Shown here in pieces: positions 1-42,214 of a stretch of DNA of 42,214 bases (position 1 is its first letter; each line of letters opens with the position of its first letter). The position numbers and the translations under genes are program-made. Location of the stretch: the NCBI GenBank assembly GCA_028275505.1, contig JAPWUP010000012.1, forward strand, positions 1 through 42,214, read 5' to 3'. The stretch comes from Bryobacteraceae bacterium. Lineage in GTDB: Bacteria; Acidobacteriota; Terriglobia; Bryobacterales; Bryobacteraceae. Below the pieces are notes generated by a model. It was not told the origin of the DNA. It worked only from the letters and a program-made list of their open reading frames with translations, and did no database searches.

Positions 1-111
1 CCGGTCGGAGGCGCCGAGCGGCCGGGCCTCCTCCAGGGTCACCGGCCCATCGAAATGCCCGGGCAGGCAAATCCGCTGACCGATTAGGGAGTTGAATGGG
101 TTCTCACTCAC
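1..111 (-). CDS. N-terminal fragment of a large protein, possibly a helicase-type protein (partial)
   Basis: A reading frame starts with GTG at 109-111 on the minus strand and runs without a stop to the window edge, giving 37 residues beginning MSENPFNSLIGQRICLPGHF and continuing with GPVTLEEARPLG. The segment around GQRICLPGHFD and the following V-LEEARPLG recall the amino termini of large SNF2/DEAD-type helicase-related proteins that I remember from acidobacterial and similar genomes; this is recall, not a search. No convincing Shine-Dalgarno sequence is seen upstream. No catalytic motif falls inside the window, so the function is tentative. The gene reads away from a roughly 690-base non-coding stretch. 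Confidence 0.45.
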   Translation of the reverse strand, partial: MSENPFNSLIGQRICLPGHFDGPVTLEEARPLGASDR

Positions 112-799
112 CGGAGTTCGACCCGGCAAAACGGCGCGGTCGCTAGGGCCAAACGATGCCGGCTCTACGCCGTAACTTCGGAAGACAGTATAACAGCACG
201 AGCGTAGGTCCGCATAGTGAATGAAACCTGACTGTCTCTCAGGAGGTCGGGCGCATAGCGTGGAGCGACTCTGTGCACAAGGAGCCCGGTGGGCGGCGGC
301 GATGGCGGAGATCATGGAACCGAGTGCGGGGAAACCCGTGCTGCCGACGGAAGGACCGGGGAACGGGCTTGCAAAGCCATGGCCGTGAGCCAGGCTCAAT
401 GCGATGTTGTCGAGCTCAAAAGCGTTGCACCTTTACTTGCGAATGCAAGGGGGTAAGCCACGCGTCCCCCTCACCAAGGTCAGACCAAAAATGATCGGAG
501 ATGCCAATATTAGGTTCTTGTTGTGCACCATCGCGCCCGTTCCACGCTCGTGCAGCTCGCGACGTCAGTGGTAACCAAAGCCGGCCTGAGGCAGGATACG
601 TGCCATTTAGCCTTTTATCCTAATTTCATGACGGTATCGTTTGTTAGTCTTCCGTCGCCCTGACGTATAGCCCTACTCGCTGCGGCGCGCAGAGGTGTGG
701 GGGAGGCCCGATGCACCGCGCGCCGGCTACGATCCGGGTTTGTCAAACTAAAAAAGTGAGCGTGGCGGGAGGCCCCGCACGCATCCGGAGGAGAAACAG
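112..799. other. Intergenic region with hairpins, no supported gene
   Basis: No open frame here has convincing coding character; the short frames are arginine-rich and unlike known proteins. The stretch separates the minus-strand gene at the left edge from the plus-strand RidA-like gene. It contains a hairpin with a GAAA loop (arms 323-330 and 335-342, two G-U pairs) and a short hairpin CTTGC-GAAT-GCAAG near 437-450. A locally AT-richer segment lies at about 605-650, and a TTGTCA hexamer at about 740 lacks a good matching -10. It may hold regulatory or structured RNA, or decayed DNA. Confidence 0.4.
787..793 (+). promoter_or_regulatory. Shine-Dalgarno site of the RidA-like gene
   Basis: GGAGGAG lies six bases before the GTG at 800. 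This decides the GTG start, which has no competing ATG nearby. Confidence 0.7.
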
Positions 800-1297
800 G
801 TGTCATTGAACGACATCATCGGAAGGGTCGAAGGGGCACCCGTGGTGAAAAAAGCCATCAGCGCCCCGGAGGTGCTCTGCGAAGCCTATCACTATCCGCG
901 ACCCAGCTCTTTTTCGCGTGGCATTCGCGTCGAGCTGGGCGACATCGTCATTTTGTTCATATCCGGCACGGCCAGCGTCAACGAGCGCGGTGAGTCGGTC
1001 CACGTGGGCGATTTCCGCGCCCAGACGCGCCGGACCTTCAGCAACATCACTGCTTTGCTTGCCTCGGAAGGCGCCAGTTGGAAAGACGTAGTCCGCACGA
1101 CCTGCTACTTGCGGGACATTGAGCGCGACTACGCTGCCTTCAACGAGGAACGCACCGCCTTCTACCGCGAACAAGGCCTGGACCCGCTGCCGGCTTCTAC
1201 GGCGGTCCAGGCCGTACTCTGCCGTCCGGAATTGCTGGTGGAGATCGAAGCCATCGCGATCTTCCGCAAGAAACCAGCGAGCGCCGGCCCCGGCTAA
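800..1297 (+). CDS. RidA/YjgF-family protein lacking the catalytic arginine
   Basis: 165 residues, GTG start with a strong Shine-Dalgarno. The fold signature is clear: GDIVILFISGTASV near residues 48-60, FSNITALLASEGASWKDVVR near 80-99, CYLRDIERDYAAFNEER near 102-118 and LLVEIEAIAI near 145-154. RidA proteins form trimers, and the classical members hydrolyse reactive enamines and imines made by PLP enzymes. The arginine that carries this activity in Escherichia coli RidA (in its PARSCVEV motif) aligns here with Ser133 in PASTAVQA, so this member probably belongs to a divergent subfamily without the canonical imine deaminase activity. It is about 35 residues longer than RidA at the N terminus. 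Its stop overlaps that of the convergent PPC-domain gene in CTAA at 1294-1297. Confidence 0.85.
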   Translation: MSLNDIIGRVEGAPVVKKAISAPEVLCEAYHYPRPSSFSRGIRVELGDIVILFISGTASVNERGESVHVGDFRAQTRRTFSNITALLASEGASWKDVVRTTCYLRDIERDYAAFNEERTAFYREQGLDPLPASTAVQAVLCRPELLVEIEAIAIFRKKPASAGPG

Positions 1298-3558
1298 GGG
1301 GCGCCGACCTCGAAGGGGATGGCCGGGAGCGGACCGACGAACTGCCGGCGGACGTTCTTCGCCTTGCCCTCAGCGGTTTGAGCCGGCAGCAGGAACGCAT
1401 TCACGATCAGGTTGCCGCGCAGCCCCGGCCTGGCGGTCTGCGGGTCGAGGCTGAAGCGCAGCAATAACTCCTGTCGCTCCGCGTGTACCTCTTCCAGGCG
1501 GACGCCGGGCGGGGGATCGTCCAGTTCGAGCTGAAGTCTCTCTGCCAGCCTGCGGCTCAGCAAAGGCAGGCGCACGGTTGCGGTCTGCCCGGGTTGCAGA
1601 CGTACCGGTCGTTCCGCCGCAGGCTTCCAGGGAAGGCCTGAGGCGCCGCCGAGCACCAGAACCATCCATTGCTCGGCAGGGACCAGATGGTGATAAGCGA
1701 AGGCCTGCATCATATCTTCCGCCGGGACGGCGTCATGGCAGACTTGCCTGCCGGCAATTTGGGCGCAGCCCTCCAATTGCAGGGTGAAAGGTTCTTCGGC
1801 CTTCGCCATCGGTGCGGTCAAGGTGAGCCGCAGCTGGTCCGTACCCGCAGGAACTCGCGCGCCGCTCAACCGAAAACCTTCGGGCGCGTTCTTCAAGCGC
1901 AACGCTACGTCGCCCGCAAAACCGTCCTTGCGAACCACTGCCACGCGGAAAACGGCCGTGGCCCCGCGTCGCACGTTGAGACTGGCAGGGGCCAGGCGCA
2001 ACTCAAAGTCCGGTACTGGATCACTGAGACGTAATCGGTACGCGTACTCCGCTCCGCCTTTGCCCTGAATATCACTGACCCGGACGAAGTAACTCCCCTT
2101 GGCAGGCAAGCGCCACTCCAGACGCGAGTCGGCGTGGTGAGTAACTAATGCCACGGACGGGTCTTCGGCGTCGTCGCTGGAAGCCAGGGGCCGCCCGGCC
2201 GAGTCCAGCAGCTCGAGGAAAGAGTCAAGAGGCGATCCTGCGCGGCGAGCGTACACTTCCGCGACGATCGTTTGCCCGGCGCGCCCTTCGAAGCGGAAAA
2301 CGTCGCGATCCTTGCTTGCCTGGATGCGGCCGTTAATCACCACGGGAAGCTTCACCCGCTGCGCGCGGGTCAGCTCGTCGTTTGGCTCTTTTTCTGACAA
2401 TTCCGGCCAGCGACTGACCACAAAGGGTCGGCTGTTAGACCACAGGCCGTCCTTCCGGACGCGGATCTCACGCGAGTCTTCAGCCGGCTTCAAGCGCAGT
2501 CGGTAAGTCGGGAGATTCCAGCCCGCAAGCTGCACTGTAAGACGCTTGCTTGCCCTTCCGCCCAGCGGGAATATGTCAGCCAAAAAGGGCAACTCGCCGG
2601 CGCGGATTCTGTAAACGAAATCCTCGCGGCCGCGGTAGAGAGAATCGCGCACCTCGAGTAAATAGTCGCCGTCGCGGGGAACTTCAAACAAAAGTACCGG
2701 ATCGGGGTTGAAGCGATAACTCCCGGCGAAGGCCACTTCCCGCCCTTCCGCGTCACGAAGGATCAAAGTAGCTTGAAACCAGCCCGGTACTGCATCGGAG
2801 ATATAAGGAATCAGTTCCCGGGCGCTGACTTCAATAACCAGGCGCTGGCCACGACGGGCGTGGAAGCGGTAGCGGTGAACGCTGGCCGGGCCGATCTGGC
2901 CGTTCAAGATCGCGGGCAGGGTTATCTCCACAGGGTCATTGTCGCTGCGGTCCCGTTGCTGACGCAGCAGTACGGGCACGCCGCTGCCCGGCTCCGTTAC
3001 GACCTTGACAGGCGGACGCGAATATTCGGGCAGTTGTCCGATCCAGAAGCCCAGCGGGTTGGTCAGCCCGGCGTTTGTGAGCAGCCGCAGTTCCCGCCGT
3101 CCGCACGGCGCTCCCGCCGCCACGCGCACGCGGAGCTTTACGGTTTCCGCGATGGCCGCGCTGGCAGGACGGCGTGCTGAAACGGCGAGCTTCTCTTTGA
3201 GTTCAGCGATCTGTTTGTCCAGTTGGGACACGGCCTCCCCGGGCCCGCGGGCGCCGGCTTCGGTCCGTTTCTGAACCAATTCTTGCAACTGTTCTCTCAG
3301 TTTGGCCACCTCGGCTGGAGTCAGGGGGCGTTCGTAACCGACCACCTCGGCTTCCAAGCCGGTACCGGAGAAATAGACGCGGCGCGTACCTGCCAGGTAC
3401 TGGCCGCCGACGATGATTTCCAACTCCGCTCCTTGCCGAGCCCCCGCCGGGTACACGTAGCCGATGTGGGGCGCAGGCTGCTGCGCGAGCAGCGACAGAG
3501 ATGCGACGATCCACAAGGTGATCGTCTGCTGCCTCTTTCGGCTGAGCACGGGCATCAT
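1294..3558 (-). CDS. Secreted pre-peptidase C-terminal (PPC) domain protein
   Basis: 754 residues. The N terminus MMPVLSRKRQQTITLWIVAS followed by LSLLAQ is a Sec-type signal, so the product is exported. An early IPT-like segment (IGYVYPAGARQGAELEIIVG) is followed by a charged, coiled-coil-like stretch at about residues 80-130. A PPC-type domain begins with KEPNDELTRAQRV and continues with RDVFRFEGRAGQTIVAEVYA. Such proteins are found with DUF1501 and DUF1549/DUF1553 genes in planctomycetes, verrucomicrobia and acidobacteria; their biochemical role is not established, though PPC domains are usually stability or binding modules of secreted proteins. The gene follows DUF1501 after only five bases, so it is the third gene of an operon. 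The Met at 3555 is an alternative start. Confidence 0.8.
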   Translation of the reverse strand: MMPVLSRKRQQTITLWIVASLSLLAQQPAPHIGYVYPAGARQGAELEIIVGGQYLAGTRRVYFSGTGLEAEVVGYERPLTPAEVAKLREQLQELVQKRTEAGARGPGEAVSQLDKQIAELKEKLAVSARRPASAAIAETVKLRVRVAAGAPCGRRELRLLTNAGLTNPLGFWIGQLPEYSRPPVKVVTEPGSGVPVLLRQQRDRSDNDPVEITLPAILNGQIGPASVHRYRFHARRGQRLVIEVSARELIPYISDAVPGWFQATLILRDAEGREVAFAGSYRFNPDPVLLFEVPRDGDYLLEVRDSLYRGREDFVYRIRAGELPFLADIFPLGGRASKRLTVQLAGWNLPTYRLRLKPAEDSREIRVRKDGLWSNSRPFVVSRWPELSEKEPNDELTRAQRVKLPVVINGRIQASKDRDVFRFEGRAGQTIVAEVYARRAGSPLDSFLELLDSAGRPLASSDDAEDPSVALVTHHADSRLEWRLPAKGSYFVRVSDIQGKGGAEYAYRLRLSDPVPDFELRLAPASLNVRRGATAVFRVAVVRKDGFAGDVALRLKNAPEGFRLSGARVPAGTDQLRLTLTAPMAKAEEPFTLQLEGCAQIAGRQVCHDAVPAEDMMQAFAYHHLVPAEQWMVLVLGGASGLPWKPAAERPVRLQPGQTATVRLPLLSRRLAERLQLELDDPPPGVRLEEVHAERQELLLRFSLDPQTARPGLRGNLIVNAFLLPAQTAEGKAKNVRRQFVGPLPAIPFEVGAP

Positions 3559-3563
3559 GTCGC

Positions 3564-4865
3564 TTACATAATCTCCCGAAGTATGCCCCCGCTGGGGACT
3601 TCGCCGGGAGCCGGCAATACCTTTACGTCCTGACCCAGCGGGTGGGGCAGGCGGGCTTGGGGATCGATACCTAGTAAGGTGTAAATGCTGGCGATCAAGT
3701 CAACGGGGTAAACGGGGCGATCCTTGACCTCTTCGCCCTTGGCGTCGGAGGAGCCGACGACACAGCCGCCACGGAACCCGCCCCCGGCCACCAGCACCGA
3801 GAACACATTGCCCCAGTGGCCGCGTCCGCCGTTCCAGGGAGGCTCCCACAACACGCGAGGGGTTCGCCCGAACTCGCCGCCGCACCAGACAATCGTGGTC
3901 TTGAGCAAACCGCGCTGATCGAGATCTTCCAGCAGGGTGGCCAGGCCCCTGTCCAGTTCGGGGAGCAGGCGGCGCATGGCCTGAAAGTGCTGTTTGTGAG
4001 TGTCCCAGCCGCGATAGTTGATGGTCACATAGGGCACACCGCGTTCCACCAGGCGCCGGGCGACCAAACAGGATTGACCGAAAACGTTACGGCCATAGGC
4101 TTCCCGGACTTGTTCTTTCTCCTGACTCAGATCGAAAACCTTGCCCGCATCGCCCAGAATCAGGTCATAAGCCTGCTCTCCTGCCTCCCGGAACCCACTC
4201 AATTGCGGGTCCTGGCTCATCGCTTGCGACAACACGTCCAGGCGCTTGAGGTATTCCCGTCGGGCTTTCTGTTGCCCGTCGGAAATCCCCGGCGCCACAA
4301 TGCCTTCTACAGCGAAGCGGGGAGCGGCGGGATTGCCTCCGGTGGCGAAGGGTTTGTAGCGGGATCCCAGGAAACCCGCCTCGGAAAAACGCCCCTGGGG
4401 CTCCGTCAAAACAATGTAGGGCGGCAACAGGCCACGGTAACCTGCGTTATAACCCTTGAAGTAAGACACCACCGCACCCACGCAAGGAAAGACGTCGCGG
4501 CCGCCCGGCATGCGCCCCGTTTGCACTACGTAAGAAGCGGTCTCGTGGGCATTGATGCCGTGAGTCATGCTGCGGATGACCGAGTAACGATGCGCCTGCT
4601 GCGCGAGGAGAGGAAGTAACTCGCAAAGGCGCAGCCCGTCCACCTTCGTGGAGATGGGGTTGGTGAAGGGGCCGCAGTAGTCATTGCCCGCCTCCGGCTT
4701 GGGGTCGAAGGTGTCCAGATGGGCCGGCCCGCCCCACAACCATATCTGGATGACCGAGCGTGCCTTGGCCTCAGGCTGCGCGGCCCGCGCCGCCGCCCCG
4801 GTCGCCAGTGCCGCCCCCATGCACAGCAGCTCGCGCCGCGAAATTCCGCACCCTTGGTCTCCCAT
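3564..4865 (-). CDS. DUF1501 family protein with Tat signal
   Basis: 433 residues. The N terminus contains SRRELLCMGAALATGAAARA, a twin-arginine export signal. Family landmarks are IQIWLWGGPAHLDTFDPKPE after the signal, the central GWDTHKQHF, CGGEFGRTPRV, GRGHWGNVFSVLVAGGGFRG, and a terminal segment with PVYPVDLIASIYTLLGIDP. DUF1501 proteins have an alkaline-phosphatase/sulfatase-like fold and are nearly always paired with DUF1549/DUF1553 proteins; their substrate is unknown. GGAGG lies just before the ATG. It sits 12 bases after the DUF1549/DUF1553 gene and five before the PPC gene, so the three are very likely co-transcribed and act in the periplasm or on the cell surface. Confidence 0.92.
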   Translation of the reverse strand: MGDQGCGISRRELLCMGAALATGAAARAAQPEAKARSVIQIWLWGGPAHLDTFDPKPEAGNDYCGPFTNPISTKVDGLRLCELLPLLAQQAHRYSVIRSMTHGINAHETASYVVQTGRMPGGRDVFPCVGAVVSYFKGYNAGYRGLLPPYIVLTEPQGRFSEAGFLGSRYKPFATGGNPAAPRFAVEGIVAPGISDGQQKARREYLKRLDVLSQAMSQDPQLSGFREAGEQAYDLILGDAGKVFDLSQEKEQVREAYGRNVFGQSCLVARRLVERGVPYVTINYRGWDTHKQHFQAMRRLLPELDRGLATLLEDLDQRGLLKTTIVWCGGEFGRTPRVLWEPPWNGGRGHWGNVFSVLVAGGGFRGGCVVGSSDAKGEEVKDRPVYPVDLIASIYTLLGIDPQARLPHPLGQDVKVLPAPGEVPSGGILREIM

Positions 4866-4877
4866 GGTTCCCTCCTC

Positions 4878-6416
4878 TCAGTGCCGGTACAGGAATTCCG
4901 ACGTATTGATCAGAACCCACGCCAGGTCTTGTATCGCCTCGCGCGCGGGAACGCCCGAGCGCGAATGACTGATTATCGCTTGCAATTCTTGCTGCGTTGG
5001 ATAGCGAGAAAGGATCAGCAGGTAAAGATTATTTACGACTTGTTGCAGACCCTTGCTGTTGCGCAGCAGCATCCGCAACCTGGGACTGTTCTGTAGTTTC
5101 TGATGGATGTGACTGGAGTTCAACAAATGCAGCCGCTGGGCTGCCGTCACCCGGTTGCTACGCTCCGACTCCAAACCGGTATCTCGCGGCGGACGGCCAA
5201 ACAATTCGAGAAACGGACTCGTGATGCTGCCATCGGGCAGGGTAACTGCAGTTTGTCCTTCTGGCATCACCGTGAACGGCTCGGGAATGGGACTTACGTA
5301 CCTTTCCGAGGTGCCGGTAATGGCGCACAGGGCATCCGCCAGCACCTCGGCCTCCAACCGGCGCAAGGGGTAAAAAGCGAAGTGCTCAGCGGCTTGCGGG
5401 CGATGGTCGCGGGGCAGGGCAGAGAGCTGGTAAGTGTGCGAGTTCAGGATGAGCCGGAACAGGTGTTTCAGGTTGTAACGAGCCGCTACCAGCTCACGCT
5501 CGAGATACGCCAGAAGCTCCGGATGGGACGGCGGATTGTCCGGACGGATGTCATCGGGTTCGTGAATGATGCCGCGCCCCAGCAGCCATGACCATACGCG
5601 GTTCGAGATATTGCGGGCAAACCATGGGTTCCCGGGCGCCACCAGCCATGCTGCAAAAAGCGCGCGCGGGTCTTGTTCACCTGTTAGCCGGACTTGGGTT
5701 CCGTCCGGCAAACGTGCCGTTTGTCCGGCGCGGAGCTTGGTCCGATCGAAGTAGACGATTTCCTCTTTCCACTCGCGTGTCGGCTTGAAACCTACGCAGC
5801 AAAAGAAGGCAGCCAGCCCGTCCCATTGCTCGGCCGGCCACTTGTCGGCGCGGGCGCCCATGAAAGTGAGGGCCACGGCCTGCGCGATGCCACGGGGCTC
5901 GCGGTTTTGCACGGCGCGGTAGAAATTCACGGGCGGATCGCGGAAATTGCTGCCGCTTGCAGTAAGCAGCTCGCGGGCGAACTGATCATAGGGCTTGTTT
6001 TCGCGCAACGACGCCCGAATCCAGCGGTAGTATGCTTGCGCTGCCTGCGGCCAAAGATTGATGGGGAACTCCGCCTTGACACGGAGCAGATCGGACCACT
6101 TCATGGCCCAGTAATCGGCGAACTCCTCGCGTTCGAGCAGGCGGTCTATGAGGCGGCGGCGCCGGTCGGGGCTGCTGTCGCCCAGGAAGCGTTCCACCTC
6201 ATCAGGCTCGGGCAGCTTTCCCAGGACGTCCAGGTAGGCGCGCCGCACAAAAACGGCATCCGAACACAATCGCGCCGGTCGTATGCCCAACCGCTGCCAC
6301 TGCGCGAAGACCAACCGGTCCAGTTCACCTTGCGGAGTGGGTTCCCCTTGCTCGAAAATTTCCGCAGGCCACTGGGCCATCAAAGCCAGCGGCAGGCACA
6401 CCAACCACACCCGCAT
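4878..6416 (-). CDS. DUF1549 and DUF1553 domain protein without the CxxCH motif
   Basis: From the Met at 6416 the protein starts MRVWLVCLPLALMAQ, a signal peptide; a Met nine codons upstream is less likely because it would put charge before the signal. DUF1549 occupies roughly residues 30-230 (AYLDVLGKLPEPDEVERFL, then YWAMKWSDLLRVK, then ENKPYDQFARELLTASGSN). DUF1553 fills the C-terminal half (NRVWSWLLGRGIIHEPDD, HPELLAYLERELVA, LFRLILNSHTYQLS). Many family members carry a haem-type CxxCH motif between TFMG and the AAFF segment; here the text reads TFMGARADKWPAEQWDGLAA, so the motif is absent. At about 512 residues it is on the short side. It is the first gene of the operon with DUF1501 and the PPC protein. 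Confidence 0.88.
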   Translation of the reverse strand: MRVWLVCLPLALMAQWPAEIFEQGEPTPQGELDRLVFAQWQRLGIRPARLCSDAVFVRRAYLDVLGKLPEPDEVERFLGDSSPDRRRRLIDRLLEREEFADYWAMKWSDLLRVKAEFPINLWPQAAQAYYRWIRASLRENKPYDQFARELLTASGSNFRDPPVNFYRAVQNREPRGIAQAVALTFMGARADKWPAEQWDGLAAFFCCVGFKPTREWKEEIVYFDRTKLRAGQTARLPDGTQVRLTGEQDPRALFAAWLVAPGNPWFARNISNRVWSWLLGRGIIHEPDDIRPDNPPSHPELLAYLERELVAARYNLKHLFRLILNSHTYQLSALPRDHRPQAAEHFAFYPLRRLEAEVLADALCAITGTSERYVSPIPEPFTVMPEGQTAVTLPDGSITSPFLELFGRPPRDTGLESERSNRVTAAQRLHLLNSSHIHQKLQNSPRLRMLLRNSKGLQQVVNNLYLLILSRYPTQQELQAIISHSRSGVPAREAIQDLAWVLINTSEFLYRH

Positions 6417-6980
6417 GGCCCGTTTCCTACCCCAGCTTATCACTGCTGCGCACGCAGGACGTGTGCGTGGCCGGGTCTCAAGGTCGTCCCTCGGGCGCTG
6501 CCCGGAAACCGGCCCCGTGGCGGGCGCTCACCGCACCTTGCGCAGTCGGGAGCCACCAGATCCGAAGGCTTTGGGAGCGGGCGCTCTGGCGCGGGCAAGT
6601 GGGAATCGGAGGGAGCCGTGCCCATTCACCGCTTGTCAACGCCAATCAGCCGCAGGACAGCATACAACCGCGTATAGAAAGCGGAGGCGCTAATTCCGCG
6701 TCAGGAAGTGAAGCGTGGCAAAGGTGATCGAGTTAGCAACGGCGCCGCCGTTGCGCCGCAAGCCGCCGGCGCTTCCGGTTCCGCCCGTGTTACAAGAAGT
6801 GCCGGAGGCGCAGGGGGGCCGAAACCGTACCGCTGCCTATAGTCCTACTTTGCTGAAAGCCGCAACATACGCGGTTACCGATAACGCGCTGAGCCGCTTC
6901 GTTTTCCCTTTAAAACTCGAACAGATACTCGGGCGGCGACGATTCTCGCTTGTTACTTGCCGGTAAACTGGAGCCGGACT
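6417..6980. other. Intergenic region, left flank of the putative mobile element
   Basis: No confident gene. A GTG-started frame at 6715-6966 (83 codons, proline-rich start, weak AGGAAG upstream) lies in a suitable place before the HTH gene, but I recognise nothing in it and it may be chance. Two dyads stand out: GCAACGGCG-C-CGCCGTTGC at 6736-6754, and CGCGGTTA-CCGA-TAACGCG at about 6870-6888. Either could be an operator or origin-proximal site. No integrase, transposase or copy of the tRNA-Lys 3' end was seen here. Confidence 0.4.
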
Positions 6981-7223
6981 ATGACAACACGAGAAAGCGG
7001 AATCCGTTGGGTAAAAGATACGGAAATGGCGCGGCTGATCGGTATATCGGCGGGTGCGCTGCGAAACTGGCGGGTGGAGGACGTTCGAGCCGGAAGGGTC
7101 TGGCCGAAGCCTGGCCATGGCGGCCTCTACTGGAGGAAATTCGGCCATTCGGTTCGGTACCTTGTCACGCCCGAGATTCTTGGCGCGCCGGCGGGGGCTG
7201 AGTATGGCGCCGAGCGTGGCTGA
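6981..7223 (+). CDS. Small helix-turn-helix (MerR/AlpA-like) DNA-binding protein
   Basis: 80 residues, ATG at 6981 with GGAG seven bases upstream. The segment WVKDTEMARLIGISAGALRN gives a helix-turn-helix of the excisionase/MerR type (residues 10-29), followed by WRVEDVRAGRVWPKPGHGGL and a wing-like FGHSVRYLVTPEIL. Proteins of this kind act as excisionases or transcriptional regulators of integrated elements and often sit just upstream of the replication gene. The 3' end overlaps the start of the primase-polymerase gene by 20 bases, which suggests translational coupling. The exact role, recombination directionality or transcription control, cannot be decided from sequence. Confidence 0.7.
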   Translation: MTTRESGIRWVKDTEMARLIGISAGALRNWRVEDVRAGRVWPKPGHGGLYWRKFGHSVRYLVTPEILGAPAGAEYGAERG

Positions 7224-9486
7224 GGCGGCCGCCGAGTACGCCCGGCGCGGCTTCGCTCCTATACCCGTGCCCCATCGCGAGAAGCGGCCGGTGCTGCCGG
7301 AGTGGCAAAAGCTGCGCCTGACGCTGGCGGACATACCGCAGTACTTCAACGGCCGGGGCCAGAATGTCGGCCTGCTTCTCGGTGTGGGCGGCTTGACCGA
7401 CGTGGACCTGGACGCCTCGGAAGCCGCCGCGGCCGCACGCGAACTGCTGCCGGACACCGCCTTCCGGTACGGCCGGCAATCCAAGCCTGGCTCGCATGCC
7501 ATGTATGTGTGCGAGCCGACGCCGACAACGCGGCAGTACAAGTGCCCGCTGACCGGCGCAAGCCTGGCGGAACTGCGCGGCTTGTCGAGGCACGGCGAGA
7601 CCGGCGCGCAAACGATCGTGCCTCCCAGTACTCACCCGAGCGGCGAGCTGGTGCGGTTCGAGCCGGGTTGCCGGCCCGAGCCTGCGCGCGTTTCTGCCGC
7701 CGAGCTGGAGCGTGCGGTTTCGCGCGTGGCCGCCGCGGCGCTGCTGGCGCGGCACTTTCCCGGCGAGGGCAGTCGCAACGAGGCGTTCCTGGCGCTGGCT
7801 GGCCTGCTGGCACGCGCTGGCTGGAGCCAGGCAGAGACAACGCAGTTCGTGCGCGCCATCTATCGCTGCCTGTGGGGCGCAGCCGCCGACTTGCGCCAGG
7901 CCGAGGCCGAGGTGGCGCACACCTTCGAGCGCTTCCGCGAGGACGGGGAGCTAACCGGATACCCGACGCTGGCCGAGCTGATCCACGAGAAGGTGCTCAA
8001 GACCGCGCTACGCTGGCTCGGCATGGAGACCGGCGCTCCGCGGGCAGCGGACGGGCGCAAGCTTACGCAGACCGAACCCTCAAACGATTCCAGCCTGGCC
8101 GATCCTGAGGATCGCTTTGTCCGGCTGCCATTGACCGACTCAGGCAATGGTGAGCGCCTCGTCCTGCGCCACGGGAAAGACCTGCGTTACTGTCACCCAC
8201 AAAAGACCTGGTGGATCTGGAGCGGCCGGCGCTGGGAACCGGATCGAACAGGCCGCGTCATGGAGCTGGCCAAAGCCGTTGCCAGGGAGTTGTATCAAGC
8301 TGCCTGGAGTTTGCCGGATGCGGAACGCAGGAAGCAGACCGCGTGGTGGGCGATCCGGTCCGAGAGTACCGACAGGAAGCGGGCGGCGTTGGTATCGGCT
8401 CAATCGGAGCCGGGTATTCCGATTTTGCCGGAGCAATTTGACGCCGACCCCTGGACATTGAACTGTCTGAATGGCACGATTGATCTGCGCACCGGAAACC
8501 TTCGCCCGCACCGTCGAGAAGACTACTGCACGCGCATGGCGCCCGTGCGGTATGACCCTGCCGCCCGCAGCGAGCTGTGGGAACGGTTCTTGGAAGAAGC
8601 CTGTGGCGGCGATCGCCAACTGATCGAGTTTCTCCAACGAGCCGTAGGCTACAGCCTGACCGGTTCCACCGCGGAAGAAAAGCTTTTCTTTGTGCATGGC
8701 CCTGCGGCCTCCGGAAAGTCCACTTTTCTGGAAGCGATTCGATCGGTGCTTGGCGATTATGCCAGGACGGCCGACTTCGAGAGCTTTATTCAAAGGCTTG
8801 ACGCCGGCGGAATTCGTAACGATATCGCCGAGCTTGCCGGCCGCCGCTTCGTGGTGGGCATGGAGGTGGACGAGGGCCGCCGGCTGGCCGAGGCTCTGGT
8901 GAAGCTGCTTACGGGCGGAGACACCGTGCGGGCTCGCTTCCTCTACCAGGAAGCCTTCGAATTCGTACCGCAATTCAAGCTGTGGTTAGCCGCCAACCAT
9001 GCCCCGCGTGTGCGCCACGACGATTCGGCTCTGTGGCGACGCATCCTGCGCGTACCGTTCGAGCATGTGATCCCGCCCGATCGCCGCGATCCTTCGGTCA
9101 AAGCGCGGCTGAAGGACGTCGAAGAATCCGGCCCGGCGATTCTGGCCTGGGCGGTCGAAGGTTGTCTTCGCTGGCAGCAAGACGGTCTTGCTGTGCCTGA
9201 CGTGGTGCAGGAGGCCACCCGGCAGTACCAGGAAGACATGGACCCGCTGCGCGATTTTATCGCCGATTGTTGCGTCCTGGCTCCCAACGCCTGGACGCCC
9301 GCGGCCAAATTGCGTGAAGCGTACGAGACCTACTGCCGCGAGAACGGCGAGAAGCGGCTGATCCATGCCAGGGAGTTCGCGGCGGGCCTTCGGGCCCGAG
9401 GCTGCGAGCCGGACAGGATAGCAAAGGGAGTAAGAGGGTGGCGCGGAATCGGTTTGCTTGCCTACGAAGAGCAACGGCTTGGGTGA
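7204..9486 (+). CDS. Bifunctional primase-polymerase / P4-type SF3 helicase replication protein
   Basis: 760 residues from the ATG at 7204; a longer frame extends upstream but is covered by the HTH gene. The N-terminal archaeo-eukaryotic primase-polymerase domain (about 1-155) opens with AAEYARRGFAPIPVPHREKR and carries the metal-binding DVDLD (Asp66, Asp68, Asp70), the GSH motif (His98) and QTIVPPSTHPSGE. The C-terminal half is a phage/plasmid primase (P4 family) superfamily 3 helicase: Walker A GPAASGKST at 499-507, a Walker B-like segment ending in Asp-Glu at 556-557, WLAANHAPRVRHDD with the sensor Asn, and ALWRRILRVPF. Such proteins start replication of satellites like P4 by binding origin iterons, unwinding DNA and making primers. 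The stop codon lies inside the first repeat of the iteron array that follows. Confidence 0.9.
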   Translation: MAPSVAEAAAEYARRGFAPIPVPHREKRPVLPEWQKLRLTLADIPQYFNGRGQNVGLLLGVGGLTDVDLDASEAAAAARELLPDTAFRYGRQSKPGSHAMYVCEPTPTTRQYKCPLTGASLAELRGLSRHGETGAQTIVPPSTHPSGELVRFEPGCRPEPARVSAAELERAVSRVAAAALLARHFPGEGSRNEAFLALAGLLARAGWSQAETTQFVRAIYRCLWGAAADLRQAEAEVAHTFERFREDGELTGYPTLAELIHEKVLKTALRWLGMETGAPRAADGRKLTQTEPSNDSSLADPEDRFVRLPLTDSGNGERLVLRHGKDLRYCHPQKTWWIWSGRRWEPDRTGRVMELAKAVARELYQAAWSLPDAERRKQTAWWAIRSESTDRKRAALVSAQSEPGIPILPEQFDADPWTLNCLNGTIDLRTGNLRPHRREDYCTRMAPVRYDPAARSELWERFLEEACGGDRQLIEFLQRAVGYSLTGSTAEEKLFFVHGPAASGKSTFLEAIRSVLGDYARTADFESFIQRLDAGGIRNDIAELAGRRFVVGMEVDEGRRLAEALVKLLTGGDTVRARFLYQEAFEFVPQFKLWLAANHAPRVRHDDSALWRRILRVPFEHVIPPDRRDPSVKARLKDVEESGPAILAWAVEGCLRWQQDGLAVPDVVQEATRQYQEDMDPLRDFIADCCVLAPNAWTPAAKLREAYETYCRENGEKRLIHAREFAAGLRARGCEPDRIAKGVRGWRGIGLLAYEEQRLG

Positions 9487-9689
9487 CACAGGTGACGGAG
9501 GTGACGTCACTTCCGGAAAAGTCCTTACGCGAGGCTTTCACTATGCAAAAGTTCCGGAAATTGACGTCACCCGCGTCACCCAAGTCACCCGCAACCTTGC
9601 AAGGGTTTGACGAAGAAAGACTTGTGAGTCGAGTGTAGGGTGACACCACCGCCAAAACCGGCGTCACCCATGCGTCACCTGGTGTCACC
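9482..9689. repeat. GGTGAC iteron array, candidate replication origin
   Basis: Ten copies of GGTGAC or its complement lie within 208 bases. Three tandem direct copies at exact 9-bp spacing start at 9482, 9491 and 9500; three in the opposite orientation, again at 9-bp spacing, start at 9566, 9575 and 9584. The two sets face each other across a centre at about 9535 and each is flanked inside by the palindrome TTCCGGAA (9511-9518 and 9552-9559), so the whole is a large, near-perfect dyad. Four more copies follow at 9639, 9663, 9674 and 9684 with looser spacing. P4-type replication proteins bind short iterons at their origin, so this is the best candidate for the element's origin. Confidence 0.6.
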
Positions 9690-10052
9690 CGCCGGATGAT
9701 GCGGCTTCCGCAAGGCTGATTTCACCCGCGCTCGCCGACTCGAGAAACCGACAGGTCTACCTGGCCAGGCTGGCGACGGCCGCGCATGGGGATCAGGGGC
9801 CGCTTTAGAGGGGCGGGAACGCGGCTTGCTTGGGGGCCGGGCTGCGGCCCCAGAGGCCCCGAGGCCTGGCTAAGGGGCGTTCAGGGGATAAGGGCCGAAC
9901 GGCAACGGCGGCTCGTCACGTGACCCTCCCTGTATGCTTCGCGCGGAAAGTAGGTCGGTTAGGTCGGCTGGAATTCCGAAGAAGTTCCCTAATCGGTTCC
10001 CTCGTGGGTTTTTTCGTCTCTTGCCGTGGCCGGTAGGTGGTTTCCTTTTCAA
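9690..10052. other. Non-coding segment between iteron array and tRNA-Lys
   Basis: No supported gene. It holds the palindrome GTCACGTGAC at 9915-9924, a tandem 9-bp repeat TAGGTCGGT/TAGGTCGGC at 9951-9968, and a repeat of GTTCCCT at 9984 and 9996. A T-run after CGTGGG near 10009 has only a weak stem before it, so I do not call a terminator. This segment is where an attachment site would be expected, directly beyond the tRNA 3' end. Confidence 0.4.
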
Positions 10053-10128
<76 letters not shown>

Positions 10129-10531
10129 GTTGCTGTTCGGCTCGTGGAAATGGCGGCAGGCGCTTCCCGGCTCCGCGGTCCTGTCCGCGACCCCGCTAGC
10201 CGCGGATATCGGACGCTTCGGCTTGCGCCCTGAACGGACCTGCGTCCGCCGGCGCCAAGCTGAGGCGCCTTGCCATCGCCACGGTTCAACGGCTGCCACC
10301 TCGCCGACCCTCGACGGCCCGGCGAGGCAGGCCTCTTTCAGTGTAACACAAACTTCGACCGGCGCTTCAACACGCTCCACCGCCGCTGGCGCCGCCCACG
10401 GAGCGCAGAAGAATCTCACGGCCCACACTGCGGCATCTGCAGGATTCCGGCTCCATAACGTAGACGCGGCTGGCCGGGCCATACCCTCCGCCGCGGTGTC
10501 AGAGAGCAGATAGCGAGGGAGGTCCCGCGCT
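10129..10531. other. Intergenic region upstream of tRNA-Lys
   Basis: No supported gene. A frame through the tRNA on the minus strand is a translation artefact. On the minus strand TTGAAG and TACACT near 10342-10375 are separated by 19 bases, a weak promoter candidate too far (about 200 bases) from the tRNA to assign confidently. Confidence 0.35.
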
Positions 10532-11917
10532 TCATGGCTCTACGGCCTTGATGGTCAGCGTCACGCCCTGCCGTTTTTCGCCGAGCGTAGCCCTTGCGCC
10601 CGCGGGATTCCACACCGTGATGTTTCCGGTCGTGTCGTAGAGGCCGTAATCGCCCTCGGTCTCCTCGAACAGAAGCACCGGGCGCTCGCGAGTGTCTTCG
10701 ACCGTGCAGTCGGCGAAATCAATCCCGCCGAAACGGGTAGTGACGCTCGTGCGAAAGAGGTGCAGCCAGATCGGGGCCCACGCACCCGCCGCACCGCCGC
10801 TGGTTCCCCGATACATGCGGTTCCTCGCCACGTTTCGCAGGGTGCAATTGACGAAGCGCACGCGCGCGGCAGCAGAGGACTTGTCCTGGACTTTGATTCC
10901 GTAACCCTCGGTGTTTTCCACCGTGCAGTTGCGGAACTCGATCCATCCTCGCGGACCGTCGTCGGCCAGCTTGGTCACGCGAATGCCCGTGCCCCGCCGG
11001 CTGCTCACGCGACAGTTGTCGAAAAGGATAGAGACTTCGCCCGAGCTGGCCTTCAGGTTGGCCAGAAAGATTTCGATGCCGTCACCGTAGTTGTCCTCGA
11101 ACCGGCAATTGCGGAAGACCACGTTGCGCACACGCTGGGCCGGCGTGTCGGGTTCGATGTCCACCCCGGAGGAAGGCGGCGTGCCCCAAGTGTTGCGGAA
11201 TACGCTGTCTTCCACCACCAAGTCCTCGGCGCTGATCACGCTGATGCCTTGACGGTAATGGTTGTCGCAGACGACGTCCTTGATGTGGACGTTCTTCGAG
11301 TAAGGTTGGCGTCCGCCGGCAACGAAGATGCCGTCGCCGCCGCTGTCCTTCAGGGTCAGGCCGTAGACTCGCAGGTTCGTGCAGCCGCGCAGGGAGAGCG
11401 CCATGCGCCACTCCGATCGCGGATATTGCCCGAACCAGCGATTCCAGCCGAACTCCAGCAGCACCTTGCCCACGATGTAGTCTTCCTTCTGCATGCGCAA
11501 CGTGGCCCCGTAGCCGCGGATGGTGAGGTTAGTTACATCCTGGGCCGTGAAGAGCGAGTCGCCGGTGCCCCGAAATTCACCGCGCTTGGCGGTGATGACC
11601 ACGCCGTCCTCGAGCACCAGCTCCAGATTGGAGGCCAACCGGATGGGCCGCACAATCCAGTCCTTGCCCATGTTGGGCACGATCACGCGCCGGGCGCCAG
11701 AAAGGATGGCGGCCTGGAGGGCATCGGTGGCGTCCTCCTCGTTGAATCCCCACCATGCTGCGTTGGCCGCGTGGCGCTTGCCCGAAAGCACCTCCTGAAC
11801 CGCCTGCGGATCGGGCGCATTGGGGCCCCACGACGATGTCTGTCCGAACATCCGGCAAGACAGCAAGGGCAGCAACCACAACCACACTGCGCAGTTCCTC
11901 GTGCGATGCGCTTTCAT
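10532..11917 (-). CDS. Exported right-handed parallel beta-helix protein (pectate-lyase-like)
   Basis: About 461 residues from the Met at 11917, chosen because MKAHRTRNCAVWLWLLPLLS is a signal sequence; LLSC at residues 18-21 could even be a lipobox. A Met 17 codons upstream would put a long polar tail before it. The body is a series of beta-helix coils such as NLTIRGYGATLRM, LRVYGLTLKDSGGDGIFVAG, VHIKDVVCDNHYRQGISVIS, VVFRNCRFEDNYGDGIEIF and IEFRNCTVENTEGYGIKVQD. The early FNEEDATDALQAAILSGA resembles the cap of pectate lyase/GH28-type proteins. These folds bind or cleave polysaccharides such as pectin. No catalytic set can be assigned, so substrate and activity are unknown. It is followed downstream by the tRNA-Lys region. 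Confidence 0.75.
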   Translation of the reverse strand: MKAHRTRNCAVWLWLLPLLSCRMFGQTSSWGPNAPDPQAVQEVLSGKRHAANAAWWGFNEEDATDALQAAILSGARRVIVPNMGKDWIVRPIRLASNLELVLEDGVVITAKRGEFRGTGDSLFTAQDVTNLTIRGYGATLRMQKEDYIVGKVLLEFGWNRWFGQYPRSEWRMALSLRGCTNLRVYGLTLKDSGGDGIFVAGGRQPYSKNVHIKDVVCDNHYRQGISVISAEDLVVEDSVFRNTWGTPPSSGVDIEPDTPAQRVRNVVFRNCRFEDNYGDGIEIFLANLKASSGEVSILFDNCRVSSRRGTGIRVTKLADDGPRGWIEFRNCTVENTEGYGIKVQDKSSAAARVRFVNCTLRNVARNRMYRGTSGGAAGAWAPIWLHLFRTSVTTRFGGIDFADCTVEDTRERPVLLFEETEGDYGLYDTTGNITVWNPAGARATLGEKRQGVTLTIKAVEP

Positions 11918-12147
11918 GCGACCATTGTCCGCGATCACGGAGTGCGAAGGACGGGACGCCGAGGCCATGCTGTGCCGCAGCGGTACTCTCGGCGGCCTCT
12001 GAGGGAATGGGCGAGACGCGGGGATGAAACGGACCTTGACCGCTCAGCTCAGCCTGCTTTCTCGACGGTCCCCTGAGCCTTAGCAACGATCAAGCGACTT
12101 AAGGCTTTGTTCGTCCCGCGCGGGCGTCACCCGATGCCATGCTGGCT

Positions 12148-15100
12148 TCAAAACATCAGGCGCAGCGCGAGCTGGACAATTCTGGGATCGTTAGCTTGCT
12201 GCGGCGTCACCTGCCCGAAGGAGGGCGAGGTGAGGCTGGTGTTGGGCGCGCCGAAGCCCGGCGTGTTGGCCAGGTTGAACGCCTCGGCCCGGAGCTGCAA
12301 TTTCATGCGTTCGTAGACGGGAAAATCCTTGAACAGTGAGAAATCCAACGTCACGGGTACGTGAGTGCGGATGCCCGGCAGAGTTGTGCTCAGCGTGCGC
12401 AGCGTGAAGGGCGGCTGCTGAATCCACGCCACCGGCTCCGTAGGGCTGACGCAGTTCTGTCGCACGCCTGTTGTCAACACCGTGCAGGTATTGAACCAGC
12501 GCTGCATGGTGGGCTTGGGGAGCTTGGGATTCACGCCTGACGAAAAAGCTCCCCCCGGCGCGCTTACCAGCGTCCCAGTCATGGCCCGCAGGATGAAGTT
12601 CGTCTGCCAGCCGCCCAGCGCGTAGCGGGTCACGCCACGGCTGCGACTGAAGAAAGGCAGCGCGTAACCGCCGCTGACCACGAAGAGGTGGTTGGGCTGC
12701 GAGGCCTGCGCGCGGGCTGGCTTCTCCAGCGGATCCTGATCGTTCAGGTAGCCCGTGGCGCTCATGGGCTTGCACCAGGTGTAGGATGTGCGGAAATGCA
12801 GACCAGCGCTGAGGCGTTTCTCCAGGGATGCTTCCAGCGCGTTGTAGGAGGTCCGCCCGTAGGGCCACTGCGAAATGGTCACGTTGCCGAAGTGAGGGTA
12901 CGGTCGGAGCAGTTGCTGCTTGGGCACCGTGGGCCCGTTGTAAGCGCTGCCCGGCAGCATTCCGGCCAGCGGGTTGGGGACCTGCGTGAGCAGGTCCGAG
13001 CCCAGCGCCAGGTACTGGACGGGCACGAAGTTCATGTTCTTCGAAGTGCCAAAATCGCGCGTGCGATTGCCTGCGTAAGACACATCCAGCACCATGCGGA
13101 AAGGCAACTGTTGCTGGAGGCTCACCGAGAACTGCCACGCGTTGGGGATCTCGCGCCCGAACCAGCCTGCGCTGATGTTCTGGCCAAGCAGCGTGGCCAG
13201 TCCCAGCGAACGCCCGGGCGGCTGGATGATCCCTGTCGGATAAGGATTGCTGAGGCGATTGGCGGGCGTCAGGCCGCCATCGGTGGAGGCGACGTAGGCC
13301 GTGGAAGTGCTGAAGCCCAGGTTCCCTCCGGTGTCGAAGCTCGGCATGTAAGTCAGCCCGAAGCCTCCCCGAAGCACCGTGGCGCCAAACAAACGATAGG
13401 CGACACCGACACGCGGCTGCACGTTATTCAGGTCGCGCTGGAAGGGCAGGCGATGGTCTTTGTCTGTGAAGAGCAGGCCACCGCGCAGATCGAGGCCCGG
13501 TACCTGAAGCGGACTCCTGGCGTTGAAATCGAAGCCGCGGTTCTGGCGGTCGTAGCGCTCGCTGAGCGGTGACTCGTAATCCCAGCGCACGCCCAGGTTC
13601 AAGGTCAGCCGGCTTGTCAGCCGCCAGTCGTCCTGGATGAAGCCCGCCCAGTAGAGCGCCTGGTAGGCGGGCGCAATGTTGTAGGGCACGCTGGCGCTGG
13701 CCGGGTAGCCGAGCAGGAAGCTGGCGAATGCGTTGCCGGCGGCGGCCTCAGCGCGCAGGGCGTCGCGCTGCGTAAATGCCCGCGTGAAGTTGAACGTGCC
13801 GAAGTTGGATATGGGCATCTGGAGGTTGTAGCGCATCGCCCTGAACTCGAATCCTGCCTTGACGGAGTGCGTGCGCGCCACCCGATTCACGGTGGAAGTC
13901 ACCGAGTGAGTGTCGGTCGTTGTGTACTGGCTCTCGGCGGCGGTCAGGGTGGCGTAATCGGTGACTGCCACGCCGGGAAAGGTGAGCCGGGGAAGTTGGG
14001 CCACCAGCGATGGCGGGAAGCCGAGCGCCGATGGATCGAACTCGTCGCCCGGCCGCTTCAGTCCGAAAGGATGGCGCACCCAACCGTATCGGTTATCCCA
14101 GACCAACCTTGGGCTGAGGACAGCCGTCCAGGTCAGCGCGGCGCCGTAGTTGTTTCGCCAGTGCTTGTAGCCGAAGTCGCCCGGCGGGCTTGCGGGGAAG
14201 GGGAAGGCGGCGTCGCCCTTGGTTTGCGTGCGCACGTTGCGTACGAAGCGCCCCATGAGTTTGTGGTTCTCGGTCACCTGCTGGTCCAGCCGCACGGCGT
14301 ACTGGTTGTAGCTGTCCGTGTCGGCGTTGGGACTGGCGACGTAGTTGAAGGCCCCGGTAATTGTGCCAGGCTGGTTAGGGCGCGGCCAGTACTGCGTCAG
14401 CCTGGCAGCCACCGGATCTATGCGCGCACCGGGGATCCGGTTGCCCGGAAAGGGATCACGCACCCAAGCGCCGCCAACCTGGTGCGTGGTGAGCGGGTCG
14501 TAAATGGTGATCGGCTGGCCGTTGGCCTGCAACGTCTGTGAGAAATCACCCTGCCGCTGCAACTCGGTGGGTACGGTGCCTACGTAAGGGTCGGGGTTGC
14601 TGTTGCGGATGGCCTCGAAGGAGAACATGAAAAATGTGCGGTCGTGCCCGTCGTAGAGGCGGGGGATCCACACCGGACCGTCCAACTGGACGCCTGGCTG
14701 GTTCCACCGGTAGACGGCTCGCGGGCGATTGGCCCAGTTGGATTCGAACAGGTTGGCCGTCAGCTTGTCGTGCCGAAAATAGTGAAACAGCGAGCCGTGG
14801 AACGCATTGGTTCCGCTCTTGAGCGCAACATTGACGATGGCGCCCGAGGTGCGACCGTATTGCGCGTCGTAAATATTCGTCTGGACGTTGAACTCTTGTA
14901 CGGCTTCCGGGGACGGTACGAATCCCACGTAGGTGTGATTGGCGCGTTCGGGCGGCGCGTTGTGGACGCCGTCCAGCAGCACCTCGTAGCGCCCGCCGAT
15001 GCCCTGCATGGACATCTGGGCGGCCGCACCGTCAAAGGGCCTCCCGTAAGAAGCCACTTTGCCGGTGTAGAGGCCGCTGTAAACGCCTGGCGTGGTCGCC

Positions 15101-15582
15101 GCCAGCAAAAATGGATTCCTGCCCAGCAGCGGCAAGTCGCGCACCTTGGCCGAATCCACCAGCTGGCCCCGCGACGCCGTGGCGGTTTCCAGGAGCTCGG
15201 CTTCCGCGGTCACTGTGATCGTTTCCGTGGTGGCGCCGACCTCCAGCGTCAGATCCACCTGGAGCCTTGCCCCCACGTAAAGCTGCACCGGCTCACGCAC
15301 TGCTTTCTTGAACCCCGAGGCGGTCGCAGAAACGCTGTAGCGTCCGGGGATCAGCAAGGGCGCAACGTAAACGCCGCTTTCGTTGGTCCGGAATGTCGAA
15401 ACGACGTTGGTGTCGAGATTCCGGATTTCCACCGTGGCGTTGGGAACCACGCCCCCTTGAGGATCCGTGACGGTTCCGGTGATCGTTCCGCGGAACTCCT
15501 GCGCACGGGCGGCAACCAGTGCGAGAGCCGCCCAGCAGAGCAAGTTGAACGTAAAAGAGCCAGCCAGGGTTCTCTTCCTCAT
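12148..15582 (-). CDS. Outer-membrane TonB-dependent-type receptor with Cna-B-like N-terminal domain
   Basis: 1144 residues from the ATG at 15582, which has GAGG six bases upstream; a Met at 15594 is an alternative, and a frame extending to 15672 is excluded because it starts upstream of the promoter. A signal peptide (LLCWAALALVAARAQ) is followed by a carboxypeptidase-regulatory domain at about 31-115 (GTITGTVTDPQGGVVPNATV, then ESGVYVAPLLIPGRYSVSAT). The plug region follows (VGATTETITVTAEAELLET, VRDLPLLGRNPFLL) and then a long beta-barrel ending in Leu-Arg-Leu-Met-Phe, the C-terminal aromatic typical of barrels. This Oar/acidobacterial receptor type is thought to import or bind oligosaccharides or peptides. 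Substrate unknown; the nearby GH50 and beta-helix genes suggest polysaccharide. Confidence 0.9.
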   Translation of the reverse strand: MRKRTLAGSFTFNLLCWAALALVAARAQEFRGTITGTVTDPQGGVVPNATVEIRNLDTNVVSTFRTNESGVYVAPLLIPGRYSVSATASGFKKAVREPVQLYVGARLQVDLTLEVGATTETITVTAEAELLETATASRGQLVDSAKVRDLPLLGRNPFLLAATTPGVYSGLYTGKVASYGRPFDGAAAQMSMQGIGGRYEVLLDGVHNAPPERANHTYVGFVPSPEAVQEFNVQTNIYDAQYGRTSGAIVNVALKSGTNAFHGSLFHYFRHDKLTANLFESNWANRPRAVYRWNQPGVQLDGPVWIPRLYDGHDRTFFMFSFEAIRNSNPDPYVGTVPTELQRQGDFSQTLQANGQPITIYDPLTTHQVGGAWVRDPFPGNRIPGARIDPVAARLTQYWPRPNQPGTITGAFNYVASPNADTDSYNQYAVRLDQQVTENHKLMGRFVRNVRTQTKGDAAFPFPASPPGDFGYKHWRNNYGAALTWTAVLSPRLVWDNRYGWVRHPFGLKRPGDEFDPSALGFPPSLVAQLPRLTFPGVAVTDYATLTAAESQYTTTDTHSVTSTVNRVARTHSVKAGFEFRAMRYNLQMPISNFGTFNFTRAFTQRDALRAEAAAGNAFASFLLGYPASASVPYNIAPAYQALYWAGFIQDDWRLTSRLTLNLGVRWDYESPLSERYDRQNRGFDFNARSPLQVPGLDLRGGLLFTDKDHRLPFQRDLNNVQPRVGVAYRLFGATVLRGGFGLTYMPSFDTGGNLGFSTSTAYVASTDGGLTPANRLSNPYPTGIIQPPGRSLGLATLLGQNISAGWFGREIPNAWQFSVSLQQQLPFRMVLDVSYAGNRTRDFGTSKNMNFVPVQYLALGSDLLTQVPNPLAGMLPGSAYNGPTVPKQQLLRPYPHFGNVTISQWPYGRTSYNALEASLEKRLSAGLHFRTSYTWCKPMSATGYLNDQDPLEKPARAQASQPNHLFVVSGGYALPFFSRSRGVTRYALGGWQTNFILRAMTGTLVSAPGGAFSSGVNPKLPKPTMQRWFNTCTVLTTGVRQNCVSPTEPVAWIQQPPFTLRTLSTTLPGIRTHVPVTLDFSLFKDFPVYERMKLQLRAEAFNLANTPGFGAPNTSLTSPSFGQVTPQQANDPRIVQLALRLMF

Positions 15583-15627
15583 ATGAGACCTCATAGCATT
15601 TTTCCGCTTTTCCTTGTTAACAAACCC

Positions 15628-15656
15628 ATCATAGGCCGGCGGGGCGCTTCGGTCAA
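15628..15656 (-). promoter_or_regulatory. Sigma-70-type promoter of the first receptor gene
   Basis: On the minus strand TTGACC (15651-15656) and TATGAT (15628-15633) are separated by exactly 17 bases. Transcription would begin near 15621 and leave a leader of about 40 bases before the ATG at 15582. Confidence 0.7.
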
Positions 15657-15760
15657 ACCAGCGCCGGCGCATCCCGCGACCCCGTTCTCACGAGGCGGCC
15701 CGGCGCCGCATTGCGGCAGTAACTGGCCGGATTCGTGCGGGCGGAATCGGGACGCTACGT

Positions 15761-17656
15761 TCAGCGCACCCGGGCCCTCCGGTCGGTAGGGGCAAGGCTG
15801 CCGGCGTGGATGGGATACATGCGGCCATGCGCCGAACGCGCAAACTCAACCATTTCCCGATATGGCAAGTCCTGTTGGTTGAGGAAACCGAGATTGTAAT
15901 TCTCGCCGTCGAAGCGGCCGGTGACGGGCTGATCCACCATCTGGAAATAATGCACTCCCACGATGTCCGGGTGCGCGGCGGCGTGCTCGAGATAATACTG
16001 ATAGGCCACACCACGCTCGGTTTGATCGCGCACCATGACGAGCGACGGCGCGTAACCGCGCTCGGCTGCTCCGAAGTGAAACTCGCCGATCAACACGGGC
16101 CGGCCCGTGAGCTGCGCCAGCTTTTGAACCAGCTCGGGCGGCGGCTCGAAGCGGTAGATGTTGATGCTGACCACATCAAACACGTCGTTGGCGCGCAACA
16201 CCGGATCCGGCGCGGCGCCCGCCCAGCGAATTCCCAGGATCAGATGGTTCGGGTCGGCCTTCTTGATGGCCGAACAGACTACCTGAAAGTAGCGGCGGGA
16301 CAATGTCTCCATCAACTCCTCGCGCGCCGCGGCGTGGTCGCCTTTTTGCGCCAGAAAGCGGCGTACGAAGTCCTGGGTGGCCGAAGGTTCCGCATCGCGC
16401 AGGATGGAATCAATCAGGTTGCGATAAGGCCAGCGCGGCTCGTTGCCGATGAAGTAGCCGATCAGCCTCGGTTCCTCGCGGAAACGGGCGCACTGGCTTT
16501 GAGCGTCCTCTTCGGCGCTGCGCACGAACTCGTCAGCATACACGTCCGGGAAACCCTGCCAGCTCTTGCGGCTGCGCCCCAGGCGCACGTTCGTCACGAA
16601 GGGCATCTCCGGTCGCTCGAACAAGGCGGCGTCCGACCAGTTGCCGATCGTGTTGAAGCCCCAGGCCTTGAGGCGGCGGACCTGGGCCGCTTTCCAGCGC
16701 GCCACGAAATCCTCCTCCCCATGCCGTAGCCGCACGTTCGCCTGGTAGAAATCCGCTGTTTCGCCGGCGCCCGGCGGCAGCCTGGCGAAAAGCATCTCGC
16801 GGCCTTTCACCCGTGTAAGATCGCGGTATCGCACGCAATCCATCCCCGCCGACCAGAACAGATGCCCGTCGGGATCCACCAGCCACCAGCGCCCCTCGAT
16901 GCGCGCCGTGTGGAAGAAACCGGTCGCGCGTTCCCTGCGCTCGGCCCAGCCGCCGTGAGCCGAGTAAGGAAACTTAGGCGCCCGTTCCAGCTCGGCGTCC
17001 TCCCGGCTCCAGGCTTGCTTCAGCTCCTCCAGCGAGTGCACCTTGCCCGGCCATTCGGCCGCGATCCACTGGCCGAACTCGTCCACCACCGGGCGCGCGA
17101 GCAGCACCTCATCGGCGACTTCGCCGGTGGCGAGCGCGAACGGACCCAGCCGCAGCGTGACCTCGCGATTGGGCGCCATCCGGATCACCAGCGACTCGAC
17201 CTCTCGCAGGTCAATGTGGTTGCCCCAGTTCGAGAGCCAATACCCGCGGAACTGGCGATTGTTGGTGTACTCACGCGTCAGCAGGGCGTTCGGGATCACC
17301 GCCTTGACAGGCACGTTCTCGAAAGGCTGCACGCGGTAAGTAAATGCCTGCCCTTGCCGGTTTCTGATTTGCAGCTCCCAGCGAATCGTGGAATCGGAAA
17401 CAAACTCGAAGCACAGACTGTAGCGCGTCCAATCCCGGGCTGTTTCCGGAACAGGAACTGTGAGGCTCCCGGGCATTTCCCCCGGCGCAAAGCGCAGCAC
17501 CACGCTGTCCGGCTTGGGCCCCGGCGCAACCTGTACGCCTTCGATCTGCGCTTTCTTGAGATTGTTGGGGGCCAAAAGACCGGCCAGCGGGTTTTCAGCC
17601 CCTGTCAAGCTGAGCGCAGTAACAAGCGCAAGAGTGAATTCTCTGGCAATTTGCAT
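15761..17656 (-). CDS. GH50-like beta-agarase, clan GH-A glycoside hydrolase
   Basis: 631 residues with signal peptide MQIAREFTLALVTALSLTGA. An N-terminal carbohydrate-binding-like beta domain (about 30-180) precedes a TIM barrel opened by GRWWLVDPDGHLFWSAGMDC. The probable acid/base is Glu406 in GYFIGNEPRW and the probable nucleophile Glu525 in VLIGEFHFGA; the end of the barrel has HYFQMVDQPVTGRFDGENYN. The GEFHFGA and the DQP-TGRFDGENYN motifs match those I know from GH50 exo-beta-agarases, which release neoagarobiose from agarose. In a soil-type acidobacterium the natural substrate may be another galactan. Its ATG overlaps the stop of the receptor gene upstream (ATGA), so receptor and enzyme are translationally coupled and probably serve the same polysaccharide. 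Confidence 0.82.
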   Translation of the reverse strand: MQIAREFTLALVTALSLTGAENPLAGLLAPNNLKKAQIEGVQVAPGPKPDSVVLRFAPGEMPGSLTVPVPETARDWTRYSLCFEFVSDSTIRWELQIRNRQGQAFTYRVQPFENVPVKAVIPNALLTREYTNNRQFRGYWLSNWGNHIDLREVESLVIRMAPNREVTLRLGPFALATGEVADEVLLARPVVDEFGQWIAAEWPGKVHSLEELKQAWSREDAELERAPKFPYSAHGGWAERRERATGFFHTARIEGRWWLVDPDGHLFWSAGMDCVRYRDLTRVKGREMLFARLPPGAGETADFYQANVRLRHGEEDFVARWKAAQVRRLKAWGFNTIGNWSDAALFERPEMPFVTNVRLGRSRKSWQGFPDVYADEFVRSAEEDAQSQCARFREEPRLIGYFIGNEPRWPYRNLIDSILRDAEPSATQDFVRRFLAQKGDHAAAREELMETLSRRYFQVVCSAIKKADPNHLILGIRWAGAAPDPVLRANDVFDVVSINIYRFEPPPELVQKLAQLTGRPVLIGEFHFGAAERGYAPSLVMVRDQTERGVAYQYYLEHAAAHPDIVGVHYFQMVDQPVTGRFDGENYNLGFLNQQDLPYREMVEFARSAHGRMYPIHAGSLAPTDRRARVR

Positions 17657-20600
17657 CAGAAATCCATCCTCATGCCTACTTGCACTGTTCGGTTGCCACT
17701 AACGCTGGTCACTTGCCCGAACAAGGGGCTTTTGACGTCTGTGTCGATGCCGCCCAGCGTGTGGCGATTGAACGCGTTGAGGAACTCGGCCCGGATCTGG
17801 TAACGCCAGCGCTCCCGCAAGCGGAAGTTCTTGAGCAGGCCGAAATCCTCGTTGCGCGTCCAGAAGCCGCGAATCTGCCCGTAACGGACAGCGGCATTGC
17901 CCAGCGTCAGAGGAGGCGGGTCCGAGAACAGCGCTTTGTTTACGTAGGTGTTCTCCGGCGCCGCGATGTTGGCGAAATTGAACCGGGAGCTGTCAAACGA
18001 GGCGTTCTTCATGGGCCCGGCGGCCACATTGGGTCGTTGGCCGCCGTTCCATCCGTTAGGCATGGGATTGGAGGCCCCGCCGAAGCCCAACGGGCCTCCC
18101 GAGTTATAGTTCAGGATGCCGGAGAGCGACCACCCGCCTAGCACGGCGTCCAAGACGCGATGAGGCAGCGGCAGGGCCCGCCCCTTCCCTACCGGGATAT
18201 CCCACTGGAAGTAAGCCTTGATCATGTGGGGCAAATCGAAACTGGCAGGCGCTTTTTCCAGGCGCAGATTGTAGTAATCCAGCGGCCCCGCATTATCGCC
18301 CAGGAAAGAAGACTCGGTGTTGGAAAGCACCTTGGACCACACATAGTTCGCGTAAATGGTCAGGCCCTTGCGCAATTGTCTGTCCAGCGTGATCTGGAGC
18401 GAGTGGTAGTGCGAGAAGCCCAGCGGCGCGGCGTAGGGGCTGATGGTGTTGATCCCCGAAAGCTGGGGAAACTGGCGCAGTGCGCCGGCGACCGTGCCGC
18501 GGTAACCGGGGAAGGGATAGCGGACTCCGTTGGCTGCAGCCTCCTCGGGACTGCGCACCGGGTTCGTCAGCCGCTGTCCGAAATCCGTCAACACAGAGGC
18601 CGGCAATTGGTTCAGGCGGGCCAGCGCGTTGTTCCTGATCCCCGTGGATTTGTTGGCCACGTAACCGATGTCCAGCACGGTGGAGGAGCCAAGTTGCCGC
18701 TGAATGTTGAAGTTCCATTGCTGGGTGTATGGCGCGTGCCCGTAAGTGGGATCGATCATGGAAGCACTTCCGGCGCGGTTGGCGTAGGAAGGATCCATCG
18801 CGCCGGGGATGAAGCGATCGGTGGGAAAGCCGTCGTCCCAGTTAAAGATGCCGCGCCAGGGCTGCACCGGGTCGGGGCTCAGGTTGTATGATCCCTGCCA
18901 CGGAAAAGCGCTTGCCCCCGGAATCGGGCCATAAGTATTGAACAGGTCGCCTTCAAAGAAGATTCCGTACGCGGCTCGCACCGTCCATCGCTCCAAGGGC
19001 TGCCAGGCCAGACCCAGCCGCGGCCCGAAATAATGATAGATGCGCTGGCCAAAGTAGCGCTTCCCGGTGCACAACGAGCATTTGCCTGCGAAATCGTAGG
19101 CCCCGAATAGGCCGGTTTGCGGGTCGGTCTTGGTTATGTTCCAGGTAGCCATCCGGTCGGCCACTTCGAAATAGGGCGGCGAAAACTCCCAGCGTACGCC
19201 GAGGTTCAGCGTGAGCTTTCGGCTGGCTTTGATGTCGTCTTGCAGGAACGCCGCGTAATAACGCCTCCTGCCGCCCAGGCCGATCGGCACGCTCAGACCC
19301 GCGCTGTCTACGATGCCCAGCAGGTAACTGGCGAAGGCGTAACCGGTTTGCGTTCCCGAGAAGGTTTCCCCGGGAATCGCGGTGGCGCGGGCGGCAAAAT
19401 TGAAGCTCCCGCCCTGGGTGGGCCGCGAGTTGAGCTGGTTGCGGCGATGATCGAAGCCGAACTTGATGAAGTGCCGACCCCACGTGAGGCTGCCTGTGGA
19501 GAGCAACCCGCTGCCCGCGTAGACCGACAGATCATTCTGAGGGTCGCCCGGAGTGGCCAGCGTCACGAAGGGACCGCCGCCCCAGTTCACCGTAGGATAC
19601 CCGTAAGTGCTCAGGTTCTTGATGCCCAGCTCTTTGGCGCCGTCAATATCTTTGTGAACGCTGCGGTTGGGGTTCGCCATGAAATTCCAGGACCCGTTCA
19701 CGTTTACCAGGAAGCGCGGGGTCACGGTCCAGTCCCAGGCAAGGCGCGCCAACTGCGATTTGATTCGTTGCCTGCGGGCCTTGGAAAGCGGTCCACCCTC
19801 GGGATCGTTGGGGTCCCACATGCCCCCTGCATCCAGGAGCAGGCGTGGCCGGGCGACGTAGGAATACGAGCCCGAAAGCTTGTGACGGGAGCTCAGCAGC
19901 CGGTCGCCTTTCACTGAGAACTGGTGTTGGTCGAACTCGGGCGTGTTAGTCACCGGGAAAATGCCGTTGTTGACCAGTGCGATTTGCCCGGTAGCGTCCC
20001 GAATCGTGGGCAGGTAGTGCTTGATTGCGATCGCGTTCAGGCGCTGGGATACCTGGGAAAAGCGCGATTTCGGAATGATGTTTCCGGGGAACATGTCGCC
20101 CACCCACCGTGAGCCGACCTGCCGAAAAGTTGCCGGATCATAGATGGCGCCGCGCAGAACGGGCCGTCCCAGAGCATCGGTCGCCGGGATGGCCGGTCCC
20201 AGCAGCCGGCTGAAATCGCCTTCATAGAACTCGGGCAGCGGCAGGGTCCGGTTGGGCGCGCCGAATCCGCCGGTGCGCTCGCGATAACGTTCATAGGTCA
20301 CGTAAAAGAAACTCTGGTTACGCCCGTCGTAAATCCCGGGAAGATAGACCGGGCCGCCAAAGGATCCGGCAAAGTTCTGTTTCCGATCCTGGGGCCTCTT
20401 TACTCCCCGGAAGTTATTTACCCACGTGTTTGCATTTAACGCCTCGTTGCGCAGCGCCCCGTAGGCGCTTCCGTGCACCTGGTTCTGCCCGGACTTCATG
20501 ATGAAGTTGAAGACCCCCGCTTGCATCCGACCGAACTCCGCTGACATGCCGCTGGTCTGGATCTTGAATTCCTCCACCGCTTCGAGGGAGACCGAGGATT

Positions 20601-21234
20601 CGCCGAAGTGGCCGGCCCGGTAAGTGCTCACGCTGGCGCCATCGAGCAAAACTTCTTTGGATGCGGTGGTAGAGCCGTTGATGTGCGAGGTCCAGGAACT
20701 GCCTGTGACGCCCGGGGTCAGCCGGTAAGCGAATGCCTCCGGGGATCGCGCGCCGGCAAAACTGAGCGGCAAGTCAACGATGGCCCGGCTGGTCAGCGAC
20801 GTCCCCACCTGTGGCGAATCGGTTTGCACCCGCGGCACCTGCGCGGTGACCTCCACGGTCTCCGTTAACGCGCCTACCTCCAGGACGGCGTCAACCCGAA
20901 CTACTTCAGTGGCCCGCAACTCCACGCCGGAACGCACAAATTTCTTGAATCCCGGGCTCTCGATCGAGACTTCGTAAGTCGCCACAGGAAGATTGGGCAC
21001 GGTATATTGCCCGACCGCGGTGGTCTCCGTGACATAAGTCGCGTTGGTGGCGACGTCGCGCAGGGTAACTTTGGCTCCGGGGACAGCCGCCCCGCTGGAA
21101 TCGGTGACTACGCCAGTGATTGTTCCGCGGTTCAACTGGCCTGGTAACTGTGCAGTCGCCAGCAAAAGTGCGCCGGCGACCACCAGCCGCGCCACAAAAC
21201 CTCTTCTGGCCTCTCCGAACAACGCCGTTCTCAT
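17656..21234 (-). CDS. Outer-membrane TonB-dependent-type receptor coupled to GH50
   Basis: 1192 residues. The ATG at 21234 is preceded by AGGAGG six bases upstream, and the frame further upstream runs antisense to the promoter and the next gene. A signal peptide (LVVAGALLLATAQLPGQ) is followed by a Cna-B-like domain (GTITGVVTDSSGAAVPGAKV, YEVSIESPGFKKFVRSGVEL), a plug region (VEVTAQVPRVQTDSPQVGTS, EVLLDGASVS) and a long beta-barrel ending VQVGMRMDF with terminal Phe. It is the same family as the receptor at 12148 but clearly divergent, so the two are paralogues rather than a recent duplication. It should bind or import the oligosaccharides made by its partner enzyme; that link is inference from operon structure. 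Confidence 0.9.
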   Translation of the reverse strand: MRTALFGEARRGFVARLVVAGALLLATAQLPGQLNRGTITGVVTDSSGAAVPGAKVTLRDVATNATYVTETTAVGQYTVPNLPVATYEVSIESPGFKKFVRSGVELRATEVVRVDAVLEVGALTETVEVTAQVPRVQTDSPQVGTSLTSRAIVDLPLSFAGARSPEAFAYRLTPGVTGSSWTSHINGSTTASKEVLLDGASVSTYRAGHFGESSVSLEAVEEFKIQTSGMSAEFGRMQAGVFNFIMKSGQNQVHGSAYGALRNEALNANTWVNNFRGVKRPQDRKQNFAGSFGGPVYLPGIYDGRNQSFFYVTYERYRERTGGFGAPNRTLPLPEFYEGDFSRLLGPAIPATDALGRPVLRGAIYDPATFRQVGSRWVGDMFPGNIIPKSRFSQVSQRLNAIAIKHYLPTIRDATGQIALVNNGIFPVTNTPEFDQHQFSVKGDRLLSSRHKLSGSYSYVARPRLLLDAGGMWDPNDPEGGPLSKARRQRIKSQLARLAWDWTVTPRFLVNVNGSWNFMANPNRSVHKDIDGAKELGIKNLSTYGYPTVNWGGGPFVTLATPGDPQNDLSVYAGSGLLSTGSLTWGRHFIKFGFDHRRNQLNSRPTQGGSFNFAARATAIPGETFSGTQTGYAFASYLLGIVDSAGLSVPIGLGGRRRYYAAFLQDDIKASRKLTLNLGVRWEFSPPYFEVADRMATWNITKTDPQTGLFGAYDFAGKCSLCTGKRYFGQRIYHYFGPRLGLAWQPLERWTVRAAYGIFFEGDLFNTYGPIPGASAFPWQGSYNLSPDPVQPWRGIFNWDDGFPTDRFIPGAMDPSYANRAGSASMIDPTYGHAPYTQQWNFNIQRQLGSSTVLDIGYVANKSTGIRNNALARLNQLPASVLTDFGQRLTNPVRSPEEAAANGVRYPFPGYRGTVAGALRQFPQLSGINTISPYAAPLGFSHYHSLQITLDRQLRKGLTIYANYVWSKVLSNTESSFLGDNAGPLDYYNLRLEKAPASFDLPHMIKAYFQWDIPVGKGRALPLPHRVLDAVLGGWSLSGILNYNSGGPLGFGGASNPMPNGWNGGQRPNVAAGPMKNASFDSSRFNFANIAAPENTYVNKALFSDPPPLTLGNAAVRYGQIRGFWTRNEDFGLLKNFRLRERWRYQIRAEFLNAFNRHTLGGIDTDVKSPLFGQVTSVSGNRTVQVGMRMDF

Positions 21235-21255
21235 TTCTGCCTCCTGGCTCGCCGT

Positions 21256-21284
21256 ATTGTACCGTTTTTTTCTGCCGCGCCGAG
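21256..21284 (-). promoter_or_regulatory. Candidate promoter of the receptor-GH50 operon
   Basis: On the minus strand TACAAT at 21256-21261 lies about 21 bases before the ATG at 21234. An A7 run lies within the 17 bases above it. The -35 position (CTCGGC) is poor, so an alternative sigma factor or an activator may be involved. Confidence 0.4.
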
Positions 21285-21304
21285 GCCTGTCGTTTCTCGG
21301 GCCC

Positions 21305-23575
21305 TCACTTTCGTCGTCCCAGGCGCAGCAACGACAGCTCCCGCGTGACGATGTCTTCCAGCGCCTCGGGATCCCCCTTGGCGGGGCCGTGCCAGACGCT
21401 GCCACCGAAGGTCGTGATGTAGATTTTTTCGGGATCAGACGGATCCGGGATCACGCGGTGCCCCCACTTGAAGTTGAAGCCGCGGATGCGTTGCCAGGTC
21501 TCGCCGCGATCCTCCGAGCGCCACGCTGAGGACTCGAAGCCGGCCGCATACAGCACGCCGTTGCGCGGATCCACCGTCACGTCGTAAATGTGCTGGTCCG
21601 CAGAAAGGACGTTACGCCACGTCGAGCCGCCGTCGGTGGACAGGAAGATGCCGCCATCGCGGGCGCCATAGGGAGTCCGGCGTCCCCACGCCGCCAGATA
21701 GAGACGCTGCGGATCTTCGGGATCTATCGCCAGTCCGTTGGGTCCGTTCACACCTTCGGGCAAACGGATGCGCGTCCAGTTTTCCGCGCCGTCGCGCGAG
21801 CGATACAGCGCGCCATCGCCCGGGTTGTTATAGCTGCCGTCCTCGGTCCGTCGCGCGATGATCAGATAGAGGGTTCCCTCGCGATCCCGCACCAGCCGCC
21901 ACGCGAACGGCTCGGCGCCCTCGATTCCCTGATTCTTCAAGGTCCACGTTCGCCCTCCGTCCACCGACTTGTACACCCCGCGCCCGAAGGCCGCCGCATA
22001 CAGCACGCGAGCCTCGGGCGGGCTTTCCGGATCGAGCAGGATGTCCGTGACGGCTGAGGGCTCCATCCCTTCGTTGGATGCCTGCCACGTCCGCCCGCCA
22101 TCCTCGCTCACACAGACGCCGCCCTCGTAGGTGGAAGGCGACGTCGTCCGCCACATCTTGGGCCGCGGCAGATCGTGCACGCGGCTCATGGCGCCCCAAA
22201 CCTTGCCGCGCACCTCGGGATCGAACTCGATCCAGTACGTCGTGTTCCACCACCGACGCGGCACGCCGTCAATTGAGCTGAGCCAGCTTCGCCCGCCGTC
22301 CTCACTGCGGAAAAGGCCGATGTCGGTATAAGTGATGAAAATCCTGCGGGCGTCGAAAGGATCGAAGTGCACGCCGTAGCAGGTGGTCACGTCGAGGCCG
22401 GTGCTGGTCCAGCCGGCATCGTCCACACGACGCGAGTAAACGGCCTGCCACGTGTTGCCGCCGTCCGTGGTGCGCATGGTGCGGCCGTAGTCCGTCCCGT
22501 AGCAGACGTCGGGATCCTTCGGCGCGACCCCCAGATTGAACGGAGGTCCTGCCCAGCCGGGTCCGAACCGCTCGCTCAGCCACGCTTCGCGGATGTTGTC
22601 CGCCGTGCGGTTGGATTCTTTCCAGACCAGGCGCCAGTTGCGCCCGCGATCGTCGCTGCGGGCCACGCCGAACCATGTGGCGCCGCCCTCGCGCAATCCG
22701 CTGTAAGAAAGGTAAACCCTGTCGGGATGGTTGAGGCTGGTGGCCACGGCGCGCAGTTGAGCGCCGTTCAGGCCGGTCTGCCGCCAACTGGCGCCGCCGT
22801 CCTCCGAGATCCACAACGCCGACGCCGTCAGTCCGTAAACGATCAGCGGTTGACCCTCGCCGGGGAAACCCGCCGAAGCGTCAGTAAAGGAGGCCACGCC
22901 TTCCGGCGCCGGGCCGTGACGCCACTCGCCGTTCTGGCGGACCATGACGGTGCGCGTGCCCACGACGTAGATCGTGCGGTCCTCGGCAGGAGAAGCGGGA
23001 TCCACGTAGATCTGCCGCGCGCCATCCGGCAGCGACTCCATGCGCGACCACGTTGCGCCCCAATCCCGCGAGACGTGGAGCGCGCCGTCCATGGCCGCAT
23101 AAAGCGTGCGTGAATCGGACGGGTCCACCGCCAGCGCCGTCATGCGAGGCGCCGGGCGGCCCGACGAGTAAATGGTCACGCTGGCGTGATCATCCGGCAT
23201 CAGGATCCCGGTAATGGTGGCCGGATCGGGAAACACGAGCGACCAGGTGGCGCCCGCATCCGTCGAGCGCCACAGACCAATGCCGTAGGCGTAGATCGTG
23301 TCCGGCGCGACCGGATCGAAAACGAAAAAGCGCGTGGTGCCGCGCAGGTTGAACATGCGCCAGGACTCGCCGCCATCGTGCGTGATGTAAGAGCCGGTCA
23401 TGTCACACGCCACCAAAACGCGGCGGCTGTCGTGTGGGCTGATGGTGGGAAGGAACTGGGCGCCGCCGCCTCCCGGCCCCAGAATGCGCCAGGCGTCCCG
23501 ACGCGGCGCCCCTTGGCCCGACACAAGAAGCACCGCGGCGGTCGCCGCCCCCGCTGTGATGATGAGTGCTCGCAT
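21305..23575 (-). CDS. Exported Asp-box (BNR/sortilin-like) beta-propeller protein
   Basis: About 756 residues from the Met at 23575; a Met three codons upstream (23584) is equally possible, as neither has a clear Shine-Dalgarno. The signal peptide is [20 protein letters not shown]. At least twelve Asp-box motifs of the type S-x-D-x-G-x-T-W are visible, for example [56 protein letters not shown] and STDGGSTW, giving one or two beta-propellers. The layout resembles GH74 xyloglucanases and sortilin/Vps10-like domains. I could not place the two catalytic Asp residues of GH74, so it may be a binding protein. It ends 70 bases before the receptor gene and is divergent from the exported isomerase. 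Confidence 0.82.
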
Positions 23576-23622
23576 GGCAAGCATGCTATCGCGTCCGGGG
23601 CCGCCCGTGCTATCTTCCAGGC

Positions 23623-24528
23623 ATGGAGCTGACCCGGCGTGATCTCCTGGTTTCGGCAGCCGGAAGTCTGGCGGCGCAGGTTCCTGCGACCGCGGCTCCG
23701 GCTCGCATCCGTCTGGCCGTTTCCACGTACTCGTACTGGCATTTCCGCGGCGAACGCTACCCGATCGAAAAAGTGATCGAGGACGCGGCGCGCATCGGTT
23801 TCGACGGCGTGGAAATCCTGCACCGGCAGATGCGCGATGAATCGCCCGCGTACGTCAACGAGATCAAGCGCCTGGCGTTTCGCAACTCGCTGGCGCTGGT
23901 CATGCTTTCCATCCACCAGAATTTCGTCTCGCCAAGCGAGGAAGAGCGCCGCAAGGCGATCCGGCATACCGAACACTGCATCGAGCTGGCGGCACGACTC
24001 GGCATCCCTTGCATCCGGATCAACTCCGGCCGCTGGGGCACCATCAAATCCTTCGACGAGCTCATGAAGGTGCGCGGCATCGAGCCGCCTCTGCCCGGCT
24101 ACACGGACGAGGACGCGTTCAAGTGGTGCATCGAGTGCATCGAGGCGTGCTTGCCCGCTGCGGAGAAGGCCGGCGTGATGCTGGCACTGGAAAACCACTG
24201 GGGCCTGACCACGCAGCCGGAAAACCTCCTGCGCATCTATCGTTCGATTCGCTCGCCGTGGTTCGGCATCAACCTGGACACCGGCAACTTCCCGGACGAT
24301 CCCTACGCCGGAATCGAGAAGCTGGCCCCCCACGCCATCATCGTGCAGGCCAAGACTTATCACGGCGGAGGCGAGTGGTACACGCTGGATCTGGACTACA
24401 AGCGCATCGCCGCCATTCTGCGCAAGGCCGGCTATTCAGGCTGGGTGTCGCTCGAGATGGAGGGCAAAGAACCAGCCGCGACGGCAGTGCCCAAAAGTTA
24501 CCGGATCCTCAAGGAAGCCTTCGGCTAA
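23623..24528 (+). CDS. Tat-exported sugar phosphate isomerase/epimerase (TIM barrel)
   Basis: 301 residues from the ATG at 23623, chosen because it begins [18 protein letters not shown], a twin-arginine signal; the frame extends upstream but without a signal. The xylose-isomerase-like/AP-endonuclease-2 barrel is shown by [56 protein letters not shown] and a final [12 protein letters not shown]. Conserved Glu, Asp and His residues in these segments would bind the divalent metal and sugar. Family members interconvert ketose and aldose or act on inositol or keto-sugars; the actual substrate is unknown. No Shine-Dalgarno is seen; TATCTT at 23611-23616 could allow a nearly leaderless mRNA. Its stop overlaps the diol dehydratase small-subunit stop (CTAA). 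Confidence 0.85.
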
Positions 24529-24932
24529 TCCGGATTGGCGCGGCTCGCCGGCGCCGCTTCGGCGGCTTCGCGGATCAGGGCGGCGGTTCGCAAAGCGCCG
24601 TAATCACGTTCGAGCCTCGCCGCCAGTTGCTCGAGCTGGTCGCGCGTCGCTCGCCCCGGGCGCAGCGCTTCGTAAATTTCCAGGATCTCCTCTTCGGGAA
24701 CCTGGGTGAGCTCGGCGGCGCGTTCGAGATTCTCGGCCAGTTGCCGTCGCCCTGCGGCGCGCGCGATCTCGGCTTGCATGCGCAGGGCTTCCGCGGTCAC
24801 GCGCAGGTCCTCCATGCCGGCGCGGCCTTCCAGCAAGGCCTCCAGCGTCAGATCCTGGTAGCGCAGCCCGGATGGCGTCCGCAGCCGATCGGGGTGATTC
24901 TCCGACAGCGGATAGGACAACGGCTCACTCAT
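24525..24932 (-). CDS. pduE: B12-dependent diol dehydratase small (gamma) subunit
   Basis: 135 residues. The match to the Klebsiella/Salmonella gamma subunit runs along the whole length: [76 protein letters not shown] and [15 protein letters not shown]. It is nearly 40 residues shorter than the enteric subunit (about 173): it starts directly at the conserved core and lacks the N-terminal extension that in enterics helps direct the enzyme into the propanediol microcompartment. Its ATG lies within the last codons of the large-subunit gene (8-base overlap), so the subunits are made in fixed proportion. Confidence 0.93.
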
Positions 24933-27144
24933 CCCAGATCACCTCCTCAGGGTCGCGCCCGGCCTCCACCCGTTCGATCTCGCGCCGGTGCAGGATCGTC
25001 GTGTGCACGATATATTTCAAGCGCGCCATGTTGTCAATGACGACCGGCGCCGGGCGGGTCGGCTCACCTTTCGCGTAGCGAGCTGCATTGCGGCCGATCG
25101 CGCGATAGCTTTCCAGCGTCAGGTTCGGCGCCTGCGGGAAGAGTTCGAGATTGTTCAGCGGCGGCAGGCCGCGGCGGTGAATCACTGTGGTCCCCTTGGA
25201 TTGAATGCCGATGGCGATCCCGGAGCCGCTCAACTGCGAGCCCGTGTAGCCGATGGCGCCCAGATCGGCGCTGTGATAGACCTTGACGACGCGCGCCGTC
25301 AATCCCTCATCGCGGATGCCCTGGACGAGCGCAGCGAGCACTTCCCGGTGCGGCAAGCCTGTTAGCGTCGCATCCAAGGCCGAGCCGAATGCGGGACCTA
25401 CCGCGATCACCACCTCGCGCGGATCTTCGCCGCGACGTGCGGGACGCGCCGGGCGCAGCCAAGGCTGTCCGGTCGCCGGCCGCCCAATGCTTCGCGGATC
25501 CCGTGCCCAGGGCAGATCGCAGATCTCGCGCAAACGCTCCGGATCGAGCCGGTAGCCTGTCCCCGGACCGCGGTAATCGTTGGGATCGTTGATGGCGCTG
25601 ATGACCCGCGGTCCCGGCAATAGCATGGCCGAGGTTTGCAGGTAATCGCCGGAGACGCGGAGTTTTTGTACGGCCAGAATTTTCTCGGCGATGTCGCGGA
25701 AGCCGCGACGCGCCAGCGCGCGGATCACGTCCGCCCCGTTGCGCCCCTCGCGCAGGAAGCGTTCCGCGGCTGCGAGGTCGGCCACCACGTCGCGATCCGG
25801 CATATCATCGCTCGAGCGTGCGTAGACGGCGGCTTCGACCTCTTCGTCGCGAATGGGCGGCAGGCCCAGTTCCTCAAAAACGGCTTGCAGCGCCTGCGCC
25901 GCGCGACGGCGGACAGCGAGCAGTTCCTCCTCGGGCACGGGACGCAGGCCGCCGTCCACCAGCATGTCGCGCTGGATCACGTTGTAGTCGTCCAGATCCT
26001 CGCCGTCGAAGTTGCCGCCGCCGAAAAGATTGTCCTCGCGCGGCATCACGCTGTAGCCGGAGAAAATGAAGTCCGTGCCCGGCAGCAGTTGCAGCATGAG
26101 CTTGGCGGTCTTGCGGATGTCGGAATGCGACGCCATGGCGTCGTTACCGGAGGCCACTTCCAGATCGAGCATCGCTGCCAGCAGATTTTCCGCCAGCACC
26201 GCGCGCACGCCGCCGGGCAGTGACTCGGGCAGCGCGATGCAACTGATCGAGCCGTTCTGCACGCCTTGCGAACCCGCGCCCTTGACGATCAGCAGGCAAC
26301 GCGCCTCCAGGTAAATCATGGACTTGCCCCCGGCATGGCCCATGAGCGCTTCCGAGCCGGTGCCGGAGGTGAATCGCACCTTGATGCCGCGGGAGGCGTA
26401 GGCCGAGGCCAGGAACGCTTTGGACCACGGCGTGTCGTCGCCATCGCGAAACGCGCGCTCATCGCCGTAGACCGACAGCGTCTCGGCGTAGGTGGTCAGG
26501 CCCAGCAACGCCAGCCGCAATCCCAGAGCCTCTTCCACCGCACACTGCGTGAGCGCGGTTCCGCGGCCCGTCTGCGAACCCACGAGTACGGCCAGCGCAT
26601 TCAGCGGGGCGTAGCGCGAGACGCCCACCGTAGTCTCGAGTTCCGCAAAGCCGCGCTCGGCTGCCTCGGCGGCGTCGGCGGCCAGCAACGCCGGGCTTTC
26701 CTTGCGGTTGGTGACGTGCGCCTGGTTGGCGGGCGTGCGCCGGGCGCGCATCCTGGCCAGCGCGATCATCATCTCCAGCACGTTCAGCTCGGCTACGACC
26801 TGCATCAATCGCGCCGGCGTCAAGCCTCCGCACAGCCGCACCAGCCTGGCTCGGGGCACGTTGATATCGGTCAGCATGCGCGCCAGCTCGCGGGGCTCGA
26901 AAGCCATGGCTTCGGGCGCGGCCTCGCAGTCAATGGAGTGGCGGGCGATGAAGCGGTCCAGCGCATCGAATTCGCTTTCGCACTTGCCGTCCAGTTCGAC
27001 GATGCGGCCGTTTTCGATCCGCAGGCTGGCCGGGGGATCGTACGGGCTGTTGAACAGAACGAGGCCCGCCTCGGGCCACGGGTGGATGAACGTATCCTTG
27101 TGGATGGGGCGGCTGGCGCGCGCCAGTGAGCGTTTGGAAGTCAT
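24925..27144 (-). CDS. pduCD: B12-dependent diol/glycerol dehydratase, fused large and medium subunits
   Basis: 739 residues from the Met at 27144. Residues 1 to about 555 are the large (alpha) subunit and about 575-739 the medium (beta) subunit, joined by a Pro/Arg-rich linker (about 555-575). The enzyme converts 1,2-diols or glycerol to aldehydes using the adenosylcobalamin radical. Catalytic and metal-site residues fall at the same numbers as in the Klebsiella alpha subunit: His143 (QAHVTN), Glu170, Glu221, Gln296, Asp335 and Ser362. The beta part has EVVIAVGPAFGSALDATLTG, GSGIAIGIQSKGTTVIHRRG and LPPLNNLELFPQAPNLTLES. Position 336 is Ala instead of the Gln of the enteric enzyme, while Ser301 is kept. 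No microcompartment shell, reactivase or aldehyde dehydrogenase gene is nearby. Fused alpha-beta forms are, I believe, known from some actinobacteria. Confidence 0.93.
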   Translation of the reverse strand: MTSKRSLARASRPIHKDTFIHPWPEAGLVLFNSPYDPPASLRIENGRIVELDGKCESEFDALDRFIARHSIDCEAAPEAMAFEPRELARMLTDINVPRARLVRLCGGLTPARLMQVVAELNVLEMMIALARMRARRTPANQAHVTNRKESPALLAADAAEAAERGFAELETTVGVSRYAPLNALAVLVGSQTGRGTALTQCAVEEALGLRLALLGLTTYAETLSVYGDERAFRDGDDTPWSKAFLASAYASRGIKVRFTSGTGSEALMGHAGGKSMIYLEARCLLIVKGAGSQGVQNGSISCIALPESLPGGVRAVLAENLLAAMLDLEVASGNDAMASHSDIRKTAKLMLQLLPGTDFIFSGYSVMPREDNLFGGGNFDGEDLDDYNVIQRDMLVDGGLRPVPEEELLAVRRRAAQALQAVFEELGLPPIRDEEVEAAVYARSSDDMPDRDVVADLAAAERFLREGRNGADVIRALARRGFRDIAEKILAVQKLRVSGDYLQTSAMLLPGPRVISAINDPNDYRGPGTGYRLDPERLREICDLPWARDPRSIGRPATGQPWLRPARPARRGEDPREVVIAVGPAFGSALDATLTGLPHREVLAALVQGIRDEGLTARVVKVYHSADLGAIGYTGSQLSGSGIAIGIQSKGTTVIHRRGLPPLNNLELFPQAPNLTLESYRAIGRNAARYAKGEPTRPAPVVIDNMARLKYIVHTTILHRREIERVEAGRDPEEVIWDE

Positions 27145-27162
27145 AGCCGGCCGGGCTGCGCT

Positions 27163-27180
27163 TCCGGCGGAAACGCCGGA
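27163..27180. promoter_or_regulatory. Hairpin in the leader of the diol dehydratase operon
   Basis: TCCGGCG and CGCCGGA form a perfect 7-bp stem with a four-base loop, ending 19 bases upstream of the ATG at 27144. On the minus strand TATCAT near 27189 is a possible -10. The hairpin would lie in the leader just above the translation start. No B12-box (cobalamin riboswitch) sequence is seen. Confidence 0.4.
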
Positions 27181-27261
27181 CCTATTCGAATGATAACGGT
27201 TACCGCGAGGCACGTTGTCGGCGGAGAGCCGCGGCCGCGCCCAAAAGGAGAACAGCCTTGG

Positions 27262-28653
27262 TCAAGGGCCGGCTGCCAGCCGCGCGGCCTGGAGTTGCCC
27301 CAAGGTCAGATCGAGCGTCAGCTCGGCGATGGCGACCGACCGCTGCGCCTGGGAGAGCAGCGACTGGCTGGTCAGCAACGCCGACTCGGCCTCCAAAACA
27401 AAGTTGATGACGCTGCGCCCGGCCTCGAACTTGAGACGCTCGTCGTGCAGCACCCGCTCGCTCTCCGCCACCGAGTCCTTCAATGCCCGGACGCGGCTCT
27501 GCGCGCTCTCCAGATCGGCCAGGGCTACGCGGACTTCCCGGGCGATCCGCAACGCCAACTGGCGCCGCGCAAGCCGAAGCTGCTCCAGTTTCGCCGCTGC
27601 CTCCTGTTCCTGACCCTTCCTTCGGCCTCCGTCAAAGACGGGAACTGAGACATGCACCCCAAGGACCAAATCGGTTGCAGCATTGCCGGGCGATGGCGCA
27701 TGAATCACCGCCGAGGGCAGCATCCCCGCGATGAGCTGGGGGAAGCCCACCGGCGTATTGGACCCGTACTGAATCGCCGCCGCCCGCAGATCGATGCGCG
27801 GCCAAGCCGATTTGCGCACTGCCGCCAGGCCAAGCTCCGCAGCGCGAAGCTCGTGATCCACCGAGCGAATCTCCGGGCGGGAGGAGATCGCGCTGGCCAG
27901 CAGCGTGGCCTCACCTGGCTTGGGCTCGGATGGCGGAGAAGCTGCGGGGCTGTAGCGCAACGCAGGAAGATCGCCTTCGTAGCCCATGACGGCAGCCAAG
28001 GCGCTCAGGGACGAGCGCTGCGCCGATTTCAGCGTAGCCAAATCGCTTTCCATCTGCGCCAGTCGCGTGCGGACCTTCAGTGCGTCCACCGGCACGGCGC
28101 GCCCTGCCGCGACCAGTTGGTTCGTACGGTCCAGCAGCGCTTGCAGGCTTCGGATGCGCGCTTCCGTTGCCCGGATCAGGTCCGTATAGGTCAGGCAGAG
28201 CAGGAACAGGCGGGCGGTCTCGAAAATAACCTCCTGTTGCTTGCGGTCGGCCGCAAAGCTGGCGGCCAGGACACGCTCGCGCGCGGCGGCAATCTCCATC
28301 TCCGTTTTGTGGAAGTCCCAGGCCAGGAACTTGAGTTCGGCGGCAGCCGAGTACAGTGTGGGGTCGAACCGTAGCAGCGCCGGTGGAGTCCCCGCAGGAT
28401 AGCCATGCTCGAAGCGCCACCGCGTCGCGTCCGCGGCCAGGTCCAACTGGGGCATCCGCGATGAGCGAGCCGCGGTGAGAAGACCTTGCCGACGGGTCAC
28501 CTCCACGCGGTCGGACCTCAACTCCGGGGAATGTTCGAGGGCGTACTTGACGGCATCCTGGAGCGTCAGCTCGCCGCTGGCCGGCGCCTCGGACGCAGCG
28601 CCCACGAAAACGCCAATCGTCAATGCTGCCGCAAACCTGAGCAGGGCGCTCAT
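27262..28653 (-). CDS. TolC-family outer-membrane efflux channel
   Basis: 463 residues with N-terminal signal (LLRFAAALTIGVFVGAASEA). It shows the TolC two-repeat pattern: GELTLQDAVKYALEHSPELR at the start, long helices such as KVRTRLAQMESDLATLKSAQ, and the second repeat with LLASAISSRPEIRSVDHELR and GVHVSVPVFDGGRRKGQEQE. Three copies would form the channel spanning the outer membrane and periplasm. The ATG overlaps the stop of the RND pump gene (ATGA), making it the last gene of the regulator-adaptor-pump-channel operon. Confidence 0.93.
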   Translation of the reverse strand: MSALLRFAAALTIGVFVGAASEAPASGELTLQDAVKYALEHSPELRSDRVEVTRRQGLLTAARSSRMPQLDLAADATRWRFEHGYPAGTPPALLRFDPTLYSAAAELKFLAWDFHKTEMEIAAARERVLAASFAADRKQQEVIFETARLFLLCLTYTDLIRATEARIRSLQALLDRTNQLVAAGRAVPVDALKVRTRLAQMESDLATLKSAQRSSLSALAAVMGYEGDLPALRYSPAASPPSEPKPGEATLLASAISSRPEIRSVDHELRAAELGLAAVRKSAWPRIDLRAAAIQYGSNTPVGFPQLIAGMLPSAVIHAPSPGNAATDLVLGVHVSVPVFDGGRRKGQEQEAAAKLEQLRLARRQLALRIAREVRVALADLESAQSRVRALKDSVAESERVLHDERLKFEAGRSVINFVLEAESALLTSQSLLSQAQRSVAIAELTLDLTLGQLQAARLAAGP

Positions 28654-31600
28654 GCTTCAGCCTCCTGAGGGTGGGTGGCCGCCAGCTTCTTCCGAATTTC
28701 TTCGGGCAACCCGTGGTCTGGCTTGCTGGCGTACATCAGGTTATAAGTGACCGGAATCACGAACAGGGAGAAACCGGTGGAGACGACCAGGCCGAAAATC
28801 AGCGACCACGCCATGCCTCCGAACACGGTGTCCTGCGTGACGGGCAGCGCCCCGAGCACCGCGGCGCCGGAAGTCAGCAGGATCGGGCGGAGCCGGACGG
28901 AGACGCTTTCGAGAATCGCCCGGTTCAGCGGCAAGCCACGCATCAGAGCCAGGTGGATGAAATCCACGATAATGATCGAGTTTCGCGTCACAATGCCCGC
29001 CAGCGCGATCATGCCGATGAAGGCAGGACCCGAGAAAAAGACCGGGTTCATGAGCCCGGCCACGCTGCGCTCGCCGAACTGATTCAACAGCCAGAAGCCC
29101 GGGAGCACGCCAATCACCATCAGCGGGATGGAAAGCATGATCACCAGCGGCAACTGGTACGAACCGGTCTGGTTCATCAGGATCACGTAGATGCCCGCTA
29201 ACGCAATCAACATGGCAAAAGCAAGGTCGCGGAACAGGTTCATGGTGATGTACATCTCGCCTTCGTCCCACCACCTCACGCGGATGCCTTCGGGGACCTC
29301 CCAGGCGACTCCTCCGCCCTTGCGAAACATAGTGCGGCTTGCGAGCGGCCGCGGTTTGGCCTCTCTGTCCACGAAAAGCCGATTCCCGCCTGACACTTGA
29401 TCTGCTCTCAGATCGAGTATGGTTTCCACGGGAGGCCTTCCCGCCATTTCCCCGAACACATAGACCACGCGCTCCGTCTGGCGGTGATAGATGGTCTTGT
29501 CCTCCAGTTGCGCGCGCCAGCGCCCAAGCTCGGAAATGGGAACCAGGCGTCCTCCGAGACCTTTGACATAAATGCGGGACAAGTCCGGCGCGCTGGAGCG
29601 TTCGGCCCGCGGAAACCAGAGCCCGATGCGGACCGGCAAGCGTTCATAAGGCATCTGCGCGATGCCGGCGCTTTGGCTGCCCAGGGCCAGGCCGATGGTG
29701 CGGGAGATCTCATCGGTCGAAACGCCGTTCAACGCTGCCTTCTCTTTATCCACCTCGAAGACGAGTTTGGTCTGATCCTCATCAATCGAGTCGTCCAGAT
29801 CCACGATGCCGGGCTCCCTGCTCATGCGCTCTTTGACAATGGCGGCCGCCCTCATCAGGTCCTCGTAAGAGTTGCGTGGCTCTCCGTATACGGCCGCCAC
29901 AATCGTGGACATCGCAGGCGGACCGGCGGGCAGTTCGACAATTTTCAACTTGACTCCATTGCGCCTGGCAAGCGCCGTCAGGTCGGCCCGCAGCCGCAGC
30001 GCCACGGAATGGCTCGAGTGGACTCGCTGCGTCTTGTGGATCAGGTTGACGCGGATGTCGGCGCGGTTCGGCGCCCGGCGCAAGAAGTACTGCCGCATCA
30101 TGCCGTTGAAATCCACCGGCGAGGCCGTTCCCACATAGGCCTCATAGTCGGTAACCTCCGGCACCGAGGCCAGATAGTGCTCGAATTCGCGCGCCACCGC
30201 ATCGGTTCGCTCCAGCGGCGTGCCCACCGGCATGTCGAGAACCAGCAACAGCTCGTCTTTGTTGTCATAGGGGAGTTGCTTCACCCTTACCTTGCGGGTC
30301 AATACCAACAGCACGCTGCCAATGAACAATGCCACTACGAAAAGGAGGAAGATGCGGCCCAGCCACCGGCGTTCCACCAGGGGCATCAGGGTACGCCGGA
30401 AAAACCGCTCGGTCAGAGACGGCCTTCCCGCGGCAGGGGCGGACATCGCGGTCCCGCCGTGGCGTTTCAGGAAATGATAGGCCAGCCACGGAGTGATGGT
30501 GAAGGAGACGGCCAGTGACATCAGCATCGTCACCGGGACGTTCACCGCCATGGGGCGCAGGTACTGACCCATCATGTCGGTGACCGAAAGCAGCGGAAGG
30601 AAAGAAAGCATCACGGCGAAGGTTGCGGCAATGAGCGGGGGACGGACCTCGTTGATGGCTTCCAGCACGATCGCCTTGGTCGCCTTGCCCCGCATCTGGA
30701 AGTGACGGTGGATGTTCTCCACGTCCACGATCGGGTCATCCACCAGCAACCCGAGAGCGATGGTGAGGGCGAACAGCGTGATGCGGTTGATCGAAAATCC
30801 CAGAAAGTAGTTCACGATCAAGGTCAAGCCGAAGACGCAGGGCACGACGATCGCCACGACCAGCGCCTGACGATAGCCCAAGCCCATCGTCAGAAGAGCC
30901 ATCACCACGGCAATGGCCACGAACAAGGCCTCTTCCAACTCCTCGACCTTCGCGTTGGCTGTGATCCCGTAATTGCGGGTGATCACCACCTCCACGTCGG
31001 AAGGCAGGACGGTTTTCTTGAGCTCTTCCATGCGCTGGATCAGATCGCGCGCGACCCACACGTTGTTGGATCCGTGCTTCTTGGCCACGGCGATGGTCAC
31101 CGCGGGCTGCGGCTCCCCGACGCCAGGCGAAGAAGAGGCGGGGCCTCCCACCAGGCTCCCGGTCGCGCCCTCCTCTTTGGGATGGCTCCACGCCTGCCCG
31201 CGGTGGAATCGGACGTAATCGAGGAACTCTCCGGGACCGTCGGTCACCTCGGCCACGTCCCGAAGATAGACGGGGCGCCCGTTCCATACGCCCACAACCA
31301 GTTCCCGCAGATCCCTCGCGTCCGCGATGAAGTCGCCGGCTTGAACCCGGACGCTGCGGTCGTCGCGGTCGAACGTCCCCGCCAGGACGCTGCTATTGGA
31401 CGCCTGGATGGCGCGGCTGATGTCAAGCGCGGAAATACCGTAGGCTGCCATGCGCGTGGCCGAAGGCCGGATCAAAAGCTCGCGCGGACGCCCGCCCACC
31501 ACGTACGCGGTCCCTGCATTGGGTACGGACTGAAGCCGCGGAACGATCTCCTCGGCCATCCGCCGAAGCGAGTAATCGTCGTGCGACCGGCTCGTCAGGG

Positions 31601-32048
31601 TGAAGGTGACCACAGGTACATCGTCTACATCCACCGGCTTCACCACCCAGCCGGCAACCCCGGGCGTGATCCGGTCCATGTTTTCGTTCAGCTTTCGAAT
31701 GAGCTTGACGTAGCTTGGCTCCAGCGGCTCGCCCACGTAAAAGCGGACCGTAACGATGCTCTGGCCGGGCATGGAACGCGAGTACACGTACTGCACGCCG
31801 GGGATCTGGAGAAGCATTTTCTCCAGCGGGGTCGAGACCAGTTGTTCGACCTCCGCGGCCGTGCGCCCGGGAAACGAGACCATTACGTTGGCCGCGGCGA
31901 CCACGATCTGTGGCTCTTCTTCCCGGGGCGTGATGAGCAGGGCGATTGCGCCCGCGGCCAGCGAGACCAGGATGAACACCAGCGACAGGTTCGACTCCAG
32001 GAACCTGCGGACAATGCGGAGGGTGAGCGTTTCATGCGAAGGATTCAT
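28650..32048 (-). CDS. RND efflux pump inner-membrane permease (AcrB/MdtB type)
   Basis: 1132 residues, longer than AcrB (about 1050), partly because of an inserted Gly/Ser/Pro-rich segment near residues 290-310 (GPASSSPGVGEP). It opens with a membrane segment (LESNLSLVFILVSLAAGAIA). The proton relay is conserved in the TM4 sequence ALGLLVDDPIVDVENIHRHF with two adjacent Asp residues. The C-terminal membrane block includes GIVTRNSIIIVDFIHLALMR and LTSGAAVLGALPVTQ. Periplasmic porter segments (PGRTAAEVEQLVSTPLEKML, VQYVYSRSMPGQSIVTVRF) are typical. It exports substrates by proton antiport as a trimer with the adaptor and TolC of the same operon. The regulator suggests metal response, but the pump does not clearly fall in the CzcA heavy-metal class, so the substrate is open. 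Confidence 0.95.
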   Translation of the reverse strand: MNPSHETLTLRIVRRFLESNLSLVFILVSLAAGAIALLITPREEEPQIVVAAANVMVSFPGRTAAEVEQLVSTPLEKMLLQIPGVQYVYSRSMPGQSIVTVRFYVGEPLEPSYVKLIRKLNENMDRITPGVAGWVVKPVDVDDVPVVTFTLTSRSHDDYSLRRMAEEIVPRLQSVPNAGTAYVVGGRPRELLIRPSATRMAAYGISALDISRAIQASNSSVLAGTFDRDDRSVRVQAGDFIADARDLRELVVGVWNGRPVYLRDVAEVTDGPGEFLDYVRFHRGQAWSHPKEEGATGSLVGGPASSSPGVGEPQPAVTIAVAKKHGSNNVWVARDLIQRMEELKKTVLPSDVEVVITRNYGITANAKVEELEEALFVAIAVVMALLTMGLGYRQALVVAIVVPCVFGLTLIVNYFLGFSINRITLFALTIALGLLVDDPIVDVENIHRHFQMRGKATKAIVLEAINEVRPPLIAATFAVMLSFLPLLSVTDMMGQYLRPMAVNVPVTMLMSLAVSFTITPWLAYHFLKRHGGTAMSAPAAGRPSLTERFFRRTLMPLVERRWLGRIFLLFVVALFIGSVLLVLTRKVRVKQLPYDNKDELLLVLDMPVGTPLERTDAVAREFEHYLASVPEVTDYEAYVGTASPVDFNGMMRQYFLRRAPNRADIRVNLIHKTQRVHSSHSVALRLRADLTALARRNGVKLKIVELPAGPPAMSTIVAAVYGEPRNSYEDLMRAAAIVKERMSREPGIVDLDDSIDEDQTKLVFEVDKEKAALNGVSTDEISRTIGLALGSQSAGIAQMPYERLPVRIGLWFPRAERSSAPDLSRIYVKGLGGRLVPISELGRWRAQLEDKTIYHRQTERVVYVFGEMAGRPPVETILDLRADQVSGGNRLFVDREAKPRPLASRTMFRKGGGVAWEVPEGIRVRWWDEGEMYITMNLFRDLAFAMLIALAGIYVILMNQTGSYQLPLVIMLSIPLMVIGVLPGFWLLNQFGERSVAGLMNPVFFSGPAFIGMIALAGIVTRNSIIIVDFIHLALMRGLPLNRAILESVSVRLRPILLTSGAAVLGALPVTQDTVFGGMAWSLIFGLVVSTGFSLFVIPVTYNLMYASKPDHGLPEEIRKKLAATHPQEAEA

Positions 32049-33208
32049 TTCGCCTGCCCCGTGGTGGTTGCTTCGGCGGTCTCGGCCACGATCACCTCGC
32101 CCGGCGCCAGCCCGCTCAGCACTTCGATTTTGTCGCCCACGGCGCGGCCCAACTGGACCGTCCGGCGTTCCACGCGCCCATCCTGAACAACGTCCACCGT
32201 GGTGAGCTGCCCCGCGCGCCTTACTGCCGGGGTGGGTATCAGCAAGACCCGTTGCGGCGCTTCGGGTATCAGCAGCCGGCCAAACATCCCGGGCACCAGA
32301 TCACGGGGATGTTCCAGTCGCACCCGGACCAGAACGGTCCGCGTCGCGGGATCCGAAGAGGGCACGATCTCGGCCACCCGCCCATGCAGCGTGCGCTTCA
32401 GGGCGTCAATGCGAACCGGATATGCCCGGCCGATGCTGATCCGGCCAAGCTGTTCTTCGGGAACACTGGCTTCCAGCCACAGCCGGTCTTGTTGGTACAT
32501 GGTCAGCAAAGGCTTGCCCGGAGCGGCCAGTTCGCCCGTTTCCGACAATTTGTCAATCACCACTCCATCGAAAGGGCTGCGGATTACCGCATAAGACAAG
32601 TTCGCTTCCGCTTCGTGCTGCGCCTGTCGCAGCCGTTCCAGGTTCGCTTGCGCGGTCTTGAGCGCCGTTTCCGTGTTCTCGAAGTCGTAGGCGCTGATCA
32701 CTCGCTGGTCGAACAGCGGCTTGTCACGCTTGTAGTTGGAAAGAGCTTGCGCGAAAGTCGCCTCGGCCGCGCGGACCGCCTCCCGCGCCTGCTCGACGCG
32801 CGCACGGAGGTCACGGTCATCGAGTTCGACCAATATCTCTCCCTTGGCGACTCGCTGGCCGGCGGAGACGCCAATGCGGACAATGGTCGCCACCACGCGT
32901 GAGGTTACGGTGGCGACATATTCAGGCCGCACCGTCCCCACGGCCTCGGTGGTAACGGGGATGGTTGTGAAGGTGACGGGTAGAGTCGGGAGGCCCTCTG
33001 CCTTCCTCTCCGGAACCGCCGCCCTGCCGGGCTGGATCCGGTTCTTTCGGAAGAAGCCGAAGACCCATAGCATCAGCAACAGGATGACCGCGATCGAAAG
33101 GCCGATACGGAGCGCCGTCGCCAGGCGATGCCGCTTGCCCGGAGTCGCGCGGGGGGCTTCTCCGCCAAGAGCGAGTTGCCCGGTACTTGCAGTTTCGTCA
33201 TTACTCAT
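32045..33208 (-). CDS. RND efflux periplasmic adaptor (membrane fusion protein)
   Basis: 387 residues. One N-terminal membrane segment (ATALRIGLSIAVILLLMLWV) anchors it in the inner membrane. The barrel-sandwich/lipoyl halves are seen in IGVSAGQRVAKGEILVELDD and SPFDGVVIDKLSETGELAAP, separated by a coiled-coil hairpin at about residues 130-205 (ARVEQAREAVRAAEATFAQA, ALKTAQANLERLRQAQHEAE). The beta-barrel domain (RLWLEASVPEEQLGRISIGR) and membrane-proximal domain (GRVERRTVQLGRAVGDKIEV) follow. It bridges pump and TolC. Both ends overlap neighbours by ATGA: the ArsR gene upstream and the pump gene downstream. Confidence 0.94.
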   Translation of the reverse strand: MSNDETASTGQLALGGEAPRATPGKRHRLATALRIGLSIAVILLLMLWVFGFFRKNRIQPGRAAVPERKAEGLPTLPVTFTTIPVTTEAVGTVRPEYVATVTSRVVATIVRIGVSAGQRVAKGEILVELDDRDLRARVEQAREAVRAAEATFAQALSNYKRDKPLFDQRVISAYDFENTETALKTAQANLERLRQAQHEAEANLSYAVIRSPFDGVVIDKLSETGELAAPGKPLLTMYQQDRLWLEASVPEEQLGRISIGRAYPVRIDALKRTLHGRVAEIVPSSDPATRTVLVRVRLEHPRDLVPGMFGRLLIPEAPQRVLLIPTPAVRRAGQLTTVDVVQDGRVERRTVQLGRAVGDKIEVLSGLAPGEVIVAETAEATTTGQAK

Positions 33209-33546
33209 ACCGTTTCTCCCTTAGCTGCGTGACACTCTGCGTCCAGGTTGCGAAGGTCGGCCTGGCCGGTGGCTTCGTGGCTCAAGATCTGCTCCAGCAG
33301 GGGCCGGATCTGAGCCAGAAGGGAGTGCTGCTCGTTGATCTCATAGTTGATCCGGAATCCTTCCCGCCACCCTTTCACCAACCCATGGCTCCGCAGGTAG
33401 GCCAGATGACGGGAGACCAAGGGTTGCGGAAGACCGAGAATTGCCGCCATCCGGCAAACGCACAACCGGGAGCGGAATAACAAGTTGAGGATCCGCAACC
33501 TCGTGGGATCTGCTAGCGCTTTGAAGAAATTGGATATGTGGGTCAT
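33205..33546 (-). CDS. ArsR/SmtB-family metalloregulator
   Basis: 113 residues, a winged-helix repressor: FFKALADPTRLRILNLLF, recognition region GLPQPLVSRHLAYLRSHGLV and wing WREGFRINYEI. RLCVCRM (Cys29, Cys31) matches the position of the ELCVCDL metal-binding motif of the ArsR alpha-3 site; a further Cys105-His106 pair near the C terminus could add ligands. The flanking charged residues of the classic motif are changed (Arg instead of Glu and Asp), so the inducing metal is uncertain; arsenite, antimonite, cadmium or zinc are possible. It is the first gene of the efflux operon, overlaps the adaptor gene and presumably represses its own operon. Confidence 0.9.
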   Translation of the reverse strand: MTHISNFFKALADPTRLRILNLLFRSRLCVCRMAAILGLPQPLVSRHLAYLRSHGLVKGWREGFRINYEINEQHSLLAQIRPLLEQILSHEATGQADLRNLDAECHAAKGETV

Positions 33547-33596
33547 GTCCTTTTCCGGCCAGGCAAGCGGGCTCTCGGACCGCTATTCTCTCATCA

Positions 33597-33626
33597 ATGC
33601 CATCCTGTCTATACGGATGCAGGCAT
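33597..33626. promoter_or_regulatory. Candidate ArsR operator
   Basis: An imperfect dyad ATGCC-ATCC-N9-GGAT-GCA-GGCAT lies 51-80 bases upstream of the ArsR start. On the minus strand its centre holds TATAGA, a possible -10, so a bound dimer would block transcription. The position and symmetry fit an autoregulated ArsR operon. Confidence 0.45.
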
Positions 33627-33630
33627 AGAT

Positions 33631-33690
33631 CCCGGGGTGACGTCAGCCACCCGGGAAAGCTGCGAGATTGGCGTTCCCGGCAGCGCCGGG
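33631..33690 (-). terminator. Possible terminator hairpins after the pseudouridine synthase gene
   Basis: Two GC-rich hairpins follow the gene on the minus strand: CCCGGC-GCT-GCCGGG at 33676-33690, nine bases after the stop, and a longer one with arms 33631-33639 and 33648-33655. Neither is followed by a T-run, so they would be non-canonical terminators or insulating structures before the ArsR operon promoter. Confidence 0.35.
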
Positions 33691-33698
33691 CCGCCGCA

Positions 33699-34646
33699 TC
33701 ACGCCGATTCTCGCCGCACCTCCAGCTCTTCCAGCCAGGCGCGCAATTCCGCGGGCAAGGGCGACTCGATCACGAGCCATTCGCCGGTGGCCGGATGCGC
33801 GAAGCCGATGCGGTGCGCGTGCAGGAAGTAACGTTCCAGCGGCGGCATGCCCTCGACGCGGCGGGGCGCGCCATACGCCGGATCGCCGACCACCGGGTGC
33901 CCGATGCTCGCCAGGTGGGTGCGAATCTGGTGGGTGCGCCCGGTGCGCGGGCGAACTTCCAGGTACGTGAAGCCCGGAAAGCGACGCAGCACCCGATACT
34001 CGGTGGTCGCCGCGCGACCCTGCCGGACGCGCGCGGTCATTCTCGTGCGGCGGACAGGATCCCGACCGATGGGCGCTTCGATCACCCCGTGATCTTCCTT
34101 CAGCTCCCGGTGGACCAGCGCCAGGTAAACCTTCTCGATTTGCCGCGCGGCAAACTGCGCCGCCAGCCGCTGGTGCGCCAGGTCGTTTCGCGCCACCAGA
34201 ATCACGCCGCTGGTCAACCGATCCAGCCGGTGCACGATGCCCGGTCGCAGTTCGCCGCCCGCCCCGGAAAGCGAGCCATAGCGCGCCAGCAATGCGTTCA
34301 CCAGCGTGCCCGAGCGCCGTCCTGCGCCGACGTGAACCACCATGCCCGCCGGCTTGTCCACGGCGATTACGTGCTCGTCCTCGTAGAGCACGTTAAGCGG
34401 AATGGGTTCCGGCTCGGCGCGCAAAGGGGGCGGAGCCGCGGGCTCGACTTCGATGATCTCGCCGCCTTTCAGACGGTAAGAGGGTTCGCTGACACGCCCG
34501 TTGACCCGCACGCGGCCGGCCCGAATCCACTCCTGGATGCGGGCGCGGCTGGTTTCCGGCAGTTCTTCGTGCAGGAATTTGTCCAGGCGCACGCCCGCGC
34601 GCGAGGCAGGCGCCGAAAGCGTGATTCTGGAGTCCTCAGGCTGCAC
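33699..34646 (-). CDS. rluD: RluD-family 23S rRNA pseudouridine synthase
   Basis: 315 residues from a GTG at 34644-34646. An S4 RNA-binding domain occupies about residues 15-75 (GVRLDKFLHEELPETSRARI, GRVRVNGRVSEPSYRLKGGE). The catalytic domain has VLYEDEHVIAVDKPAGMVVH, the active-site motif GIVHRLDRLTSGVILVARND with the catalytic Asp in HRLD, and RTGRTHQIRTHLASIGHPVV. The family isomerises uridines, RluD itself those of helix 69 of 23S rRNA. No Shine-Dalgarno is visible, and TATTGT lies only about five bases upstream, so the mRNA may be leaderless. Divergent from sppA. The exact target (RluD rather than RluC or another member) is inferred from domain order. Confidence 0.9.
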   Translation of the reverse strand: MQPEDSRITLSAPASRAGVRLDKFLHEELPETSRARIQEWIRAGRVRVNGRVSEPSYRLKGGEIIEVEPAAPPPLRAEPEPIPLNVLYEDEHVIAVDKPAGMVVHVGAGRRSGTLVNALLARYGSLSGAGGELRPGIVHRLDRLTSGVILVARNDLAHQRLAAQFAARQIEKVYLALVHRELKEDHGVIEAPIGRDPVRRTRMTARVRQGRAATTEYRVLRRFPGFTYLEVRPRTGRTHQIRTHLASIGHPVVGDPAYGAPRRVEGMPPLERYFLHAHRIGFAHPATGEWLVIESPLPAELRAWLEELEVRRESA

Positions 34647-34650
34647 GTTT

Positions 34651-34656
34651 TACAAT
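34651..34656. promoter_or_regulatory. Shared -10 region of the divergent rluD and sppA genes
   Basis: TACAAT on the plus strand serves as a -10 for sppA, with TGGAGT 17 bases upstream as a weak -35. The same bases read on the minus strand as TATTGT a few bases before the rluD GTG. The sppA leader would be about 65 bases. Confidence 0.4.
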
Positions 34657-34725
34657 AAGCGCGATCGGTCCCGCTCGCGACGCAGCGCCGCCGAGCGGGT
34701 CCCACGACCATCGAGGATAACCAAA

Positions 34726-36483
34726 ATGAAGCGCATCATCGTCAGGTTCCTGACTGTTGTCGGCGCCTTGACCGTGCTCGTATTCGTCCTCGGCCTGGTG
34801 GCCGGGATTGCCGCGCGAATCGCCCGCGGGGGCGTACCGTCGCCGGCCGTGCTGGAAGCGAATTTCGAGGCCCCGCTGGCCGAGTACGTTCCCGACGATC
34901 CCGTGGCCCGCGCTCTGTTCGGGGAACGGCCCAGCCTCCGCGATGTGCTCGATGCCCTGACGCGCGCCTCCGAGGATCGCCGCGTGAAGGGTCTGATCGC
35001 ACGCGTGGGCGCGGCGCCGCTCGGCATGGCGCAGGTGCAGGAGCTGCGCGACGCCATCCGCCGCTTCCGCGAGCACAAGAAATTCGCGGTAGCCTTTGCG
35101 GAAACCTTCGGCGAATTCGGCCCCGGCGGCAATGCCTACTATCTGGCCACGGCCTTCGACGAAATCTGGTTGCAGCCCTCGGGCGACGTCGGCTTGACCG
35201 GCGTGCTGGCCGAAGCCTTCTTCCTGCGCGGCACGCTGGACAAGCTCGGAATCACGCCCCGGCTGGACCATCGCTACGAGTACAAGAACGCGATGAATAT
35301 TTTCACCGAGCGCAAGTTCACGCCTGCGCATCGCGAGGCCACCGAGCGCGTGGTGAAAAGTTTTGCATCCCAGATGCTTCGCGGGATCGCCGAGGGACGC
35401 CGCATGAGCGAGGAGCAGGTGCGCGCGCTGGTGGACCGCGGCCCGTTGCTGGGGCCGGAAGCGCTGAACGCCAAACTCGTGGACGGCCTGGCGTACCGCG
35501 AGCAGGTGTACGACAAAGTGAAGGAACGCGCCGGTAAAGGCGCCAAGGTGATTCCTCTGATGGAATACTTGCAGCGAGCCGGACGGCCCCACACTCGCGG
35601 CAGGACCATCGCGCTCATTTACGGCGTGGGCGGCGTCCAGCGCGGCAAGAGCGGCTTCGATCCTGTGTTCGGCGAGCTGGTCATGGGCTCGGACACCGTG
35701 GCTTCCGCTTTTCGCCAGGCCATCGAGGACAAGGAAGTCAGGGCGATTCTGTTCCGAATTGACAGCCCCGGCGGCTCCTATGTGGCTTCCGACACGATCT
35801 GGCAGGAGACCGTGCGCGCGCGCAAGGCAGGCAAGCCGGTCATTGCTTCCATGGGCAACGTGGCGGGCTCGGGCGGTTACTTTGTGGCCATGGCTGCGGA
35901 CAAGATCGTAGCCCAGCCCGGCACCATCACGGGTTCGATCGGCGTGCTCGGCGGCAAGATGCTCACCACGGGCTTCTGGCAAAAGCTGGGCATCACCTGG
36001 GACGAAGTGCACGAGGGCGCCAACGCCACCTTCTGGACGGGAACTTCGGACTACACGCCGGCGCAATGGGCGCGGTTCCAGGCGTGGCTGGATCGCATCT
36101 ACGACGACTTCACCAGCAAGGTCGCCGAAGGTCGCCGCTTGCCCAGACAGCGCGTTCTGGAAATCGCCAAAGGGCGCATCTGGACAGGCGAGGACGCCAA
36201 GGCTCTGGGCCTGGTGGATGAACTCGGTGGATTCGATGTTGCGCTGCGGCTCGCCAAGCAGGCAGCCGGAATTCCCGAAAAGGAAGAGGTGCGCCTGAAG
36301 CTGTTCCCGCCCCGCAAGAGCTTGCTGGAAGTTATCATGGAACGGCTCACCGGTCGTGAGCCTCAGGAAGAAGAAGCCGGCATGGTCGCGCTGCGACGGG
36401 CGCTGGAGCTGGTCCAGCCTTTCGCGCGCCGCGTGCGCATGCTCGATGCGGCGCGCGCGCCGCTTGCCATGCCCTGGCCGTGA
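34726..36483 (+). CDS. sppA: Signal peptide peptidase SppA, 67-kDa type
   Basis: 585 residues from the ATG at 34726, which has GAGG nine bases upstream. An N-terminal membrane anchor (FLTVVGALTVLVFVLGLVAG) is followed by two ClpP-like serine protease domains. The active site is split as in Escherichia coli SppA: the general base Lys187 lies in EYKNAMNIF of the first domain and the nucleophile Ser382 in GNVAGSGGYFVAM of the second; FRIDSPGGSYVASDTIWQE and TGSIGVLGGKML are further landmarks. It degrades signal peptides left in the cytoplasmic membrane after protein export, fitting a genome rich in exported proteins. Its stop overlaps a possible GTG start of galU. Confidence 0.95.
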   Translation: MKRIIVRFLTVVGALTVLVFVLGLVAGIAARIARGGVPSPAVLEANFEAPLAEYVPDDPVARALFGERPSLRDVLDALTRASEDRRVKGLIARVGAAPLGMAQVQELRDAIRRFREHKKFAVAFAETFGEFGPGGNAYYLATAFDEIWLQPSGDVGLTGVLAEAFFLRGTLDKLGITPRLDHRYEYKNAMNIFTERKFTPAHREATERVVKSFASQMLRGIAEGRRMSEEQVRALVDRGPLLGPEALNAKLVDGLAYREQVYDKVKERAGKGAKVIPLMEYLQRAGRPHTRGRTIALIYGVGGVQRGKSGFDPVFGELVMGSDTVASAFRQAIEDKEVRAILFRIDSPGGSYVASDTIWQETVRARKAGKPVIASMGNVAGSGGYFVAMAADKIVAQPGTITGSIGVLGGKMLTTGFWQKLGITWDEVHEGANATFWTGTSDYTPAQWARFQAWLDRIYDDFTSKVAEGRRLPRQRVLEIAKGRIWTGEDAKALGLVDELGGFDVALRLAKQAAGIPEKEEVRLKLFPPRKSLLEVIMERLTGREPQEEEAGMVALRRALELVQPFARRVRMLDAARAPLAMPWP

Positions 36484-36494
36484 GGACGTCGCTT

Positions 36495-37400
36495 ATGCAG
36501 AAATTCATCCGTTCCGCCATCGTTCCCGTTGCCGGTTTGGGGACGCGCTTGCTGCCCGCGACCAAGTCGCAACCCAAAGAGATGCTGCCGGTGGCCCGCA
36601 AGCCCGTCGTGCAGTACGTGGCCGAGGAGCTGGTCGCCAACGGGATCGAGCAGATCCTTTTCGTAACCGGACGCGGGAAGACCTCGATCGAAAACCACTT
36701 CGATCACGATCCCGAGCTGGCGCGTCTGCTGGCCGCTTCCAACAAGCACGAGTTGCTCGAGCAGTTGAGCGCCGTTGAGCTCAACGCCAAGTTCTTCTAC
36801 ACGCGGCAGCGACTGCAACGGGGCCTGGGCGACGCCGTACTTTGCGGCGAGCACTTCGCGGGCGAGGAGCCGTTCGTGGTCGCCCTGGGCGATTCCATCA
36901 TCGGCCTGAATGCCGCTTCTCAGGCCGTCTCGCGGATGGCAGAACTGTTCCAGGCGCGGCACGCAAGCTGCGTGCTGGCAGTAGAGGAAGTGCCGCCGGA
37001 AGAGACCGTCCACTACGGCATCATCGAAGCGGCGGAGAGCGAGGGCGACGTGTTCCGCGTGGCGAATCTGGTGGAGAAGCCGGCCCCGGGCCAGGCGCCG
37101 AGCAATCTGGCCATCGCCGGACGTTATGTGTTTTCCCCTCTCATCTTCGACATGATTCGCAGAGTCCAGCCGGATTCGCGCGGGGAAATCCAGCTTACCG
37201 ACGCCATTCAATTGATGTGCGAGGAAGGCCGGCGCGTGCTGGCGCTCAAGCTGCCGCCCGGGGAGAAGCGCTACGACATCGGGAACTTCGGCAGTTACTT
37301 TGCGACGTTTGTGGAGTTTGCTCTGGCCGATCCCGAGTACGGTCCCGGCCTGCGCGAAACGCTGGAACGTCTGCTGGCGCAGACGGCGAACCGGGCATGA
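36495..37400 (+). CDS. galU: UTP-glucose-1-phosphate uridylyltransferase
   Basis: 301 residues from the ATG at 36495, with GAGG nine bases upstream; a GTG at 36480 overlapping the sppA stop is possible. The nucleotidyltransferase signature AIVPVAGLGTRLLPATKSQP with the following KEMLPV is complete, as are VVQYVAEELVANGIEQILFV, GLGDAVLCGEHFAGEEPFVV, LGDSII, VEKPAPGQAPSNLAIAGRYV and RGEIQLTDAIQLMCEEGR. It makes UDP-glucose from UTP and glucose-1-phosphate for polysaccharide and envelope synthesis. Length is normal for bacterial GalU. It lies between sppA and a membrane glycosyltransferase; its stop overlaps the start of that gene (ATGA), suggesting a common role in envelope glycan synthesis. 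Confidence 0.95.
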   Translation: MQKFIRSAIVPVAGLGTRLLPATKSQPKEMLPVARKPVVQYVAEELVANGIEQILFVTGRGKTSIENHFDHDPELARLLAASNKHELLEQLSAVELNAKFFYTRQRLQRGLGDAVLCGEHFAGEEPFVVALGDSIIGLNAASQAVSRMAELFQARHASCVLAVEEVPPEETVHYGIIEAAESEGDVFRVANLVEKPAPGQAPSNLAIAGRYVFSPLIFDMIRRVQPDSRGEIQLTDAIQLMCEEGRRVLALKLPPGEKRYDIGNFGSYFATFVEFALADPEYGPGLRETLERLLAQTANRA

Positions 37401-38815
37401 ACCGGCTGGCGCGCTGGGCGATCCTCTGGCTCGCCATCGCGCTTTTCCGCCTCTGTCACAGCGGCATCCTGTGGCCTGAGGAAACGCTGCCGATGGCGGC
37501 CGCCGTCCAGATGCTGCACGGGCGCCAGTTGTATCGCGACGTCTGGTTCGACAAGCCGCCCCTGGCGCCTGCCATCTGCCTGTTGTGGGGCGCGGAGCCG
37601 GGCTGGCCGCTGCGCCTGGCGGGAAGCCTTTACGTGCTGGCCGCTTGTGTCCTTGCAGGACGGCTCGCGCGGAGCCTGTGGGGAGAACGGGAGGAAAAAA
37701 TCGCTGCTGCTTTGCTCGCCTTCTACCTGACCTTCTGGCTGCCCGCGGCTGTGATTCCCCTGGCATCCGATCTTCTCATGCTGGCCCCGCACGCCGCCGC
37801 CATCTGGTTGGCCATCGAGCGACGCGCCTTCGCCGCCGGCATCGCGGCCGGCCTCGCCTTCCAGTGCAACCCCAAAGGACTCTTCGTTCTGGCGGCTTGC
37901 ACGATCTTCCATCCGCGCGGCGTGCCGCTCCTGCTGGCCGGCTTCAGCGTTCCTTCTGCGCTCGTTGCGCTTTGGCTGGCGGCTGAGGGTGCGCTAGGAG
38001 ATTATTACCGCGAGGTCTGGCAACTCGGCGCCACATACGCCCGCGATACGTTCCTGAAAGCGCCGCTGCGCGTGGGCTTGGCGCGTACCGCAAGTTGGGC
38101 AGGATTCCACGCAGCGCTCATCCTGGGAGCGCTGGCCTTCTGGCGGCGGGAACCGGGCAGGCTGGCCCTGCGCCTTGCCCTCTGGGCCGCGCTCGGACTC
38201 GCAGGCGTCGCTTTGGGACTGCGTTTCTTTCCGCGGTATTACTTCCTGCTGTTGCTTCCGCTGGTGGTGGCGGCGGCCCGCGGCCTCACGCTGATCCCGC
38301 GTCCGTACCTTGCGCTTGTGGCTGCCGCCCTGCTTGTACCCACAGTGCGCTTCGGTCCTCGATACGTCCTGCTCGCCGCGGACCTGGTGGCGGGCGGCCC
38401 GCATCTCTGGCGCGATGTCGCGTTGGATGCCGACAGCCGGGAAGCGGCTCGCCGGATTCGGGCGTCGGCGAAGGCCGGAGAGACGCTGTTTGTCTGGGGA
38501 TACCGCCCGGAGCTTTACGTTTACACGCGCATGCCCGCCGCCAGCCGCTTTCTGGAATCGCAGCCGCTGACGGGCGTGTTCGCCGACCGCCATCTTTTCG
38601 ACACGCACGTCTCGGATGCAGCGCTGGCCGAGCGCAGCCGCCGTGAGGTCATCCAGAGCCGTCCGGACTGGATCGTGGACGGCCTCAGCGCCATTCAACC
38701 GGCGCTGCGCATGGACGCTTATCCCGAGCTGCGGCGCTGGCTTGAACCGTACCGCCCGGAGGCCGCCACGCGGCTTGCGCGCATCTACCGTCGCGCGGAA
38801 GGCCCGCGGCCGTGA
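37397..38815 (+). CDS. GT39/ArnT-like integral membrane glycosyltransferase
   Basis: 472 residues beginning MNRLARWAILWLAIALFRLC. It is very hydrophobic, with about ten predicted membrane segments (for example LAGSLYVLAACVLAGRLA, FPRYYFLLLLPLVVAAARGL). After the first segment comes an acidic loop (WPEETLPMAAAVQMLHGRQL) and then YRDVWFDKPPLAPAI, the pattern of dolichyl- or polyprenyl-phosphate-sugar dependent enzymes such as PMT and ArnT, which move a sugar from a lipid carrier to protein or lipid A. A soluble C-terminal part of about 120 residues ends with a TPR-free acidic/basic tail. Acceptor and sugar are unknown. Its ATG overlaps the galU stop. It ends 12 bases before the convergent gene of unknown function. 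Confidence 0.82.
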   Translation: MNRLARWAILWLAIALFRLCHSGILWPEETLPMAAAVQMLHGRQLYRDVWFDKPPLAPAICLLWGAEPGWPLRLAGSLYVLAACVLAGRLARSLWGEREEKIAAALLAFYLTFWLPAAVIPLASDLLMLAPHAAAIWLAIERRAFAAGIAAGLAFQCNPKGLFVLAACTIFHPRGVPLLLAGFSVPSALVALWLAAEGALGDYYREVWQLGATYARDTFLKAPLRVGLARTASWAGFHAALILGALAFWRREPGRLALRLALWAALGLAGVALGLRFFPRYYFLLLLPLVVAAARGLTLIPRPYLALVAAALLVPTVRFGPRYVLLAADLVAGGPHLWRDVALDADSREAARRIRASAKAGETLFVWGYRPELYVYTRMPAASRFLESQPLTGVFADRHLFDTHVSDAALAERSRREVIQSRPDWIVDGLSAIQPALRMDAYPELRRWLEPYRPEAATRLARIYRRAEGPRP

Positions 38816-38827
38816 CGGGCGCGCGCT

Positions 38828-41185
38828 TCACGCCGCTGCGGCCTGGCCGCCATCGCTGTTGACGAACGAGCTCTCGAGCACGCGGCCATCGTGCATGTGC
38901 GCCCTCAATCGTACGATGCCGCTCAAACGCGCCTGGCCACGCAGTCCCACATTCAGGCCGCGCGTGGCTTCGACAAGAATCAGCGACCCGAGGCCGGTGA
39001 AGTCCTCGTTGCCATAAAGCCGCCGCAGGCGACGCTGGAAGTTCTTGACGAGTTCCTCGCCCGACTTCACCAGTTCGCGCATCGCGCGCTGCGGCTCGTG
39101 CTCCAGCGCCCGGCGCAGGCCGCCGGCCTGCACGCCGAAGCGGATCAGGTGGTCAATGAAGACCGCATCCGCCACGAGCAGCGAGTGGAACAGGCGCGGC
39201 GCGCGCTCCACTCCGGCAAGAATCGTTTCGCGCCGCGAAGGACGGTACAGCCGGGCCTGCTCCGCTTTGCCCGCGGCCACGAGCAGTTGCTCGATGCGCG
39301 CCAGCTCGGCGGCCAGAGCCATGCCGGTCGAGCGACGCGCTATGGCCACGCTCTCCGAGCTCATGATGTCGTAGGCGAATTCGTTTCTGGCTTTGCTGCG
39401 GAACGGGAGCGTGCAGCGATAGACGATGAGCGGGCAGGCGGTGGCCGGCGTGTCGTAACGGGCCAGATCGCGGAAATACAGGAACGGGATCCACAGGCGC
39501 AAAGCCTGTTGCACGGCCACCGAGAGTTCCGCATAGGCCTCCTTGTAGTTCAGGCTGCGCTCGACGGGCGCCTCCAGCCAGGCCGCGGCGTCGGCGCCGG
39601 GGAGCGAAAGAGACATTTCTGCCTCGATTTGTTCTGCCTCGCCGACGATTTCCTTCAGCCACGACAGCGCCGCGTCGAAGCGATAGGCCGCCAGCAGCGA
39701 CGCCAGATCCGATCGCGCTACGTGACTGTTCAGCCGCCAGGTGCCCGACCACGTCAGACGGAACCGCGTGTCCCGTTCCGCCGGCCGCGTGATGAAAGCG
39801 CCGCACAGGTGCATCGCATCGCGCGCCAGATCCTGCTCGCCACGGCTCACGCGGGCGCTGCGCTCCACGACGACCAGGCGCCCGTCCAGTGTCGTTTCGA
39901 TGCTGGCCTGGGCCACTGCCGACAGCCGCTCGGCCCACGAGTTGCGCGCCAGAAAGGGCAGATGGACTTCGAGAAGCTGCTGCCGCTCGATTCCGTGTGT
40001 GAGCACGCCGGGGTACCATCGGGGCGCGTTCACCGTCACTGTCCAGTCCGCACGCACGCGGCCGCGCAGCCATTCGCGCCATTGCTCGGGAAGCGAGCAA
40101 ACGTCTACGGAGACGTCCAGCCACGGAATTTGCGGTGAGCCGGTCAGCGCCCGTGCGGTCAGCGCCGCGATGAGGCGATTGCGGAGCGCGGTGGGAGCGT
40201 TCGATTCCAGGCTCGCCATCAGCACACGCACTTCCGGCGCCGGCGCATTCTCTTTCGCACCGGCAACCTGCTCCTCAGCTTGTCGAGCGAGGCCCTCGAG
40301 AAACTCCAGAACTGCCGGTTCATCTAGCAGGCGAGCGGTGGTGCGGGCCGCCTGTCGAAGTTGTTCGAATCGGGACGGTTCCACAGCGCCATCGAGCAGC
40401 GTGCCGGCGCAAGCTTCGATCCAGGCTTCCGCCGGCCCGCCCGGACGCAAGTGCGCCCATGCCAGGTCCTCGGCGAACTCGGCAGCAGAGCTGGCTTCTG
40501 CGATGCGGGCGAGCCACTCGCGCAGCTCTGCCATGCGCTCGGTGTCCGGCAGCGCGCGCCAGAGAGCCGTCGTTGCGGCGTGGTGGGACTGCCGCCAGAA
40601 ATCGAGGGCCCGCATGACGTGTTCGCCCGCGCGACCGCGGCCCGATTTTTCCAGCAGAGCTTCGAAGGCGGTGAAGGGGTGCGCGTCCAGCAAGGCGCTC
40701 AGCAGCTCGTCGTGCGCGCGATCGCTGGAATAGCAGGCATCTACCGACAGTTCGCGGACAAAGTTGGGCTCGCGTTGCCGAAGCGGTTTTACGATCAAGC
40801 GGGCGCGTTCCTCATCCTCTCGCCAGAGTGCGCAGAAGAACGGGCCTGCAAGCGCAAGGCGAACCGTCGCCCTCCAGAGCGGCTCCAGAGGAAGCGCGAG
40901 CCGGCCCTCGAGTTTGCCGGAGATCGGCTGCGCAAGCCAGCTCAGGGCGAAGCCGAAACAGATCGGCAGCTCGACTTCGAGTTGTCCCGCGTGAAGGTAA
41001 CCCAGGACGCGGCCCTCTCCGAGTTGTACGGGACGCTCGAGCGCTTCCCGGGCGTCGGTTCCGGGAGCGCCGCAACAGCCAGTGGCCGGATCGAGCAGAA
41101 CGGGGCCATTTTCGGGTCGCCGGAGCACCTCGGCTTCGAGCGACGCCAGCGACGATGACAGTGCTGTGTCTCGGATCTCGATCAT
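38828..41185 (-). CDS. Large cytoplasmic protein of unknown function
   Basis: 785 residues from the Met at 41185 (MIEIRDTALSSSLASLEAEV); longer forms would start upstream of the promoter. There is no signal peptide or membrane segment. The N-terminal third is mixed, with Cys-containing LLDPATGCCGAPGTDAREAL. The centre is rich in helix, Ala, Trp and Glu (ALDFWRQSHHAATTALWRAL, REWLARIAEASSAAEFAEDL). The last part contains LWIPFLYFRDLARYDTPATA, CPLIVYRCTLPFRSKARNEF and a basic stretch FQRRLRRLYGNEDFTGLGSL. I recognise no domain. The even coding quality and strong promoter show it is a real gene. It is convergent with the galU operon and divergent from the isomerase at the right edge. Confidence 0.8.
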   Translation of the reverse strand: MIEIRDTALSSSLASLEAEVLRRPENGPVLLDPATGCCGAPGTDAREALERPVQLGEGRVLGYLHAGQLEVELPICFGFALSWLAQPISGKLEGRLALPLEPLWRATVRLALAGPFFCALWREDEERARLIVKPLRQREPNFVRELSVDACYSSDRAHDELLSALLDAHPFTAFEALLEKSGRGRAGEHVMRALDFWRQSHHAATTALWRALPDTERMAELREWLARIAEASSAAEFAEDLAWAHLRPGGPAEAWIEACAGTLLDGAVEPSRFEQLRQAARTTARLLDEPAVLEFLEGLARQAEEQVAGAKENAPAPEVRVLMASLESNAPTALRNRLIAALTARALTGSPQIPWLDVSVDVCSLPEQWREWLRGRVRADWTVTVNAPRWYPGVLTHGIERQQLLEVHLPFLARNSWAERLSAVAQASIETTLDGRLVVVERSARVSRGEQDLARDAMHLCGAFITRPAERDTRFRLTWSGTWRLNSHVARSDLASLLAAYRFDAALSWLKEIVGEAEQIEAEMSLSLPGADAAAWLEAPVERSLNYKEAYAELSVAVQQALRLWIPFLYFRDLARYDTPATACPLIVYRCTLPFRSKARNEFAYDIMSSESVAIARRSTGMALAAELARIEQLLVAAGKAEQARLYRPSRRETILAGVERAPRLFHSLLVADAVFIDHLIRFGVQAGGLRRALEHEPQRAMRELVKSGEELVKNFQRRLRRLYGNEDFTGLGSLILVEATRGLNVGLRGQARLSGIVRLRAHMHDGRVLESSFVNSDGGQAAAA

Positions 41186-41246
41186 CGGGAATGCAGCTCC
41201 GAAGAGGAAGTGCGGCGACGAAGAGCGCCGGGCGGGATGCCATTTG

Positions 41247-41275
41247 ATTATACTGGCAGCGTGCTTGAAACCCAA
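41247..41275 (-). promoter_or_regulatory. Sigma-70-type promoter of the unknown 785-residue protein
   Basis: On the minus strand TTGGGT (41270-41275) and a perfect TATAAT (41247-41252) are separated by 17 bases. Transcription would start near 41240, about 55 bases before the ATG at 41185. Confidence 0.65.
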
Positions 41276-41405
41276 TGGCGAAACCGGACGCCCCGTGGCG
41301 CCCGGCTGCGGCAACCTGTTGAGACATGGCGGGTTGCCAGACCTGGCCGTTTTTCGGCTCCGCTTGTGAATGGCCGGGCGTCAGAGTGGCAGTGAGGTGG
41401 GCAAG

Positions 41406-42214
41406 ATGATGACGCGGAGGTGCGCAATGGCTTTGACGGCAGGGCTGCCATCGCTGGCTCAACCGGCGGCCCGCAAAGGACGTCTCAAGCAGGCAGTGGC
41501 GCGTTGGTGCTTCAACAAATGGAGTCTGGAAGAGCTGGCGCGCAATGCTGCCGCCCTCGGCATCGAGGGAATTGATTTGATCGGGCCTGACGAATGGCCG
41601 GTGGTTCAAAAGTATGGCCTGGTGCCCTCGCTGGCTCCGGGCGGCGGTACGATTGCCGACGGGCTGAACCGAAAGGAAAACCACGACAAGATCGAGCGGC
41701 AACTGCGCGAAAACATCGAACGCGCCGCCGCGGCCGGCGTTCCCAATGTCATCACCTTCTCCGGGAACCGCCGCGGCCTGTCCGACGAGGAGGGCCTGGA
41801 GAATTGCGTGGCCGGCCTGAACCGGATCAAGGCCTTTGCCGAGGACAAAGGGGTTACGGTCTGTCTGGAGCTGCTCAACAGCAAGGTGGATCACAAGGAC
41901 TACCAGGCGGACCACACCGCCTGGGGAGTCGAGGTGGTCCGGCGTGTGAACTCGCCCCGCGTCAAACTGGTCTACGACATTTACCACATGCAAATCATGG
42001 AAGGCGACATCATCCGCACGCTGCGGGCCAACATCCAGTGGATCGCCCACATCCACACGGCGGGCAATCCCGGTCGCAACGAAATTGACGACACCCAGGA
42101 GCTGAATTACCGCGCCATCGCACGCGCGATTGCCGACCTCGGGTTCCAGGGCTTTGTCGCCCACGAGTTCGTGCCGCGCCGCGACCCGCTGGAATCGCTC
42201 AAGCAGGCGGTCGA
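41406..42214 (+). CDS. Hydroxypyruvate isomerase-like sugar isomerase (partial, 3' end outside window)
   Basis: The open frame runs to the window edge (about 269 residues seen). Starting at 41406 or 41409 the N terminus reads MMTRRCAMALTAGLPSLAQ, a plausible Tat signal with GAGG upstream; the ATG at 41427 has a better GGAGG six bases upstream but would lose the twin arginines. The TIM barrel shows RWCFNKWSLEELARNAAALG, GIDLIGPDEWPVV, VTVCLELLNSKVDHKDYQAD, VKLVYDIYHMQIMEGDII, IAHIHTAGNPGRNEIDDTQE, LNYRAIARAIADLGFQG and HEFVP. These match hydroxypyruvate isomerase (Hyi), which converts hydroxypyruvate to tartronate semialdehyde, with metal ligands in the Glu, Asp, His and final Glu segments. 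An exported form would more likely act on another keto-sugar. Confidence 0.85.
   Translation, partial: MMTRRCAMALTAGLPSLAQPAARKGRLKQAVARWCFNKWSLEELARNAAALGIEGIDLIGPDEWPVVQKYGLVPSLAPGGGTIADGLNRKENHDKIERQLRENIERAAAAGVPNVITFSGNRRGLSDEEGLENCVAGLNRIKAFAEDKGVTVCLELLNSKVDHKDYQADHTAWGVEVVRRVNSPRVKLVYDIYHMQIMEGDIIRTLRANIQWIAHIHTAGNPGRNEIDDTQELNYRAIARAIADLGFQGFVAHEFVPRRDPLESLKQAV

Follow-up and report, generated by a model that had tools for sequence, protein, structure and literature searches.

The window analyzed here, a 42,214-nucleotide stretch of contig JAPWUP010000012.1 from a Bryobacteraceae bacterium (GCA_028275505.1), carries a primase-helicase gene on its plus strand at 7204 to 9486, followed directly by an array of short repeats. 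Searches of Pfam, PHROG and NCBIfam indicated a PrimPol domain, D5_N, an SF3 helicase and a C-terminal winged helix in the gene product, which is 760 amino acids long when translated from the ATG at 7204 and 810 from a GTG at 7054. The Pfam matches were Prim-Pol, D5_N and DUF5906; phrog_1156 (DNA primase) was matched at an E value of 4.8e-146, and TIGR01613 (phage/plasmid primase, P4 family) at 302 bits, above the NCBIfam cut-off of 108.7. A small ORF at 6957 to 7223 (+), with a possible ATG at 6981, overlaps the start of the gene. Judged by eye, our guess is a helix-turn-helix protein (IGISAGALRNWR), and no match was obtained in Pfam up to an E value of 0.5, in PADLOC or in NCBIfam.

Structure prediction gave a pLDDT of 93.6 for the helicase half, which matches ASFV PrimPol, the SaPI5 primase-helicase (7ola) and mpox E5. 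The last 85 residues were predicted as a winged helix (pLDDT 87.5), whose top structural matches are RFX domains (Z 9.6 and 8.8). The P4 origin-binding domain 1ka8 ranked third, with a Z of 7.9 over 77 aligned residues (rmsd 3.3, 25% identity); according to the tool, a Z under 8 can reflect no more than a common arrangement. For this small domain, Foldseek returned no match with an E value of 0.001 or lower.

Ten inverted and direct GGTGAC sites behind the gene

When both strands were listed, ten GGTGAC/GTCACC sites were found in the 208 nt from 9482 to 9689. The left arm (9482 to 9505, +) consists of GGTGAC at 9482, 9491 and 9500, the first of which includes the TGA stop codon of the gene (9484 to 9486), and the right arm (9566 to 9589, −) consists of GTCACC at 9566, 9575 and 9584. 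Between them, the palindrome TTCCGGAA was read from the sequence at 9511 to 9518 and again at 9552 to 9559. Together they form a dyad with arms of 39 nt each (9481 to 9519 and 9552 to 9590), which are 77% complementary, separated by a gap of 32 nt and centered near 9535.5. The core between the innermost sites (9506 to 9565), whose starts are 66 bp apart, is about half AT (53%, versus 38% in the primase-helicase gene). It holds CCTTACGCGAGG, which is also present in the core of the paralogous locus L004 described below. An outer cluster (9637 to 9690) comprises GGTGAC at 9639 and GTCACC at 9663, 9674 and 9684, in which GGGTGACACC (9637 to 9646) and GGTGTCACCC (9681 to 9690) are a perfect inverted pair; additional sites outside the main arms are likewise present in L004 and L007. 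The sequence-only reading had described a P4-type primase-helicase before the array, ten hexamers in 208 bases, two triplets of opposite orientation at 9-bp spacing, TTCCGGAA inside each arm, a large dyad near 9535 and the stop codon of the replication gene within the first hexamer, and each of these was confirmed.

Such a density of sites was not reproduced by shuffling. The densest 208-nt stretch of the window contains 10 sites, versus no more than 3 when the whole window was dinucleotide-shuffled 200 times; counting any hexamer, in scan steps of 26 bases, gave at most 9 in the window and 5 to 7 in 10 shuffles. Furthermore, the pattern of three GGTGAC in a row is unique to the array within the host genome (392 contigs), occurring once per strand.

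Paralogous loci and surroundings

Two more helicase loci, L004 and L005, were found in the host genome. The protein of L004 is 79% identical over residues 300 to 751, and the locus has a CGTGAC array of its own; L005 is a partial match with one internal stop. L004 (C30 of the same genome) and L003 have the helicase half in common at 79%, and the match ends at residue 300. Their N-terminal halves seem unrelated to each other, as though a helicase and its origin travelled together as a single module.

Pfam searches of 7 small ORFs near the gene and 23 larger window ORFs besides the primase gene revealed no integrase, capsid or packaging family, several of these ORFs having no Pfam match at all. 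The integrase, regulator, packaging or interference genes of a PICI- or P4-type satellite are absent among the scanned ORFs. Since the element is without visible mobility genes, the window origin may be a relic.

Downstream of the array lies a tRNA-Lys (CTT) gene (10053 to 10128, −), a possible integration site. Its 3′ end occurs only once in the window; a 13-nt match at 8145 to 8157, considered as an att repeat, lies inside the gene and was taken as chance. The tRNA-Lys stretch was matched in 20 of the 21 genomes searched, and an empty site could not be demonstrated because the flanking PSD1 gene was unmatched at the cut-off in the two genomes of the same genus. Fragments of the tRNA-Lys 3′ end (48 to 50 nt, 90 to 92%) were noticed in the genomes of three relatives, L084 (6418 to 6465), L085 (2072 to 2121) and L091 (68 to 115), again a possible integration site; at L084, an ORF at 8230, after the fragment, resembles a phage primase by eye. 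Elsewhere in the window (24525 to 27213 and 27262 to 33546), genes for a diol/glycerol-type dehydratase, namely a large+medium fusion (762 aa) and a small subunit, adjoin an efflux operon (OEP, AcrB-type and HlyD-type) with an ArsR-type regulator.

Recurrence behind related helicase genes

To be scored as an array, a stretch had to contain at least 2 + 2 sites of one 7-mer, one mismatch allowed, spaced by 7 to 12 bp and in opposite orientation, with the arms 25 to 130 bp apart; 330 nt were scanned from the point where the conserved helicase ends. By this rule, arrays lie directly behind the helicase at 69 of 92 loci, versus 6/92 in-gene and 8/88 farther-downstream control stretches, and 23 of the 92 loci have none. 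Arrays with at least 5 sites were found at 43/92 loci versus 0/92 and 2/88 in the respective controls, and shuffled downstream stretches gave arrays of at least 4 sites in 5.5%. Genome loci and three annotated records, which make up the first set, contributed 36/46, and the IMG/VR loci, among the matches listed, 33/46. The latter set was built from the best 80 of the matches listed and L006, which is present in both sets, and was reduced from 81 to 47 by dropping loci at least 80% identical to a retained one. The final scan left out L001 and L002, located where L003 is; L005 and L030, whose match was too short; and L043 and L126, with too little DNA.

An initial scan that allowed one mismatch but set no spacing was too permissive, yielding at least 4 sites in 42/48 downstream stretches and also in 24/47 gene and 28/47 far controls; with the spacing rule, the first set gave 32/48 versus 2/47 and 5/47. 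The rule defined on the first set was then applied to the IMG/VR set, where, among the matches listed, it gave 27/45 versus 3/46 and 4/43 in controls, and 13/45 versus 0/46 and 0/43 at 5 or more sites; the latter figures are safer because AT-rich loci add noise at 4 sites (8% in shuffles there). Because some arrays are read inside an ORF, the scan was later anchored at the end of the conserved helicase instead of at the stop codon; this single change came after the IMG/VR run, so the final 69/92 derives from a rule adjusted after data inspection.

Among 13 named records, six reached at least 5 sites, a score attained by 0/40 shuffles: phage AcaML1, mycobacteriophage Mdavu, Methanoculleus virus L4768 (arms 121 bp apart), satellite phage Javan365, plasmid pSINAC02 and a Bacillus glycinifermentans plasmid. 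Phage phi105, Listeria phage B025 and a Bordetella phage reached only 4 sites, matched by 8/40, 8/40 and 2/40 shuffles, respectively, and four records scored zero (a Thermaerobacter plasmid, pGEOTH02, pPL62-4 and a Streptomyces plasmid). Iteron words differ among the relatives, including CGTGAC (L008), TATGAA (L011), ATGACG (L013, L014), CTGACG (L044), GTGTAG (L026) and TGTTAC (phi105). As judged by the scan, the layout recurs behind related helicases of tailed phages, plasmids, a satellite and chromosomal loci; what was conserved behind the homologous genes is the layout rather than the GGTGAC word of the sequence-only reading.

Geometry of the arrays

In 49 strong arrays, the distance between innermost sites has a median of 66 bp (IQR 60 to 74, range 25 to 102), and repeats are mostly spaced by 9 or 10 bp (114/171), about one helical turn. 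The spacer was richer in AT than the gene in all 31 of 32 arrays with a valid gene value, the gene of the 32nd being interrupted by a contig end. An alternating pyrimidine-purine tract was seen between the arms in L013, L024, L025, L028, L032, L038, L044 to L046 and others, CG/CA-rich in many relatives and TA-rich in others such as phi105 (L033). The longest alternating run averages 11.2, versus 5.9 to 6.3 in shuffles, with p ≤ 0.05 in 16 to 18 of 32 loci and, in the viral set, 9 to 10 of 24. In hosts where AT-rich melting elements are rare, such a tract could serve this purpose. As a feature of the window the tract was rejected, the longest run there being 6 and not significant.

Iteron words and the wing of the C-terminal domain

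Across the 49 arrays (1128 scored pairs), iteron distance correlated with winged-helix distance (residues 681 to 752) at a rho of 0.18 to 0.19, reached by 1 of 500 permutations, and the partial correlation given the ATPase was 0.20 (0/500 permutations). No correlation was found in the 49 arrays with the ATPase (−0.01), the lid (−0.02) or the N-terminal half (−0.04). These data suggest that the iterons co-diverge weakly with the C-terminal winged helix, a small effect (0.19). When columns were tested singly, p ≤ 0.01 was obtained for 8/74 in the winged helix, 7/140 in the ATPase, 6/174 in the N-terminal half and 4/45 in the lid; the enrichment in the winged helix is mild, and the two strongest columns, 513 and 545, are in the ATPase.

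The wing itself appears to vary with the word, and here a set of related proteins says more than the correlation. TMKG occurs with ATGACGG in L013, L014, L038 and L127 (related proteins), TKHG with GTGACGG in L024 and L025, and SNRG with GTGTAGG in L026; among more distant proteins, TMQG occurs with ATGACGGG (L016) and TMKG with TATGAAGG (L011). The words are not pure in the counted stretches (6 GTGAC and 2 ATGAC in L024, 9 GTGAC and 1 ATGAC in L025, 7 ATGAC and 1 GTGAC in L038), and ATGAC words were found with other wings in L009 and L046. A prediction that TM[KQ]G goes with ATGA and TKHG with GTGAC was written down before 16 further loci were fetched, of which L188, L189, L190 and L194 are on contigs of the earlier L127 to L130. 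All nine new TMKG loci (L187, L191, L192, L193, L195 to L198 and L201) have ATGAC arrays, L193 with 2 GTGAC besides; because they are close relatives of one another, they count as few lineages, not nine. L203, with the wing TMHG, has ATGACGG, and L199, with TNRG, has GTGAAGG; L202 combines another wing with another word, L200 (TKTV) has no array by the rule, and no new TKHG locus was present among the loci fetched. We propose a candidate recognition code in which the wing TMKG would specify ATGA and TKHG would specify GTGAC. RFX proteins read DNA with their wing, and this would fit the association.

The array as a probable origin, and other readings

Taking the sequence together with analogous systems, we consider it highly probable that the primase-helicase encoded directly upstream has its cognate replication origin, or the iteron part of one, in this array. 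The sequence-only reading had proposed the cognate origin of a satellite-like element: an origin-type array is indeed the most likely explanation, the layout recurring at 69/92 related loci, and the satellite was not borne out, as no integrase, capsid or packaging family was present in the scanned ORFs.

An unlikely, though not negligible, alternative is that the functional element is a stem-loop, as proposed for the archaeal plasmid pRN1, in which the repeats matter as a stem rather than as protein sites. The pRN1 element, a 21-nt stem with a 58-nt loop, is needed for replication (PMC4234260), and the window dyad folds well as a single strand (z −7.2), though any dyad does. Linkers between mirrored iterons are complementary across the arms at 86 of 125 positions summed over arrays with usable linkers, but at only 1 of 6 in the window; the iteron may extend into the linker, so the dyad might have a structural role. 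However, direct copies at 7 to 12 bp within an arm, mostly at the 9 to 10 bp noted above, would be superfluous for a stem, and the iterons appear to diverge along with the winged helix.

Many replication proteins regulate their own operons, and the sites here begin within the stop codon. That the element uses the array as an operator or autoregulatory site, and not as its origin, nevertheless seems very improbable to us: the array lies behind the gene and not in front of it, the arrays of relatives lie behind helicase genes that mostly match only residues ~300 to 752 and not the N-terminal half, and the close analogues are tested origins (PMC6092414, PMC7581432).

Selection of the 9-bp repeats as protein (Val-Thr-x) can practically be dismissed, for although the frame is open across the window array (ORF 9438 to 9638, 66 aa, VTQVTEVTSLPEK), also inside the primase ORFs of L134 and L105, and over 120 nt in L004 and L023, there without Val-Thr repeats, 101 of 171 spacings are not multiples of three (7, 8, 10 and 11 bp being common), which counts against it, only 15/49 arrays have multiples of three throughout, and the frame meets stop codons in L007, L008 and L034, three of five relatives read over 120 nt each. 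Both checks that could have refuted the sequence-only reading, whether such arrays lie next to related helicases and whether they are conserved as DNA rather than as a protein frame, spoke for it; its warning that such arrays may be miscalled as coding was apt, given that those of L134 (VNLVNLVNL, then GSQGSQGSQGSQ) and L105 (VTLVTDVTL) are read within the primase ORF. We also noticed iteron arrays within the primase ORF in L094, L006 and L093, so that in all five loci the putative origin is encoded in the protein tail.

Proposed mechanism and implications

For the array as an origin, SaPI, SCCmec and P4 suggest how it might operate. The C-terminal winged-helix domain would bind the GGTGAC iterons in both arms, whose inverted orientation would set two helicase hexamers face to face across the AT-richer spacer of 60 to 66 bp. 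The SF3 helicase, driven by ATP, would then open the spacer, and the PrimPol domain of the same protein would lay down primers. The outer cluster may provide extra binding sites.

Whether a two-armed iteron origin is a general design of PrimPol/D5-type SF3 helicases in phages, plasmids, satellites and chromosomal islands we consider evenly balanced on the sequence comparisons; such a design would consist of inverted arms, spacing of 7 to 12 bp, inner sites about 66 bp apart and a word set by the wing (TM[K/Q/H]G for ATGA, TKHG for GTGAC). If so, origin specificity would be predictable from the protein sequence, and swappable. The iteron word changes fast and the geometry is stable, and these loci would therefore be natural initiator/origin pairs for the study of site choice by SF3 helicases. 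The layout also supplies a rule by which origins can be sought in many unannotated mobile elements, and a chromosomal PrimPol-helicase gene is now placed beside its likely origin.

Comparison with known systems

In PICI origins, the array is immediately 3′ of the primase/helicase gene, with two iteron sets around an AT-richer region (Fillol-Salom 2018, PMC6092414). That paper gives the iteron sequences per element, reports a test of pri-ori function for EcCICFT073 and calls the layout unique to PICIs; the hosts it deals with include Gram-positive cocci and, among Gram-negatives, E. coli. As in PICIs and SaPIs (pri-rep-ori), the window array is immediately 3′ of the gene, its first iteron holding the stop codon, and as in PICIs, 3 + 3 sites surround a core richer in AT than the gene (53% versus 38%). 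Unlike a PICI, the window shows none of the integrase, capsid or packaging families in those ORFs that were scanned.

The D5-type helicase Cch2 of SCCmec binds, through its C-terminal domain, repeats downstream of its own gene; unlike the window array, its site is described as three AAGTG iterons in direct repeat (PMC7581432). ORF904 of pRN1 combines PrimPol, an SF3 helicase and a winged helix, with an essential dyad of ~100 nt just downstream, and its authors proposed a similar structure downstream in several phages (PMC4234260). They treat this dyad as a stem-loop that carries GTG/CAC motifs and not as arms made up of iterons. No paper on the Sfi21 phage origin was found in the open-access literature.

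P4 has a primase of the same family, TIGR01613. Its crr, directly 3′ of alpha, contains GGTGAACA/TGTGAACA repeats at 9-bp spacing together with inverted copies, like the window, and the domain 1ka8 of P4 alpha may have a fold similar to that of the window winged helix (Z 7.9, possibly only a common arrangement). Unlike the window, where only one region was found and the hexamer is GGTGAC rather than GGTGAACA, P4 has a separate annotated ori region (9086 to 9809) with type 1 and type 2 repeats. Because of its PICI, SCCmec/SaPI, P4 and pRN1 counterparts, we expect that the locus works like a PICI or P4 origin. The layout is already published for PICIs; less ordinary here, as far as the open-access literature searched shows, are its breadth and the candidate recognition code.
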